DNA of 64,000 nucleotides. It comes from Acidobacteriaceae bacterium (lineage in GTDB: Bacteria > Acidobacteriota > Terriglobia > Terriglobales > Acidobacteriaceae). The stretch covers positions 1-64,000 of the forward strand of contig JARLFY010000053.1 in the NCBI GenBank assembly GCA_031296325.1, written 5' to 3'. Positions 1-64,000 of this stretch are shown in pieces. The translations under genes were made by a program, and so were the position numbers. Numbering within the stretch: the first letter of the stretch is position 1; each line of letters opens with the position of its first letter. The notes below the pieces were generated by a model. It was not told where the DNA came from and made no database searches. It saw only the letters and a list, made by a program, of their open reading frames with translations.

Positions 1-132
1 AACGGCAAGTGCAACGGCAAGTGCAACGGCAAGTGCAACGGCAAGTGCAACGGCAAGTGCAACGGCAAGTGCAACGGCAAGTGCAACGGCAAGTGCAACG
101 GCAAGTGCAACGGCAAGTGCAACGGCAAGTGC
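1..132. repeat. 12-bp tandem repeat array, at least 11 copies
   Basis: The unit AACGGCAAGTGC is repeated eleven times without a visible mismatch and runs off the left edge, so the true copy number is unknown. Because 12 is a multiple of three the array is open in several frames and encodes a Gln-Arg-Gln-Val repeat in one of them; no start context or conserved protein supports reading it as a gene. A second, degenerate GGCAAC-type array lies at about 178-236. Confidence 0.95.
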
Positions 133-136
133 GCGA

Positions 137-295
137 AGCAGATTCCTCCGCTTCGCTGCGGAATGACAAACAAAAAACGAGCAACGGCAACGGCAACGGC
201 AACGGCAAGAACGAGAGCAACAGTAACGGCAACAGCAAAACGAAATACGGGGATTCTTCCCCTGAACTTTGTGTAGTGTCAGAATGACAAACAAA
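137..295. repeat. two family-1 palindromic repeat cores with a short GGCAAC array between them
   Basis: The first core (137-174) has GCAGATTCC, then a stem-loop, then GGAATGACAAACAAA. The second (246-295) is the variant GGGGATTCTTCCCC...AGAATGACAAACAAA. Both match the dispersed intergenic repeat that recurs throughout the window. Nothing else is seen in the remaining bases up to the mqnE stop at 384. Confidence 0.85.
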
Positions 296-383
296 AGCAG
301 TGTTCAGAATGACATTTTTTTAGATCAGTGAAGATCGGTACAATCGGTGCAAATCGGTGTTAAGTTTTCCTGCCTCCGCAGGC

Positions 384-1571
384 TCAGACAGCAACGGTGA
401 AAGAATCCTCGCTGCGGGTTACAGCACGGTAGAGCGTGTCGCGCTCGAAGGGGATGCGGCCAGCTTCGGTGATGAGACGGACGAGATCGGCGCGACGCAT
501 TCCCTGCGGCGTAGTCGCTCCGGCGTCGTGGTAGATCTTCTCCTCAATCACCGTGCCGTCGATGTCGTCAGCGCCGAAGCGCAGCGAGATCTGCGCCAGT
601 TCCGGCGAGACCATCTGCCAGTAGCTCTTGATGTGCGCGAAGTTATCCAGCAGCAGTCGGCCAATCGCAATCTGCTTCAGATCCATCATGGCGGTCGTCC
701 TTGGAATGTGCGCCAGCGCGGTGTTGTCGGGATGGAAGGCCAGCGGGATGAAGGTCTGGAATCCGCCGGTGTCGTCCTGCACCTCGCGCAGGCGAAGCAT
801 GTGGTCGACGCGATCCTCGTCGTTCTCGACGTGGCCGTACAACATTGTCGCGTTCGATTTGAGGCCGATCTTGTGAGCCAGTCGCGCCGTCTCCAGCCAC
901 TCGCTGCCGTCGATCTTGTGGTCGCAGATGATGTGACGCACGCGGTTGGCGAAGATCTCCGCGCCGCCTCCGGGCATGGAATCGACTCCTGCGGCCTTCA
1001 TCCGGCGCAGCGTCTCTTCAATGGTCATCTTGCCCAGCTTGGCGAAGAAGGCGACCTCGACCATAGTGAAGGCCTTGATGTGAACCTTGGGGAAGCGTTC
1101 CTTGAGTCCGCGCACCAACGCCTCGAAGTACTCAAACGGTAGATCGGGATGTAGACCGCCGACGATGTGGAACTCCGTCACCGCCTCGCTCAGCCCGGTT
1201 CCCGCCGTCTTCCATGCCTCTTCGAGGCTCATGGTGTAAGCTCCGGGCTGGCCCTTTTTCACTCCAAAGGCGCAGAGTCGGCAGCTCGCCACGCAGACGT
1301 TGGTGTGGTTGATGTGCCGGTTCACGTTGAAGTAGGCGATGTCGCCGTGCATGCGCTCGCGCACTGCGTTGGCCATCCAGCCGACGGCCAGAATGTCGTT
1401 CGAGCGATAGAGGGCAAGGCCGTCGTCAAAGCCGAGCCGCTGGCCCGCTTCAACCTTCGCGGCGATGGGGCGCAACGCCGGATCGTCGGTCTGAAAGCTG
1501 TGACGTGGGTGCGACCCAGCGACCTGCGCCGATCCCAAACTGAACTCCGGGTTGAAAGGAAATGGACTCAT
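384..1571 (-). CDS. mqnE: aminofutalosine synthase (radical SAM), menaquinone biosynthesis
   Basis: This 395-residue protein is a radical SAM enzyme of the MqnE/MqnC group. The iron-sulfur motif C93-x3-C97-x2-C100 lies in the stretch NHTNVCVASCRLCAF. The following GGLHPDLPFEYFEALVRG and HIKAFTMVE segments are typical of MqnE rather than MqnC. MqnE joins 3-[(1-carboxyvinyl)oxy]benzoate to SAM, making aminofutalosine in the futalosine route to menaquinone. Length is slightly above the usual 370-390. The other pathway genes are not in this window. It is followed upstream on the same strand, after 63 bp, by the CPBP-like gene, with no evident functional link. The family assignment is firm; the choice of MqnE over MqnC rests on motif memory. 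Confidence 0.9.
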   Translation of the reverse strand: MSPFPFNPEFSLGSAQVAGSHPRHSFQTDDPALRPIAAKVEAGQRLGFDDGLALYRSNDILAVGWMANAVRERMHGDIAYFNVNRHINHTNVCVASCRLCAFGVKKGQPGAYTMSLEEAWKTAGTGLSEAVTEFHIVGGLHPDLPFEYFEALVRGLKERFPKVHIKAFTMVEVAFFAKLGKMTIEETLRRMKAAGVDSMPGGGAEIFANRVRHIICDHKIDGSEWLETARLAHKIGLKSNATMLYGHVENDEDRVDHMLRLREVQDDTGGFQTFIPLAFHPDNTALAHIPRTTAMMDLKQIAIGRLLLDNFAHIKSYWQMVSPELAQISLRFGADDIDGTVIEEKIYHDAGATTPQGMRRADLVRLITEAGRIPFERDTLYRAVTRSEDSFTVAV

Positions 1572-1634
1572 CGACTCCTATTCTAATCGCACGCGCTCTG
1601 GATCGAGTGCGTCGTTGGATCGACGCAGTACGGC

Positions 1635-2717
1635 TTACTCTGGCGGGGTGTGCGAACTGAGCGGGGCGGCGGGAAGAATCTGAACCAACTTGGCAGGATG
1701 GACGGGCTGCGGCTCGGAGGAGTCAGGCTGGCCGGACTGCTCCATCGCAGAGTGCGCGGTGGGCGGAGCGATGGTTACGTCGTAGCCGCCGGGGACAAGC
1801 GGCGGACGAGTGTAGTTCCAGGCGTAGTCGTCAGTGACGCGGATCAGCACGGGAATCGCGGCGAAGAGCAGGAGGAGCGTGAGCGCTGCCGCTGCGGGGC
1901 CGTAGTCTCCTCCGGTAAGCCATGTAGGGCCGATGGCGCGAGTGTCGATGACGGAGCTGAAGGTATTGTCGCCAGCCAAAGGAAGTCCGAAGAGTACGGC
2001 GGTTGAGGCGGTCCAGGCGAAGTGCAGCCCCCAGAGCATCCAGAGACCGTGAGTGCGCATCCAGCAGAGGCACAGCAGGATGCTGGCCAGAACCGCGATC
2101 AGGATGCGAGTTCCGTTGGCAGTGCCATCGGGCGCGGAAAGATACGCGGTGTGAATCGCCGACAGGCCGACTAGGATGAAGGTGGCGCGCACCGGGCTGG
2201 TCGCGTCAATAAGCCGCTGAAACCCATAGCCGTAGATCGCCAACGCGTGGGCAAGACTTGCGACGGCCAGCGTCAGAAGGCTGAGAAAGAAGAGCGTAAA
2301 GGCGCGAGGAGTCGTCCAGAGGCGTAGATCGAGCGCGCGGGCGAGGGCCAGAGGGAGAATCGTGGCGACAGCGATTCCCCAGCCGATGGCCGCTCCGGTG
2401 GCCCACTCCGCCCCGCTGGTTGCGCGGCGGGGCAGGCCAAGCGAGAGACAGAGAGGTTCGCGGCGACGCTCGATGGATCGCAGAATCGAGAGGCCGCAGA
2501 CGACGAGAACCAGAAGCAGACTCGCCTGAACCAGCGGAAGCGCAGAGCCGAGATCGAAACGCAGGTCGAGAGCGGTGGCAGCGGCGGTCGAGAGGCCGCG
2601 CACGTAGAGGAACCAAAGGAGGGCGACAAGGAAGAGAAAAAACGACAGGGCGCGGGAACGCTGGCCTGCGGCGGCGGGAGACGGCGGCGGAGCAACGGAG
2701 GTAGTGGTCTGCGACAA
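1635..2717 (-). CDS. CPBP-like integral membrane protein lacking the catalytic glutamates
   Basis: A 360-residue protein with about eight hydrophobic segments. The C-terminal half follows the layout of the CPBP (CAAX protease/Abi) family: a helix with SAIHTAYLS, where the second motif histidine is expected, and a helix with WGLHFAWTAS, where the third motif is expected. The first motif, normally EExxxR, aligns with a stretch near HALAIYGYGFQRL that has no glutamate pair. The protein may therefore be a non-proteolytic relative, or only a distant fold relative. The tail of about 50 residues is proline-rich and probably cytoplasmic. A family-1 repeat lies just upstream (2742-2850). Function unknown. 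Confidence 0.6.
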   Translation of the reverse strand: MSQTTTSVAPPPSPAAAGQRSRALSFFLFLVALLWFLYVRGLSTAAATALDLRFDLGSALPLVQASLLLVLVVCGLSILRSIERRREPLCLSLGLPRRATSGAEWATGAAIGWGIAVATILPLALARALDLRLWTTPRAFTLFFLSLLTLAVASLAHALAIYGYGFQRLIDATSPVRATFILVGLSAIHTAYLSAPDGTANGTRILIAVLASILLCLCWMRTHGLWMLWGLHFAWTASTAVLFGLPLAGDNTFSSVIDTRAIGPTWLTGGDYGPAAAALTLLLLFAAIPVLIRVTDDYAWNYTRPPLVPGGYDVTIAPPTAHSAMEQSGQPDSSEPQPVHPAKLVQILPAAPLSSHTPPE

Positions 2718-2741
2718 CTTCGGGTCCTCTGTTTAGAGTTC

Positions 2742-2850
2742 AGAGTGTTTTAGCCATTCGTGTAGACCGTCGTGGAGCGAATAAAATGCGGGGATTCTTC
2801 GCTCCGCTCAGAATGACAATACATCTCTATAGCGATTCGGGAGATACCCT
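2742..2850. repeat. family-1 palindromic element
   Basis: Nearly full-length copy between the CPBP-like gene and accA. It has the left arm with GTAGACCGTCG, the core GCGGGGATTCTTCGCTCC...CAGAATGACAAT, and a right arm CTCTATAGCGATTCGGGAG. It fills most of this intergenic space. Confidence 0.8.
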
Positions 2851-2875
2851 ATGACGTCTTCGCGTCGATCTCCTG

Positions 2876-3736
2876 CTACTTTGCGGAGGTGTAGAACTGG
2901 GCGATGTTGCGGAACTTCTGGAAGCGCTCTTCGAGGAGCTGATCCAGAGGTTTTGCATCAAGCTCTGCCAAGTGGAAGCGCAGACGCTCGTCGACCAGCG
3001 ACATAGCCAGGGCTGGATTGAGGTGCGAACCTCCCGTCGGCTCGGCGAGAACGTCATCGACACAGCCCAGATCGCGGACGCTGTAGGCGGTGTACTTGAG
3101 TGCTCCGGCGGCCTGCTGTTTCTTGCTGGCGTCCTTCCACATGATCGACGCGCAGCCCTCGGGCGAGATCACCGAGTAGATGGCGTTCTCCAGCATCAGG
3201 ACGCGGTCTGCGACGGCCAGCGCAAGAGCTCCACCGGAACCGCCTTCGCCGGTAATGGTGGCGATGGTCGGGACGCGCAGGCGCGACATCTCCAGCAGAT
3301 TGCGAGCGATGGCCTCGCCCTGTCCGCGCTCCTCGGCTCCAATGCCGGGATTGGCTCCAGCGACGTCCAGGAAGCTGAACACGGGGTGGCCAAACTTTTC
3401 TGCAATCTTCATGGCGCGCAGAGCCTTGCGATAGCCCTCGGGATCGGGCGAGCCGAACTTGCGGGCGACGCGTTCCTTCAGAGTGCGGCCCTTCAGATTA
3501 GCAACGACCATCACGGCGCGACCGTGGAAGCGCGCCATGCCACAGGTCATCGCGGCGTCGTCGCCAAAGGCTCGGTCGCCGTGGATCTCACTGAAGTCGG
3601 GGAACAGTGCTGCGATGAAGTCCATCGGATACGGGCGCTCGGGATGCCGCGCTAGCTCTGTTCTGCGCCATGCTTCGGGCACCTTGATAGCTGCCTCCGG
3701 CACATGCGCGAGCTTGCTTGATTCATGTTCTGCCAT
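2876..3736 (-). CDS. accA: acetyl-CoA carboxylase carboxyltransferase subunit alpha
   Basis: AccA forms the carboxyltransferase half of acetyl-CoA carboxylase with AccD, moving the carboxyl group from carboxybiotin to acetyl-CoA to make malonyl-CoA for fatty acid synthesis in the cytoplasm. Recognisable stretches are LARHPERPY near the N-terminus, EERGQGEAIARNLLEMSRL, GEGGSGGALALAVADRV (acyl-CoA and oxyanion region) and SPEGCASIMWKDASKKQ. The start is uncertain: ATG at 3736 gives 286 residues beginning MAEHESSK, ATG at 3745 and GTG at 3811 are also open; E. coli AccA has 319. No accD is visible nearby, which is usual because the two subunits are often encoded apart. Confidence 0.93.
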   Translation of the reverse strand: MAEHESSKLAHVPEAAIKVPEAWRRTELARHPERPYPMDFIAALFPDFSEIHGDRAFGDDAAMTCGMARFHGRAVMVVANLKGRTLKERVARKFGSPDPEGYRKALRAMKIAEKFGHPVFSFLDVAGANPGIGAEERGQGEAIARNLLEMSRLRVPTIATITGEGGSGGALALAVADRVLMLENAIYSVISPEGCASIMWKDASKKQQAAGALKYTAYSVRDLGCVDDVLAEPTGGSHLNPALAMSLVDERLRFHLAELDAKPLDQLLEERFQKFRNIAQFYTSAK

Positions 3737-3923
3737 CTCAATCATTGTAGCGGAGAGCGAGGCGTTGGTCGCAAATTTCTCAACGGGAAGAAGAGGGGGA
3801 CGACTTTTCACAATTATTGCTTTGCATCCTACCGGATAGAGACGTAGGATTGCGAGGGATTTTCATCTGGCTTGCGAGTGTAAGTCTATGAAACCGGGTC
3901 TAAGCTATGGGAGAAGATAACGA

Positions 3924-5669
3924 ATGCGATTGAGCAAAGCAACTCTGAGTATCGTTTGCGCGATCACAGTAGCAGCGGCATCGCTGTGGGTGCGACCGAA
4001 CGCAGTGGCGCAGCAGAATGCTGACGCAGCCGAGGCGGATACAACCCCGACGATCCGTATCACCTCGCAGTTGAAGATTCTGGACGTGACCGCGACAGAT
4101 TCCAATGGGCAGGCCGTTCACGGGCTACAGAGCTCCGACTTCACCATTCTGGAAGACGGCAAGCCGCAGGCCATCCGCAACTTCGATGAGATCAGCTCGC
4201 GCTGGGTCGACGCTCCGCGCTATCTTCCGGCGAACACCTACACCAGCGAGCAGCAACCCTCACCCAGTCCGGCAATCAACATCCTGCTTCTGGATCTGAT
4301 GAACGAGGGACCCGCCGATAGTGCAGATATAGGACAACTGTCCAGCTCAATCAAATTACAGCAAAAAGTGAAGAGCAATGCGCTACGGGCAATTCAGAAT
4401 ATGCCGACGGGAACGCGGATCGCGGTTCTGGCCATGACCGACAATATGCACATGGTGCAGAGCTTCACCTCGGATCGAGCCTTGCTGAGCGCAGCCATCA
4501 ACGAGATTCCCTACTACATGCGCGGCTACGATGGTGGAGTCCCAAACATCAGTAGCGGCTTTGGCCATGGCATTGGAACAGCGCAGGGTCCCGCCGACAA
4601 CGTTACGGGCATCAAGAACGATGCGATGCACAGCTCCGGCTCCAAGAACTGCGATCAGGAAAACAGCCGCAACCAGTCGGTACTCGAAGCATTCAGCCGC
4701 ATCGCCGTCGATTCTACCCCCATCAAAGGCAGGAAGAATCTGATCTGGTTTACAACGGGAATTCCAGACATTACGGATCCAAGCTCGCGGATGGGATGCC
4801 TGCCGGACTACTCGGTGCAACTGAGCCATGCCTACGACATGCTGACTGCGGCGCAGGTCTCGATCTATCCGATCGATGTTCGCGGGCCAGATACGCTGGG
4901 AACGCGGCAGCTCTCCGAACAAGCGGTCGCTGAAGCAACCGGCGGAGTGGCCTTTTCGGAGTCCAACGATATCGCCTCGTTGGTGGGCAAAGCCATTGAG
5001 GATGGATCCAATTACTACTCGCTCTCCTACATTCCGTCCGCCACAAAGAATAATGGCTTCTTCCATAAGATCGAGGTCAAGGTCAATCAGCCGGGCGTCA
5101 GGGTGGTCTACCGCAAAGGCTACTATGCAGACGACATAGCAAAGCTGAAGATGAAGCCGGGACTCTCGCTCTCAATCACGCCACCCCCTGCAATTAATGA
5201 CGACATGAAGGCTCCGATGAGCCGCGGTTTGGCGACGGCAAGCGACATTCTCTTCGACGTGAGCGTGGAGCCGAGTACAGCCGCGCCTAAGCCGGGCGAC
5301 CCGCCAGTGATGGGAACGCTGAATCCGAATCTAATGGGAAGAGTACTGACGCGATACAGATTCCAATACTCCGTTCCGGTCGAGCAGATCAGCTTTAAGG
5401 ATGGCAGCAGGAGGGGAATGCACGACGACACGCTCGGCTTCGATATCGCAGTCTATGACGCGAACGACAGGCGACTGACGGGATTGAGCCAGACGATGAA
5501 TATGAGCCTTAAAACAAAGACCATCGCCAGTAAACAGCCGATCCAGTTCACCCAGTTGATCGACCTTCCCCCGGGACAGTTGTTTCTCCGCGTGGGAGTC
5601 CTCGACCAGAACTCGGATAAGACCGGAACCCTGGAACTGCCACTAAAGATCGTAAGGCACCGACGGTAG
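3924..5669 (+). CDS. secreted VWFA-related domain protein (acidobacterial type)
   Basis: A 581-residue exported protein with an N-terminal signal peptide (hydrophobic SIVCAITVAAASLWV, probable cleavage near NAVAQQ). The early part has the pattern LKILDVTATDSNGQAVHGL then FTILEDGKPQAI, followed by a von Willebrand factor A-like domain starting at INILLLDLMNEG. This is the layout of the VWFA-related family that is greatly expanded in Acidobacteria. The metal-binding DxSxS signature is degenerate (LLDLMNEG), as is common in this family. After the VWA domain (to about residue 400) comes a beta-rich C-terminal region of unknown role. No partner genes are adjacent. Probably periplasmic or surface-exposed; molecular function unknown. 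Confidence 0.8.
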   Translation: MRLSKATLSIVCAITVAAASLWVRPNAVAQQNADAAEADTTPTIRITSQLKILDVTATDSNGQAVHGLQSSDFTILEDGKPQAIRNFDEISSRWVDAPRYLPANTYTSEQQPSPSPAINILLLDLMNEGPADSADIGQLSSSIKLQQKVKSNALRAIQNMPTGTRIAVLAMTDNMHMVQSFTSDRALLSAAINEIPYYMRGYDGGVPNISSGFGHGIGTAQGPADNVTGIKNDAMHSSGSKNCDQENSRNQSVLEAFSRIAVDSTPIKGRKNLIWFTTGIPDITDPSSRMGCLPDYSVQLSHAYDMLTAAQVSIYPIDVRGPDTLGTRQLSEQAVAEATGGVAFSESNDIASLVGKAIEDGSNYYSLSYIPSATKNNGFFHKIEVKVNQPGVRVVYRKGYYADDIAKLKMKPGLSLSITPPPAINDDMKAPMSRGLATASDILFDVSVEPSTAAPKPGDPPVMGTLNPNLMGRVLTRYRFQYSVPVEQISFKDGSRRGMHDDTLGFDIAVYDANDRRLTGLSQTMNMSLKTKTIASKQPIQFTQLIDLPPGQLFLRVGVLDQNSDKTGTLELPLKIVRHRR

Positions 5670-5718
5670 TGGACGGCTAGTTCCCGTGTCAGGAGAATAG
5701 TCCAGCGAGCAGAATAAA

Positions 5719-7338
5719 CTATGGCTTATTCGCGCTGGGCAGGAGCGATGGGCGTGACGGCATGGTCTGGAGAAGTTGCGCGGCAAACCCAGCGGCGGTG
5801 TCCTGCGAACAGGCGGGATGCAGGGCAAGAGCTGCGGAGCGGTACATACTCTCAGCTCTGGTCAAATCGTTACTGGCGAGCGCCGCATTTCCCTCCCCCA
5901 TAAAGAACCAGAAGCGCGCCGTATCCAGCGCCTCATCCATACCGGGGATCTTGGCTCCCCCAATCCGGGACTCCTGAATGTGAGCCTCTTCGAGGAAGCT
6001 GAGCGCTCCGATAAAGTTGCCCTGCTGCATGCGGATGTAGCCCATTCCGGAAAGCGCGAGAGAGTTCTTCGGTTCCCGGTTCAAATCGGCCATGAAGAGC
6101 GTTTCGGCCTCGGCCAGATGCTTGGCTTCGAGCGCGCGATACGCCTCGACCTCTATCTCCGAACGCGTACGCTGAGCTGTTCCGGCTGTGCGCGTCACTG
6201 TGCCAATCTGCGGTTTTGCGACTGTGCGCGGAGTGTAGACGGGAGCCTGTCTGTGCATCGCAGAAGCGGCAGGCGTAGCCTGCGTCCGTGCGGGAACCTG
6301 TGCCGCTGGAGGCGTCGAAAGTGCAACTACCGGACGCGTTGGAGGTGCAGCAGCAGGGCGTGTCGGAACGGCAACAGCGACGGGAGGAGGAGGGTTCGAC
6401 GTGGTCTTTCCATGCTCGGAGGTCTGCAACGCTGCGGCCAACTGCGGATCGGGATGCACCGCCAGATAGGAACGAATCGCGCCAGCAGCCGCCGGATTCG
6501 ACGAGTCCCATAGCAACGACTGGCGTAACGCCTGATTTGCCTGCGGATCGTTGGGATTGCGCGCCAGCAGCCTTCTCCCCTCCTCGCGCGTCTTCGGAGT
6601 AAAGGTCAGAGTTCGTCCCAGAGCGATCTGGTAGCGCGAGTCTTCGGGAAACTTCTCGGTCAGCGAGCGCAGTCCGGCAATCGCATGGGGTCTCCCAGCC
6701 TCGGTCGCCGCCTCGGTCGAATAATAGGCCAGAGCCGAGTCTCCCGGGGGGGGATTTCCCCCGAAGATCTGGCGGTAGATCGCCATCGCCGCCGCGTACT
6801 GCCCTGCATCGGCCAGTTTGCCCGCCTGCTGGAGTTGCGTCGTCTGGCTCTGTTGTGTGCTGAGGCTCTGCATCCGCGCAATATTGGGGTCGCTTGGATT
6901 GATCGCCCGCAGCCGCTCCAGATAAGTGTTCGCCAGAGCGGTATTTCCATCCAGCTTGGCGGCCCGCGCCAGACCACTCAACGCGTCCGGATTGTTTGGA
7001 GCCGTCAGCAGAATCTGCTGCCAGGTCTGCACGGCCAAGTCCATCCGCCCCTGCGACTCAAACGCGTGGGCCTTATCCAGCAAGGACTTGGAGGCCGATT
7101 GCGAGGGCAGCTTTGCAGCAGGAAGCGTCTGCGCCATCAAAATCGATTCCGCTGCTGGAGGTGTCGCCGCTGTAGCCCGCGCGGGGGTCGCAGTTGCAGG
7201 AAGCGCCCCTGCCGTGGGCAGGGATCCTTCGGCGACCTCCAGCTTCTGAGCCCTTGCGAGATGGGAGAAAACGATCAACACCGCTCCGCATAGAATTGCA
7301 GAGGCACAGTGTCGAATTGCTTGCGTTTTCATCATCAT
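5719..7338 (-). CDS. secreted tetratricopeptide protein, BcsC N-terminus-like
   Basis: A 539-residue protein with a signal peptide (CASAILCGAVLIVFSHLARAQ). Helical TPR-like repeats begin near residue 70 (AHAFESQGRMDLAVQTWQQI, then NPDALSGLARAAKLDGNTAL). The middle part, with QQAGKLADAGQYAAAMAIYR, a FGGNPPPGDSALAYY segment and YQIALGRTLTFTPKTREEG, closely resembles the N-terminal TPR domain of cellulose synthase subunit BcsC. The C-terminal outer-membrane barrel of BcsC is missing; instead a proline/alanine/threonine-rich linker (about residues 300-380) leads to further TPRs. No other bcs genes are present. Likely a periplasmic scaffold; a direct role in cellulose export is not supported by context. 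Confidence 0.7.
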   Translation of the reverse strand: MMMKTQAIRHCASAILCGAVLIVFSHLARAQKLEVAEGSLPTAGALPATATPARATAATPPAAESILMAQTLPAAKLPSQSASKSLLDKAHAFESQGRMDLAVQTWQQILLTAPNNPDALSGLARAAKLDGNTALANTYLERLRAINPSDPNIARMQSLSTQQSQTTQLQQAGKLADAGQYAAAMAIYRQIFGGNPPPGDSALAYYSTEAATEAGRPHAIAGLRSLTEKFPEDSRYQIALGRTLTFTPKTREEGRRLLARNPNDPQANQALRQSLLWDSSNPAAAGAIRSYLAVHPDPQLAAALQTSEHGKTTSNPPPPVAVAVPTRPAAAPPTRPVVALSTPPAAQVPARTQATPAASAMHRQAPVYTPRTVAKPQIGTVTRTAGTAQRTRSEIEVEAYRALEAKHLAEAETLFMADLNREPKNSLALSGMGYIRMQQGNFIGALSFLEEAHIQESRIGGAKIPGMDEALDTARFWFFMGEGNAALASNDLTRAESMYRSAALALHPACSQDTAAGFAAQLLQTMPSRPSLLPSANKP

Positions 7339-7700
7339 ATGTTATCTATTCCCACGTAAGCCAAGCTATCAAGTATCAAAACCGATACTACAGCAATATA
7401 ACCAGAGTACCGCCTCGTCATAGCAGGACACCGTTTTTCCTCAGCTTTTACACACGTTATTCACTGTCAGACTCACTCTGTTGAGGAAAACGCGCTACAA
7501 AACAGAACTCTTCAATGCTCTCGCTGCCGAACAAATACGGAATCTTTCATGATGCACTATATACGGTGCGACCGTGCTTCATCCAGAGGAGAGAGGTTCT
7601 TCGTGCCAGCCCTCAAGATAATTCATGCGATGCCCTGCCCTGTATTGCCACGCTCCTCCCCAGAAAGCCTGTCAAATATGCTACCTTTGGAGAGTGGGTT
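7339..7700. other. intergenic region upstream of tRNA-Lys, no gene seen
   Basis: This stretch lies between the start of the TPR gene (minus) and tRNA-Lys (plus) and is more AT-rich than its surroundings. It presumably carries both promoters. The only structured site noticed is AGTATC-AAAACC-GATACT at 7372-7389, a perfect 6-bp inverted repeat 34 bp before the TPR start, which could be an operator. No convincing coding frame. Confidence 0.4.
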
Positions 7701-7776
7701 GAGAGCGTAGCTCAGTTGGTAGAGCATCGCCCTTTTAAGGCGTTGGTCGTGGGTTCGAGCCCCACCGCTCTCACCA
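7701..7776 (+). tRNA. tRNA-Lys, anticodon TTT
   Basis: A complete 76-base cloverleaf including an encoded CCA. The acceptor arm GAGAGCG (7701-7707) pairs with CGCTCTC (7766-7772). The D arm is GCTCAGTTGGTAGAGC, the anticodon loop is CTTTTAA with TTT at 7734-7736, and the T arm is GTGGGTTCGAGCCCCAC. The first pair of the anticodon stem is a T-T mismatch. It decodes AAA and AAG. Confidence 0.98.
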
Positions 7777-8052
7777 TCAGTAAGTCACTAAAAACAAACA
7801 ATCATCATAAGAGACTATAGAAATTGCGCTAAATTTGTGCTCCCGAAGTAGGAGCGCAAGGAGCGAACGTGCCTGCGCCCTCCATTAGAGAAGGCACAAC
7901 ATGAGGGCACCAACCCCGCTGGTACGTCCTTGGTTGCGCTAGCCTCAGCAGGATACCCAGATTATCCCTGTGGGGCAGTCCAGACCCACCCTAGCTCATC
8001 ACCGCTTCGAGATTCAGGAAACCGGCAGAGCTGGTTCCTATCTTCGTTTGCT

Positions 8053-10311
8053 CTATCGTGCATTCAGGTGCAGAGACTGGTGCAGAGGCAGTTGCGCGGA
8101 CGAGCTGCCCACCTCAATCAGAAAGTCTCCGCTTGGACGAGTCCACGCGCTCCTGCTGGTCGAATAGATGGACAGATAGAGCGGGTTGAGCGGGACTTCC
8201 ACCGTCTGGCTCGCGCCTGCGGCAAGAGAAACGCGCCGCCATCCCGCCAGTTTGCGGAACGGCTCGCCAGCCGACGCGGGCAGCGTGACGTAGACCTCGG
8301 CAATCTCATCGCCTGCCTGCGCGCCCGCATTGCGCAACTCGAAGCTGACGCTCTTTGCGTCGCTATCAACCTTCAGATTCGAGTAGTCGAAGCGCGTGTA
8401 GGAAAGCCCGAAGCCGAACGGAAAAAGCGGCTTTAGGCTCTTCTGCTGAAACCAGCGATAACCAACCGCCATGCCCTCCACGTTATAGTCGACGGGAAAG
8501 TTGCGCGGTTGATCGCGAGCCGCAGCAGCATCTGCACCGTTGTTGCCGATGCGCTCGGTCAAGCCCGTAACGTGCGGATGTGGCAGGTCGAGCTCAGTCG
8601 CCGCAAAGGTCACAGGCAGCTTGCCCGAGGGATTCACGCGGCCGAAGAGAACATTCGCAATCGCCTCGCCACCGCCGATGCCGGGAAACCAGCTCTCGAC
8701 GATTGCCTTGACGTGTGCGGCCCACGGCATCGTCACCGGTCCGCCCGTCTCCAGTACCACGATGGTGTTGGGATTGGCCGCAGTAACCGCTTCGACCAGC
8801 GCGTCCTGCTGGTTGGGCAGGCTAAGCGTCGCCGCGTCCTGCCCCTCGCTCATCCACTGAGTGACGAAGACAATCGCGATCTCGGCAGATGCCGCAGTCT
8901 TTGCCGCCTGATCCAGATCGTTGCCCGCGTCGTAGTCAATACGCGCGCCCGCTGTAGCCTGCTCGCGAATATAGCGCAGCGGCGAAGAGGGAAAATAGAC
9001 GGGCTTGCCCCACGGTTCCGTCCCCGGCTTAGGATCAATCGCATTGCCACCGGGCGCATCCACCTGCGCCGATCCGCCGCCAGAGAGAACGCCCACGTCG
9101 GCGTGGCCTCCGATGACTGCGATGCTGTGAATTTTATTAAACGAAAGAGGTAAAACGCCGTTATTTTGCAGCAAAACGATGCTTTTTTCTTCAATCTTTC
9201 GCGCGTCGTCGCGCCCGCGAAACGGGTCGACGACGCTGCGAGGCATCGGGGGCTGGTCGATCACGCCGCTCGCAAACATGCTACGCACAATGCGATGCAC
9301 CATGTCGTCCAGTCGCGCCTGCGGAACCTTGCCGTCAATCACGGCCTGCTTCAGTTCATCGCCAAAGTATTTCGTTCCTGGCTGCTCCATATCGAGTCCG
9401 GCCAGCGCGGCTTTCACGGTGCTATGCGTTCCCTCCCAGTCTGAAAGCACAAAGCCCTTGAAGCCCCACTCCCGTTTCAAAATCTGGTTCAAAAGAAAGT
9501 CATTCTCACACGCATAGTCGCCGTTCACATGGTTGTAGGAGCACATCACGCCCGCCGGTTGCGCCATTCCAATCGCAATCTGAAAAGCCAGCAAGTCGGT
9601 CTCGCGCAGCGCGCGCTCGTCCAACAAAGCGTTCAACGTGCTGCGCCCCGTCTCCTGATCGTTAACCGCATAGTGCTTGATGTCGCCCATCACGTGGTTG
9701 GCCTGCACTCCGCGCGCGAGTTGACCGACCATGACGCCGGAGAGAATCGGATCCTCGCTCGCGTACTCGAAGTTGCGCCCATTGCGCGGCTCGCGGATCA
9801 GATCCACCCCGCCGCCAATCGACATGTTGTAGCCCTCAGCGCGCAGTTCGCGGCCAATCACAGAGCCATAGAGAAACGCTGCATCTGGATCCCAGCTCGC
9901 CGCCATTCCAATTACCGAGGGAAGCAGCGTTGCGTAGCGGCTTTCGAGCGCCGCCATACGCACACCCACAGCAGAGTCAGCCAGATTGATATCCGGCAGA
10001 TGCAACCGCGCAATCCCTGACACAAATCCCGCACCACCGTTGTGCCCCGGCGCAACCAGATCGCCCTTGCGCAGCACTCCCCAGCCTGCGCCATGCACCA
10101 GTTGAACCTTCTCGTCGAGCGTCATCTCGTGAATCATCTGGTCGGCGCGCGTGTCAGGGTCAAGTGAATTACTCATCCAAGGCTGCAACGAGACAACCGA
10201 CGTGTCGGACTTAGCCAGCGACTGTGCATTCGCATGAATAACGCTACATAGAATAAGCGAAAGAAAAACCATTCCACGGACACAAGTACGAATCGAACGG
10301 CAATAGCTCAT
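8053..10311 (-). CDS. secreted beta-glucosidase-like glycoside hydrolase, family GH3
   Basis: A 752-residue GH3 enzyme with a signal peptide (GMVFLSLILCSVIHANAQ). The N-terminal barrel carries the NHVMGDIKHYAVNDQE segment (substrate-binding Lys-His) and the catalytic nucleophile D291 in FVLSDWEGTHS. The alpha/beta sandwich domain follows (SIVLLQNNGVLPLS, GGGSAQVDAP), and the C-terminus is a fibronectin III-like domain (GDEIAEVYVTLP, RKLAGWRRVSL). This is the three-domain BglX-type layout at normal length. It should release glucose or xylose from beta-linked oligosaccharides in the periplasm or outside; exact specificity cannot be read from sequence. Transcribed alone; between its stop and tRNA-Lys lie about 275 bases without a recognised gene. 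Confidence 0.92.
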   Translation of the reverse strand: MSYCRSIRTCVRGMVFLSLILCSVIHANAQSLAKSDTSVVSLQPWMSNSLDPDTRADQMIHEMTLDEKVQLVHGAGWGVLRKGDLVAPGHNGGAGFVSGIARLHLPDINLADSAVGVRMAALESRYATLLPSVIGMAASWDPDAAFLYGSVIGRELRAEGYNMSIGGGVDLIREPRNGRNFEYASEDPILSGVMVGQLARGVQANHVMGDIKHYAVNDQETGRSTLNALLDERALRETDLLAFQIAIGMAQPAGVMCSYNHVNGDYACENDFLLNQILKREWGFKGFVLSDWEGTHSTVKAALAGLDMEQPGTKYFGDELKQAVIDGKVPQARLDDMVHRIVRSMFASGVIDQPPMPRSVVDPFRGRDDARKIEEKSIVLLQNNGVLPLSFNKIHSIAVIGGHADVGVLSGGGSAQVDAPGGNAIDPKPGTEPWGKPVYFPSSPLRYIREQATAGARIDYDAGNDLDQAAKTAASAEIAIVFVTQWMSEGQDAATLSLPNQQDALVEAVTAANPNTIVVLETGGPVTMPWAAHVKAIVESWFPGIGGGEAIANVLFGRVNPSGKLPVTFAATELDLPHPHVTGLTERIGNNGADAAAARDQPRNFPVDYNVEGMAVGYRWFQQKSLKPLFPFGFGLSYTRFDYSNLKVDSDAKSVSFELRNAGAQAGDEIAEVYVTLPASAGEPFRKLAGWRRVSLAAGASQTVEVPLNPLYLSIYSTSRSAWTRPSGDFLIEVGSSSAQLPLHQSLHLNAR

Positions 10312-10523
10312 GATTATTTTCCTTTTCTCATGCAGCGGCCAGAACTACTGGGTTGAGTCCGTAAAGTTCTGTAGAAGTCTCTGAGTGGAGCGCGAAGCAA
10401 GCCCACTGAAGCGATTCCTTAGGATGTTGTTTAGAAGGCGACATTCACAAGGACGACAGAGATGACTCGCAATCGACAGGGTAGTGAGATTTTTGCGGGA
10501 TAGCAAGCGGGGATCGGCGGCGA

Positions 10524-10645
10524 GGATTTTCTCCGCAGTCTGGTGAGCGCACCGTGCAGCAGGCTGCGGAAGCCGAGATGACCGGTTTTCTGGGCGCGGA
10601 GAGCTATCAACGCAACGACGCGCGGCGTGGTTGGCGCAACGGGCT
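10524..10645 (+). pseudogene. IS256-family transposase remnant
   Basis: Two short pieces of an IS256/mutator-type transposase N-terminal region are readable in adjacent frames. EDFLRSLVSA (about 10524-10553) is followed after a frame change by EAEMTGFLGAESYQRNDARR and GWRNG, ending near 10640. This matches the conserved EMTExLGAExxER...GYRNG stretch of the family. No catalytic DDE domain, terminal inverted repeats or target duplications are visible, so this is a decayed fragment rather than an active element. Confidence 0.7.
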
Positions 10646-10880
10646 GTGGTCTGTACGTCGGTCGAGATCAGAATGGTGTACTTGACGTTGGGACGCATGG
10701 GGCGTGCTGGCTTGAAGGTGGCGATGGTGGCTCCGGCAGTGTTGAGCGCGAAGCTGAAGGTTCCTGCAACGTAGTCGGTTCCGCTGGCAGGAGCGACGGA
10801 ACCAACCAGACCGCTGGATGTAGCGACGATGAAGCCGTCGCGAAGATGGGCACCCGATCCTGTTGGTGTGTAAGGTGTTC
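10646..10880 (-). pseudogene. fragment of an Ig-like (SbsA/Big_5 type) surface protein
   Basis: On the minus strand one frame reads about 75 residues without a stop through SGTDYVAGTFSFALNTAGAT, then IATFKPARPMRPNVKYTILI and STDVQTTA. This fits the end of a bacterial Ig-like domain of the type FTPxxPLxPNTTYTVTITTGVKDxAG. There is no start codon with a binding site, and the reading breaks exactly where the IS256 remnant begins. It is best read as the stump of a secreted multi-domain gene interrupted by the transposon. The flanking bases 10312-10523 hold nothing recognisable. Confidence 0.55.
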
Positions 10881-10928
10881 TATGAGTCGATATCGTCGAT
10901 TCAGGCAGGTCTGGGCTACACTAATTTC

Positions 10929-12902
<1,974 letters not shown>

Positions 12903-12938
12903 CCTGAAGTCCTATCTTTGATCGTTGAATGAGTTCTA

Positions 12939-13217
12939 ATGAATACGCAGAGTTCAGAACCCAAGAGGGGCGTTGCTCGGACCGACGGCAGCCTGCCATC
13001 ATACGCCTCTGGAGGCTCGCGCAAAATCAGCTATAAGTGGGAAATAACGAGCGCAGTTGTCGGACTCATAGCAATTCACTTAGTTTTATTCTTCCCCACT
13101 TATCACGGCGATCATTTTGATGCGCCAACGTTGGCAAGGGCCAAAGGCCCTTTGTTCAACGTCTATAGCGCTCGACGATATGCTCTGGACTTCAGAGACG
13201 GGACACTAGCCGTCTGA
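12939..13217 (+). CDS. small membrane protein of unknown function (tentative)
   Basis: A 92-residue reading frame starting 36 bp after glmS. Residues about 30-52 form one hydrophobic segment (ITSAVVGLIAIHLVLFF) preceded by a charged SRKISYKWE stretch, which suggests a single-pass or anchored protein. The last 25 residues run through GGGCCAAAGGCCC, a palindrome also found at the end of the family-3 repeat, so the C-terminus may be repeat-derived or the gene truncated. No clear ribosome binding site is visible. No family recognised; the gene may not be real. Confidence 0.35.
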   Translation: MNTQSSEPKRGVARTDGSLPSYASGGSRKISYKWEITSAVVGLIAIHLVLFFPTYHGDHFDAPTLARAKGPLFNVYSARRYALDFRDGTLAV

Positions 13218-13552
13218 GAGGGATTCAACATGGATCCAAAGCACCATTTTCAGGGCAGCTTTGTGCTAGTTTTGTGCTACTACCGCTCCAGATGGGGAGA
13301 ATGTGCATAATATAGTGCTTGCACTTTCAGCAAGTTACTTATCCTGCAATACTTGTTTTCGTTCTAGCCCCCGTTCTCGCCATCAAATTTCCAATAGATA
13401 AATCAGCTACTTCCATCTCCCTCCTTCTGGATGCGGCAGGCGTTCGGATGCAATCGAGCGATGCGGCTCTGGCTCGATGAATGTGCTGGAGTGCGTCTTC
13501 CTCACGATTATGGCGGCCATACGTCTTATCTATAGAGGTTCTAGAATTAGCT
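13218..13552. other. intergenic region, no firm gene
   Basis: Contains a direct repeat TTTTGTGCTA/TTTGTGCTA at about 13260-13280, the small inverted repeat AGTGC-TT-GCACT near 13314-13325, and a 53-codon TTG-initiated frame (13319-13480) with one hydrophobic segment that lacks a clear binding site. The promoter of the following secreted-protein gene is expected here. Confidence 0.3.
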
Positions 13553-16138
13553 ATGGCTTTCTGGTTGCGTCTCTTCTCGCTGGTTCTTCTTGCAATTCCC
13601 TGTTCCGCCTTTGCCGATCCTGCGCCGTTTGATCTGGCTGGCCCCACGCTGGAGGTCAGGGTGATCCATGCAGGCAAGACGCTGCCAATCTCCGCCGTAC
13701 CCAATCTTTCGGCGGGCGATCAGCTCTCGATCAAGGCGGATCTTCCCGATAACCAGTCCGCGCACTATCTCATGGTTGCGGCATTTCTGCGCGGAGCGAC
13801 CAATCCTCCGCCGCAGAGCTGGTTCTACGCCTCGCAGACGTGGAGCCACAAGGACAGCGAAGGGCTTAGGATCACGGTTCCCAAGGGAGCCCAGCAGGTT
13901 CTCATCTTTCTTGCGCCAGAGACCAATGGAGACTTCAAGGCGATTGTCGACGCGGTTCGCGGCCAGCCCGGAGCCTTTGTGCGCGCATCGCAGGATCTCA
14001 ATCAGGCCACGCTGGATCGCTCGCGGCTGAAGGTCTATCTGGCTGCGATCCGCGCCATCGACCAGAGCAATCCAGAGCAACTGACCACGGCGTCGCCTCT
14101 GCTGGCGCGCTCTCTCGCCATCAAGTTCAATCCAGACTGTTTGCAGAAGATCCCCGAGCTACAAGCCTCCTGTCTGATGCAGGGACAGGATTCGCTGATT
14201 CTGAACGACGGCCATAGCACCTCGATCGTCGAGGCGTTGACCTCGTCCTCGGTCGTCGATCTGGCGCAACAGATCAGCAGTACGCGTCAGGCCGACTATG
14301 GCTACTACAGCCCCTACATCTCTTCGGTCGTGGACATTGCGCACATCATGGACGCCTTCCGCACTGCGCAGTATCAGTACATTCCCGCGCTTGCCAGCGA
14401 GCAGAACGATCTACTTTCGCTCGAACTGAATGCGCCGCCGTCGTTTCACAATCCGAAGTCGGTTCTGGTGATTGCTCTGCCAGCGGTCGAAGCGCCGCAG
14501 TTGCCGCCGCTGCACCCGGTCGATCCCAAACAGGTCTACTGTGCGGAGAAGACGGAGCTGGTTCTTCCCGCCGAGGGCGCGCCGCTTGCCTTTGCCACCG
14601 GCTACGCCCACGACATGGTCCTTCGCTTGAAGGGAAAGAATGGCAAGATCGTCGATCTGCCGGTGAAGGCCGATGCCGAGAAGGGCGGATTCATCGCCAA
14701 TACGGTGGGACTCAGCCCCGCGAACTTCGGCGACGTTCTGGACGGATCGCTGCATGGATACTGGGGATTTGAGGCGTACAACGGCCCGGAGTTTCGTCTG
14801 GAGAACGCTCATCCACAGCACTGGCAACTGTCCGACAGCGACCAGCAGGCCTTGATCGCAGGGCGCGACGATCTCATTCACATCGAGACGGAGAACGCAG
14901 CCTGCGTCGACAGCATCCTGTTACAGAATTCCACGGGAGAGAGCGTCAAGGCAGAGTGGAAGTCGACTGGCCCCAACCAGGTCGCCGTGACCGTTCCGCT
15001 CAAAAAGGTCAAGCCCGGAGCGCTCAAACTGCTGGTCAAACAATACGGCAGCAAGCAACCGGACACGGTTCCGCTGCAAAGCTTCGCGCAGGCCGGTCAT
15101 CTCGACAGCTTTACCTTCCATGCGGGCGATCTTACGGGAACGCTCAAGGGTAGCCAGTTGGATGCGGTAAAGGAACTCACGCTGAACGGGGTCAGCTTCA
15201 AGCCAATGCCGCTGTCGGGCGTCGATCCCGACGAGGAACTGACTCTGGCTGCCGCCGACGTCAAGGCCGTCGCGGGACTAAAAGAAGGCGCGAATGCAAC
15301 AGCCAAGATTGCGCTCAATGACGGGCGCGAACTCAATCTCGACGTCACGGTTGCATCACCTCGCCCCAAAGTCACGCTTCTCGGAAAGAGTGTTCAAACC
15401 CCAGCATCGAGTGGGTTGGGCGATATTCAACTCGCCGATTCGGACGAGTTGCCGCAGGGAGCGCAGTTGACCTTCTCGATCCACGCGCAGATTCCCGCAG
15501 CGTTTACCGGCGAAGAAAAGATCGAGGTGTCCACCCTACACGGCGCATTCCTGACGACGCTCACGCCCGCCAACGGCCTGACGTTGGCGGACTCGCAAGT
15601 CGCTCTGGCGACGCTCAACACGGGCAAAGCCTTCGCCGCCTCCGCCGCAGGACCGCTGCGCTTTCGCATCGTCAAGCAAGGCATCGCGGGCGACTGGCAG
15701 CCGCTTGCTATGTTGGTTCGCCTGCCAGTCTTCAACAACATAAAGTGCACCGCCAAGCCCGACGCACCATGCGATCTCGCCGGATCCAACCTATTTCTGC
15801 TCGATGCAGTCTCCAGCAATGCACACTTCGATCAAGCGACGCAGGTTCCCGAGGGCTTTCCCGGATACACGCTGTCGGTTCCGCGTCCCATCGATGGAAG
15901 GCTCTACCTCAAACTCCACGACGATCCATCAGTTGTGAACTCCATTGCCTTCCCGCAAGGATTGCTTCCACCCCTGCCCATTGCGACTTCAACAGCAAGG
16001 CAAGCGACTTCAATCCCAGCTCCTGCCAAGCCTTCAACTGAGGGGAATCCACAGTCCTCTGCCGACAAGACTGCACCTGCGCTGACATCTCCTGCCACCG
16101 CGCCAACAACGCCCCCCGCAAAGCCGTCCGCGCAGTAG
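13553..16138 (+). CDS. large secreted protein of unknown function
   Basis: Starting at ATG 13553 it has 861 residues and a classic signal peptide (LRLFSLVLLAIPCSAFA followed by DPAP). An in-frame start at 13481 would put the signal peptide internally, so it is rejected. The body is a series of beta-rich stretches with no catalytic motif I recognise. An early block, GDQLSIKADLPDNQSAHYLM, could be an Ig-like or jelly-roll fold. Later blocks such as QVAVTVPLKKVKPGALKLLV and RELNLDVTVASPRPKVTLLG look like repeated Ig-like modules. The last 45 residues are a Pro/Ala/Thr/Ser-rich tail. It stands alone between glmS and the FNR-type gene. Probably a periplasmic or surface protein confined to Acidobacteria (inference). 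Confidence 0.65.
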   Translation: MAFWLRLFSLVLLAIPCSAFADPAPFDLAGPTLEVRVIHAGKTLPISAVPNLSAGDQLSIKADLPDNQSAHYLMVAAFLRGATNPPPQSWFYASQTWSHKDSEGLRITVPKGAQQVLIFLAPETNGDFKAIVDAVRGQPGAFVRASQDLNQATLDRSRLKVYLAAIRAIDQSNPEQLTTASPLLARSLAIKFNPDCLQKIPELQASCLMQGQDSLILNDGHSTSIVEALTSSSVVDLAQQISSTRQADYGYYSPYISSVVDIAHIMDAFRTAQYQYIPALASEQNDLLSLELNAPPSFHNPKSVLVIALPAVEAPQLPPLHPVDPKQVYCAEKTELVLPAEGAPLAFATGYAHDMVLRLKGKNGKIVDLPVKADAEKGGFIANTVGLSPANFGDVLDGSLHGYWGFEAYNGPEFRLENAHPQHWQLSDSDQQALIAGRDDLIHIETENAACVDSILLQNSTGESVKAEWKSTGPNQVAVTVPLKKVKPGALKLLVKQYGSKQPDTVPLQSFAQAGHLDSFTFHAGDLTGTLKGSQLDAVKELTLNGVSFKPMPLSGVDPDEELTLAAADVKAVAGLKEGANATAKIALNDGRELNLDVTVASPRPKVTLLGKSVQTPASSGLGDIQLADSDELPQGAQLTFSIHAQIPAAFTGEEKIEVSTLHGAFLTTLTPANGLTLADSQVALATLNTGKAFAASAAGPLRFRIVKQGIAGDWQPLAMLVRLPVFNNIKCTAKPDAPCDLAGSNLFLLDAVSSNAHFDQATQVPEGFPGYTLSVPRPIDGRLYLKLHDDPSVVNSIAFPQGLLPPLPIATSTARQATSIPAPAKPSTEGNPQSSADKTAPALTSPATAPTTPPAKPSAQ

Positions 16139-16161
16139 AAATCTGTACGGAAACTGCGGAT

Positions 16162-16374
16162 AGAGCGTTACTCAAAGCACTCCAAACCAATTTTTTTGTC
16201 GTTCCGTAGCGTCATTTGTCTGTTATTCCATAGCATCATTTGTTTGTCATTCCGTAGCGAAGCGAAGGAATCTGCTTATGGCTCGTCCAATGACGGAACG
16301 CACCATTACGGCAACGGCTTAGCCGAAAGAACGACAAACTCATCTCTGGTTTATAGCAATACCGAACAGGCTCT
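16162..16374. repeat. family-1 palindromic element with multiplied reverse-oriented cores
   Basis: Bounded by AGAGC (16162-16166) and GCTCT (16370-16374), with GGTTTATAGCAATACC just inside the right end. The interior holds several degenerate copies of the TTTGTCATTCCGTAGCG motif in reverse orientation, making this copy about twice the usual length. It fills the space between the 861-residue gene and the FNR-type gene. Confidence 0.75.
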
Positions 16375-16378
16375 CAAG

Positions 16379-17092
16379 CTATACCGAGATTCTCTCCAGC
16401 CGCTCCGGCGAAAGAATCAGGATGGAGACGCCGTGGATCTGAATCAGCTTCTCGCGTTTGAAGCGGCCCAGCATGCGGGTCATCGTCTCACGCGAACAGC
16501 CCACCAGATTGGCCAGTTCTTCGTGGGTCAGCGCCATGGTAAAGCGCATCTCCCCCTTGCCGCAGGATTCGGCCCGGCCCCAATCCAGCAGAACCGCCGC
16601 CAGACGTCCCGCCGTCGAACCCGACAACGCCAGTCGCCGCGCATCGAAGAACGCTGCCTTGTACTCTTCGCTGAGAGCCTTGGCTGCGTGCAGGCTCGCC
16701 TGCCCATGTTTCTTCAGAAAGGCCAGAAACTCATCGCGACGAATGCTTTTGACCTCAGTCGGCTGCACCGTCTCGGCTGTCACCTCGTACTTGGAGCCGG
16801 AGATCACCGCACCCAGACCGAGAATATCTCCCGGCATGGCGATCTTCAGGATCAGCGTGCGCCCCTCCTTCGAGGTACACGACAGCTTAACCTGCCCGTT
16901 ACAAAGGACATAGACCGCCTGACTCGGCGCATTCTCCAGAAAGAGCGTTGCGCCGCGTGGAAGCGACGAGCTGACGCCAATCAGGTCGAAGTCGTCGAGC
17001 GCCTCATCGCCCAAACTACAGAACATGCGCATGGAGCGCAGATCGCAGTTTCCGCAATGGCGTGCTGGACGAATTATGGGTGAGAGAGGCAT
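16379..17092 (-). CDS. FNR/CRP-family transcriptional regulator, possible redox sensor
   Basis: A 237-residue regulator with a cyclic-nucleotide-binding-like beta barrel (about residues 35-125; GDILGLGAVISGSKYEVTAE), a dimerisation helix and a winged helix-turn-helix. The recognition helix GCSRETMTRMLGRFKRE keeps the E-x2-[ST]-R pattern of FNR/CRP proteins. The N-terminus has C13-x2-C16-x8-C25, and C64/C72 lie in the barrel. FNR uses C-x2-C-x5-C plus one internal Cys for its 4Fe-4S cluster, so the spacing here is related but not identical; oxygen or NO sensing is plausible but unproven. It lies 370 bp downstream of cydB on the same strand, a fitting position for a respiratory regulator. Confidence 0.88.
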   Translation of the reverse strand: MPLSPIIRPARHCGNCDLRSMRMFCSLGDEALDDFDLIGVSSSLPRGATLFLENAPSQAVYVLCNGQVKLSCTSKEGRTLILKIAMPGDILGLGAVISGSKYEVTAETVQPTEVKSIRRDEFLAFLKKHGQASLHAAKALSEEYKAAFFDARRLALSGSTAGRLAAVLLDWGRAESCGKGEMRFTMALTHEELANLVGCSRETMTRMLGRFKREKLIQIHGVSILILSPERLERISV

Positions 17093-17289
17093 GTCGAATC
17101 AGACCTTCCCGACATAAAAAGGCGGGGGGATGCGACCGTGGAGGTTATGACGCGACTGAGATTAATAACCTCGATCACATCGGATCTTGAGGCAAGATAC
17201 AACTGTCCCTAATCGCGATTTTAGCACAGCGCGACTTTCCAAGAAGCGTCTCCGCCAGTGTGCGCGCAGCCCGATCTCGCCGAAGATGA

Positions 17290-17462
17290 AGCATTTTCCC
17301 TATTGTTATAGACGTACGAGGATTGTCATTCTGAGCGAGCGCGAGTGAAGGATCTGCGTTGTCTTCGCGCCATGACGCTACAGAGCGAACAAAATGCGGG
17401 GATTCTTCGCTACGCTCAGAATGACATGACACTCCCCGGCCTATAGCTATTCCTAAAATGTT

Positions 17463-17466
<4 letters not shown>
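17290..17466. repeat. family-1 element with two opposed cores, overlapping the cydB stop
   Basis: Left end AGCATTTTCCC...TATAGAC, one reverse core (TTGTCATTCTGAGCGAGC), one forward core (GCGGGGATTCTTCGC...AGAATGACA), and right end CCTATAGCTATTCCTAAAATG leading into TTCTAG. The cydB stop codon (17463-17465, minus strand) is formed by that CTAG. The rest of 17093-17462 shows no gene. Confidence 0.75.
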
Positions 17467-18509
<1,043 letters not shown>

Positions 18510-18518
18510 GAATCTCTC

Positions 18519-19874
18519 CTATGCAGCTTCGCCGCTGTCTGCCGCAGCTTCCACCGACGCTGCGATTGGCCCATCCTGAATGAAGTTGTAGACCAGCACG
18601 ATCCACAGAATCGAGAGCACGGCGTACATGCCGAGGAAGCCCAGCAGAGTGAACAGGCTGGAGCCAGCGCCGACGTGGGTCGAGTAGCCCTGCGCGGTGC
18701 GGATGAGTCCGTAGACCAGCCACGGCTGGCGGCCAATCTCCGCCGTCATCCAACCCGCAGTGTTGGCAATATACGGCAGCGGGAAGCTGAGCAGAATGGG
18801 CCACAGCAACCAGCGCGCAGTGAACAACGAGCCGCGCCAGAGCAGGATGGCCGCGAGTCCCATCAGCAGAAGAAAGTACGTCCCCAGCCCCGCCATGATG
18901 TGGTAGGCGTAGAAGAGCAGAGGCAGCGTCGTGGGCCACTGATCGCGCGGAATCTGGTTGAGTCCCTGCACCTCGGCGGTCGTCGTTCCGTAGATCAGGA
19001 AGCTGAGAACCTTGTTCACGACGATAGGGTTGTCGATCTTCTGCGCCTCGACGTCGGGCTGCCCCAGCAGGACCAATGGAGCGCCCGTCTCACTGTTGAA
19101 CAGACCCTCCATTGCCGCGACTGCGGCGGGCTGATGCTTGGCCATGTACTTGGCGTGCAGGTCGCCGGTGGGGAAGATCATCATGATGCAGGAGAGGACG
19201 CCGGAGATGACTCCCAACTTCAGAAAGGTGCGTCCATAAACCTCGTCGCGGCGAAGCAGCAGGTAGAGCGCGCCGACCGACGCCATCACGAACGAGGCCG
19301 TCACCACCGAGCCGCACATGTTATGCGCGTATTGGAGCCAGGCCCAGGGATTCAGCATCAGACCCCAGAAACTGCTGACCTCGTAGAGTCCACTGGGCGT
19401 CACATGATAGGCCACCGGATGTTGCATCCACGCGTCGGTGATGATGATGAAGAAACCCGAGATCCACGATCCGACGAAGACCAGGAACGCCGACCACCAG
19501 TGCATCCAACGCGAGAGGCGTTTTTCGCCGAAGAGAAATAGGCCGAGGAAGGCCGACTCCAGAAAAAAGGAGAAGATTCCCTCCATCGCCAGCGGCATTC
19601 CGATAACCCCTCCGGTGCGGCGCGAGAACTCCGACCAGTTAGTGCCGAACTGGAACTCCATGGGGATGCCCGTCACCACGCCGAGCAGAAAGTTCACCGC
19701 GAAGATCTTGGCCCAGAAGCGCGCCGCAATGTCGTACTTCTCCTCGCCGGTCTTGATCGCCAGCGACTTGATCACGACGATCAGCAGAGCCAGGCCCATT
19801 GTGAGCTGCGGAAAAAGGTAGTGATAAGTGACGGTGAAGGCAAAGTGAATCCGGTGCAGGCTTAAAGCGTCCAT
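18519..19874 (-). CDS. cydA: cytochrome bd ubiquinol oxidase subunit I
   Basis: The catalytic heme-bearing subunit of bd oxidase. The start chosen is ATG at 19874 (MDALSLHRIHFAFTVTYHYL), giving 451 residues; it is preceded by an AGGAG site and puts H18 where E. coli CydA has the heme ligand H19. Longer in-frame extensions lack family similarity. MEFQFGTNWSEFSRRTGGVI and FFLESAFLGLFLFG are conserved. The protein is shorter than E. coli CydA (522), consistent with the short Q-loop type. Co-transcribed with cydB; the nearby FNR-type gene may control it. No clear FNR box could be picked out by eye in the upstream region. Confidence 0.96.
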   Translation of the reverse strand: MDALSLHRIHFAFTVTYHYLFPQLTMGLALLIVVIKSLAIKTGEEKYDIAARFWAKIFAVNFLLGVVTGIPMEFQFGTNWSEFSRRTGGVIGMPLAMEGIFSFFLESAFLGLFLFGEKRLSRWMHWWSAFLVFVGSWISGFFIIITDAWMQHPVAYHVTPSGLYEVSSFWGLMLNPWAWLQYAHNMCGSVVTASFVMASVGALYLLLRRDEVYGRTFLKLGVISGVLSCIMMIFPTGDLHAKYMAKHQPAAVAAMEGLFNSETGAPLVLLGQPDVEAQKIDNPIVVNKVLSFLIYGTTTAEVQGLNQIPRDQWPTTLPLLFYAYHIMAGLGTYFLLLMGLAAILLWRGSLFTARWLLWPILLSFPLPYIANTAGWMTAEIGRQPWLVYGLIRTAQGYSTHVGAGSSLFTLLGFLGMYAVLSILWIVLVYNFIQDGPIAASVEAAADSGEAA

Positions 19875-20236
19875 GTTGCTCCTCGTGAGACTTTGCGCGC
19901 CTCTATTGTGATCTATGGCAGCAACTTGCGCAATTCTTTTTTCCTGAGCGCGAAAGTTAAATTCGTCGGCTGAGCAAAAAAAATGCGGCACGAACGTTGG
20001 ATTGTCCGTGCCGGGAGGCCAGTGACGCAACTTATGTCGGCGCGAGGGCGGATCCGCCTGCTCTGGCCGTAAACTTTGCAGCAAAGGCTGCTCTGGATAA
20101 AAGACTATCACGCAAACTGAAAGCAGTGCAGAGCGCCATTCAGACCAAAGTTGCACAAAAATCCGCCGTGACAGGATGCAAATAGCCCCCGCCTCTCAGG
20201 ACGAGAGCGGGGGCTATGGATGCGTATTCGTCCGAT
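19875..20236. other. intergenic region between cydA promoter side and uxaB end
   Basis: Contains the presumed cydA promoter next to 19875 and the uxaB terminator at 20182-20217. An imperfect palindrome around TTGCGCAA lies near 19926-19935, about 50 bp before the cydA start. No gene is seen in the rest. Confidence 0.4.
20182..20217 (-). terminator. hairpin terminator downstream of uxaB
   Basis: The arm ATAGCCCCCGC-CTCTC (20182-20197) pairs with GAGAGCGGGGGCTAT (20203-20217) with one bulged base and a 5-base loop. It sits about 20 bp after the uxaB stop. There is no long T tract, so Rho-independent action is likely but not certain. Confidence 0.65.
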
Positions 20237-21769
20237 CTATTTGATCTCGGCGATGGCAGCGACGACGCCCTTGGTCAGAATCGCGTTGGCATACTCGGCG
20301 ACGGCGACGGACAGATTTGGAATCGTGCGCAGATCCTTGCCCCACCATTCCTTCTGTTCCAGAACCGCGTCGGTCAGGGTGCGAACACCAGCGGCTGAAC
20401 CGTCAAAGGCAGACCAAAGCGAAGCGTACTTCTCCAGAATCGGCTGGTTGTCCTTGATCGGGTACTCCTTGCCATCGCGGTGGCCAATGAGCGCGCCGTC
20501 CTTGATCTCCGTGCCGCGATAGAAGACGATCAACGCGGCTAGAGCGAAGGTGAGACGCTTGGGTAGTTCTCCGCGCAGATCGACGTAACGCTCCAGCGAA
20601 CGCAGCACGCGTGCCTTGTACTTCGAGACCGAGTTCAGCGTGATGCTCAGCAGCGAGTGCTGGATGAAGGGATTGCTGAAGCGCTCGAAGACCGATGCCG
20701 CAAAGAGTTCAAGCTCGGCCTTGGGCAGCGTGAGCGTGGGAATCACCTCGTCGGCGATGGCGCTCTTCATGAAGCCGGAGACAGCGGCGTCCGCCATGAA
20801 GTCGCCGACGTAGTTGAAGCCGGCGAGGAAGGCTGCGGGGACGGTCGTGGTGTGCGCACCGTTCAGGATGCCGACCTTGCGATCGCGATAGGGCTTCATG
20901 TTGTCGCTGACGATGACGTTGAAGCCGGCCTTGGCCAGTGGCAGCTCTTCGTTCAGCGAGGCGGGACCTTCGATCACCCACAGGTGGAAGACCTCGGAGG
21001 AGTCGAAGAGGTCGTCGCGATAGCCCGAATTCGTCCACAGCTTCTCGACCTCGTTGCGCGGATAGCCGGTAACGATGCGGTCGACCAGCGTGTTGGTGAA
21101 GACGTTGGCGCTCTCGATCCACTGCACGAAGGCGGCGTCAAGACCCCAGTTTGCTGCGGTCTGTAGAACGGTCTTCTTCAGGTTGTCGCCATTGCGGTCG
21201 ATCAACTCGCAGGGCAGCAGAACGAAGCCCTTGGATGCGTCGCCGTTGAAGGCCTTGTAACGCTCCAGCAGAAGCAGCGTGAGCTTTGCGGGGAACGAGG
21301 CTGGCGGCTGATCGCTCTGCTTGTCGGCTGCGCTGTATGCAATGCCCGCCTCGGTGGTATTGGAGACGATGAAGCGCAGGTCTGGGTTATGCGCGCACTT
21401 CAGATAGCCCTGAAAGTCAGCATAGGGATTGATGCCGCGGCTGATGGAGGTAATCAGTTCCTGACGCTCGACGACATTGCCCTCTTCGATGCCGCGCATC
21501 AGCAGCGTGTAAGCGCCGCTCTGCTCGTTCAGCATCTTGACCTGTCCCTGCGCGATGGGCTGCACCACAACCACGCGGCCATTGAAGAGGCCCTTGCGAT
21601 TCATGCCGTCGATCATCCAATCGACGAAGCCGCGCAGAAAGCCGCCCTCTCCAAACTGCAGGACTCGTTCGGGAAGCTGTTTATCAGCAGACCCGTTGGA
21701 GAGTACAGGATGTTCCTTGAGGAACTCGGCGTTCAGGTGTGGAATTGCAACAGTTTCCAAAGTAGGCAT
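20237..21769 (-). CDS. uxaB: tagaturonate reductase (altronate oxidoreductase)
   Basis: A 510-residue member of the polyol/mannitol dehydrogenase superfamily, starting MPTLETVAIPHLNAEF at 21769. The nucleotide-binding region contains VLQFGEGGFLRGFVDWMID; FIVSNTTEAGIAY and KVGILNGAHTTTVPAAFLAG are diagnostic of UxaB/mannonate-type reductases. It reduces D-tagaturonate to D-altronate with NADH in galacturonate breakdown. The ATG overlaps the uxaA stop (TAATG), so translation is probably coupled and uxaA-uxaB form one transcript ending at the hairpin at 20182-20217. Uronate isomerase (uxaC) is not in the window. Confidence 0.93.
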   Translation of the reverse strand: MPTLETVAIPHLNAEFLKEHPVLSNGSADKQLPERVLQFGEGGFLRGFVDWMIDGMNRKGLFNGRVVVVQPIAQGQVKMLNEQSGAYTLLMRGIEEGNVVERQELITSISRGINPYADFQGYLKCAHNPDLRFIVSNTTEAGIAYSAADKQSDQPPASFPAKLTLLLLERYKAFNGDASKGFVLLPCELIDRNGDNLKKTVLQTAANWGLDAAFVQWIESANVFTNTLVDRIVTGYPRNEVEKLWTNSGYRDDLFDSSEVFHLWVIEGPASLNEELPLAKAGFNVIVSDNMKPYRDRKVGILNGAHTTTVPAAFLAGFNYVGDFMADAAVSGFMKSAIADEVIPTLTLPKAELELFAASVFERFSNPFIQHSLLSITLNSVSKYKARVLRSLERYVDLRGELPKRLTFALAALIVFYRGTEIKDGALIGHRDGKEYPIKDNQPILEKYASLWSAFDGSAAGVRTLTDAVLEQKEWWGKDLRTIPNLSVAVAEYANAILTKGVVAAIAEIK

Positions 21770-23307
21770 TAAAGAGTTACTCCGTCTTTCCAGATTGAAA
21801 TTTCTCTGAATCCATTCATCTCCGCCTTGGTGTGCGTGCGACCGGAGGCGACATCGAGTACAAGCTGGAACAGTTTGTCCGCAAGCTCCTCCATGCTGGA
21901 CGTACCGTCCGCAAAGGGGCCTGCGTTGAAGTCGATCCACGTGGACTTGCGTTCGGCCAGTGGAGTGTTGGTTGAGATCTTGATCGTCGGAACGGGGAAT
22001 CCCATCGGATTGCCGCGTCCTGTGGTGAACAGAACCATGTGCGCCCCCGCCGCGCTCAACGCAGATCCGGCGACGCCATCGTTGCCCGGACCGTTGAGCA
22101 GCGCGATGCCGCCCAGATTCGGGCTGGCCTGCTGACCGTAATCCAACACCTGCTTGATAGGGAAGCATCCGCCCTTCTGCACACAACCCAGCGATTTTTC
22201 GGCGAGCGTAGTGATGCCGCCCTCCTTGTTTCCGGGCGAGGGATTCTCATCAATCGGCTCGTTGTGGCGCTGGAAGTACTCGCGAAACGAGTTGACCAGA
22301 TGGATCGTATCGCTCGACACCTTGGCGGTCAGGGCACGATCGAGCAGAACCTCCTCTGCGCCGAACATCTCCGGCACTTCGGTCAGAATGCTGGTTCCAC
22401 CCACCTCGGCCAGCTTGTCTGCAACGCGGCCGACCAGCGGATTGCCGGTGATTCCAGAGAGTCCGTCCGAGCCGCCGCACTTCATGCCCAGAATCAGCTC
22501 CGAAGCCGGAATCGGCTCGCGCTTGAACTGTCCTGCGTACTCGGCCAGCTCGTGAACCAGTTGAACGCCCGTCTCCAGATCGTCCTCGCACTCCTGCGCG
22601 ACGAGGAAACGGAACCGGGGGGACTCCGGCTTGTCTAAAAACTCTTTGAAGAGACTGATCTGATTGTTCTCGCAACCCAGACCGAGAACCAGAACCCCAG
22701 CGGCGTTGGGATGGCGCGTCAATCCCGCAAGCAGTCGCTGCGTATAGGCCATATCCTCGCCAAGCTGCGAGCATCCGTAAGGATGATTGAAGGTATAGAT
22801 GCCTTCTACGCTGCTTCCCTTGCCGACGATCTCTCGCGTGGCGCGCTCGGCGATGCGTGTCGCCGAATGATTGACGCAGCCGACGGTGTTGATGATCCAG
22901 ATCTCGTTGCGAATGCCGACCGAACCATCGGGGCGGCGGAATCCATCGAAGGTTGCGGCGCTGCCCAGAGTCGTCGCGTGGCCCTTCTGCGCGACTGCGG
23001 CAGAGGTTGCGTCGAAGGCGCGATCTTCCAGCTTGCCTCGCAGAGCGCTTGTCAGGTTGTGCGAATGGACGTGCTGACCGGGCAGAATCTCCACGGTCGC
23101 AACGCCGATAGAATAGCCATATTTGATGACAGGCTCGCCCACATGAATCGCCTGCAAGGCGATCTTGTGACCAGCCGGCACGGCATCGAGTGCCACAATC
23201 TCCCCGGCCTGCTGCCCTTTGGCCAACGGACAAAGCGCTACAGCGACGTTATCCAAACGATGAATTTTGAGTATTTGTGCCGAAGCCTGCATTGATCCAT
23301 GATGCAC
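21769..23307 (-). CDS. uxaA: altronate dehydratase
   Basis: About 512 residues (507 if the second Met at 23292 is used). An N-terminal SAF-like domain (residues about 10-100; KIALQAIHVGEPVIKYG, PGQHVHSHNL) is joined to the dehydratase domain. The latter contains TFNHPYGCSQLGEDM, VLGLGCENNQISLF, LGMKCGGSDGLSGITGNPL and TTGRGNPMGFPVPTIKI, the usual signature of UxaA. The enzyme removes water from D-altronate to give 2-keto-3-deoxygluconate, using ferrous iron. It is first in the uxaA-uxaB unit and divergent from the LuxR-type gene at 23451, which could be its regulator. Confidence 0.94.
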   Translation of the reverse strand: MHHGSMQASAQILKIHRLDNVAVALCPLAKGQQAGEIVALDAVPAGHKIALQAIHVGEPVIKYGYSIGVATVEILPGQHVHSHNLTSALRGKLEDRAFDATSAAVAQKGHATTLGSAATFDGFRRPDGSVGIRNEIWIINTVGCVNHSATRIAERATREIVGKGSSVEGIYTFNHPYGCSQLGEDMAYTQRLLAGLTRHPNAAGVLVLGLGCENNQISLFKEFLDKPESPRFRFLVAQECEDDLETGVQLVHELAEYAGQFKREPIPASELILGMKCGGSDGLSGITGNPLVGRVADKLAEVGGTSILTEVPEMFGAEEVLLDRALTAKVSSDTIHLVNSFREYFQRHNEPIDENPSPGNKEGGITTLAEKSLGCVQKGGCFPIKQVLDYGQQASPNLGGIALLNGPGNDGVAGSALSAAGAHMVLFTTGRGNPMGFPVPTIKISTNTPLAERKSTWIDFNAGPFADGTSSMEELADKLFQLVLDVASGRTHTKAEMNGFREISIWKDGVTL

Positions 23308-23450
23308 TTCCGTGGGGAAAACTGTCTGTGATTCATGTCACTCGATCGTAATTTGCCGTCCGCTGTCCGAATTGTAGACAGAGCCTCTGTGCCCTGCGCT
23401 GCAAGCCGATGAAAGAACTGGCGACTCGTCGTCCAAGGAGAAACAACCCG

Positions 23451-24107
23451 ATGAACCGAATCATCCTTGCCGACAATCAGGCGATCTTCCGGGCGGGCGC
23501 GGCCCGCATCCTCGCGCTGGAAGACGACATGCGCATTGTGGCGCAATGCGACGATCTCTTTCACCTCTCCAACACCCTTCAGGCCTCGCGCGATGCCATT
23601 CTTCTGTTCTCCGCCAGCATGCAACTGGATGAAAAGGCCGTCATCGCCAGCGCTCAGGCCGCAGGCATCCGTACGATCCTGATCGCCGAAAACGGAGAGG
23701 AGATCGCCGAAGACCGCCTCCGCGCGCTCGATGGCGTCATCTTTCGCAACATCGCCGGAACGACGCTGGTCAACTGCGTCCGTAGCGTCGCCGCCGGAAA
23801 ACACACCATCCAGCGCTGCAACGTCACCTCGATTCTGGCGCAGGACTCGGTTGGAGCGCGCGTCCGCGACCGCCTGACACCCAAGGAGATGCAGATCGTC
23901 TCGCTGATCGTGCAGGGCTGCAAGAACAAGCACATTGCCACCCAACTCGGCACCAAGGAACAGGTCGTCAAAAACTACCTGCGTACCATCTACGACAAGA
24001 CCGGAGTCAGCGACCGACTGGAACTGGCGCTGTTCACCCTTCACCACCGCATTCTTGCCGAAGCCGCAACCCGCGCCAGCGACCTGTTACAGGCCAGATC
24101 CGCCTGA
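23451..24107 (+). CDS. LuxR/NarL-type response regulator with an atypical receiver domain
   Basis: A 218-residue protein; the ATG at 23451 has AAGGAG about 10 bp upstream and begins MNRIILADNQAIFRAGAARI, a NarL-type receiver. The C-terminal HTH is intact (LTPKEMQIVSLIVQGCKNKH, then IATQLGTKEQVVKNYLRTIY). In the receiver the strand that normally ends in the phosphoacceptor Asp (LLDxxMP) reads AILLFSASMQ, placing F53 at that position; the conserved Lys is replaced by Arg in GVIFRNIAG. Phosphorylation is therefore unlikely. No sensor kinase is adjacent. It is divergent from uxaA with a 143-bp spacer. Confidence 0.88.
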   Translation: MNRIILADNQAIFRAGAARILALEDDMRIVAQCDDLFHLSNTLQASRDAILLFSASMQLDEKAVIASAQAAGIRTILIAENGEEIAEDRLRALDGVIFRNIAGTTLVNCVRSVAAGKHTIQRCNVTSILAQDSVGARVRDRLTPKEMQIVSLIVQGCKNKHIATQLGTKEQVVKNYLRTIYDKTGVSDRLELALFTLHHRILAEAATRASDLLQARSA

Positions 24108-24734
24108 ACGCCTCTGTCCGCGCCTGGCTTCTGAGATATGCAGGTGCCCCCCCCCCGGGTATACACTCATATCGCTTATCCTACTGGCTTTATATTTCAG
24201 TATATATTGGTTAATATATATTTCACGGTTCGGGCGCAGTGTTGAATTTCAGTAGTTAAAGTGCAAGGCCCGACAAATTATGGTCGGGCCTTGCGCATTT
24301 AATCCACTGATTTAAGTATACGATCTGGGACATAACTCGATTGCCAAGTATTTTTGCGTGGCAAACCGTTGAAGGGATGAGCTTTAAGCTGAAGCGAGGG
24401 AGAGACAAGGCTTGACATGCAGATTTGCTGCGGTTTTCTGCCTCGTTTCTGGGGAGACGTTGATTCATACGGCACGGGCTTGGGATTTTCCCTTAATTGC
24501 TGCGCAATCAAGGGAAAAGAAGAATATAAGGAGAACGCTTACGGCACAGCTAAAGCCGTGCCCTTCCGACTTGAGCAGCCTTGAGCGGGTAAGATGCCGT
24601 GTTCTTCTGGCCGGAGGGAGATTCGGCGCGCTTGCCCTTTATACTTGAGAGAGGATTGGGATCAGGCTGGCATTCGCTCGTCGCTAACGATCTTCCCTGG
24701 CAATTACAAGTAGAACAAGGAGTACGAGGAGTTC
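24108..24734. other. long intergenic region with hairpins and an AT-rich stretch
   Basis: After the LuxR-type gene come a run of ten C (24147-24156) and an AT-rich block (24175-24235) with repeated TATAT, a possible promoter or curvature region. A perfect 12-bp hairpin lies at 24263-24294 and a 14-bp hairpin with one mismatch at 24486-24518 (TTTTCCCTTAATTG against CAATCAAGGGAAAA). GGCACAGCTAAAGCCGTGCC at about 24543-24562 resembles the family-4 repeat. The efp ribosome binding site AAGGAG is near 24717. No convincing gene. Confidence 0.5.
24263..24294 (+). terminator. perfect 12-bp hairpin after the LuxR-type gene
   Basis: GCAAGGCCCGAC (24263-24274) pairs perfectly with GTCGGGCCTTGC (24283-24294) across an 8-base loop AAATTATG. 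It lies about 155 bp after the LuxR-type stop; only a short GCATTT follows, so it may be a terminator or another structured repeat. Confidence 0.5.
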
Positions 24735-25310
24735 ATGGCCACACTGATCGATGCAATTGACGTCAAGCGCAAGAGCCTGTTTGAGTTTGAAAGCACCCCC
24801 TACGCCTGTCTGGAGGCCGAGGTCAGCACCCCGACCGCGCGCGGCGGCCAGACGCTGGTTCGCCTGAAGATGCGCAACCTGCTGACCAACTCGGTCTTCG
24901 AGAAGACCTTCAAGGCCAGCGACAAGTTCAAGGAACCGGATCTGGTTCTGGTTCCCGCAACCTATCTGTACAGCGACAACGACGGATCCTACTTCCTCGA
25001 TCAGGAGAGCTACGAGACGCTCTCGCTGTCTGAACAGATGCTGGGCAATGCGCTGGACTTTCTGATTGATGGAACGCTGGTGCAACTGCACAAGTACAAC
25101 GGCAACCCGATCGGTCTGCAACTGCCCATCTTCGTCGAGTTGGAGGTCTCCTACACCGAACCCGCCGTGCGTGGAGACACATCGAGCGGCAGCGGAACCA
25201 AGGTCGCCCGACTGGAAACCGGGCTGGAGATTCGCGTTCCGCTCTTCATCAAAGAAGGCGAAAAAGTGAAGGTCTCCACCGAGAACCGGGACTTTGCGGG
25301 GCGCGCGTAA
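24735..25310 (+). CDS. efp: elongation factor P family protein with a PTARG loop (EfpL/YeiP-like)
   Basis: 191 residues, with the KOW-like domain I followed by two OB domains, ending in the usual LETGLEIRVPLFI and ENRDFAGRA. EF-P binds ribosomes stalled at prolines and helps peptide-bond formation. The tip loop of domain I, which carries the modified Lys34 in E. coli EF-P (KPGKGQAF), reads VSTPTARGGQTLVRLKMRN. It is two residues longer and has R36 where the Lys would be. That PTARG form matches the YeiP/EfpL subgroup. The rest of the protein is EF-P-like. No epmA/epmB or earP is adjacent. Whether it is the only EF-P in the genome cannot be judged here. A family-1 element begins at the base after its stop. 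Confidence 0.88.
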   Translation: MATLIDAIDVKRKSLFEFESTPYACLEAEVSTPTARGGQTLVRLKMRNLLTNSVFEKTFKASDKFKEPDLVLVPATYLYSDNDGSYFLDQESYETLSLSEQMLGNALDFLIDGTLVQLHKYNGNPIGLQLPIFVELEVSYTEPAVRGDTSSGSGTKVARLETGLEIRVPLFIKEGEKVKVSTENRDFAGRA

Positions 25311-25482
25311 AGCATTTTCGGTAATGGCGTAGACCGTAGCGAAGCGAACAACAGCAGATTCCTTCGCTACGCTACGGAATGACAAACAAATCGGGCTATA
25401 GCGATCCGAAAAACACTCTTATAGCATAGAGCGTCGCAGCCTGAGCGAAATGCGGGGATTCTTCGCTACGCTCAGAATGACA
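25311..25482. repeat. full family-1 element plus a second core, directly after the efp stop
   Basis: The first copy (25311-25420) starts AGCATTTTCGGTAATGGCG, has GTAGACCGTAGCG, the core GCAGATTCCTTCG...CGGAATGACAAACAAA, then CTATAGCGATCCGAAAAACAC, so its two ends are imperfect inverted repeats. A second core of the GGGGATTCTTCGC...AGAATGACAAT type ends at about 25482. The remaining bases to the next gene show only a promoter-sized gap. Confidence 0.85.
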
Positions 25483-25602
25483 ATTTTCCATCGCACAGTT
25501 CATTTCATTCAGAATTGTGCGATGGAGGACAATCCGCTGCGGCCAAGCGGGCTTGCCCGTACAATCGTAGGCAGACTAATTTTTGAGGAGCAAAGAGACC
25601 GT

Positions 25603-26985
25603 ATGGCACGCATCTATCCCTTTCGCGCACTTCGCTACAACACCTCCCTGGTCAAGATGGAGGACGTTGTCACCCAGCCCTACGACAAGATCTCGCCCGA
25701 GATGCAGCAGCGCTACTACGAGGCGAGTCCGTACAATCTGATCCGCGTGATTCTGGGCAAGCGCGAGCCGGGCGACACCGAGGCGCAGGACTTTCTTCCT
25801 GCGGGCGAAGAGGCCTCGAACGTCTACACCCGTGCAGCCGAGTCGCTGCGCGAGTGGCGCAAGGAAGGGATTCTGGCCGAAGAGGAGAAGCCCGCGCTCT
25901 ATGGCTACTCGCAGACCTACGCCGTTCCCCACTCGACCGAGGTGCGCGAGCGGCGCGGCTTCATCGCTCTTGGCCATCTTTATGACTACGCCGACAAGGT
26001 CGTCTATCGCCACGAGCAGACCTTCCCCAAGCACAAGAGCGACCGACTCGCCCTCTTCAAGGCGACGCGCGCGTATTGCGAGCAGATCTACATGCTGTAC
26101 TCCGACCCGGCGTTCACGGCGGAGAAGCTGATCTTCGGCACCAAGGAGCAGGGCGAGGCGACGCGCCCCGCCGATCTCTCCATCGTTGACGAGTACGGCG
26201 TGGTACATCGCGTCTGGAAGCTGACCGACCCCGTGCTGATCAACCTGATCGTGACCGCGATGGCCGACAAGAAGCTGATTATCGCCGACGGACACCATCG
26301 CTACGAGACCTCGGTGGCCTACGCCAAGGAGCGCGCGGCGCAGTTGAAGCTGCCACTGGGCGAGCCGCTGGATCCAGATGAGAAGCTGAGTGGCGGAAAA
26401 CTGCCCGCACCTCCCTTCCCCGAGGCCGCCATGATGATGACCTTCGTCAACATCGACGCGCCGGGAATCACGATCCTGCCCACGCACCGCGTCGTCTTCG
26501 GGCTGGAGAACTTCAAGACCGCAGATTTTCTGGCCAAGGCCGAGGAGTTCTTTACCGTAACGCCGATGGCGACAGCCGACCTGAACCTGCTGAACAAGAC
26601 CGAAGGAACGGCGTTCCTGATTGCGACGCGCGATGGATACCACCTGTTGCAGGCCAAGCCGGAGGCGGTCAAGGCCGCGCTGGCAGGCGTTCCCGCGCGT
26701 CAGGCGCAGCTCGATGTGGTGCAGTTGCACAGCATTCTGCTGGACCGGATTCTGGGTCTCTCGCAGGAGCGGATCACACAGCTTGGCAACGTTCACTTCA
26801 TCCGCGAGGCGGACGAGGCGGTCGAGCTGGTTCATCAGGGCAAGGCCGACGTGGCCTTCCTGATCAAGCCAATCACGATGGATCAACTGCGCGACGTCTC
26901 GCTGGCCGGAGACGTGATGCCGCAGAAGTCCACCGACTTCTATCCCAAGCTGCTAAGTGGTCTGGCGATCTACGCGCTGGACTAG
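25603..26985 (+). CDS. DUF1015 family protein
   Basis: 460 residues from ATG 25603 (MARIYPFRALRYN), preceded by a GAGGAG stretch. An in-frame start at 25450 lies inside repeat sequence and is rejected. The protein matches the DUF1015 family: YPFRALRYN and VTQPYDKISPEMQQRYYEAS near the N-terminus, and the conserved DGHHRYETSVAYAKER in the middle (about residue 228). The function of the family is unknown; a DGHHR motif suggests metal or phosphate chemistry, but this is inference. Cytoplasmic, no signal peptide. It is 45 bp upstream of the amidase gene and may share its transcript. Confidence 0.85.
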   Translation: MARIYPFRALRYNTSLVKMEDVVTQPYDKISPEMQQRYYEASPYNLIRVILGKREPGDTEAQDFLPAGEEASNVYTRAAESLREWRKEGILAEEEKPALYGYSQTYAVPHSTEVRERRGFIALGHLYDYADKVVYRHEQTFPKHKSDRLALFKATRAYCEQIYMLYSDPAFTAEKLIFGTKEQGEATRPADLSIVDEYGVVHRVWKLTDPVLINLIVTAMADKKLIIADGHHRYETSVAYAKERAAQLKLPLGEPLDPDEKLSGGKLPAPPFPEAAMMMTFVNIDAPGITILPTHRVVFGLENFKTADFLAKAEEFFTVTPMATADLNLLNKTEGTAFLIATRDGYHLLQAKPEAVKAALAGVPARQAQLDVVQLHSILLDRILGLSQERITQLGNVHFIREADEAVELVHQGKADVAFLIKPITMDQLRDVSLAGDVMPQKSTDFYPKLLSGLAIYALD

Positions 26986-27030
26986 AGGCGACTTGCTGCA
27001 TTGTTATGGCTGCAATGAATTGATGAAGAA

Positions 27031-28029
27031 ATGCCGTTGATCCCTACACGCAAGTTCGCCGCCGTGCTCGTCGTCATTCTGACAGGCGCGGCGGCGGCTG
27101 CGTTTATGGGCAGAGCGCACTCGCAGGGAGCGGCGCAGACCCAGCCGGGATCGACGATGAATCACAATCTGATCGTGCTCGACCCGGCGCACGGCGGGAC
27201 CGAAAGCGGTACTCTGCTGGGCGACCACGTCTTTGAAAAGGATGTGACGCTGGAGTTTGCGACCAAGCTGCGAGCGACGCTGACCGCCGCTGGCTTCAGC
27301 GTGATCTCGACGCGGGACGCCGAGCTGCTCACTCCCCTGACCAACGACCAGCGCGCAGAGATCGCCAACCGCAGCCACGCGTTAGCCTGTCTGGTGATTC
27401 ATGCGACGGCGAGCGGATCGGGAGTGCATCTGTACACCTCCGCCCTGCAACCTCCCGCCGAGCAGAACGAGTGGTCCTACTCTTCGCCAGCGCCAGCCTT
27501 TGTGGCGATGCCGTGGGATCAGGCGCAGGTCGGCTTTGTACTCCAGAGTCAGCACTTGGCCAGCGACCTCGTCGCAGCGCTGAATTCGGCGAATCTTCCC
27601 GTGCTGAACGGACGCGAGCCGCTGCGACCGCTGGATAATCTGACCTGTCCGGCGGTGGCGATTGAACTGGCTCCGCTACGCGTCTCCGGCCAGGATGCGA
27701 CGCCGGTGACCGATGCGGATTATCAGCAGCGCGTCGTCTCCACGCTCTTCATATCGCTGCTGGCCTGGCGCAATCATGCGGATGCAGCTGGCGCGCTCCC
27801 GGCTCTGACAAGCCACGCACCAGCTACGAGCAGGCCCGCAACGCCAGTTCTCAAGACTCCGACTAGCGGTCAAGTGGCGGGACACGCTTCGACCGGAAAT
27901 TCTGCGACGAACGGCAGCAAGGCGATCAACGGCACAAGTAAGCCGAGCGGCGGCAAGGCCAGCCCGCCGAACTCCACGCCCAGCTCTGGCGTCCATGAAA
28001 ATAAAACGACGCAGCCGGAGGGCGAATGA
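27031..28029 (+). CDS. exported N-acetylmuramoyl-L-alanine amidase-like protein (Amidase_3)
   Basis: 332 residues with an N-terminal membrane anchor or signal (FAAVLVVILTGAAAAAFMG). The Amidase_3 domain spans about residues 46-240. Zinc ligands fit H54 in VLDPAHGG, E69 in FEKDVTLEFA and H124 in LVIHATASG, and a catalytic-type Glu is in CPAVAIELAPL near residue 211. All the expected residues are present, although the motifs are divergent. It probably cleaves the amide between MurNAc and L-Ala in peptidoglycan. The C-terminal 90 residues are a low-complexity Ser/Thr/Pro/Gly linker. It overlaps the next gene by 4 bp (ATGA), and murI follows, giving a cell-wall gene cluster. Confidence 0.85.
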   Translation: MPLIPTRKFAAVLVVILTGAAAAAFMGRAHSQGAAQTQPGSTMNHNLIVLDPAHGGTESGTLLGDHVFEKDVTLEFATKLRATLTAAGFSVISTRDAELLTPLTNDQRAEIANRSHALACLVIHATASGSGVHLYTSALQPPAEQNEWSYSSPAPAFVAMPWDQAQVGFVLQSQHLASDLVAALNSANLPVLNGREPLRPLDNLTCPAVAIELAPLRVSGQDATPVTDADYQQRVVSTLFISLLAWRNHADAAGALPALTSHAPATSRPATPVLKTPTSGQVAGHASTGNSATNGSKAINGTSKPSGGKASPPNSTPSSGVHENKTTQPEGE

Positions 28030-28763
28030 TCCCCCGCTACCAACGCGTCCTCTTCTGGATCCTTGCTGTTGCGAGCCTGCTGATGGCTCTGGTTCTGCTG
28101 CGCGGCTGCGAACAGACGCGCGAGAAGCTGATGCGGCATCGCGATCAGACGCCTCTGGCCGCGCCGGTCGCCACGGAGAACAAGGCGGTGCGTCTGGCTC
28201 TGGCGAACGATGGCGACGGCTCCATCACGCTGGTTGAGCGCGAGGTTGCTTTGCCCGCCGAGGCCACCGCTCGCGCTCGCGCACTGCTGACGCGGTTGAT
28301 CGCCGAGTACGGCGACAAGGACTCGGCCCACCCCATCGAGAGCGGTCCGGCGGTTGACGATGTCTTTCTGCTCGACCTGCCTCTGCGGCCTGCGGTTGCT
28401 CCCGGCTCCAGGTCTGCGACGACTCCGCAGCAGGACACCTCCATCGTCAAGGGATGGAGCGATCCCAATCCTCCCTCGAACGCTGCGGGCGCGCAAGACA
28501 CGGGCACGCACAACGCGGGAGGCAAGCTGGCGGTAATCAATCTGCACGGCAGCTTCGCCGACCACCATCCCTCGGGCATCGAGGTGGAGACGCTGACCAT
28601 CAACTCGATTATCGGCACCCTCTACGCAAACTTTCCGACCATCGAGCAGGTGCGTTTTCTGGTCGATGGCCAGCCACGCGAGACGCTGAGCGGTCACGCC
28701 GACCTGCTGCGCACCTACGAGGTCTTCAACACGGCGAACAAGCCCGCACAGGGAGGCCACTGA
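28026..28763 (+). CDS. GerMN domain protein, membrane-anchored
   Basis: 245 residues with one N-terminal transmembrane segment (VLFWILAVASLLMALVLL) and an extracytoplasmic GerMN-type domain. Its C-terminal part has LAVINLHGSFADHHPSG and EVETLTINSIIGTLYANFPT, followed by EQVRFLVDGQPRETLSGH, the typical GerMN ending. GerMN domains are known from the spore germination protein GerM and the lipoprotein LpqB; outside sporulating species their role is unclear but they often sit with cell-wall genes. The start overlaps the amidase stop and its own stop overlaps the murI start (TGATG), so the three are translationally coupled. A low-complexity segment at residues 125-165 separates the two halves. Confidence 0.8.
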   Translation: MIPRYQRVLFWILAVASLLMALVLLRGCEQTREKLMRHRDQTPLAAPVATENKAVRLALANDGDGSITLVEREVALPAEATARARALLTRLIAEYGDKDSAHPIESGPAVDDVFLLDLPLRPAVAPGSRSATTPQQDTSIVKGWSDPNPPSNAAGAQDTGTHNAGGKLAVINLHGSFADHHPSGIEVETLTINSIIGTLYANFPTIEQVRFLVDGQPRETLSGHADLLRTYEVFNTANKPAQGGH

Positions 28764-29680
28764 TGAGTAAATCTGCTTCGACTCCGACGATTGGAGTCTT
28801 CGATTCGGGCTTTGGCGGACTGACCGTTCTGCGCGAACTGTTGCCGCTGGTTGCCGGCGCGCACTACATCTACCTGGGCGATACGGCGCGGCTTCCCTAT
28901 GGATCGAAGTCGCGGGAGACGATTGTGCGCTACGCCGTCTCCAGCGCGCGCTTTCTGCAACAGCAGGGCGCGGAGCTTCTGGTGGTGGCCTGCAATACGG
29001 CGACGGCGCTGGCTCTCGACGACCTGCGCGAGGCTCTGCCGATTCCGGTCGTCGGCGTTATTGAACCCGGAGCCGAGGCCGCAGCCGGAGCATGTGCGGC
29101 GGAGCAGGTCGCAGGACAGGCGCAGGGAGAGGCATCCGATTCGCTGAGTCAGGTTCTGGTGTTGGCCACGCAGGCCACGGTCGGCTCGCTGGCCTACACG
29201 CGGGCCTGTGCGGCGCTGGGGCTGCGCGCCACCGAGAAGGCCTGTCCGCTGCTGGTTCCTCTGGTCGAGGAGGGCTGGATCGTCGACAGCGAGAGCGAGA
29301 GCGCAGAGGATGCAGCGCGCGCCAGCGTGACCGCGCAGGTTCTGCGCATCTATCTGAACGAAGCGCTGCACGCGGCTCCGCACAGCCGCGCCTTGCTGCT
29401 CGGCTGCACCCACTACCCGCTGCTGCGGCCAGAGATTGAGCGAACGCTGGCCGAGCTTGGCCGTCCGCTACGCGTGATCGACTCGGCGCGGGCGACGGCG
29501 CGGGCCGTGGCAAAGATTTTGTCTTTGAAGCAAGCGGCGAAGCTCGGGACTTCCGCTGTGTCGGACGAAGCGACCTGCGAGTTCTTCGCCACCGACTCGG
29601 TGCAGAAATTTGAGCGGCTTGGCTCACGCTTTCTGGGTCGCCCGGTCGAGGGAGTACGGCTCGTCGATCTGGGCGGATAG
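28763..29680 (+). CDS. murI: glutamate racemase
   Basis: 305 residues. It interconverts L- and D-glutamate to supply D-Glu for peptidoglycan. The two catalytic cysteines are C77 (VVACNTATAL) and C215 (LLGCTHYPLL), and the N-terminus GVFDSGFGGLTVLREL is the standard substrate-binding loop. The protein is somewhat longer than the usual 260-285 because of insertions near residue 105 (Ala/Gln/Glu-rich, after IEPGAEAA) and near 175 (Ser/Glu-rich). The start overlaps the GerMN stop. A family-1 core lies just downstream at 29719-29754. Confidence 0.95.
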   Translation: MSKSASTPTIGVFDSGFGGLTVLRELLPLVAGAHYIYLGDTARLPYGSKSRETIVRYAVSSARFLQQQGAELLVVACNTATALALDDLREALPIPVVGVIEPGAEAAAGACAAEQVAGQAQGEASDSLSQVLVLATQATVGSLAYTRACAALGLRATEKACPLLVPLVEEGWIVDSESESAEDAARASVTAQVLRIYLNEALHAAPHSRALLLGCTHYPLLRPEIERTLAELGRPLRVIDSARATARAVAKILSLKQAAKLGTSAVSDEATCEFFATDSVQKFERLGSRFLGRPVEGVRLVDLGG

Positions 29681-29718
29681 CGCGGCTCTCCGGTTGATGC
29701 ACTTTGTTGCCTGCGAGC

Positions 29719-29754
29719 AGAATGCGGGGATTCTTCGCTGCGCTCATAATGACA
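29719..29754. repeat. family-1 repeat core
   Basis: GAATGCGGGGATTCTTCGC...TAATGACAA between the convergent murI and pgeF genes. The right stem reads ATAAT instead of AGAAT, so this copy has one broken pair. Confidence 0.75.
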
Positions 29755-29767
29755 ATTCTTGTCTGCG

Positions 29768-31000
29768 TTACCTGGCCATGCCGATTGCGGACATCATCCT
29801 TCCGGTGAAGCCGCTCTCGGCGCGGTGGGAGAAGTACTTTCTTCCGGCGGCGGTGCCCAGACCGGAGCAGGCGGTGCATTCGCCGACGACGGTGATGCGG
29901 CGGGCGGAGACTCCGGCGTCTACGAGCTGGCGACGGTTGGCCTCCCACAGGTTCAGGTGGATCTGCGGGCCGATGTTGGAGTGACCCGGAGCGCGCGCGG
30001 TGAGGAAGAGCAGCGGATACTTCTCGTGGATCGGGTCGGAGTCGTAGACCTCGGTGAAGAGTTCGGGTGCGTACGCGAACTGGGAGTGGAAGTCGAAGCG
30101 CAGCTCCTCGCCGACCGAGTAGCAGCAGGGGCCGATCGAGGGGCCGATGGCGGCGACCAGATCCTGCGGGCGCGAGCCGTAGCGCAGGCGCATGGTGCCA
30201 ATGCCGCGCTCGACGATGCGCCCCAGCGTGCCGCGCCAGCCGGCGTGAAAGGCCGCAACCACATGCTTGCGCACGTCGGCGACCAGAACCGGGACGCAAT
30301 CGGCGGTCTGGATGCCGAGATAGACGCCGGGCTGGTCGGTCATTGCGCCATCGCCGCGCAGCACAGCGTAACCGTCGGGGGTCGAGAGGCGGCTGGGGTC
30401 TGCGCAGTCCTCGGCCTCGATGATGCGGATAATTCCCGAGTGAATCTGGCGCAGAGTGACGAGGCCGGGTTCAGGGATCGGGAGCGCTGTGGTTGACGAG
30501 TCCGCTGCGCCGTCGAGAGCATTTTTACCAAAGGGGTAGACCGCGACACTGCGGGCAAAATGCGGGGATTCTTCGCTCCGCTCAGAATGACAATTCATTT
30601 CTGGTCTACAGCAATTTGAGGAAGGCTCTAGTATCTGCGCAAGGAAGCGGCGGCGGTTCTCGGCGACGTTGGCTGGGGAGTCGTGTTCGGTCCAACCGAG
30701 ATTGAGGGTTCCCTGCCCCTCCGCGTCATTCTGGCTGTAGACGGTGGAGAGGCCTCCGGCGCGCTGGCTGAAGCCGTGGCGCAGCCATGCGTAACGCTGC
30801 CAGTCTGCGGCGCGCAGCGGCCCCTCGTCGGACGCAGAGGCGCGGCTTGCTGCTGCGGGTTTGGCGACGGATTGGCGCGGCTGTCGTTCGCCGTTCTGCC
30901 AGCATCCGGTGCGCGTCTTGCGGCTTCCGTGGCCAAGGCCGACTGAGGCCAGAATGTCGTCTACTGCGCTGATTGCCTGCGCGCTCTCTGGCTTGTTCAT
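29768..31000 (-). CDS. pgeF: PgeF/YfiH-family protein with a palindromic element inserted in frame
   Basis: About 410 residues from ATG 31000 (GTG at 31030 is the alternative); E. coli YfiH has 243. The family is copper/zinc-dependent and has been described as purine nucleoside phosphorylase/laccase-like and as a peptidoglycan editing factor. The metal-site motifs are intact: LRQIHSGII (His), GIQTADCVPVLV (Cys) and AAFHAGWRGTLGRIV (His). Excess length comes from two places. One is an N-terminal extension of about 65 low-complexity residues. The other is the segment at residues 125-162, which reads NCHSERSEESPHFARSV and is a complete 114-bp family-1 element (30516-30629). Convergent with murI, divergent from aroDE. 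Confidence 0.88.
   Translation of the reverse strand: MNKPESAQAISAVDDILASVGLGHGSRKTRTGCWQNGERQPRQSVAKPAAASRASASDEGPLRAADWQRYAWLRHGFSQRAGGLSTVYSQNDAEGQGTLNLGWTEHDSPANVAENRRRFLAQILEPSSNCCRPEMNCHSERSEESPHFARSVAVYPFGKNALDGAADSSTTALPIPEPGLVTLRQIHSGIIRIIEAEDCADPSRLSTPDGYAVLRGDGAMTDQPGVYLGIQTADCVPVLVADVRKHVVAAFHAGWRGTLGRIVERGIGTMRLRYGSRPQDLVAAIGPSIGPCCYSVGEELRFDFHSQFAYAPELFTEVYDSDPIHEKYPLLFLTARAPGHSNIGPQIHLNLWEANRRQLVDAGVSARRITVVGECTACSGLGTAAGRKYFSHRAESGFTGRMMSAIGMAR
30516..30629. repeat. complete family-1 element inside pgeF, 114 bp
   Basis: Ends AGAGC (30516-30520) and GCTCT (30625-30629). Inside them lie GGTAGACC and its exact inverse GGTCTAC, then the central core GCGGGGATTCTTCGCTCC...CAGAATGACAAT. 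The length is exactly 38 codons and the minus-strand frame used by pgeF has no stop, so the gene stays open through it. This copy best defines the element's borders. Confidence 0.9.
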
Positions 31001-31222
31001 GACTTGCTCATCCTGTGTGGGGTCTGCCACGATTTATCGCTGGATAATGTGCCGCTGAGTCTATTTTGCTGCGGCCAACGTCTATTCTAGACGGAGCGGT
31101 AGCCCCGCGGTGAAGTTCTGTGATTTCCATGCCATAGATGAAGAGTTTTATAGGCTCAAACATTATTTTTCAAGAAGAGTTGCATCCTAACCAGTAGCTC
31201 TGTAAGATACGCGATTGCGACT

Positions 31223-32854
31223 ATGAAATCGAATATTCCCACCAACGCCTCCCAGTTTCTCCGTTCTCGCCTGACCAAGGTGTGTGTCTCTATCGCTGGC
31301 TCTACGTCGGCAGAGATGATCGAAAAGGCCACTGCAGTGGTCAAAGAGACGCCTTTTCTTGAATTCAGACTGGATTATCTCGAAAAGCCTCTGGCTGCGC
31401 TGCCCAAATTCAAGCAGTTCTTTGCCGACAATACGGCGGCGACCGGGATTGCGACCTGTCGACTCACCGCGAATGGCGGCAAGTTCGACGGTTCTCTTGC
31501 CGCCGAGATGGAAGTATTGAACAAGTGTGCGTCGGCAGGATTCCACATTGTGGATCTTGAGTTGGAATCCGCCGAGGACTTGAAGAAGGACGAGTTGGAG
31601 AAGCTGCGCGAGACCGGCATCGGCCTGCTCATCAGCCACCACGACTTTACCGGAACGCTCGATCTGGACGGAACCTTCGCCCGCATCGAGAGCTTTCACC
31701 CTGACTTCATCAAGGTTGTTCCGACCGCCACCTCGTTGGTCGACAACGTCACGCTGATCCGCTTTTTGGAGCGGACGAGCGACCGCTCGAACATCATCGG
31801 CATCTGCATGGGCGACGCCGGAATCATCTCTCGCGTGCTGGGCGTGCGCGCCGGATCGGCCTTCACCTTCGCCTCCGCCACCGTAGGCGAGGAAACAGGG
31901 CCAGGGCAGATCGCTGCGCGAACGCTGATTGAGACCTATCGCATCGATCAAGTTGACGCCGCGACCAAGGTCTACGGCGTAGCGGGAAATCCTGTGGGCA
32001 AGTCGCTGTCGCCGATCATGATGAACACGGCCTTCCGTCGCGAGACGGTTAACGCCGTCTATCTGGCGCTACAGACGCAGAAGCTCGACGACCTGTTGAA
32101 GTTTGTGCAGGAGATTCCGATTCAGGGGCTTAGCATTACCATGCCGCTGAAGCAGGAGATCATGGCCCATCTGGAACGAACCGACCCGCTCTCGGCCAAG
32201 ATTGGCGCGTGCAACACGGTTCTGCGCGTTCCCTCGGGCGCGAACGCAGGAAAGCTCTTTGGCTTCAACACGGATGTCGCAGGCATTATTGGCCCGCTGG
32301 AAAAACGGCTCTCGCTGCGCGACTCCAAGGTGCTGGTGCTGGGTGCGGGAGGCGCGGCGCGAGCTGCGGTCTTCGGCCTGCGCGACAAGGGAGCACACGT
32401 CTTCATCCTCAACCGCACGGCGGAGACGGCGCAGAAGCTGGCGCGTCAGGCCGGAGCGAAGACGATCAAGAAGGAGCAGTTGGCCAAGACGCCGTTTGAC
32501 GTCATCATCAACGCGACTCCGGTTGGAATGGCAGGCAACAAGACGGCTCCGTTGCTGGAGGCTGAGGACCTGAACACCAAGCTGGTCTTCGATCTGGTCT
32601 ACAACCCGCTGGAGACGCCGCTGCTGCACATGGCGCGCCAGCAGTCGATCCCGATCATTACCGGGGTGGAGATGTTTGTCCACCAGGGCGCGCGGCAGTT
32701 TGAGATCTTTACCGGCAAACCCGCTCCCGAGGAAGAGATGTTCCGCGTTGTGATTCATGCGCTGCGCGTGCAGGCGGAGACGGCAGCCGCAGAAGCTGCT
32801 GCGCCCAAATCAGAGGGAAAGAAATCGTCAACCAAGACAACCGCGAAGAAGTAG
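31223..32854 (+). CDS. aroDE: bifunctional 3-dehydroquinate dehydratase / shikimate dehydrogenase
   Basis: 543 residues. The N-terminal type I dehydroquinase (about 17-235) has the catalytic pair H140 (LLISHHDFTGT) and Schiff-base K164 (DFIKVVPTATS). The C-terminal shikimate dehydrogenase (about 248-520) has YGVAGNPVGKSLSPIMMNTA, GFNTDVAGIIG, the NADPH loop VLGAGGAARAAVFGL and INATPVGMAGNKTAPLL. The fusion carries out steps three and four of the shikimate pathway and is known from plants, chlamydiae and some other bacteria. The tail is Ala/Lys-rich. A strong hairpin (32899-32936) lies 44 bp downstream. Confidence 0.95.
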   Translation: MKSNIPTNASQFLRSRLTKVCVSIAGSTSAEMIEKATAVVKETPFLEFRLDYLEKPLAALPKFKQFFADNTAATGIATCRLTANGGKFDGSLAAEMEVLNKCASAGFHIVDLELESAEDLKKDELEKLRETGIGLLISHHDFTGTLDLDGTFARIESFHPDFIKVVPTATSLVDNVTLIRFLERTSDRSNIIGICMGDAGIISRVLGVRAGSAFTFASATVGEETGPGQIAARTLIETYRIDQVDAATKVYGVAGNPVGKSLSPIMMNTAFRRETVNAVYLALQTQKLDDLLKFVQEIPIQGLSITMPLKQEIMAHLERTDPLSAKIGACNTVLRVPSGANAGKLFGFNTDVAGIIGPLEKRLSLRDSKVLVLGAGGAARAAVFGLRDKGAHVFILNRTAETAQKLARQAGAKTIKKEQLAKTPFDVIINATPVGMAGNKTAPLLEAEDLNTKLVFDLVYNPLETPLLHMARQQSIPIITGVEMFVHQGARQFEIFTGKPAPEEEMFRVVIHALRVQAETAAAEAAAPKSEGKKSSTKTTAKK

Positions 32855-32898
32855 CTCGCCAAAGCAGAGATTTAGCTTAGAGGTTGTTGAGAACCTGA

Positions 32899-32936
32899 CG
32901 GATTTCGTTCGGCGATGCATAGCCGAACGAAATCCG
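32899..32936 (+). terminator. perfect 15-bp hairpin after aroDE
   Basis: CGGATTTCGTTCGGC (32899-32913) pairs perfectly with GCCGAACGAAATCCG (32922-32936) across GATGCATA. Part of it (GATGCAT and CCGAACGAAA) recurs at about 55939-55956, so it belongs to the family-4 repeat as well as being placed like a terminator. No T tract. Confidence 0.55.
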
Positions 32937-32944
32937 CGTTCCGG

Positions 32945-33097
32945 GGGAAAAGCCCCTTATTTCTGCGCCGATTCTGGTGTCCGGGCTAAAGCTATTCTCG
33001 TAAAGGTGTAGTCCGTCGTCGAATAAAGACAAGCAGATTCCACCCTTCGCTACGGAATGACAAACAAATAGGTCTATCGCAACTCCGAGAACGCTCT
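32945..33097. repeat. family-4 palindrome followed by a family-1 element
   Basis: GGGGAAAAGCCCC and GTCCGGGCTAAAGC (32945-32993) match the family-4 pattern also seen at 55968-56023. A family-1 copy then runs from about 32990 to GCTCT at 33093-33097, with the core GCAGATTCCACCCTTCGC...GGAATGACAAACAAA and the right arm GGTCTATCGCAACTCCGAGAA. No gene is seen in 32855-33219. Confidence 0.75.
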
Positions 33098-33219
33098 AGC
33101 TGTGCGTCTGGAATCGAATTAAGAAATTGATTTGGCCTTCGATGTTTGGCGTGTGGAATCGACGAGATTCGCCAAGCTCGTCATAGTTTATTCTGAAGGC
33201 TTACTACAGGAGTTATTTT

Positions 33220-35334
33220 TTGCTGCGAATCCCGGTTGTCGCTCTCTCTCTTGCTGCTGTTGCCTGCCTTCCTGCGAGCCTTGTGGCTCAACAAACAACT
33301 GCGATTCACGTGGCCGATCAGACGGGCGCGGCGCTGGCTGGCGCGCAGGTCTCGTCGCTCTCCTCCAACGGAAGTTCGGCGGAGACGGTGGTTGCCGATG
33401 GGCGCGGCGTTGCGCGGATACAGTGCCGTGCCGGAGTGACTCTGCGTCTCTCTGCGCTGGGCTTTGAGCCGCGCAGCGCAGTGCTGAAGAGCTGCCCTGC
33501 GGAGCGCGAGATTCGTCTGGCTCCGGCCAGCGTGCAGAGTTCGGTCAGCATTGTCGTTACGCCGGATCAGACTCCGAACGAGTCGGTGACGACGGCGCAG
33601 GAGATCAGCCGCACCAGTGCGCGCACGGTCTTCGACGCGCTCGAAGAGCTGTCGCCAGCGGTCTTTGTGACGCGGCGCGGCGTGATGGGCTACGGCATCG
33701 CCACCAACGGCACCGGCGCGGTGAACCTGCGCGGAGTCGGTGGCTCGCCTAACACGGACGTTCTCGTCGTACTCGACGGGCGACCTGACTTTCAGGGCGA
33801 GATGGGGCACACACTGCCGGACTTCTACAGCCTCTCGGACACGGGCAGCATCCGTCTGACCGAGGGTCCTGCGTCGGTACTCTACGGCAGCAACGCGATG
33901 GGCGGAGCAGTGGAGATTGCGCCGCGCACGCCCGCGCACGGCACGGAGTTTGAGCTGCAATCGTCGATGGGATCCTTCGGCACGGTGCAGAATCGCCTGT
34001 ACGCGGGCAGTCGCTTGGGGCGCGGCCTGTACACGGCCTCGGCTGGGATCAACGACACGGACGGCGATCGCGCCTACTCGGCCTACCACTCGCAGGATGG
34101 CTCGCTGAGCGCAGAACTGCCGCTGAACTCCATCTGGACCGCCGCGCTGCACGGCAACTACGGACACTTTCTGGTGCAGGATCCCGGGCCAATCTTCGCC
34201 ACCCAGCCCTCGGAGAACCCGAACTCGGCCAGCGTAGGACGCGGCGGATTCACCGCCGATGCGGGCAATGCGACTCCCGCGCTGAACGGCTACACGCGCT
34301 TCTACTCCACCTGGGGACACAACGCGACGGCGGATCGCAACGACACCACCAACAATTTCGACTCGCAGGATCGCATCACCGGAGGACGCGTCTTCCAGAC
34401 CTGGACGCCGCAGCCCGGGCGTGGCGAGAATGCGCTGGCCGTGGACTTTGGCGGCGACTTCGTGAACTACGGCGGCTCGGCGGAGAACTTCGACGTTGCA
34501 CGGACGGCGAGATATACAAATTTCTACGGCGGAGAACACCAGATCAACGACGATGCGGGCTTTGTGCGCGCGCACTGGTCTCCCACGGTGAAGACGCTGC
34601 TGAATGCGGGGCTGCGCTACCAGCAGAACTCGCAGTTCGGCGACATTGCGGTGCCGGAGTTTGGCGCGCAGTGGCATGTGTCGCATGTCTTTAGTCTCTC
34701 GGCCAGCGCCAGCCGCGGCTTCCGCAACCCCACGCTGCGCGAGCTGTACCTCTTTCCCGCGCCCAATCCAAACCTCTCGCCCGAGCATGAGTGGAGCTAT
34801 GAAAGCACTGTGCAGGCGCGATTGACGCAGAGTCTGGCCGCCTGGGCGACGGTCTACTACGCCAGCATCTCGAACCAGATCGTCTCCAGCGGAAACTGGC
34901 CCAACATGACGACGCGGAACACAGGAAACGCCGCCAACAAGGGCGTGGAGACGACGCTGCGCTGGTCTGGCATCGGCGCGGCGGGACACCACCGCCTGAG
35001 CGTGACGACCGGCTACGCGTACCTCGCGTCGAACAACATCGCGCCGCTGGTTCCGGGCAACAAGGCCAATCTCGGAGTCGATCTCGATCTGAAGTACGCC
35101 TTCCTGCATGCGACGGCGCAGGCGGTCGGCAAGCGCAACAGCGGCGATCCCGCGCCCGCTCCGGTGCAGCTCGGCGGATACACCGAGACGGGGCTGAAGC
35201 TGAGCGTTCCGGTACGGCGCAACCTGAGCTTCTTCGCCACGGCGGACAATCTGCTGAACCATCGCTACCAGGTGCTGACGGGCTACCCCATGCCGGGAAT
35301 CAACGGCTCGGGCGGATTCGTGGTGCACTTCTAG
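33220..35334 (+). CDS. TonB-dependent outer membrane receptor
   Basis: 704 residues from a TTG codon with AGGAG at 33208-33212, seven bases upstream. A signal peptide (PVVALSLAAVACLPASLVAQ) is followed by a carboxypeptidase-regulatory-like domain (about 25-110; IHVADQTGAALAGAQV), a TonB-box-like SIVVTPDQT, and the plug (about 125-240; GTGAVNLRGVGGSPNTDVLV, then GPASVLYGSNAMGGAVEI). The rest is the 22-strand barrel ending in a terminal Phe (GGFVVHF), as needed for Bam insertion. It takes up a substrate using TonB energy; the ligand is unknown, with no riboswitch or Fur box noticed. The N-terminal domain resembles that of many Acidobacteria and Bacteroidetes receptors. A multiheme cytochrome gene follows after 287 bp. 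Confidence 0.9.
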   Translation: MLRIPVVALSLAAVACLPASLVAQQTTAIHVADQTGAALAGAQVSSLSSNGSSAETVVADGRGVARIQCRAGVTLRLSALGFEPRSAVLKSCPAEREIRLAPASVQSSVSIVVTPDQTPNESVTTAQEISRTSARTVFDALEELSPAVFVTRRGVMGYGIATNGTGAVNLRGVGGSPNTDVLVVLDGRPDFQGEMGHTLPDFYSLSDTGSIRLTEGPASVLYGSNAMGGAVEIAPRTPAHGTEFELQSSMGSFGTVQNRLYAGSRLGRGLYTASAGINDTDGDRAYSAYHSQDGSLSAELPLNSIWTAALHGNYGHFLVQDPGPIFATQPSENPNSASVGRGGFTADAGNATPALNGYTRFYSTWGHNATADRNDTTNNFDSQDRITGGRVFQTWTPQPGRGENALAVDFGGDFVNYGGSAENFDVARTARYTNFYGGEHQINDDAGFVRAHWSPTVKTLLNAGLRYQQNSQFGDIAVPEFGAQWHVSHVFSLSASASRGFRNPTLRELYLFPAPNPNLSPEHEWSYESTVQARLTQSLAAWATVYYASISNQIVSSGNWPNMTTRNTGNAANKGVETTLRWSGIGAAGHHRLSVTTGYAYLASNNIAPLVPGNKANLGVDLDLKYAFLHATAQAVGKRNSGDPAPAPVQLGGYTETGLKLSVPVRRNLSFFATADNLLNHRYQVLTGYPMPGINGSGGFVVHF

Positions 35335-35380
35335 GCGGTATCGACATGTACTCGGCGCAACATTTCGTTGTGTAGAGGGC

Positions 35381-35473
35381 TATAGGTCGGGCCTTCAGCC
35401 CTCAGTCTTTGTGCTGGGCATTGACCTAGGCCTTAGGCCTAGGCTGGTATAGAACGGGCCTTTGGCCCTTGCC
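35381..35473. repeat. family-3 repeat, copy A (93 bp)
   Basis: Starts TATAGGTCGGGCCTTCAGCC and ends GGGCCTTTGGCCCTTGCC, with the inner palindrome CCTAGGCCTTAGGCCTAGG. Copy B at 44298-44390 has the same length and differs at about nine positions by eye. Confidence 0.85.
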
Positions 35474-35504
35474 AGACAACGGCGAGACAAAGGCAACAGC
35501 AAAG

Positions 35505-35535
35505 GCAAAAGCAGATCCCCTTCGGGGATGACAAG
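35505..35535. repeat. short family-1 core variant with a TTCG loop
   Basis: GCAGATCCCCTTCGGGGATG followed by ACAAG. The stem ATCCCC/GGGGAT closes a TTC(G) loop, a shorter version of the core hairpin. A similar copy is at 56051-56080. Confidence 0.7.
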
Positions 35536-35621
35536 TGTGGAAGCGATGGGGATGACAAACGAAGACGCGACTGTGATGACGATCACGGCGGGTAGGTGGT
35601 CGTCTAGCGTGTACTTCCTGC

Positions 35622-37607
35622 ATGAAAAGGTTGGGGAAGATTTACGTTCCGGCGTTGGCGGTCTTCCTGCTGTTGTGGAGCTGCGTCGCTGAGGCGCAGA
35701 AGAAGCCGAAGGACGAGGAGTGTCTCGCCTGCCACGCCGACCCCACGCTGACGACGACCGATGCGAACGGCAAGACGGTCAGCCTGACCGTCAATGCAGA
35801 GAAGATGAAGCAGTCGATCCACGGGGGCATGTTCTCTTGCGTGGACTGCCACAAGGATGTGAAGTCCTCCCCGCATGAGTCGACTCCGGCAAAGGTGCGT
35901 TGCGCCCAGTGCCATGCGGACGCAGAGAAGGCTTACCAACACAGCTATCACGCCACGGCGAAGAAGATGGATGGAACTGCGGCGGCGAACTGTGTCGACT
36001 GTCATGGCGACGCGCATACGATTCTTCCCGCCAGCGATGCGAAGTCCCCGGGCAATCACTCCAACATTCCGGCGACCTGCGGAGCGTGTCACGGGCAGAA
36101 ACCCCTGATGGACTCCAATGGCGGAAGTTCGCAGATCTTTGTGGCGTATCAGGACAGCGTACATGGCCATGCGGTGAAGAACGGCTCGCAGGCCGCGGCG
36201 GTTTGCACCGATTGTCATGGATCGCATGAGATTCTGGCGGCGAACGATGCCAGGTCTCCGATCAATAAATTCAATGTTCCGACGACCTGCGGCAAGTGTC
36301 ATGCACAGGTTGCGAGCGTCTATGCGCAGAGCATTCACGGGCAGTCGATTGCGCGCGGCAACGGGCTGGCTCCGGTGTGCACGGACTGCCACGGGATTCA
36401 TACGATCAAGGCTCCGTCCGACCCGAACTCCTCGGTCTCGGAGCAGAACCTGTCGCGCACGACCTGCGCACGCTGCCATCAGGGAGTTCGCCTGACGCAG
36501 GAGTTCGGCGTACCGGGAGGGCGCGTGTCCAGCTACATGGACAGCTATCATGGGCTGGCCTCGCAGGGCGGATCGGTGGTGGTTGCCAACTGCGCAAGCT
36601 GCCACGGGGTACATAATATTCTGCCATCGAGCGATCCTCGCTCGACCACCAATCCGGCGAATCTGGACGCGACCTGCGGGCAGTGCCATCAGGGAGTCAC
36701 GCAGAACTTCACTCGCTATAAAGTGCATGTGGATGTAGACGGAGGACTCTCCAAAGACAAGGGTTCGGTTGTGGTGCGCTGGGTGCGCTGGATCTACCTT
36801 CCGCTGATCGCGCTGGTGATCGGCGCGATGTTCCTGCACAATGCGATTCTGTGGCGCGCCAAGGCCATAGCGCGACGCAGGGCGATGGGGCCGTGCGTGG
36901 TACGCATGACGACCAACCAGCGCTGGCAACACCTGATCCTGCTGACCAGCTTCTTCGTTCTGGTGGCGACCGGATTCGCGCTGAAGTATCCCGACTCGTG
37001 GTTCGCTACGATTCTTGGACTGGGCGAGCGGTGGCGAGGAGTCATCCATCGCGTGGCCGGAGTGATGCTGATCGGCGATGGGGTCTACCACCTGCTGTAT
37101 GTGGCGTTCACCCGCGAAGGACGGCGGCTGATCCTCGATCTGCTGCCCAAACCGAAGGACGCCTTCGACGCATGGGGCACGATGCTGCACTCGCTGGGAC
37201 TGCGCAAGGAGAGGCCGCAGTACGGACGTTTCAACTACGCAGAGAAGGCGGAATACTGGGCTTTGGTGTGGGGAACGGCTCTGATGGCCCTGACCGGAAT
37301 CATGATGTGGGCCAAGATCTCGGTGGGCAACCTGCTGGCTCGCTGGTGGGTGGACGCGGCGACGGCGGTTCACTTCTACGAGGCGATTCTGGCTACGCTG
37401 GCGATTCTGGTATGGCACTTCTATCAGGTCTTCTTCGATCCCGACGTTTACCCGATGAACTGGGCCTGGCGCGATGGCAAGATGTCGGTCGAACACTACA
37501 AGCAGGAGCATGGGCTGGACGCCGAGACGCTGGCCGAAGTCTCGACGAATACAACGGACGAGGGTGCAACCAAACCGGAGGAAGAGAATCCACCAAAGGA
37601 GCAGTAG
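35622..37607 (+). CDS. 11-heme cytochrome c fused to a membrane cytochrome b domain
   Basis: 661 residues. A signal peptide (VPALAVFLLLWSCVAEAQ) leads into a periplasmic region with eleven CXXCH heme-binding motifs between residues about 34 and 365 (CLACH, CVDCH, CAQCH, CVDCH, CGACH, CTDCH, CGKCH, CTDCH, CARCH, CASCH, CGQCH) and many extra His residues for distal ligation. From about residue 384 there are four or five transmembrane helices of the cytochrome b561/formate dehydrogenase gamma type, with His candidates in GVIHRVAGVM, AVHFYEAILA and LVWHFYQVFF. The C-terminus is acidic. The layout suggests transfer of electrons between the quinone pool and a periplasmic chain of hemes. No catalytic subunit or cytochrome maturation gene is adjacent. 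Its electron partner is unknown. Confidence 0.88.
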   Translation: MKRLGKIYVPALAVFLLLWSCVAEAQKKPKDEECLACHADPTLTTTDANGKTVSLTVNAEKMKQSIHGGMFSCVDCHKDVKSSPHESTPAKVRCAQCHADAEKAYQHSYHATAKKMDGTAAANCVDCHGDAHTILPASDAKSPGNHSNIPATCGACHGQKPLMDSNGGSSQIFVAYQDSVHGHAVKNGSQAAAVCTDCHGSHEILAANDARSPINKFNVPTTCGKCHAQVASVYAQSIHGQSIARGNGLAPVCTDCHGIHTIKAPSDPNSSVSEQNLSRTTCARCHQGVRLTQEFGVPGGRVSSYMDSYHGLASQGGSVVVANCASCHGVHNILPSSDPRSTTNPANLDATCGQCHQGVTQNFTRYKVHVDVDGGLSKDKGSVVVRWVRWIYLPLIALVIGAMFLHNAILWRAKAIARRRAMGPCVVRMTTNQRWQHLILLTSFFVLVATGFALKYPDSWFATILGLGERWRGVIHRVAGVMLIGDGVYHLLYVAFTREGRRLILDLLPKPKDAFDAWGTMLHSLGLRKERPQYGRFNYAEKAEYWALVWGTALMALTGIMMWAKISVGNLLARWWVDAATAVHFYEAILATLAILVWHFYQVFFDPDVYPMNWAWRDGKMSVEHYKQEHGLDAETLAEVSTNTTDEGATKPEEENPPKEQ

Positions 37608-37623
37608 ATCGTGCTTTTGGGTT

Positions 37624-37745
37624 TTATGTCTTTCGGTAATGGGGTAGACCGTTGTGGCGTGAGGAAAAGCAGATTCCTTCGCTTCGCTACGGAATGACAA
37701 ACAATGCGGAACGACAAACAAATCGGGATGGCATACAAATTGTAG
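37624..37745. repeat. family-1 palindromic element
   Basis: Left arm TTTCGGTAATGGGGTAGACC, core GCAGATTCCTTCG...CGGAATGACAAAC, then a second partial GGAACGACAAACAAAT. Lies between the convergent cytochrome and permease genes. Confidence 0.8.
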
Positions 37746-37790
37746 ACGACGCAGGGAGAAGCGAGCGGCTGAGTTCTGTTTGCGGACCGC

Positions 37791-38666
37791 CTACAGGCCT
37801 GTTTTGAGCCTGACTCGCGGATCGAGGAGGTCGCCGAGGGCGTCTCCAATGAAGTTGAAGGAGAGCACGGCCAGCATCACGGCGAGGGCTGGAAAGACGA
37901 CCAGATGCGGCGAGTCGAACAGGTGCGAGCGAGCGTCGTTGAGCATGGCTCCCCAGCTTGCGGTGGGCGGAGGAACGCCGAGTCCGAGGAAGCTGAGAGT
38001 GGCCTCGGCGAGCACGGCGCTGGCCATGCCGATGGCCGCCTGCACGATGACCGGCTGCACGATGTTGGGCAGGATGTGGCGGCAGAGGACGCGCAGGTCA
38101 GAGGCTCCGAGTGCTCGCGCCGCCTCGACGAACTCGCGGTCTTTGACGGCCATCACCTGAGCGCGCACCAGTCGCGCATAGCCGACCCAGCCGGAGATGG
38201 AGAGCGCGAGGATCAGGTTGAAGAGGCCCGGCCCGAGGAAGGCGACGAAGGCGATCGCAAGCAGAATTCCGGGCAGAGCGAGGAAGGCGTTGGTCACGTA
38301 TACGTTGAGCAGAGTGTCGATCCATCCTCCGTAGAAGCCGGCCAGCGAGCCTGCAATCAGCCCGACGGAGAGCGAGAGGCTGACCACGGAGACGGCAACC
38401 AGCAGCGAGATTCGCGCGCCGTAGAGGGTGCGGGAGAAGATGTCGCGGCCTAACTCGTCGGTGCCGAACCAGTGCGCATGATTCGGAGAAAGCAGACGTC
38501 CAGCGAGATCGAGTTGCGAGGGATCCTGCTGCGCAAGCCAGGGCGCGAAGATCGCGCAGACGATAAAGATCGTCAGCAACGCAATTCCCACCGCCGCCAG
38601 AGGTTGCTGTGCGACTCGGCTAGCCCATTGCGACCGCTCCTGTTCAGGTTGTATCGTTTGCGCCAT
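37791..38666 (-). CDS. DppC/OppC-type ABC transporter permease, orphan
   Basis: 291 residues with about six transmembrane helices. Opening features are the amphipathic N-terminus and the family signature HWFGTDELGRDIFSRTLYGA. The coupling loop that contacts the ATPase is EAARALGASDLRVLCRHILP, and the C-terminal part has EATLSFLGLGVPPPTASWGA. This is the second permease (DppC type) of peptide/nickel importers. The partner permease, ATPases and binding protein are not adjacent: the gene before it is the multiheme cytochrome and the one after a divergent glycosyltransferase. Substrate unknown. It may work with subunits encoded elsewhere. Confidence 0.9.
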   Translation of the reverse strand: MAQTIQPEQERSQWASRVAQQPLAAVGIALLTIFIVCAIFAPWLAQQDPSQLDLAGRLLSPNHAHWFGTDELGRDIFSRTLYGARISLLVAVSVVSLSLSVGLIAGSLAGFYGGWIDTLLNVYVTNAFLALPGILLAIAFVAFLGPGLFNLILALSISGWVGYARLVRAQVMAVKDREFVEAARALGASDLRVLCRHILPNIVQPVIVQAAIGMASAVLAEATLSFLGLGVPPPTASWGAMLNDARSHLFDSPHLVVFPALAVMLAVLSFNFIGDALGDLLDPRVRLKTGL

Positions 38667-38710
38667 CTCTCCTTGTTTATCACAGGGCTATCTATCTTTG
38701 TTTATTATGA

Positions 38711-40006
38711 ATGCAGATGCGCTGCGTTATCGCCGGCGAAAGGGGAAGATTGCGAATTCTGATCTACGGACTCAACTACGCCCCCGAACTCACCGGCATC
38801 GGCAAATACAGCGGCGAGATGGCGGACTGGTTGGCAGAGCGCGGACACGAGGTTCGCGTGGTTACGGCTCCGCCTTACTATCCTGCGTGGCGCATTCGCG
38901 AGGACTATCGAGGCAAGTGGTATCAGACGGAACGCGTGGCAGGCCATCCATTGGTCTATCGCACACCGCTCTATGTTCCGGAACAGCCTACCGGGATCAA
39001 GCGCATGGCACACCTGATCTCGTTCATGCTGGGCAGTCTTCCGGTCATGCTGCGTGAGACGCTCTGGCAACCAGAGGTCGTCTTCACGGTTGAGCCAACC
39101 TTCTTTTGCGCTCCTCTGACGCTGTTTGTGGCCAAGAGCGCCAATGCAGCCTGCTGGCTGCACATGCAGGATCTGGAGGTGGACGCGGCCTTTGATCTGG
39201 GACTGCTTCCGCCCAAGGGTGCGATTCACGACGCCGCGCTGCGCATCGAACGATTCTTTCTCTACGCCTTCGATCAGGTCTCTGGAATCTCGACCAAGAT
39301 CGTCGAACGAGCTTGCAGCAAGGGCGTTCCGTCGCATCGTGCGGTTCTGTTTCCGAACTGGGTCGACGTGGACGCGATCTATCCCCTTGATCCGGCGAAA
39401 CGACGCTCGAATGCGATACGTCGCGAGTTGGCCGCACAGGTTCCCGGAATTGAGAGCAAGATTCTGCTGCTGTACTCTGGCAACATGGGCGCCAAGCAGG
39501 GGCTGGATCTGCTTGGGCCATTGACCGAAGCCTTTGTCAACGACCCACGCGTCCACTTCCTGCTCTGCGGAGATGGAGCCTTTCGCCCGAAGCTGGAGGC
39601 TCTGGTGAGCCATCGCGCCAACGTGACTTTTCTTCCGCTACAACCCTTCGATCGGCTGAATGAACTGCTGAATGCAGCCGACATTCACCTGCTGCCGCAG
39701 CGCGCCGACGCAGCCGACTTGGTTATGCCCTCGCGGCTGACCGGAATGCTGGCCAGCGGGAGACCGGTGATCGCAACGGCGCACGCCGGGACGCAGGTGG
39801 CAGAGGTCGTCGATGGCCACGGCATCGCTGTTCCCGCAGAGGACGCCGCTGCGCTACAGGCCGCAGTTTTGCGGTTGGTCGAAGATGAACCGCTGCGCCT
39901 TCGTCTGGGGCTTGCCGCACGCGAGTACGCGGTTCAGTATCTGGGGAAAAAGCAGGTTCTCGAACAGTTCGAGCGAGAGCTGAAGGCTCTGGCCGCCTTC
40001 CGATAG
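38711..40006 (+). CDS. WcaI-like glycosyltransferase (GT4)
   Basis: 431 residues if started at ATG 38711; a TTG at 38750, seven bases after AAAGGGGA, would give LRILIYGLNYAPELTGIGKY, the more usual beginning, so the start is uncertain. GT-B fold of the WcaI type: PPYYPAWRI, LLLYSGNMGAKQGLDLL for the donor-side linker, and LLPQRADAADLVMPSRLTGM plus ASGRPVIATA for the nucleotide-sugar site. WcaI itself is linked to colanic acid synthesis. Here the gene is isolated, so the product (exopolysaccharide or other glycan) is unknown. The stop codon TAG (40004-40006) overlaps the start of a family-1 element. Confidence 0.85.
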   Translation: MQMRCVIAGERGRLRILIYGLNYAPELTGIGKYSGEMADWLAERGHEVRVVTAPPYYPAWRIREDYRGKWYQTERVAGHPLVYRTPLYVPEQPTGIKRMAHLISFMLGSLPVMLRETLWQPEVVFTVEPTFFCAPLTLFVAKSANAACWLHMQDLEVDAAFDLGLLPPKGAIHDAALRIERFFLYAFDQVSGISTKIVERACSKGVPSHRAVLFPNWVDVDAIYPLDPAKRRSNAIRRELAAQVPGIESKILLLYSGNMGAKQGLDLLGPLTEAFVNDPRVHFLLCGDGAFRPKLEALVSHRANVTFLPLQPFDRLNELLNAADIHLLPQRADAADLVMPSRLTGMLASGRPVIATAHAGTQVAEVVDGHGIAVPAEDAAALQAAVLRLVEDEPLRLRLGLAAREYAVQYLGKKQVLEQFERELKALAAFR

Positions 40007-40072
40007 AGCATTTATGCAATGGGATAGACCGTTGTGGAGCGAGCACAACAGATTCCTTCACTTCGCTGCAGC
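40005..40072. repeat. truncated family-1 element at the glycosyltransferase stop codon
   Basis: Begins AGAGCATTTATGCAATGGG within the stop codon, continues with ATAGACCGTTGTGGAGCGAG and CAGATTCCTTCACTTCGCTG, then breaks off before the GAATGACA half of the hairpin. Confidence 0.75.
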
Positions 40073-40116
40073 AAGTCCTCTTCATCAATCACGCCAAGAC
40101 GCACTACACTAGAGGT

Positions 40117-40803
40117 ATGTTTACTGGACTGGTTGAGACAACGGGCGAGGTGATCTCGTTTCACCCAACGGCGGGCGCGGCGCGGTTGACGATTGCGGCG
40201 CCGGGAATTGTAGAGCGGCTGAAGCTGGGCGATAGCGTGGCGGTCTGCGGAGTCTGCCTGACGGCTTTGACGATTGAGCCGCACGCTGTTCCTGCGCGTT
40301 TTTCGGCGGATCTGGCGGCGGAGACGATTGCTCGCACCACGCTGTCGCGGCTTGTGCCCGGAGCTCTGGTGAATCTGGAACTGCCGACAGCGGCCGGATC
40401 GCCGCTGGGGGGACACGTCGTGCAGGGCCACGTGGATGGTACCGGAACGCTGGTGTCCATCAAGCCCGTCTCGCCCGAGGCGGAGAGCGGAGCGGGGGGC
40501 GAGGCTCTGACCGACTGGGTGATTCGCCTGCGCCTGCCGGAGTCGCTGATGCGCTATGTGGTGGCCAAGGGGTCGATTGCCGTGGAGGGGATCAGCCTGA
40601 CGGTCGCGGGAATCGAGGGCAATGAGATCTGGATCGCCATTCTGCCGCATACCTTCTCGGCAACCAACCTGCACACGCTAGCGCCGGGAATGGCCGTCAA
40701 CATCGAGGTGGACGTGATGGCAAAGTACGCCGAGAGCCGCGAACAAGCCGAGATTGAGAAGCAAGAACTGACCGTGGAATTTCTGTTGGAAAACGGCTAC
40801 TGA
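40117..40803 (+). CDS. ribE: riboflavin synthase alpha subunit
   Basis: 228 residues. Catalyses dismutation of two 6,7-dimethyl-8-ribityllumazine molecules to riboflavin. It has two lumazine-binding repeats: the N-terminal one with the invariant MFTGLVETTGEV start and CGVCLTAL, and the second with GHVVQGHVDGTG and VEGISLTVAGI. FSATNLHTL is at the usual place near the C-terminus. The length fits the family (about 200-220) with a small insertion at residues 115-130. No other rib genes and no FMN riboswitch are seen; the 110 bases upstream are mostly a family-1 remnant. Confidence 0.94.
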   Translation: MFTGLVETTGEVISFHPTAGAARLTIAAPGIVERLKLGDSVAVCGVCLTALTIEPHAVPARFSADLAAETIARTTLSRLVPGALVNLELPTAAGSPLGGHVVQGHVDGTGTLVSIKPVSPEAESGAGGEALTDWVIRLRLPESLMRYVVAKGSIAVEGISLTVAGIEGNEIWIAILPHTFSATNLHTLAPGMAVNIEVDVMAKYAESREQAEIEKQELTVEFLLENGY

Positions 40804-40889
40804 AGCTATAGCCGTTCTAGCGAGACAAAAGCCGACCACGGATCAACGCGGATAAACACGGATTAGAAGCATCTTCCCTGTTGCGCTAC

Positions 40890-41102
40890 AGAATGGATGA
40901 TCGTTATTCCATAGCGTGAGCGAAGGAATCTGCTCTTCGCTCGCGCCACGGAAATCTATATTCTTGGGGAAAATGCTACGAAGACAACCGCAACGAAAAA
41001 GACAACTGCAACGGAAAAAGCAGATTCCTTCGCTGCGCTGCGGAATGACAAACAAAAGGCTGCGGAATGATAATCAAGAGTCCGCGGAATGACAAACAAA
41101 AG
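40890..41102. repeat. cluster of degenerate family-1 cores
   Basis: One reverse core (TTATTCCATAGCG...GGAATCTGCT) and one forward core (GCAGATTCCTTCGCTGC...GGAATGACAAACAAA) are followed by two extra half-copies of CGGAATGA(C/T)AA(A/T)CAA. No gene in 40804-41116. Confidence 0.75.
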
Positions 41103-41116
41103 ATGATTGCGCAACG

Positions 41117-41158
41117 AAAAACTCCCCGAAGCGGATGATCTCGCTCCGGGGAGTTTTT
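41117..41158 (-). terminator. bidirectional hairpin terminator after groEL
   Basis: AAAAACTCCCCG (41117-41128) pairs with CGGGGAGTTTTT (41147-41158). The A and T tracts at the stem base make a good intrinsic terminator for either strand; here it ends the groES-groEL transcript, 46 bp after the groEL stop. Confidence 0.85.
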
Positions 41159-41204
41159 GTTTTGCCCTTTGCACCGACAGGCGCTTCCGCCCGTCCGGCA
41201 AGGA

Positions 41205-42917
<1,713 letters not shown>

Positions 42918-42993
42918 TTACTGAACCAAAGTGGTTCGTGTCTTTGCACTTCCCCGCGCAAGCGGTCGAAAACCGTGCGAAGCACCGAAGCGC

Positions 42994-43293
42994 CTACTTG
43001 CTGACGATTCCGAGGACTTCTTCTTCACGCATGATGAGGAACTCTTCGCCGTCGAGCTTGATCTCGGTGCCGGAGTACTTGCCGAAGAGGATGGTGTCGC
43101 CAGCCTTGACATCGAGCGGGAAAGTCTTTCCCTCGTCGTTCGACTTACCCTTGCCAACTGCGATGACGGTTCCCTGCTGCGGCTTCTCTTTTGCGCTGTC
43201 GGGGATGATGATGCCGCCACGCATGCTCTCGCCCTCTTCGATGCGACGGACCAGAATCCGGTCGTGCAGGGGGGTAAATGATGTTGTTGCCAT
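42994..43293 (-). CDS. groS: co-chaperonin GroES
   Basis: 99 residues from ATG 43293 ([20 protein letters not shown]), preceded by AAGGAG. The mobile loop [20 protein letters not shown] and the ending [17 protein letters not shown] fit the family. It caps the GroEL ring. Longer in-frame N-termini reach into the CIRCE region and are rejected. Confidence 0.97.
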
Positions 43294-43405
43294 TTCGGTA
43301 TGTCTCCTTGTTGCGAAAGTTGAACTGCGAAGTCGAGTACGGCGTCGTGAATCTCGGCAGAGACTGCCGAACAACGGTTGGGCCGTCGAAGGGAAGCTGA
43401 GCGCA

Positions 43406-43432
43406 TTAGCACTCATACCCTTCGATTGCTAA
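43406..43432 (-). promoter_or_regulatory. CIRCE operator (HrcA binding site) of groES-groEL
   Basis: TTAGCACTC (43406-43414), nine spacer bases, then GATTGCTAA (43424-43432). The consensus is TTAGCACTC-N9-GAGTGCTAA, so there is a single mismatch in the right arm. It lies 113 bp before the groES start, where HrcA would repress the operon until heat shock. The hrcA gene itself is outside the window. Confidence 0.9.
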
Positions 43433-43540
43433 CGATAGGTGATGGCGGTCTGGATGTCAACCCTTTTGCCGTGAAATGTGAGTGAATCGTGCTCAGGTTG
43501 TGCCGAGGTGGGAGTGGGGCGGCGATAGCATCGAACGGGA

Positions 43541-43648
43541 AAAGCAGATTCCTCCGCTGCGCTACGGAATGACAAACGAAAGGGCTGCGGTATGACAAAC
43601 AATTCCTACGGGATGACGGACAATCCGCTACGGGATGACGGACAAATT
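43541..43648. repeat. family-1 core with extra GGRATGAC half-copies
   Basis: GCAGATTCCTCCGCTGC...CGGAATGACAAAC is followed by three further units of the type CTACGGGATGACGGACAA. Together they read like a decaying tandem expansion of the right half of the core. Between groES and the next gene nothing else is seen apart from CIRCE. Confidence 0.75.
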
Positions 43649-43725
43649 TGGGGCATCTGCGATGGAGCCTCTTCTGGCGGAAGGTTTACCGGCCCAGGCT
43701 GGTTTTGTTGGCGTAAAATGAGCGA

Positions 43726-44274
43726 ATGCTGCTGCGACCCCATCTCCGCACTCACCTTGGCAGAGCCTTTCTGCTATGCCTTCTCGCGACCTTCGTGTCG
43801 CTTGCCCCGATGCATCTTGGCGCGCAGGACAACGCGACGCCAGAGAGGCATGGCCGCAAGTACAAGGCTCCGCCCGAGACCTCGCACATTGAGGTGACGG
43901 TGTTGAAGGGCTTCAACAAAAAGCCGCTGATGAACGCCGCCGTCATCTTCCATCCGGTAAAGGATGGCGTGGACGAGGGCAATATGGAGATGAAGACCGA
44001 TCCCGACGGCAAGGCGGTGATCGACGTGATCCCGACGGGCAGCAAGGTCACGATTCAGGTCATCGCAGACGGCTTCGCTACGTTTGCGGAGGACTATGTG
44101 GTGAATGAGGCGAGTCGGACGATCGTCATCAGTCTGACTCGTCCGAAGGCGCAGGTCTCCACCTACATCGACAACAATGGCAAGCCTTCGGAGTTGAAGC
44201 CGGGAGTGCAGGATCCGATTCGACCGAAGACGAAGCCAGCACCGGCGACGACCGTCGCACCTGCGCAACCGTAG
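43726..44274 (+). CDS. secreted carboxypeptidase-regulatory-like domain protein
   Basis: 182 residues with a signal peptide (FLLCLLATFVSLAPMHLGAQ). A single beta-sandwich domain (about 50-140) reads HIEVTVLKGFNKKPLMNAAV, then MKTDPDGKAVIDVIPTGSKV and IQVIADGFATFAEDY, the pattern of carboxypeptidase regulatory-like (CarboxypepD_reg) domains. The C-terminal 40 residues are Pro/Lys/Ala-rich and probably unstructured. Role unknown, likely periplasmic. A family-3 repeat follows the stop by 23 bases. Confidence 0.7.
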   Translation: MLLRPHLRTHLGRAFLLCLLATFVSLAPMHLGAQDNATPERHGRKYKAPPETSHIEVTVLKGFNKKPLMNAAVIFHPVKDGVDEGNMEMKTDPDGKAVIDVIPTGSKVTIQVIADGFATFAEDYVVNEASRTIVISLTRPKAQVSTYIDNNGKPSELKPGVQDPIRPKTKPAPATTVAPAQP

Positions 44275-44297
44275 GATGAGCGATGTGGGATGAATTT

Positions 44298-44390
44298 TAT
44301 AGGTCGGGCCTTCAGCCCTCGGTCGTTTAGCTGGGCTTGTACCTAGGCCTTCGGACTAGGCTGGTATAGAACGGGCCTTTGGCCCTTGCC
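44298..44390. repeat. family-3 repeat, copy B (93 bp)
   Basis: Same 93-bp length and ends as copy A at 35381-35473 (TATAGGTCGGGCCTTCAGCC ... GGGCCTTTGGCCCTTGCC). The inner palindrome here reads CCTAGGCCTTCGGACTAGG. A part-copy of the GGGCCTTTGGC end occurs near 53381 and, inverted, near 13137-13152. Confidence 0.85.
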
Positions 44391-44477
44391 GTTTTGGTTT
44401 GGCGTTGTAGCTTGGCGCGTTGCAGTTTGGCGTTGCGGGAAGAACTCACGACTTGGGGCGATGTGCGAGGTTGAGTG

Positions 44478-45239
44478 ATGGCAGAGTCTGAGAGCAGCGA
44501 GTTGCGAGACGAGAGCCAGCCGCTGGCGGAAAAGACGGCGCTGGTGACGGGCGGGGCGCGACGCATCGGGCGAGCGATTGCTCTGGCGTTGGCGGCGAGT
44601 GGGGCCAACGTCGCCATTACCTATCGCGAGTCGCAGGCCGAGGCGGAGGATCTGGTGCGGACGCTGGGAGCCTTCGGCGTGGAGGCGATGGCCGTGCGCA
44701 CCGAGCTAACCGACGCCGAGCGCGTTCGCCAGAGCGTGGCTGCGGTGGTCGAAGAGTTTGGACGGCTGGACGTTCTGGTCAACAATGCGGGCCTCTTCGA
44801 GGCGGCTGCGCTGGAGACGATCACGGTCGAGCAGTGGGATCGCATGTACGCCACAAATACTCGTGCTCCGTTTCTGGTGGCGCAGGCGGCTTATCCGCAT
44901 CTAAAGGCTGTAGAGGGAAGGATCGTCAACGTCGGCTCGCTGGGCGGGGCTCATGCGTGGGCGACTCATGCGCACTACTGTAGCTCGAAGGCCGCGCTGC
45001 ACCGCCTCTCCGAGACGATGGCCAAGGCCTGGGCCCCGGAGATCAGCGTCAACTGCGTTGCCCCGGGGATGATCGCGTTCGGCGAGGTGGACGCTACGTA
45101 TGCCCACTTTGCAGAGAAGACTCCGATGCGATGCAATGGGAGCGCAGAGGACGTTGCCGAGGCAGTACTGTTCTTTGCGACCGGGCCGCACTTCATTACC
45201 GGACAGTGGTTGGCGGTCGATGGCGGGCTGGGACTCTAA
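44478..45239 (+). CDS. short-chain dehydrogenase/reductase
   Basis: 253 residues from ATG 44478 (GTG at 44475 also possible). Rossmann fold with the cofactor loop ALVTGGARRIGRAIALALA, the NNAG motif (VLVNNAGLF), and catalytic S...YxxxK in VNVGSLGGAHAW and HYCSSKAAL. The Arg after TGGAR suggests NADPH, and TGGARRIG is typical of pteridine reductase- or FabG-like SDRs. The substrate is not evident from context. A family-1 element starts at the base after the stop. Confidence 0.88.
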   Translation: MAESESSELRDESQPLAEKTALVTGGARRIGRAIALALAASGANVAITYRESQAEAEDLVRTLGAFGVEAMAVRTELTDAERVRQSVAAVVEEFGRLDVLVNNAGLFEAAALETITVEQWDRMYATNTRAPFLVAQAAYPHLKAVEGRIVNVGSLGGAHAWATHAHYCSSKAALHRLSETMAKAWAPEISVNCVAPGMIAFGEVDATYAHFAEKTPMRCNGSAEDVAEAVLFFATGPHFITGQWLAVDGGLGL

Positions 45240-45350
45240 AGCATTTTTTCTAGTGGTGTAGAGTGTCGCGAATCGTGCGAAATGCGGGGATCCTTCACTT
45301 CGTTCAGGATGACAAACCGTGGTTTTATACAGCAATGGTAAAAATGATTT
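45240..45350. repeat. family-1 element directly after the SDR stop
   Basis: Starts AGCATTTTTTCTAGTGGTG, has the core GCGGGGATCCTTCACTTCG...AGGATGACAAACC and right arm TATACAGCAATGGTAAAAATG. The stem pair is ATCC/GGAT, a third version of the covarying base pair. Confidence 0.85.
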
Positions 45351-45399
45351 AATCCGCATGCGGGGACTGAGGAAGAATTTCAGGGAGGCGATGCGTCAG

Positions 45400-46692
45400 A
45401 TGAATTCTTTATCCGTGGGAAAAAGTCGCTGCAAAGGTGCGGTACGAGGCTGGGGGATGGCGGGTCTGGTTGTAGCGGCCTTGATGTTGTTCGTCTCGCC
45501 CGCGACTTTACAGGCGAGTTCCGCTCATGCGCAGGTGGCGGCGAACGATCCGGCGCGGCAGCATAGCGATGCGCTGAACTTCGACCCCATGGTGCGCGAG
45601 GCCTATGAGCGCTTTTATGTTCTGGACTTCGATGGCGCGCTGAACCGCTCCGGGGCGGTGCTGAAGGCCCATCCGCAGGATCCGATGGCGTATGGATACG
45701 AGCTGATGTTGACGGTCTTCCGCGAGCTCTACCAACAGGATCTGCTGGATACGACGTACTATGCGCACGACAACTTTTTGACCTCGAAGCGCAATGTTCC
45801 GGTCAGCGAGGCTACGCGGCAGAGGATCGAATGGCTGACCAACACCGGCATCAAGCTCAGCGACGATCGCATCAAGGCCAACGGAAACGACAAGGACGCG
45901 TACTTTGCGCGAGGGTATCTGCGCGGGATGCATGCGGTGTTCATTACGCTGGTTGACCACAGCTATGTGGCTGCGGCGAAGCAGGGGTACGCGGCGCGCA
46001 ACGATTCCGAGCAGGCGTTGCGGATCGATCCGCTGTATGCAGACGCCAAGATGGCGGTGGGGATTCAGCAGTTTGCCGTGGCCAGTCTGCCGCGCTGGGT
46101 TCGCATTGTGGTGGGAATCATGGGCGTGGGGGGAAACAAGGAACGCGGCCTCGCCTTGCTGCGCGATTCGGCCGCGCATGGAGTGGTGACGGCGGTGGAG
46201 TCGCGAACCGTGTTGTCGCTGTTTCTGCGTCACGACGCGCGCTACCCTGAGGCTCTGGTGGTGCAGCATGGACTGGCGGCGCAGTATCCCCACAACTATT
46301 TGTTCCGTCTGGAAGAGGCCAATCTGACCAAGGATGAGGGCAACGGGCCGGGAGCGATTGCACTGTATAAAGTAGTGCTGGCGGACGCGAGCAAGCCGGG
46401 ATACTTCATCGATCCGCGACTACAGATGGCCTGGTTCGGGCTGGCGGATACGCAGCGCGGGTGGAACGATATTCCCAATGCGGCGCTGAACTATGTCAAC
46501 GCAGCTACGCAGCCGAACTGTAGCGACTGGCTGCGCAAGCGCGCCCAGTTGAATGCGGGAGAGATGTACGATCTGCTGCACCAGCGAGCCAAGGCGGTGT
46601 CGCTCTACCAGATGGCCGCAGGCGGCGGCGGGGATCAGTCGCAGACAGAGATGGCGCGGCGTTTGCTGAAGTCACCGTATACGGGGAAGTAG
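45400..46692 (+). CDS. secreted helical-repeat (TPR-like) protein of unknown function
   Basis: About 430 residues from ATG 45400, which has GGGAGG about 11 bases upstream; ATGs at 45391 and 45358 are alternatives. A hydrophobic N-terminal segment (GMAGLVVAALMLFVSPATLQ) is a signal peptide. The rest is alpha-helical: REAYERFYVLDFDGALNRSG starts a TPR-like unit, with others around ARNDSEQALRIDPLYADAKM and MAWFGLADTQRGWNDIPNAA. No enzyme motif. The family occurs in Acidobacteria as an exported hypothetical (inference from general resemblance). A family-1 element overlaps the stop codon. Confidence 0.7.
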   Translation: MNSLSVGKSRCKGAVRGWGMAGLVVAALMLFVSPATLQASSAHAQVAANDPARQHSDALNFDPMVREAYERFYVLDFDGALNRSGAVLKAHPQDPMAYGYELMLTVFRELYQQDLLDTTYYAHDNFLTSKRNVPVSEATRQRIEWLTNTGIKLSDDRIKANGNDKDAYFARGYLRGMHAVFITLVDHSYVAAAKQGYAARNDSEQALRIDPLYADAKMAVGIQQFAVASLPRWVRIVVGIMGVGGNKERGLALLRDSAAHGVVTAVESRTVLSLFLRHDARYPEALVVQHGLAAQYPHNYLFRLEEANLTKDEGNGPGAIALYKVVLADASKPGYFIDPRLQMAWFGLADTQRGWNDIPNAALNYVNAATQPNCSDWLRKRAQLNAGEMYDLLHQRAKAVSLYQMAAGGGGDQSQTEMARRLLKSPYTGK

Positions 46693-46834
46693 GGCGTTCT
46701 GGGGAATGCGGTAGACCATGGCGCAGGGAAAAAAGCAGATTCCTCCGCTTCGCTACGGAATGACAAACAAAGAAACTACGGAATGACAATTCATTTCTGG
46801 TTTGTATTCATCTCTGGTCTGTAGTCGTTTGAAA
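46691..46834. repeat. family-1 element at the end of the helical-repeat gene
   Basis: Begins AGGGCGTTCTGGGGAATGCG at the stop codon, contains GTAGACCATGG, the core GCAGATTCCTCCG...CGGAATGACAAACAAA, a second half-core CTACGGAATGACAA, and the right arm TCTGGTCTGTAGTCG. Confidence 0.8.
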
Positions 46835-46930
46835 GATTATCTTGGCCGGAAAGATTGATGGAACTGCGGTGCGGGCGGCTGCGTACTGAAGTCTGGAATG
46901 TGGGAAGATAAAAGACACCCGGAGGCTTCG

Positions 46931-47248
46931 ATGTATTGCTCTCATTGCGGACTACAGATGGATTCGGCGGCGCGGTTTTGTTCTGGTTGCGGCGCGGCGG
47001 TGCAGCCTGTAGCGGGACGCGCGCCGGTCTTTGGCCAGCTTATGCGACCGCGCTATCCTCGGGCGATTGGCGGGGTGTGCGCCGGGTTGGCGCTGCACTA
47101 TGGCTGGGATATTACGACGGTTCGCCTGATCTGGGTCTTATGCGTTCTGTTCGCAGGAACCGGGATTCTGGCCTATATCATTGCATGGATTGTGATTCCC
47201 GAGGCTCCATATACGTTGCCGGGGAATAGTACGGGGAGTGGCATTTGA
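46931..47248 (+). CDS. PspC domain protein with a zinc ribbon
   Basis: 105 residues from ATG 46931, with GGAGG five bases upstream. Four cysteines, C3-x2-C6 and C17-x2-C20, in MYCSHCGLQMDSAARFCSGC form a zinc-ribbon. The PspC domain follows from about residue 40: PRAIGGVCAGLALHYGWD and one transmembrane helix WVLCVLFAGTGILAYIIAWI. PspC proteins take part in membrane stress responses; zinc-ribbon fusions are common. The stop overlaps the TTG start of lysA. Confidence 0.88.
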   Translation: MYCSHCGLQMDSAARFCSGCGAAVQPVAGRAPVFGQLMRPRYPRAIGGVCAGLALHYGWDITTVRLIWVLCVLFAGTGILAYIIAWIVIPEAPYTLPGNSTGSGI

Positions 47249-48570
47249 GTATTCGTAACGGCAAGACCGCAGGCAAAGGCTCTGCGGGGAAGAAGCAGAT
47301 TGCGGCACGGCCCTTTCACTATCGCGGACGCGAGTTGGCGTGCGATGGGATTTCGCTGGAGGCGTTGGCCGCAGAGTACGGAACGCCGCTGTATGTCTAC
47401 TCGGCGGAGCAGATTCGCTATCGCTTCGGACTCTTTCAACAGGCTCTGGCGGGACGCGAGGCGACGGTTTGTTATGCAGTGAAGGCGAACTCTTCGCTGG
47501 CGATTCTGCGTCTGCTGGCGGAGATGGGTGCGGGGTTCGACATCGTCAGCGGGGGCGAGTTGGAGCGGGTGCGGAGGGCGAACAAGGCTGCGCTGAAGCG
47601 CGTCGTCTTCTCCGGCGCGGGCAAGCTGGTTTGGGAGATCGACGCCGCGCTGAAGGCCGGAATCCTGATGTTCAACGTCGAGTCGGAGGGCGAGTTGGAG
47701 GTGCTGGCAGAACGGGCTGAGGCGCTGGGAATTCGCGCGCGGTTTGCTCTGCGGGTGAATCCTGATGTCTTCGCCGAGACGCATCCGTACATCTCGACCG
47801 GGCTGGGCGAGCACAAGTTTGGCGTCGCAATCGGCAAGGCGCGGGCGATCTATCGCAAGACGCTGCGCTCGAAGTGGCTGGATGCGGCTGGAGTGAGCGT
47901 ACATATTGGATCGCAGATTCGCTCGGTGGAGCCGTTTGCGGCAGCGCTGAAACGGGTCGTCGCGCTGGTCGCAGAGTTGCGCTCCGATGGCCACATGATT
48001 CGCACGGTGGACGCAGGCGGCGGGCTGGGCGTCGACTATGAGGAGACGATTGGCGCGGGGACTTTTGATCCGGCGCGCGAGGTTGCTGCCTATGCGGCGG
48101 CGCTGGACGAGGCCGCTGGGGAGTTGAATGCGCGGCTGTTGGTCGAGCCGGGACGCTTCATTGTGGCGCAGGCGGGAGGGCTGCTGACCCGCGTCTCCTT
48201 CGTCAAGAAGAACGGCGAGAAGACCTTTGTGATCGCCGACGCGGCAATGAACGACCTGATCCGTCCGGCGCTGTATCAGGCACACCACGAGATTCTTCCG
48301 GTGGTTAAAGGGCGCGGGGCGACGGCCCCAGTCGATGTGGTGGGGCCGGTCTGCGAGTCGGGAGACTTCTTCGCCCACGACCGAGAGATGACGCGGGTGA
48401 AGGCCGACGAGTTGCTGCTGGTGCTCGACGCCGGAGCCTACGGGATGAGCCAGAGTTCAAACTACAACACGCGGGTTCGTCCAGCGGAGGTGCTGGTAGA
48501 CGGCAGCGAGGCCAGGCTGATCCGACGGCGCGAGACGCTGAAGGAACTGATGGCAGGCGAGATTCTGTGA
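47245..48570 (+). CDS. lysA: diaminopimelate decarboxylase
   Basis: 441 residues from TTG 47245, which overlaps the preceding stop (TTGA) and has GGGGAG six bases upstream. PLP enzyme of the alanine-racemase fold: the PLP Lys lies in VCYAVKANSSLAILRLL, followed by GFDIVSGGELERVRRA and the HIGSQI segment. The C-terminal active-site Cys is in VGPVCESGDFFA. It decarboxylates meso-diaminopimelate to lysine, the last step of the pathway. Coupling to the pspC-like gene is probably incidental. argJ follows 40 bp downstream. Confidence 0.95.
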   Translation: MSIRNGKTAGKGSAGKKQIAARPFHYRGRELACDGISLEALAAEYGTPLYVYSAEQIRYRFGLFQQALAGREATVCYAVKANSSLAILRLLAEMGAGFDIVSGGELERVRRANKAALKRVVFSGAGKLVWEIDAALKAGILMFNVESEGELEVLAERAEALGIRARFALRVNPDVFAETHPYISTGLGEHKFGVAIGKARAIYRKTLRSKWLDAAGVSVHIGSQIRSVEPFAAALKRVVALVAELRSDGHMIRTVDAGGGLGVDYEETIGAGTFDPAREVAAYAAALDEAAGELNARLLVEPGRFIVAQAGGLLTRVSFVKKNGEKTFVIADAAMNDLIRPALYQAHHEILPVVKGRGATAPVDVVGPVCESGDFFAHDREMTRVKADELLLVLDAGAYGMSQSSNYNTRVRPAEVLVDGSEARLIRRRETLKELMAGEIL

Positions 48571-48610
48571 GCGCCTTTCATCGCTGGGCTTGGCTTGGTA
48601 GAGTAAAAGG

Positions 48611-49957
48611 ATGAGCAAGGATACGGAATTGACTGCGACGGAATCGACTGCGGCAGAGACAAAATTGACTACGACGGCGACAGAACTGACCGCAGCGGCA
48701 TTGCCGAGCGGGTTTGCGTGGGGCGCGGTGCGGGCCGGGATCAAGGCCAGCGGAAAGACGGATCTGGCGGCGGCGGTAGTACTGAAGAATAAAGCAGGCG
48801 CGCCGACGGCTGGTGGAGTAGCAGTTGCAGCGGCAATGTATACCAGCAATCGCGTGGTGGCGGCTCCGGTGACCGTGGGACGACAGCATCTGCTGACGAC
48901 GGGCGGACGCGTGGCGGCGGTTCTGGTGAATGCGGGCAACGCCAACTGCGCGACGGGAGCGCCGGGAATTGCGGGTTGCAAATCGACCTGCGTGGCGGCG
49001 GCAGAGAGCTTTGGCTGCATCTTCGACGAGGTCTTTCCCTCGTCTACGGGAATTATTGGCGTGCCGTTTCCGGCGGAGAAGGTGGTCGCGGCGATGCCGG
49101 AGTTGAAGGCCTCGCTGGGTAGTTCGGCGGAGAATGCCGAGAGCTTTGCGCGCGCCATCATGACCACGGACACGCGAGTGAAGATGGCTTATGCTACGGT
49201 CGCGGCGGGCGAGGCCGATCCTGCACAGAACGGCTTGCAGGTGAAGATCTGGGGCGCGGCCAAGGGCGCGGGAATGATTCATCCGCGGCTGGGCGAGCCG
49301 GTGGGGCCGCCGCATGCCACAATGCTGGTCTATCTGTTTACCGATGTTGCGGCCAGCGCGGAGGACTTGAACGCTGCACTGCGTGCGGCGGTGCAGCCGA
49401 GCTTCAACTCGATCTCGATTGATGGCGATACATCGACCAACGACACGGTGTTGCTGCTGGCCAGCGGAGCGAGCGGGGCGACGCTGAGCAAGGCTCTGGC
49501 TCCGGCGTTTGAGACGGCTTTGGGCGAGGTCTGTCGGTCGCTGGCGCGGCAGATTGTGGACGACGGCGAGGGCGTGGGCCACGTCGTAACGCTGGATATT
49601 CAGGGAGCGGCGACGGACGACGACGCGCGACTGGTGGCCAAGGCGATTGCGCACAGTCCGCTGTGCAAGACGGCGTGGTCGAGCGCGGACCCAAACTGGG
49701 GTCGGCTGCTGGCGGCGGCGGGCTACAGCGGGGCGAACTTCGAGATGGAGAAGACGCGAATCAGGATCGGGGATCAGGAGGTCTTCGAGTACGGTGTGCG
49801 CGCGGCCAGCTTCGACGAGGCAAAGGCTCATGCGGCGATGATGGAACGGGAGTACACGATTCGCATCGATCTGGGCGCAGGTGCGGGTGAGTGCAAGTTC
49901 CTGACCTGCGATCTGACGGCGGAGTACGTCAGCATCAACGCGGACTACTCGACATAG
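48611..49957 (+). CDS. argJ: bifunctional glutamate N-acetyltransferase / N-acetylglutamate synthase
   Basis: 448 residues, a precursor that cleaves itself before the nucleophile T237 in PPHATMLVYLFTD, giving alpha and beta chains. It transfers acetyl groups from N-acetylornithine to glutamate in arginine synthesis. Other family parts: LPSGFAWGAVRAGIKASGK, ATGAPGIAGCKSTC, IMTTDTRVKMAY and SISIDGDTSTNDTVLLLASG. The first 30 residues are a Thr/Glu/Ala-rich extension that the family does not need; it is encoded by a degenerate ACNGAATTGACT-like repeat. It could be trimmed from the true start, but no closer ATG exists before LPSGF. Confidence 0.93.
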   Translation: MSKDTELTATESTAAETKLTTTATELTAAALPSGFAWGAVRAGIKASGKTDLAAAVVLKNKAGAPTAGGVAVAAAMYTSNRVVAAPVTVGRQHLLTTGGRVAAVLVNAGNANCATGAPGIAGCKSTCVAAAESFGCIFDEVFPSSTGIIGVPFPAEKVVAAMPELKASLGSSAENAESFARAIMTTDTRVKMAYATVAAGEADPAQNGLQVKIWGAAKGAGMIHPRLGEPVGPPHATMLVYLFTDVAASAEDLNAALRAAVQPSFNSISIDGDTSTNDTVLLLASGASGATLSKALAPAFETALGEVCRSLARQIVDDGEGVGHVVTLDIQGAATDDDARLVAKAIAHSPLCKTAWSSADPNWGRLLAAAGYSGANFEMEKTRIRIGDQEVFEYGVRAASFDEAKAHAAMMEREYTIRIDLGAGAGECKFLTCDLTAEYVSINADYST

Positions 49958-50042
49958 CGAAGGCTTAACACCGATCTACACCGATGGCACCGATCAAAGG
50001 CAAGGGCGCTTCTTCTGTTGAGGTACATCGTTGCCACTGCAC

Positions 50043-50129
50043 GAAATGCGGGGATTCTCCCCCTGCACTTCGTGCAGTGTCAGAATGACAATTCAGATCT
50101 GGGTTGAGATCCATTTCAAAAAGCTCTAG
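50043..50129. repeat. family-1 element whose right end forms the MFS stop codon
   Basis: Core GCGGGGATTCTCCCCCTGCAC...CAGAATGACAATT with an enlarged loop containing CACTTCGTG. The right end reads AAAAAGCTCTAG; the minus-strand TAG of the MFS gene (50126-50128) lies in that CTAG. Confidence 0.8.
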
Positions 50130-51400
50130 TTTTGCGGCACGGTGCGTGCTCCGAAGAAGAGGAGCGCGGTGGCGATCAGAAGCGTGACCAGCGTCAGGCC
50201 GAGACCGGTGGAGAGTGTGGAATGGTCGCTGACTAGGCCAATCAGGCGCGGCGAGGGTGTGTCGCCGAGGGCGTGGATCAGAAATAGCTCGACGGCGATG
50301 GCCGTGGCACGGAGATGCGCGGGGACGGCGTTGACGATAGCCGCGTTGAGTGGGCCGGTGGCGAGGAAGATCGAAAACATCGCCAGAGCCAGCGCAGGAA
50401 GCATGGTGGCGCGCGGGCCGAAGAAGCAGAGAACTCCAAAGGGAATGGTAATCAGCGCAGACCAGGCCGAGAGCAGATAGAGCGCGCGATGGTTGGTGCG
50501 CAGCCAGCGCTGGGCGAGCCAGCCTCCAACCGCTGTGCCGCCAAGGCCTGCGCCAGCGGTGATTCCGCCGAGGGTGATTCCAACGGTCGCGGGCGAGAAG
50601 CCGGATCGCTGGAGGAAGCTGGGCATCCAGGCCGAGATTCCGCCCATCGAGAAGGTCGTCATCGCCATGCCGAGAGTTGCGTAAAGATAGGGCGCGTTGC
50701 GAGCGAGCGAGATGGCATGGCCGGAATCCCACCCATCGCGATGAGACCGCGATGAATGGGGCACTCGCTGTTTGTGAAGCAGTTCAAAGGGTGTGGCGTC
50801 GGAGGCTCCACGAACGGGTTCACGGAGGAAGATCAGGATCAGCGCGGCGATGAGCAGGCCGGGAACCGCCGAGACGTAGAAGGGCATGCGCCAGCCGTAG
50901 CGTGAGCCAACCAGTTCGGCGACCAGATAGCCTAGCGCCGCGCCGACAGGAATCGCGGTGTAGAAGAGGGTGAGGATGCGATTGCGGTCGCACTCGGGAT
51001 AGAAGTCGGCGAGCAGGGCTGGCGCGTAGATGCCCAGCGAGGCCTCGCCGATGCCGAGGACGGCGTGGCGCAGAAGCAGCGAATCGAAGCTGTGAACCGT
51101 TCCGGTGAGGATGTTGACCGCCGAGATGAGCAGCGCGCAGATGACGATCAGTGGCTTGCGCGGCAGGCGGTCGCCCAGCCATCCGGTGAGCGGCGCGGCG
51201 CACATGTAGGTCAGAAAAAACCAGAAGGTGAGCGAGCCGAGAGCCGCGTCCGAGGTGTGGAACTCGCGCTTGATCTGCTCCTGCACGCCGGGCAGGATGT
51301 AGCGGTCGATGTAGTTGACGAAGTTCAGCGCCGTCAGCAAGACCAGCGCGGTGGTGGCTCCAGCGACGGAGGGCGGGCGACGTGTGCGGGCAACGAGCAT
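50126..51400 (-). CDS. Spinster-like MFS transporter with a repeat-derived central loop
   Basis: 424 residues, twelve predicted transmembrane helices. The opening ALVLLTALNFVNYIDRYILP and the loop GWLGDRLPRKPL between helices 2 and 3 are typical of Spinster-type MFS members. The central cytoplasmic loop between helices 6 and 7 (about residues 200-230) contains RVPHSSRSHRDGWDSGH, encoded by a family-2 repeat (50726-50767) that recurs in three intergenic places. The substrate is unknown (sphingolipids in animals; unassigned in bacteria). The stop codon lies in a family-1 element. Confidence 0.85.
   Translation of the reverse strand: MLVARTRRPPSVAGATTALVLLTALNFVNYIDRYILPGVQEQIKREFHTSDAALGSLTFWFFLTYMCAAPLTGWLGDRLPRKPLIVICALLISAVNILTGTVHSFDSLLLRHAVLGIGEASLGIYAPALLADFYPECDRNRILTLFYTAIPVGAALGYLVAELVGSRYGWRMPFYVSAVPGLLIAALILIFLREPVRGASDATPFELLHKQRVPHSSRSHRDGWDSGHAISLARNAPYLYATLGMAMTTFSMGGISAWMPSFLQRSGFSPATVGITLGGITAGAGLGGTAVGGWLAQRWLRTNHRALYLLSAWSALITIPFGVLCFFGPRATMLPALALAMFSIFLATGPLNAAIVNAVPAHLRATAIAVELFLIHALGDTPSPRLIGLVSDHSTLSTGLGLTLVTLLIATALLFFGARTVPQN
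50726..50767. repeat. family-2 palindrome inside the MFS gene
   Basis: ATCCCACCCATCGCG...CGCGATGAATGGGGCACTCG matches intergenic copies at 57307-57352, 61619-61662 and about 56139-56181. The 42 bases are 14 codons, so the reading frame is kept. Confidence 0.8.
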
Positions 51401-51430
51401 CTTTGGGCAGAATAGCAGGTGCGTAATGAT

Positions 51431-51538
51431 CCGAGCGTTTCAGACAACGGAACAGAGCGTCGCATTGCGAACGAAATGCGACGATTCTTCCCCTTCACTT
51501 CGTTCGAGGGTCAGAATGACAATGCATTCCGGCTATTT
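51431..51538. repeat. family-1 element overlapping the queF end
   Basis: Core GCGACGATTCTTCCCCTTCAC...CAGAATGACAATG with an enlarged loop. It separates the divergent MFS promoter side from the end of queF and runs into the queF 3' end at 51533. Confidence 0.65.
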
Positions 51539-51937
51539 GACTTCGGGGCGAGGGTAGTTCGCTTCGACGGTGGTGGAGATGCCGCCGCGCGGGCGGAAGT
51601 CGCCGGTGACCTTGGCCCAGACGGGGTTGCAGGCCTTTACTACGTCGTCGAGGATCTGGTTGACGATGTTCTCCTGAAAGATGCCGAGGTTGCGATAGGT
51701 GAAGAGATACTCCTTCAGCGACTTCAGTTCGAGGCAGAGATCGCGCGGCATGTAGCGAACGATGATGTGGCCAAAGTCAGGCAGGCCGGTCTTGGGACAG
51801 ACGCTGGTGAACTCCGGGTCGTCGATCAGAATCTCGTAGGCGCGAAACTGGTTGGCCCAGGTGTCGATGGAGGGGAAGGCGGCGTCGAGGCCGGCGGCGG
51901 CGTGGGTGTCGGTGTAGCCGGTGTTTTGAGTGGGCAT
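51533..51937 (-). CDS. queF: NADPH-dependent 7-cyano-7-deazaguanine (preQ0) reductase
   Basis: 134 residues, the short (unimodular) QueF form. The active-site Cys47 lies in PEFTSVCPKTGLPDFGH with the conserved Asp54 beside it; the NADPH-side QueF motif ELKSLKEYLFTYRN and the ending GDFRPRGGIST are intact. It reduces preQ0 to preQ1 in queuosine synthesis for tRNA. queC, queD and queE are not in the window. The start is at a normal family position. Confidence 0.95.
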   Translation of the reverse strand: MPTQNTGYTDTHAAAGLDAAFPSIDTWANQFRAYEILIDDPEFTSVCPKTGLPDFGHIIVRYMPRDLCLELKSLKEYLFTYRNLGIFQENIVNQILDDVVKACNPVWAKVTGDFRPRGGISTTVEANYPRPEVK

Positions 51938-52050
51938 GATGCTATTTTAGTCCTTTGCGGGCCTCTGTTGACTGGTCGCGAGGCAATCCATATATTGGCC
52001 TTTGTTATGAGAGGCGGGTTGACGTGGAAGATGAAGCTACGGCGGGTTTG

Positions 52051-53364
52051 GGGATGGGCGGCGTACTGTCGCCGACGCGCCGAACGCTGCTGAGATCGGG
52101 CCTGATGGCTGGGGTGGCGGGACTGCTTCCGGCCTCGGCTTTGGCGGAGGTTGAACGGACGGGGGCGGATCGTCCAGACAGCGGGAGCGGGACGGCTGGC
52201 GGCTTGAGATTTGGCAATGACGACCGCGCAGTCTGGCTGGGGTTGCTGGAGCAGGTCTCCGAGCCGGTGCTGTCTTGCCTGAGTCGGCGGGAGCTGCGGG
52301 CGAAGATGCCGATTGAGGCGGTTGCGGGAAAGCAGGCGGATCGCGCGGTGGTCAGTCCGCTGGAGGCGATGGGACGGTTGCTGGCGGGGCTGGCGCCCTG
52401 GCTGGAGATGGAGCCGGATAGCGCGGAAGAGTCGCGCGAGACGGAGCTGCGCGCGCGCTACCGGAGATGGGCTGTGGCGGCGATTGAGTCGGCGGTCGAT
52501 CCCGCGTCGCCCGATTATATGCGGTTTGGGGAGAACAACCAGACGCTGGTGGATTCGGCATTCCTTGCGCTGGCTCTGCTGCGCGCTCCGCGCCAGTTGC
52601 TGGCTCGGCTGGACGAGACGGCTCGGGGGAGACTGGTTGCAGCGTTGGTGAAGACGCGCGAGTTGAAGACTCCGTTCAACAACTGGCTGCTGTTTGCCGC
52701 GCTGAATGAGGCCCTGCTGCGGGTGCTGGGTGCGACGTGGGATCGGGTGCGCGTGGACTATGCGCTGCGCGAGCTTCAGGCATGGTATCTGGGCGACGGG
52801 ACTTATGGCGATGGGCCGCAGTTCCACGCGGACTTCTACAACAGCATTGTGATTCATCCGTTTCTGTTGCAGCTTCTGGATACGGTGGGCGATGCGCAGG
52901 CGGAGTGGAAGGCGATGCAGGAGGCCGTGAGGAAGCGGGCGCAGAGGCAGGCCGCGATTCAGGAGCGAATGATCTCGGCGACCGGCGAATACCCCGTGCT
53001 GGGTCGCTCGATGACCTATCGCAGCGGAGTGTTTCACCTGCTGGCGGATGCGGCGCGCAGGCAGATGTTGCCGCCCCACCTGCTGCCGCAACAGGTGCGC
53101 GGAGCCTTGACGGCGGTGCAGAGGCGGACGCTGACTCCGGCGGGAACCTTTACCAAAGACGGCTGGCTGCAGATTGGATTGGCGGGGCACCAGCCTGCGC
53201 TGGGCGAAGGGTATATCTCGACGGGGAGCCTGTATCTATGTAGCGCGGCGTGGCTTCCGCTGGGGCTGCCTGCGTCGAATGAGTTCTGGTCGGCGGCGGC
53301 GGCTCCGTGGACGCAGAAGGCGGCGTGGGCGGGAGCGGATGTTGCCGCCGATCACGCTCTGTAA
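52051..53364 (+). CDS. Tat-exported DUF2264 family protein
   Basis: 437 residues from ATG 52051, chosen because it begins directly with a twin-arginine signal (SPTRRTLLRSGLMAGVAGLL then PASALA); GTG at 52024 and TTG at 51955 are weaker alternatives. The mature protein is an alpha-helical DUF2264 member: YMRFGENNQTLVDSAFLALA, FNNWLLFAALNEALLR, DGTYGDGPQFHADFYNS and RSMTYRSGVFHLLADAARRQ. The fold is probably an alpha/alpha barrel of the type found in glycan-degrading enzymes, so carbohydrate processing in the periplasm is a reasonable guess, not shown here. No sugar genes adjoin it. Confidence 0.8.
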   Translation, partial: GMGGVLSPTRRTLLRSGLMAGVAGLLPASALAEVERTGADRPDSGSGTAGGLRFGNDDRAVWLGLLEQVSEPVLSCLSRRELRAKMPIEAVAGKQADRAVVSPLEAMGRLLAGLAPWLEMEPDSAEESRETELRARYRRWAVAAIESAVDPASPDYMRFGENNQTLVDSAFLALALLRAPRQLLARLDETARGRLVAALVKTRELKTPFNNWLLFAALNEALLRVLGATWDRVRVDYALRELQAWYLGDGTYGDGPQFHADFYNSIVIHPFLLQLLDTVGDAQAEWKAMQEAVRKRAQRQAAIQERMISATGEYPVLGRSMTYRSGVFHLLADAARRQMLPPHLLPQQVRGALTAVQRRTLTPAGTFTKDGWLQIGLAGHQPALGEGYISTGSLYLCSAAWLPLGLPASNEFWSAAAAPWTQKAAWAGADVAADHAL

Positions 53365-53415
53365 GCGGGGGTAATATAGGACGGGCCTTTGGCTCTTGGT
53401 TTTGTACGGTGGAGC

Positions 53416-53501
53416 AGAGCATTTTTTTAGTAATGGGATAGACCGTCGCGAAGAGAACAAAAGCAGATTCCTTCGCTTTGCTACGGAATGACAAACAAAA
53501 T
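53416..53501. repeat. family-1 element, left end intact
   Basis: AGAGCATTTTTTTAGTAATG, ATAGACCGTCGCGAAGAG, and core GCAGATTCCTTCGCTTTGC...GGAATGACAAACAAA; the right arm is missing. Just upstream (53381-53396) is part of the family-3 end GACGGGCCTTTGGCTCTTGG. Nothing else is seen in 53365-53650. Confidence 0.8.
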
Positions 53502-53650
53502 GAATCTGGCCGGCGCTCTTTGTGGGCTATTATGATTGGCGGAAAACTGCGTGGAGTTTTTCTGCGCCGAATTTTCCGCGGGATGCTGTTCGCGTCCCAA
53601 GATTGATTGCAGTCCCGTCAGACCTCTTGAACTCGAAAGGAACGACCAGC

Positions 53651-55900
53651 GTGCGCAAGACTATTGGCTTCCCCTCCCTTCTTCTCGCCCTCACGGTTGC
53701 CGCAAGCGCGCAGCAGCCCACCGCGAAGCCTGCGGCGAAGGCGGCCCACGCGGAGGCAGCGGCTATGGCGCAGCTTCCCGTGACGCGCGTCTCGCTGTAC
53801 AAGAACGGCGTGGGATTCTTTGAGCACACGGGGCGCGTGACCGGAGATCAGGCCGTCACCATCGACTTCACCACGGCGCAGTTGAACGATGTGCTGCAAT
53901 CGCTGACGGCGATCGACCTCGGCGGCGGCAGAATCGCGGGCGCGGGGTACAACTCGACCACGCCGCTGGAGCAGCAGTTGAAGGCTCTGCCGCTGGCGCT
54001 AGGCGAAGATCCCACGGCGGTCGATTTCTACAACGCGATTCGCGGGGCGCGGGTGGAGGTGCGCGCACCGGGCGCGACAATCAGCGGGCGGCTGCTGAAC
54101 ATTGAGGTAATCAACACACCTCAGGGCGACAACAAGCCCTCGGTCGAGACGCGCCAGATCACGGTCATCGCCGAGGGCGGAGAGATTCGAACCGTGTCGC
54201 TGACTGCGGCGACCGAGGTGCGCCTGCTCGATGCGGATCTGCACAGGGATGTGACGCGCTACCTGCAACTGCTGGCCGGTACACGCAATCAGGGATTGCG
54301 CCACATGACCTTGCAGGATAACGGAACGGGCGTGAGAGAGCTGCGCGTGAGCTACATCAGCGAGGTGCCGATCTGGAAGTCCACTTACCGGATTCTGTTC
54401 AGCGAGCCGAAGGCGGGGAGTGCGACCGCTCCGCAGACGGCGACGTTGCAGGGCTGGTCGGTGGTCGACAATACGACCGGGGCGGACTGGATCAACGTGC
54501 ATCTGTCGCTGATTGCGGGCGCGCCACAGAGCTTTATTCAACCGCTCTCGGTTCCCTACTACTCGCGGCGACCGGAGATCGGACTGCCGCAGGAGGCGCA
54601 ACTCGCCCCGCAGACCCACGAGAGCGGGGAAACCGTTACGAATGCTCCTGTCCCATTGTCTGGCGCTACCAGAATTGGCAATGGTAGAGGTTCCGGAGGT
54701 GGTATCGGCACCGGCTCGGCAAGCGGCGTGGCAGGAGGAACTTTTACTACCAGTGGAGCTAGCGGTATCTACGGTGGCTCTGGAGCCACGGGACTAAACG
54801 ATAACTACGTCAACGGCGCTCCGGTCTCCAATGTTGTTCAGCAGGGAAATCAACGTAACCCAACCAACTTCCAGTACCTGATGCCTGGGACAGAGCAAGC
54901 AGAGAACTCCTTCGGTGGAAATACGCAGACGGCGAAGTTTGACGATTACTTTGCGTACAACCTGACCGAGCCGATTACGATTCGCAAGAACGAGTCGGCG
55001 ATGGTGCCGATCCTGCAGACCAAGATCGATGCCGAGCGGGTGACGCTTTGGTCGGCACGGCAGCCGACGCCGCTGCGCGCGCTGTGGATCACCAACACGT
55101 CGAAGCTGACACTGGATCGCGGATCGTTCTCCATCGTCGAGGACGGGAACTTCGGCGGCGAGGGGCTGCTCGACCCGATCCATCCCGATGAGAAGCGGCT
55201 GCTCTCTTATGCCGTCGATCAGGCTGTGCGCGTGAGTACGGATTACTCAAACAGCACCCATCGCATCGAGCGGATTACGGCCTCGAAGGGCGTACTGCAT
55301 CAGACCACGCTGGACATCAGCGAGGTGGAGTATCTGGTGCATAACGCCGCCACAGAGCCGCGCACGGTGGTCATCGAGCAGCCGGTGCAGGCGGGCTGGA
55401 CGATCGACTCCGATCCCAAGCCGGTGGAGACGACGGCGACCGCCAACCGCTTCCGCGTGGAGGTGCAGGCGGGCGAGACGGTGCGGCTGCACATCGGCGA
55501 GAGACATTCCGGAATCAGCACCTTCTATCTCACCCGCTCGGACGACAATCAGCTCCTCTACATCATCAATCAGAGCGGCAACGATGCGGCGGTCAGGCAG
55601 GCGCTACAGCCGGTTCTCGACGCGCGGCGGCGTGTGGCCGAGGCGCAGTCTGCGGTCGATCAGGTCAACGACCACATGAAGGCGCTGCGCTCGGACGAGG
55701 ATCGCCAGCGGGCCAACATTACGGCGCTGGGCAACGCGGACAAGGTCTCGCGCGGACGCTTTGTGCATGACCTGAACGCGACCGAAGACCAGATTGCAGG
55801 AGCGCAGAAGGATCTGACGGCGGCACAGGCCAGGCTGCAATCCGCCAAGGACGATCTGGCCAACAAGATCGAGACGTTGCAGATCGACGAGAAGCTCTGA
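53651..55900 (+). CDS. exported DUF4139 family protein
   Basis: 749 residues from GTG 53651, with AAAGGA nine bases upstream and an immediate signal peptide (TIGFPSLLLALTVAASAQQ). The N-terminal part VTRVSLYKNGVGFFEHTGRV leads to a beta-rich middle region, and the C-terminal DUF4139-type domain contains LRALWITNTSKLTLDRGSFS. The last 90 residues are a coiled coil (RRRVAEAQSAVDQVNDHMKA ... QIAGAQKDLTAAQARLQSAK). A Gly/Ser-rich insertion (about residues 340-385; GSGGGIGTGSASGVAGGTFT) has lower GC than the rest and looks like an added linker. Function unknown. Confidence 0.75.
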   Translation: MRKTIGFPSLLLALTVAASAQQPTAKPAAKAAHAEAAAMAQLPVTRVSLYKNGVGFFEHTGRVTGDQAVTIDFTTAQLNDVLQSLTAIDLGGGRIAGAGYNSTTPLEQQLKALPLALGEDPTAVDFYNAIRGARVEVRAPGATISGRLLNIEVINTPQGDNKPSVETRQITVIAEGGEIRTVSLTAATEVRLLDADLHRDVTRYLQLLAGTRNQGLRHMTLQDNGTGVRELRVSYISEVPIWKSTYRILFSEPKAGSATAPQTATLQGWSVVDNTTGADWINVHLSLIAGAPQSFIQPLSVPYYSRRPEIGLPQEAQLAPQTHESGETVTNAPVPLSGATRIGNGRGSGGGIGTGSASGVAGGTFTTSGASGIYGGSGATGLNDNYVNGAPVSNVVQQGNQRNPTNFQYLMPGTEQAENSFGGNTQTAKFDDYFAYNLTEPITIRKNESAMVPILQTKIDAERVTLWSARQPTPLRALWITNTSKLTLDRGSFSIVEDGNFGGEGLLDPIHPDEKRLLSYAVDQAVRVSTDYSNSTHRIERITASKGVLHQTTLDISEVEYLVHNAATEPRTVVIEQPVQAGWTIDSDPKPVETTATANRFRVEVQAGETVRLHIGERHSGISTFYLTRSDDNQLLYIINQSGNDAAVRQALQPVLDARRRVAEAQSAVDQVNDHMKALRSDEDRQRANITALGNADKVSRGRFVHDLNATEDQIAGAQKDLTAAQARLQSAKDDLANKIETLQIDEKL

Positions 55901-55943
55901 GAGCCTGCTCGAAAAACTCGACAATTCCTCCATTCCTCGATGC

Positions 55944-56181
55944 ATCGCCGAACGAAAGCCATATCCCGGGGCTAAAGCCCCTTGTCTACGCTCTGATTCT
56001 GTTGTCCGGGCTAAAGCCCGGACCTATCTCAGAGGCAAAAACAAAGGAAAAAGCAGATCCCCTTCGGGGTTGACAAACAAAAACGAGCAACGACAGCGGC
56101 AAAAACAAAAGCAATGGCTTGTGGCGCGAAGTGTATTCCTCCCACTCATTGCAGGAGACACAGGCGCGATGGATGGGGTCC
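55944..56181. repeat. mixed repeat block: family 4, short family-1 core, family 2
   Basis: Family 4: GGGGCTAAAGCCCC and GTCCGGGCTAAAGCCCGGAC (55968-56023). Short family-1 core: GCAGATCCCCTTCGGGGTTG then ACAAACAAA (56053-56080). Family 2: CCCACTCATTGCAGG...GCGCGATGGATGGGGTCC (56139-56181), preceded by GCTTGTGGCGCGAAGTGTAT, which also precedes the copy at 61619. No gene in 55901-56304. Confidence 0.75.
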
Positions 56182-56304
56182 AGTTCGGGCGAAAAATGGT
56201 GCATGGACAGGCAATCTCTGCGCGAATATATCGCGATAGCGGTCGGAGCGTTTAGACTGGGATAATTCAGTAGTGCGGGATGGACGGGTAATTCAGAGGG
56301 ATTG

Positions 56305-57297
<993 letters not shown>

Positions 57298-57306
57298 CAG
57301 TTTGCG

Positions 57307-57352
57307 ATCCCACCCATCGCGTGAGGCAAGAGCGCGATGGATGGGGCACCCG
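57307..57352. repeat. family-2 palindrome in the glyQ-glyS spacer, flanked by a direct repeat
   Basis: ATCCCACCCATCGCG...GAGCGCGATGGATGGGGCACC. It is flanked by two near copies of AATTCGGCGGGTTGA followed by ATCCCACCC about 12 bases later (57285-57315 and about 57369-57400), so the glyQ stop region has been duplicated on the far side. Confidence 0.8.
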
Positions 57353-57452
57353 AACTTTTTGGCAGGACGAATTCGGCGGGTTGAGGATTCACAATCCCAC
57401 CCGGTACTACGCGTACGGCGAAAGTTAAGAGCAAGGCGGGAGTGGGATAGGC

Positions 57453-59552
57453 ATGGCAGAGTTTCTGTTTGAGATCGGATTGGAAGAGGTTCCGGCGCGC
57501 ATGATCGCGGCGGCGCAGGCGGAGTTGGAGAAGCGCGTGGTCGCGCTGCTGGTGCGCGAGCGGCTGGCGGAGACGGGCGTTGCCAGCAAGAGTTTCTCGA
57601 CGCCGCGGCGGCTGGCCGTCTGGGTCGGCAAGGTTGCCGAGCGGCAGAGCGATGCGGTCGAAGAGTTGGTCGGCCCGTCGGTGAAGATCGCCTACAAAGA
57701 CGGCGTGGCGGCTCCGGCGGCGATTGCCTTTGCCAGGAAGGCGGGCGTCGATGTGGCCGCGTTGAAGACGGTGACCACGCCCAAGGGTGAGTACATTGCG
57801 GCGACCTCGGTGAAGGCTGGGCGCGATGCGGCGGAGGTGATCGCCGAAGAGTTGCCGAAGGAGTTGGCGGCGATCTACTGGGCCAAGAATATGGTGTGGC
57901 GCGCAGGCAGGCCGGAGCGCTTTGTGCGCCCGGTGCGCTGGCTGCTGGCGCTGCTGGGCGAGGTGATTGTGCCGGTCGAGTACGGGGGAAAGACGGCTGG
58001 GCGCATGACGCGCGGGCACCGCGTGCTGTCGAGCGATGAGGCGATTCCCATCGGCTTTCCCGACGAGTACGAGCAGGCTTTGCTGGATGCGTTTGTGGTT
58101 GCGGATGTGGAGAATCGGCGGATGGAGATTCGCAAGGCTCTCGACCGCGTCTGCCGAACGTTGCCGGAGACGCGCTGGCGCGAGGATTCTGCGCTGGTAG
58201 ACAAGCTGACTCATCTGACCGAGTGGCCGACGGTGATTGCGGGCAACTTCGAGCGCGAGTATCTGACTCTGCCCGAAGAGGTTCTGGTAACGGTGATGCG
58301 CGACCATCAGAGCTACTTCGCGGTGGAAGACATGCAGGGCAAACTTGCTCCGCACTTCCTTGCTGTGTTGAATATGGAGGCGGATGCGGCAGGCGAGGCG
58401 GTGATTCGCCACGGCAACGAGCGGGTTCTGCGGGCGCGATTTAACGACGCGCGCTTCTTCTGGGAGTTCGACCAGCGAGTTCCTCTCGCCGAGCGCGTTG
58501 CTCTGCTGGAGAAGGTTACGTTTCAGAAGGATCTGGGAAGCTACGCGGCGAAGACGACGCGGGTCTGGGAGCTGGCGAAGGGGCTGGCCTCGCTGGTGGA
58601 GTCGCGCGGGCTGGATCTGGACGCTGCCGCGCTGGACCATGCAGCGAAGCTGGCCAAGACCGACCTGACCACCGATCTGGTCAAGGAGTTCACCGAGTTG
58701 CAGGGACAGATTGGCGGACTCTACGCGCGTGCGCAGGGATTCTCCGCCGCAGTGGGCGACGCGATCTACGACCAGTATCTGCCGAAGTCGATGGAGGACT
58801 CCGTGCCGCGAACCGTCGAGGGCGCGCTGTTGGCAATTGCCGACAAGTCCGACACTATTGTCGGGATGTTCGGTCTGGGACTGGAGCCGACCGGGTCGAA
58901 GGATCCGTTTGCGTTGCGTCGCGCGGCCAATGGAATCGTGCGCATTCTGGCCGAGTCCGAGCCTGCGCTGCCATTGACGCTGGGAGATATTGTCGACGCG
59001 ATCTCGATCAACGAAAAGCTGCGGCGGTCGGTGGAGACCTTCTTCGCCGAGCGGTTGGAGTTCTATCTGCGCGAGGCCAAGGGGCAGGCGTACGACGTGG
59101 TGAAGGCCGTGCTGTCTGCGGAGGCCAACGACGTTCGCGATGCCGTGGCGCGCGCCGAAGCCGTGACCTCGATGCGCGGCAGCGAGGACTTTCTGGCCGT
59201 CTGCGCTGCGTTCAAGAGGATGAAGAACATTCTCGATCAGGCGGGAGCCAAGGACGAGACAATCCCCTCGATCGTCGAACTGACCCTGTTTACAGACCCC
59301 GCAGAGACGAGTCTGGAAGCAGCCGATGCGGCGACTTCCAAAGAAGCTCTGGCGCTGACAACGCAGCGCGAGTACGGCGCGGCGCTGGCAAAGATTGCGA
59401 CCCTGCGAGGGGTCGTCGACGTCTTCTTCGAGAAGGTGATGGTGATGGCTCCCGAGCCGGAGATTCGAGCCAATCGGCTGGCGCTGCTGGATCGCGTTCT
59501 GCGAGATTTCTCGTCGATTGCGGACTTCTCGGAGATCGTCTCGGCGGGTTAG
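57453..59552 (+). CDS. glyS: glycyl-tRNA synthetase beta chain
   Basis: 699 residues, close to the E. coli GlyS length (689). Typical parts are MAEFLFEIGLEEVPARMI, KNMVWRAGRPERFVRPVRWL, VLVTVMRDHQSYFAVED and AKTDLTTDLVKEFTELQGQI. The C-terminal anticodon-binding part ends in FFEKVMVMAPEPEIRANRLA. It pairs with GlyQ to charge tRNA-Gly. Its stop overlaps the dnaG stop on the opposite strand by 4 bp, so the two genes are convergent with no room for a separate terminator. Confidence 0.96.
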   Translation: MAEFLFEIGLEEVPARMIAAAQAELEKRVVALLVRERLAETGVASKSFSTPRRLAVWVGKVAERQSDAVEELVGPSVKIAYKDGVAAPAAIAFARKAGVDVAALKTVTTPKGEYIAATSVKAGRDAAEVIAEELPKELAAIYWAKNMVWRAGRPERFVRPVRWLLALLGEVIVPVEYGGKTAGRMTRGHRVLSSDEAIPIGFPDEYEQALLDAFVVADVENRRMEIRKALDRVCRTLPETRWREDSALVDKLTHLTEWPTVIAGNFEREYLTLPEEVLVTVMRDHQSYFAVEDMQGKLAPHFLAVLNMEADAAGEAVIRHGNERVLRARFNDARFFWEFDQRVPLAERVALLEKVTFQKDLGSYAAKTTRVWELAKGLASLVESRGLDLDAAALDHAAKLAKTDLTTDLVKEFTELQGQIGGLYARAQGFSAAVGDAIYDQYLPKSMEDSVPRTVEGALLAIADKSDTIVGMFGLGLEPTGSKDPFALRRAANGIVRILAESEPALPLTLGDIVDAISINEKLRRSVETFFAERLEFYLREAKGQAYDVVKAVLSAEANDVRDAVARAEAVTSMRGSEDFLAVCAAFKRMKNILDQAGAKDETIPSIVELTLFTDPAETSLEAADAATSKEALALTTQREYGAALAKIATLRGVVDVFFEKVMVMAPEPEIRANRLALLDRVLRDFSSIADFSEIVSAG

Positions 59553-61318
59553 AACTGGCGCAGTTGGCGGTCGATCTGGATTTTTTCGGCGATGAGCTGT
59601 CCGAGCATGGTCTGATCGCCGCGTCGGTCGGCCTCGGCGATCTGTGAGCGCAACTCGCGCTGGCGTCGCTCCAGTCGCCGCTCTTCGAGCGAATGCAGAG
59701 CGTCTTCCACCTGCGTGAGCAGCGGCGGATCGGTGGGCTGCGGCGAATGCTCCAAGACCTCGGCCAACTGGGCGCGGGCCTCGTCGGTCGCGGCGGCATC
59801 CAGCGGGTTCGACGGCACGCCAGCGTTGGCCAACGTATCAAGCAGGTCGGTGGTAGCGAGGTCGGCGATCAACGCAGAGTTCTCCGCCAGCGCCGTGGCC
59901 GCTCGCGCGCGCGCCGGATCGCTCTCCGGCAGAACCAGCGCGCGCAACAGGATTCGCTCCGTCTCGGTGACTGGCTCGGAGCGATGCATGGGGACGCTGG
60001 CCACGCGCTGCGCCGCAGCCTGCTTCAGTTCCTGCCGCATCAGCGCAGAGTCGATGCCGAGCTTGTTGGCCGCGTCCTCGGCAAACTGATTGCGTCGGAT
60101 GGGATGGGCCATGCGACGAATGTGCGGCAACAGGAAGTTCATTGCGCTGACCTTGGCCTCGGCGGCGTGACTGGGAAACAACTGCCGCGCGCGCTCGATC
60201 AGATAATCCGAGTGGCGCTTGGCCTCGCGCAAGGCCGCTCCGTAGGCCTGAATTCCCTTCTCGCGCACGAAGCGGTCGGGATCGAATCCGCCTTCGAGCG
60301 TCACCAGCTTTACGTCGAAGTCCTCCTCGGTCAGCAGCGAGATGGACTTCTCCGAAGCGGTTGCGCCCGCCGTGTCGGGGTCGAAGTTGACGATGACGCG
60401 CTTGGTGAAGCGGCCGAGCAGCCGCACCTGCGTCTCGGTGAAGGCCGTGCCGGAGGTGGCGACGACGTTGCGAATTCCCGCCATGTAGACCGAGATGCAG
60501 TCCATCTGCCCCTCGACCAGCACGGCGAAGTCGCTCTTGCGCATCTCTCCCTTGGCCTTGTCAAGATTGAAGAGGATATTGCCCTTGGTGTAGAGCGGAG
60601 TCTCGGGCGAGTTCAGGTACTTCGCATTCTTCTCGTCGGGGTCAAGAGCGCGCGCGGTGAAGGCGATGACTCGGCCCGCCTCGTTGGCGATGGGGAAGGT
60701 GATGCGTTTGCGAAAGCGCGAATACATCGGTCCGGGCGAGCCGTCGGCCTGTTCCTTGGCGCTGAAGAGGCCGCTGACGCGCATCGCTTCTTCGGAGAAG
60801 TGCTGGCGCAGGGCGTCGCGCATGTGGTTGTAGTCGTCCGGCGCGTAGCCGATGCGGAAGGTCTTGATCGTCTCGGCGGAGATGCCGCGCCCGGTGAGGT
60901 ATTCGCGCGCACGAGCGGCCTCGGGGGCGCGCAGTTGCGCCTCGAAGTACTGCGTTGCGGCCTCGTGCAGGTCGATCAACTGGCGGCGAATTCCAGCCTC
61001 GCGAGCGTCTTCGGGTGAGCTGAACTCGCGCTTGGGCAGAGCGATTCCGGCCTTGGTGGCCACCGAGCGGACGGCCTCGGGAAAGCTGAGTCCCTCCATC
61101 TTCATCACGAAGTTGAAGACGTCGCCCTTCTCGTGGCAGCCGAAGCAGTAGTAGTAGCCGTGCGTCGCGTTCACGCTGAACGAGCCGGTCTTCTCCTTGT
61201 GGAAGGGACAGAGGCCGGTGTAGTTCTGCGCTCCGGTCTTGCGCAGCTTCAGATAATCGCCGATGATGCGAACGATGTCCACCTGCTGCTTGACGAGTTG
61301 TGCGAAGTCATCTGCCAT
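59549..61318 (-). CDS. dnaG: DNA primase
   Basis: 589 residues from ATG 61318 (MADDFAQLVKQQVDIVRIIG). The N-terminal CHC2 zinc finger has C37 (LCPFHKEKTGSF), H40, C58 and C61 (YYCFGCHEKGDV). The TOPRIM catalytic core contains LVEGQMDCISVYMAG and VNFDPDTAGATASEKS. The C-terminal helicase-binding region is present but divergent (from about residue 420). It makes RNA primers at the replication fork. rpoD often follows dnaG in other bacteria; here glyS lies convergent instead. Confidence 0.96.
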   Translation of the reverse strand: MADDFAQLVKQQVDIVRIIGDYLKLRKTGAQNYTGLCPFHKEKTGSFSVNATHGYYYCFGCHEKGDVFNFVMKMEGLSFPEAVRSVATKAGIALPKREFSSPEDAREAGIRRQLIDLHEAATQYFEAQLRAPEAARAREYLTGRGISAETIKTFRIGYAPDDYNHMRDALRQHFSEEAMRVSGLFSAKEQADGSPGPMYSRFRKRITFPIANEAGRVIAFTARALDPDEKNAKYLNSPETPLYTKGNILFNLDKAKGEMRKSDFAVLVEGQMDCISVYMAGIRNVVATSGTAFTETQVRLLGRFTKRVIVNFDPDTAGATASEKSISLLTEEDFDVKLVTLEGGFDPDRFVREKGIQAYGAALREAKRHSDYLIERARQLFPSHAAEAKVSAMNFLLPHIRRMAHPIRRNQFAEDAANKLGIDSALMRQELKQAAAQRVASVPMHRSEPVTETERILLRALVLPESDPARARAATALAENSALIADLATTDLLDTLANAGVPSNPLDAAATDEARAQLAEVLEHSPQPTDPPLLTQVEDALHSLEERRLERRQRELRSQIAEADRRGDQTMLGQLIAEKIQIDRQLRQF

Positions 61319-61482
61319 TGGGTCTTGTTGTATTACAAAAAGCCGCAGTGCGCGGCGCATCCCTCGACGTTTTCAGAGAAGCCACTTTGTCCTGCAATCT
61401 ATCAGTGTAGATGATGCGAGCACGGCGGGGTCTGCGGAGCGCCTGAGCGTGGAGTGAGATGGTGTAATTTTGTCGCGTTGCG

Positions 61483-61720
61483 AGCAAAATGCGGGGATTC
61501 TTCCCCTGAATTTCGTTCAGTATCAGAATGACAAACAAAGGCAAGAGCAACAGCAGATTCCTCCGCTTCGCTGCGGAATGACAAGCAAAGGCAACGGCTG
61601 GTGGTACGAGGTGTATTCCTCCCACCCATCGCAAGAGGCAACGGCGCGATGGATGGGGCACCCGAGATTCAGCCGGATCGAAAGAACGACAGAGATTCTG
61701 AGCTTCGCTCAGAATGACGC
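61483..61720. repeat. repeat cluster: three family-1 cores and one family-2 palindrome
   Basis: GCGGGGATTCTTCCCCTGAA...CAGAATGACAAACAAA (61490-61540), GCAGATTCCTCCG...CGGAATGACAAGCAAA (61553-61588), the family-2 copy CCCACCCATCGCAAG...GCGATGGATGGGGCACCC (61619-61663), and the perfect hairpin ATTCTGAGC-TTC-GCTCAGAAT (61694-61714). The rest of 61319-61893 holds no gene; the araB promoter should lie in 61780-61880. Confidence 0.8.
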
Positions 61721-61893
61721 TTCAAGGGGGGCAAGGGGGAACGGAGGTTTCGAACTGCGCTGCGGAAGGACAATTCCCTTTGTTCGACGGTAATTGCGCT
61801 GGCTGCGTTTCAAATGGCCGTGCGCGTTGTTGTTCGACTCAGCTAGAATGCCTATGCAGAACTTTCAGCTAAATTCGCAAGGGAGAAATAACC

Positions 61894-63483
61894 GTGAGTG
61901 TAGTGGCAGGGGTCGACTTCGGCACATTGAGCGTACGCATCTCCATCTTCGACAAGGTTCGTGGCAAGCTAGGATCCGCCCTCGCCGAGTACCCGCTGCA
62001 CAGCTCTCCCACCGACCCGCAGCTTAAGACGCAGTCGCACGACGACCAGATGAATGCGCTGGTTCGCGCCATGCGCGAGGCGGTCAAGGCCAGCGGCATC
62101 GACGGCAAGGAGATCAAGTCCATCGCGCTGGACACAACCGGATCAAGCGTCATCGTCGTGGGCAAAGATCTGGTTCCGCTAGGCGAATACTACCTATGGT
62201 GCGATCATCGCGCTGCGGGAGAGGCCGCCGAGATCACCGCCGCCGCGCACAAGGACGGCTTCGAGGGCATCGACTGGTGCGGTGGCGTCTACAGCTCCGA
62301 GTGGGGCTGGTCGAAGCTGCTGCACTGGCTGCGCAACAATCCCGAGCTGCGTCCGCAGTTCGTCACCGCGCTGGAGCACTGCGACATGGTGGCCGCAACG
62401 CTGTGCGGCGTGACCGATCCCAACGAGATTCCGCGCAGCATCTGCGCGATGGGCCACAAGTGGATGTGGAATCCGCGCTGGGGCGGGCTGCCGCCGGAGG
62501 AGTTTCTGGTCTCGATCGACCCGCTGCTGGCAGGGGTTCGTGAGAAGATTGCCGCCGGACGCTACGCTACCTCGGACAAGATCGCCGGACATCTCTCGGC
62601 AAAGTGGGCCGACGCGATGGGGCTGACCGCCGGGATTCCGATTCCGACTGGAGCCTTCGACGCGCACTGGGACGCGCTCGGCGCCAACATTCGTCTGGGC
62701 GACGTGGTCAATGTGATCGGCACCTCGACCTGCATCATCGGACTCAGCGACAAGCAGACGCTGGTTCCGGGAGTCTGCGGCGTGGTCCCCGGATCGGTTG
62801 ATCCTGCGCAGGTCGGCATTGAGGCGGGAATGTCCGCCGTGGGCGACGTCTTTGCCGCAATCGCACGCCGCGCCAACTCCACCGTCGCCGAACTCTCCGC
62901 CGCGACCGAGGACTACAAGGCCGGCCAGACCGGACTGATGCGCCTGACGTGGGACAACGGCGACCGCACCGTGCTGGTCAACCCCGCGCTGGGCGGCGTC
63001 ACCTTCGGCTGGGATCTCTCGCACACTGCGGCAGACGAACTCTTCGCGGCGGTTGAAGGCTCTGCCCTGCACACGCGCATCATCTTCAACCGCATGGAGG
63101 ACAACGGCGCGCCGATCCGTCGCGTGATCAACGGCGGCGGCATCCCCAAGCGCAACGCCAAGCTCAACCAGATCTATGCCAACGTCCTGCGCAAGCCGGT
63201 GCTGGTGCCGGAGGGCGACGTCACATCGCTTGGCTCGGTGATTATTGCGTTTCTCGCGGCGGGAGAGTTTGCCTCCATCGAGGAAGCGCAGAACGCCCTG
63301 TGCCCGCCGTTCAAGATCTTTACGCCGGAGCCAGACGAGGCGGATCGCTACGACCGCATCTTCCCGCTCTTCCGCGACGCCTACTTCAGCCTCGGAACGC
63401 CGGATGCTCCTCCCGCAGCCCTCGGCCGGATTCTGCCTGAGTTGCATAACATCCGGCGCGACGCCATCGCGGCGGCGCAGTAA
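61894..63483 (+). CDS. araB: ribulokinase
   Basis: 529 residues from GTG 61894, with AAGGGAGAAA upstream. FGGY-family kinase: GVDFGTLSVRISIFDK at the N-terminus and IALDTTGSSVIVVGKDL. Diagnostic for AraB rather than xylulokinase are the WCDHRA segment, GHKWMWNPRWGGLPP and GAFDAHWDALGANI; the ATP side has NVIGTSTCIIGLS. It phosphorylates L-ribulose in L-arabinose catabolism. Length fits the AraB family (about 550). araA and araD are not in view. A strong hairpin follows 33 bp downstream. Confidence 0.94.
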   Translation: MSVVAGVDFGTLSVRISIFDKVRGKLGSALAEYPLHSSPTDPQLKTQSHDDQMNALVRAMREAVKASGIDGKEIKSIALDTTGSSVIVVGKDLVPLGEYYLWCDHRAAGEAAEITAAAHKDGFEGIDWCGGVYSSEWGWSKLLHWLRNNPELRPQFVTALEHCDMVAATLCGVTDPNEIPRSICAMGHKWMWNPRWGGLPPEEFLVSIDPLLAGVREKIAAGRYATSDKIAGHLSAKWADAMGLTAGIPIPTGAFDAHWDALGANIRLGDVVNVIGTSTCIIGLSDKQTLVPGVCGVVPGSVDPAQVGIEAGMSAVGDVFAAIARRANSTVAELSAATEDYKAGQTGLMRLTWDNGDRTVLVNPALGGVTFGWDLSHTAADELFAAVEGSALHTRIIFNRMEDNGAPIRRVINGGGIPKRNAKLNQIYANVLRKPVLVPEGDVTSLGSVIIAFLAAGEFASIEEAQNALCPPFKIFTPEPDEADRYDRIFPLFRDAYFSLGTPDAPPAALGRILPELHNIRRDAIAAAQ

Positions 63484-63515
63484 CGCAGGTCTCTGACTGC
63501 GTGATTTTGTGCCTT

Positions 63516-63553
63516 CCACCCTTGCGGCAAAAACAAATACGCCGCAAGGGTGG
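63516..63553 (+). terminator. hairpin after araB, family-2-like
   Basis: CCACCCTTGCGGC (63516-63528) pairs perfectly with GCCGCAAGGGTGG (63541-63553), followed by GGCACC as in family 2. The stem differs from other family-2 copies at paired positions. Well placed to end araB transcription. Confidence 0.65.
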
Positions 63554-63591
63554 GGCACCTATTTTATGGAAGTGCAATCGTTAGAGAATTT

Positions 63592-63687
63592 TCGATAATG
63601 GTTTAGGCCATAGCGCAGCGAGAAAAAGCAGATTCCTTCGCTTCGCTGCGGAATGACAAACAAATTGGTCTATACAGGGAGTTTTCG
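63592..63687. repeat. family-1 element
   Basis: AGAGAATTTTCGATAATGG, TAGGCCATAGCGCAGCGAG, core GCAGATTCCTTCG...CGGAATGACAAACAAA, right arm TGGTCTATACAGGGAG. Lies between araB and the partial gene at the window end. Confidence 0.8.
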
Positions 63688-63715
63688 CAGCCTGTATAGC
63701 GACGAGGGGAATTCT

Positions 63716-64000
63716 TTAGATTCCGCGCGTGAGGTCGTAGGGGAAGAAGGAGAGCGTTCCGTCGGAGCGTTGCAGCTTCAGTGTCAGGTGGGTCGATCCG
63801 TTGATCGTAGCCTCGATCGCCACTCCGGTCGCGTCGCGTTTGGAGAAGTCGACGTGGAACGAGGTGATCGGCCCCTTCCACTCGCTCTCGGTGGAGAAGT
63901 CTTCGGTGAAGCGTTGCAGTGGGTAGTCGGCGTACTTCTGCGGATGTTGCTGCCACGCCGGATCGTTGTAATAGATGCCGTAGGCCTTGGGGTAGTCGCC
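63716..64000 (-). CDS. C-terminal part of an unidentified protein (runs off the window)
   Basis: The last 94 residues of a minus-strand gene whose start lies beyond the right edge. The frame stays open to the edge and ends at a TAA at 63716-63718. It reads AYGIYYNDPAWQQHPQKYAD, then SFHVDFSKRDATGVAIEATI and ends in SDGTLSFFPYDLTRGI. The composition looks like a genuine coding region (beta-strand pattern, normal codon use). I do not recognise the family. Confidence 0.6.
   Translation of the reverse strand, partial: GDYPKAYGIYYNDPAWQQHPQKYADYPLQRFTEDFSTESEWKGPITSFHVDFSKRDATGVAIEATINGSTHLTLKLQRSDGTLSFFPYDLTRGI

Follow-up and report, generated by a model that had tools for sequence, protein, structure and literature searches.

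A probable IS630-type MITE lies in frame within pgeF and other genes of an acidobacterium

The pgeF gene considered in this study (YlmD/YfiH family; positions 29768..31030, minus strand) carries within its reading frame a palindromic sequence of the sort otherwise found mostly between genes. It lies in a 64,000-nt stretch of DNA from a draft genome of Acidobacteriaceae, and I will refer to that whole stretch as the window. The protein is readily recognized (Pfam Cu-oxidase_4, 8.3e-60), and its 420-amino acid frame runs through the palindromic element, from which it gains 38 extra residues. What is this element, and how did it come to lie within a gene that can still be read from end to end? 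The answer I consider highly probable is that it is a non-autonomous MITE of the IS630/Tc1-mariner type that inserts at TA and has been tolerated in frame in several genes.

An earlier note, made from the letters of the window, described a complete 114-bp element at 30516-30629, open in the frame of pgeF, whose ends (AGAGC/GCTCT) enclose inverted inner arms (GGTAGACC/GGTCTAC) and, within these, a core hairpin. All of these parts are present, and neither a stop codon nor a frameshift interrupts the 38 codons. By BLAST and a covariance model, the element itself is placed at 30517..30628 on the plus strand (112 bp, GAGC...GCTC), so that under a model of insertion at TA, the 114 bp consist of a mobile part of 112 bp and 2 bp of duplicated TA. 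The consensus orientation of this copy is plus, i.e., antisense to pgeF, and it is 83% identical to the family consensus. The right TA of the presumed target-site duplication (30629..30630) serves as positions 2 and 3 of a Leu codon (CTA) of pgeF, and the left TA (30515..30516) has apparently decayed to GA, judging from the TA ends of the consensus and the net inserts of 112+2 bp found elsewhere.

The ends of the element constitute an imperfect 28-bp terminal inverted repeat (TIR) bounded by TA, with no transposase inside. In the pgeF copy, the two repeats lie at 30515..30542 (plus strand) and 30603..30630 (minus strand), each of about 28 bp including the TA and each containing the inner arm GTAGACC. 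Between them is a core repeat, GGGGATTCTTCGCTCCGCTCAGAATGACA (30564..30592, plus strand), a short hairpin that is read in pgeF on the minus strand as CHSERSEES. The junction peptides of the insert in PgeF lie around LEPSSNCCRPEMNCHSER. In the consensus of the family, the core is flanked by the ends TAGAGCATTTTC...ATGGTGTAGACC and GGTCTACAGCAATT..GAGAAATGCTCTA. The 114-bp element folds better than most shuffled versions of itself (z = -2.26; 5 of 200 shuffles were equally good). When 25 copies are aligned, 86.1% of the cells at the pairs of the TIR and core are paired, as compared to 30-50% when the partners are slid, and 14 pairs have changed on both sides, as compared to 6.5 in shuffles. RNAalifold applied to the same alignment retained only the core hairpin, with 8 pairs.

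The source genome of the window (hereafter G000) is a draft with 94 contigs that total 2,595,216 bases. It is 88.8% complete, and copies of insertion sequences may be missing from it. BLAST of the pgeF element against it gave at least 40 scored matches (from 224 first-look candidates), with E-values as low as 1.4e-26. A covariance model, built from the 25 aligned copies from G000 with the pgeF copy among them, found at least 150 copies, these being the best 150 of 1685 candidates (worst E = 3.4e-5), and the score of the pgeF copy stands fifth among the 150. The copies appear old, with a median identity to the consensus of 75%. The earlier note had counted more than a dozen copies in the window, identical in plan. 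The count holds up, since there are 18 matches at E <= 0.01, including that in pgeF, but identity in plan can be granted only to the best copies. The covariance model gives 21 matches at E <= 1, and strong scores (>70 bits) are reached by five of them; degenerate matches are numerous, and in a few cases matches overlap one another.

Several other features of the copies and their surroundings may be recorded here. On the 36 contigs of G000 that bear two or more copies, that of the window among them, 101 of 119 copies lie on the majority strand of their contig (84 expected, sd 3.4). GC skew is positive in the flanks on the plus strand of the element in 98 of 150 cases, and in a crude test based on open reading frames, copies are antisense to neighboring genes 24 times as against 8. 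A subfamily (window positions 25308-25400, 37623-37715, 53417-53509 and 63582-63674, and G000:C4:49668-49782) has the same terminal repeats paired with a different core (GCAGATTCCTTCGCT..GGAATGACAAACAA), which suggests from the sequences that core and ends may be exchangeable modules. The first 250 positions of the window (1-250) hold a 12-bp tandem repeat (AACGGCAAGTGC) that continues into a related core repeat. Finally, one copy of a 93-nt repeat matches the Acido-Lenti-1 RNA (RF01687), and a second copy is 90% identical to it (window 35425-35469 and 44298-44390).

The distribution of the element is narrow. A survey of the genus under stricter filters, at E <= 1e-5, found matches in 9 of 41 genomes: at least 89 in G000, 40 in a relative labeled G008 and 30 in another labeled G017. 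Each of the remaining 38 had 0-3, and six of these had 1-3. A draw of 200 genomes from the order, at E <= 1e-8, yielded two with matches, G000 and one other (a single match, among 199). The 178 genomes of this draw without a match are anonymous, and G008 and G017, to judge from their scores in the genus survey, would match if drawn. A scan of a public genome collection for the pattern of the element, in which the records closest to the window may be lacking, gave matches only in two contigs of Granulicella sp. MAG bog_405, which makes an acidobacterium of the Granulicella type the probable host. The TIR-bearing element is almost limited to three related genomes among those searched, and the pattern that would have spoken against the earlier note, the same PgeF segment in distant genera with no repeat elsewhere, is absent. 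The core repeat is distributed more widely than the element that bears the TIRs, also in relatives without the TIR family, since the counts of the core (GGGGATTCTTCGCTnCGCTCAGAATGACA, three mismatches or fewer) extend beyond the genomes of that family: 146 in G000, 121 in G008, 23 in G017, 53 in G009, 54 in G010, 11 in G001 and 0 in G022. The reversed core, used as a control, found no match in any of these seven genomes.

How does the element insert? The most common net insert, by the ends of the model, is 114 bp (112 between the TAs plus one TA), seen in 33 of the 150 copies. Amongst the 75 copies of nearly full length, TA is the most common pair at both ends; both ends are TA in 26, and TA is missing from one or both ends in 49. 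The flanks show a preference for YTAR (Y before, R after) in 58 of the 75 on each side, and they give no clear signal of target duplications of 3-9 bp. Two genes permit comparison with empty sites in relatives. The gene for a protein of the glycerate-kinase type has 171 nt where all four relatives compared (G017, G008, G022 and G009) have 57, and the gene for a methyltransferase has 171 nt where three of four (G017, G009 and G001) have 57, G008 having 69 between the same anchors. The net insert is thus exactly 114 bp in both genes, and the empty methyltransferase site of G017 reads CAATTAGCT, TA included. From this comparison with relatives, the TA target would appear to have been duplicated upon insertion, as is characteristic of an IS630-type MITE.

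To return to pgeF, a search for the protein gave matches in 39 of 41 genomes, including G000 (those in G008 are to the element and not to PgeF), and loci were taken from 30, 29 of them outside G000. The extra segment, for which the earlier note had proposed an alignment with orthologues, is found in none of the 29 aligned homologues, in an alignment where L010 and a few others barely cover the left side. The insert sits in a linker of variable length between the N-terminal part of the protein and the RQIHSG motif. The structure of YlmD (PDB 6t0y) has 2 residues opposite 52 here, with a weak match (9.6 bits) on the N-terminal side of the gap. The closest homologue, that of G017, is 81% identical downstream, and no exact empty site can be read in it, because its linker is shorter and differs too much. 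Purifying selection acts on pgeF on either side of the insert: dN/dS relative to G017 is 0.25 before it and 0.32 after it (relative to G009, dS is saturated). The motifs RQIHSG, TADC and HAGWRG, which I take to bind metal, are retained, as the earlier note had said. A single-sequence AlphaFold2 prediction of PgeF (pLDDT 32.5) is too low in confidence for use.

These observations bear on two explanations that would do away with an insertion. The extra segment might be an ancient loop that is native to PgeF and resembles the repeat by chance, and it is true that the length of the linker varies naturally. However, the 114 bp match other copies in G000 from end to end, at identities up to 83% and with the E-value of 1.4e-26 already given, and the segment is missing from every aligned homologue. 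(The high score of the covariance model weighs less, as the pgeF copy is among the 25 sequences from which the model was built.) I give this explanation next to no credence. Alternatively, the gene might be a pseudogene or a chimera of assembly, which must be considered in a draft metagenome-assembled genome, where repeats can give rise to misassembly. This too is very improbable, given that the flanking halves belong to one gene in one frame, both with the low dN/dS values described above, and that exact net inserts of 114 bp recur in independent genes.

In order to assess how general the phenomenon is, I read all 150 scored copies in G000 together with their flanks for frames that run through. 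Copies are crossed by 29 reading frames that extend 40 residues or more to either side. Eight of these resemble real genes: pgeF, mnmG, nnr (YjeF), the m5U methyltransferase, the DUF4147 protein of glycerate-kinase type, an EamA transporter and two membrane proteins. The remaining 21, judged by eye, are mostly in the wrong frame or upstream of the start of a gene. Pfam supports the host genes with matches to GIDA, YjeF_N/Carb_kinase, tRNA_U5-meth_tr, DUF4147 and EamA. A match to DUF6798, below the cut-off, is the only one for the first of the membrane proteins with any, and the other has none. For six of the seven genes other than pgeF, six relatives served for comparison; the second membrane protein is recognized by its open frame. 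Besides the two genes with readable empty sites already described, eamA has 201 nt where four of four relatives have 57 between the same anchors, a net insert of 144 that corresponds to a longer copy of the element. In mnmG, nnr and the first membrane protein, the copies occupy loops that vary in length; the relatives lack the repeat there but do not allow an exact empty site to be claimed. The copies in mnmG and the second membrane protein have eroded ends. By this comparison of sequences, the element is present in frame in what appear to be at least six genes besides pgeF, adding about 38 amino acids. Since G017 and G008 possess the family but lack these six insertions (and G017 lacks that in pgeF as well), the six, and the one in pgeF, would have arisen in the lineage of G000 or been lost in the relatives. 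The suggestion of the earlier note that a short mobile element may spread without destroying genes draws support from the PgeF homologues, from the selection on pgeF and from these further genes.

A similar scan of relatives considered 20 stretches picked from the matches, requiring at least 75 residues on either side of the core. It produced one clear case, a core in frame inside a protein of G009 of the complex I 30/49-kDa type, as judged by Pfam (L252, G009:C35). In addition, a core is found at the N-terminus of a protein of G017, ahead of a stretch resembling a signal peptide (L253, G017:C12). The other stretches of the 20 contained no intragenic copy at that threshold. Different repeats occur in frame at the same site of mnmG, between the FSFR and LRQ motifs, depending on the genome (L160 in G009; L159, in a second mnmG-like copy of G017; G000:C16:20262-20379), as if this site were a hot spot for tolerated insertions. 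A membrane protein of G017 (L199) has an GGTGCCCCATCC-type repeat near the site of an insert in G000.

What might have moved the element? No match to the IS630 transposase (DDE_3) was found in G000, itself an 88.8%-complete draft. Matches are present in G008 and G017, and two of those in G008 lie between inverted copies of the TIR: one in an element of 1030 bp (C149; 8 and 9 mismatches of 28) and the other in an element of 1027 bp (C28; 5 and 6 mismatches of 28). Shuffled loci give at best about 12 mismatches for one end, and the best summed mismatch for a TIR pair in 26 other loci is 15 (L210, which holds one MITE), with the next eleven at 22-25. The remaining DDE_3 loci (C103 of G008, C73 and C62 of G017) lack the TIR. 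The frame of the transposase is broken in both G008 elements, into two reading frames in one and three pieces in the other. The TIRs are thus similar to those of full elements of the IS630 family in G008, as expected of a MITE of this type, and that family is the probable mobilizer. A transposase of the DDE_Tnp_1 type was considered as mobilizer and rejected: G000 has a single weak match, G008 has eight and G017 has five, and no TIR pair surrounds the transposase in the ten loci scanned. At one such locus in G008 (L214), a copy of the element lies a few hundred bases away.

A different origin would make the element akin to REP sequences, which are short palindromes that owe their spread to a Y1 tyrosine transposase (RAYT or TIRYT). 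Such TIR-flanked transposases have been reported for Acidobacteria, including Granulicella mallensis (PMC3733652), and Y1 transposases occur in G008, G017 and four other relatives searched. However, Y1_Tnp found no match in G000, and in the relatives the seven loci checked, of 22 matches, lack the TIR, with 11-13 mismatches at best, the level of shuffled sequence. At the three tested for flanking inverted repeats, other repeats are present, and it is the two IS630 elements that carry the TIR instead. The TA ends, moreover, suit IS630. I rejected RAYT as the mobilizer, and consider this origin quite improbable. The repeats inverted around Y1 genes of G017 and G008 (L222, L225 and L230) are of the GGTGCCCCATCC or the GGGGC-GGCTTTAGCC type, and they resemble other repeat families of the window, at 56103-56178 and 32908-32992. 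Another view is that the element has been retained for a function, as a regulatory RNA hairpin or a useful peptide. The core hairpin is indeed conserved, and the strand orientation of the copies is not random. Against a useful peptide, the fraction of changes that are synonymous is 0.42 in the pgeF copy (8 of 19), 0.38 in the methyltransferase copy and 0.27 in the glycerate-kinase copy, where 0.28 is expected and 0.31 is seen in non-genic copies of the same length; the numbers are small, and they give no clear sign that the peptide is under selection in the three copies. I regard retention for function as improbable.

The MITE might nonetheless be suited to reside in genes. Its consensus is open in the antisense orientation in the phase in which TA occupies codon positions 2 and 3 (xTA; LEHFSNCCRPEMNCHSERSEESPHFARSATVYTITENAL), and in the sense orientation the same phase is open when a variable site is C, not T. 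The xTA phase is that of six of the eight copies in frame, of which the one in nnr is read in sense and the other five in antisense, and the copies in mnmG and the second membrane protein use another. Of the remaining 142 copies, 40 are open in the antisense xTA phase and 14-28 in each of the other five phases. Design of the reading frame was considered and rejected, since openness as such is ordinary: amongst dinucleotide shuffles that keep the ten end bases on each side, 20% are open in the antisense phase that is used, 5% are open in that phase in both orientations, and 74% have some open frame. All eight genic copies have lengths that are multiples of three, as compared to 69 of the 142 others, a circular comparison in that the genic copies were chosen by their open frame. 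That the MITE is adapted to spare genes, by a net insert of whole codons and the same TA phase open in both orientations, is a speculation that I think unlikely but not idle. If it were true, a gene-sparing MITE would spread cheaply in the coding DNA of a free-living bacterium, steadily supplying new loops of 38 residues.

The element has relatives in kind. Rickettsia palindromic elements (RPEs; Ogata et al. 2000) occur in frame inside genes of Rickettsia, and a guanylate kinase bearing one is active (PMC10969869, PMC2229807). Like the present element, RPEs are palindromes bounded by terminal inverted repeats, have a length of about 105-150 bp, and occur both between genes and in frame in genes of conserved proteins. 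In contrast, RPEs belong to obligately intracellular alphaproteobacteria and are described with 12-bp TIRs, TA ends in some and a target duplication given as undetermined (PMC2229807), whereas the present element, from an acidobacterium, has TA ends, 28-bp TIRs and a partner in IS630; given its different host lineage, I do not class it as an RPE. The parallel drawn by the earlier note thus applies to behavior and does not extend to common descent. The RUP element of pneumococcus, with 107 bp, 108 copies, the TIRs of IS630-Spn1 and TA (PMC2229807), is similar in its size of about 110 bp, copy number on the order of 100, TIRs in common with an IS630 element and TA target, but as far as that account goes RUP is intergenic, and the present family is found also in frame, with a core repeat that also occurs alone. 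REPs are likewise palindromic repeats, translated within open reading frames of several bacteria, and the same account places TIR-flanked Y1 transposases in Acidobacteria (PMC3733652); by its description, REPs are 20-40 bp and those of the GTAG type are tied to Y1, unlike the 114-bp element with its IS630-type TIRs. Correia elements (NEMIS), MITEs of about 107-155 bp with TIRs and TA at the termini (PMC2229807), are alike by description and inhabit another host, and QMITEs of Coxiella are reported to occur in frame (PMC5896051). Within the open-licence literature on MITEs, IS630 and repeats in Acidobacteria and Granulicella, the titles and beginnings of abstracts contain no description of the present element, nor of 'SERSEES'. 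It is a new MITE family that joins an in-frame palindrome with a link to IS630 in an acidobacterium, a rare combination of traits each already known.

The reading I favor, a MITE of the IS630 type, would account for the locus as follows. The transposase of a full-size element of the IS630 family may recognize the common 28-bp TIRs, and the 112-bp unit would be inserted at TA, preferably YTAR, duplicating the TA and adding 114 bp, or 38 codons, with each insertion. Those in the xTA phase within tolerant linkers could persist as in-frame and presumably translated peptides, and other insertions in genes were presumably purged, leaving copies that are mostly intergenic. In pgeF, the element would have lengthened a naturally variable linker ahead of RQIHSG, probably with neutral effect on the protein.

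Translated palindromic elements come mainly from Rickettsia and Wolbachia and are not known to have an established mobilizer. With a family from another phylum that numbers more than 100 copies, targets TA and is matched in its TIRs by an IS630 element, the entry of transposon scraps into enzymes becomes testable. The element also offers an origin for peptides of the 'CHSERSEES' type in proteins of the genus, and it raises the question of how often ordinary transposition leaves tolerated scraps in working enzymes.
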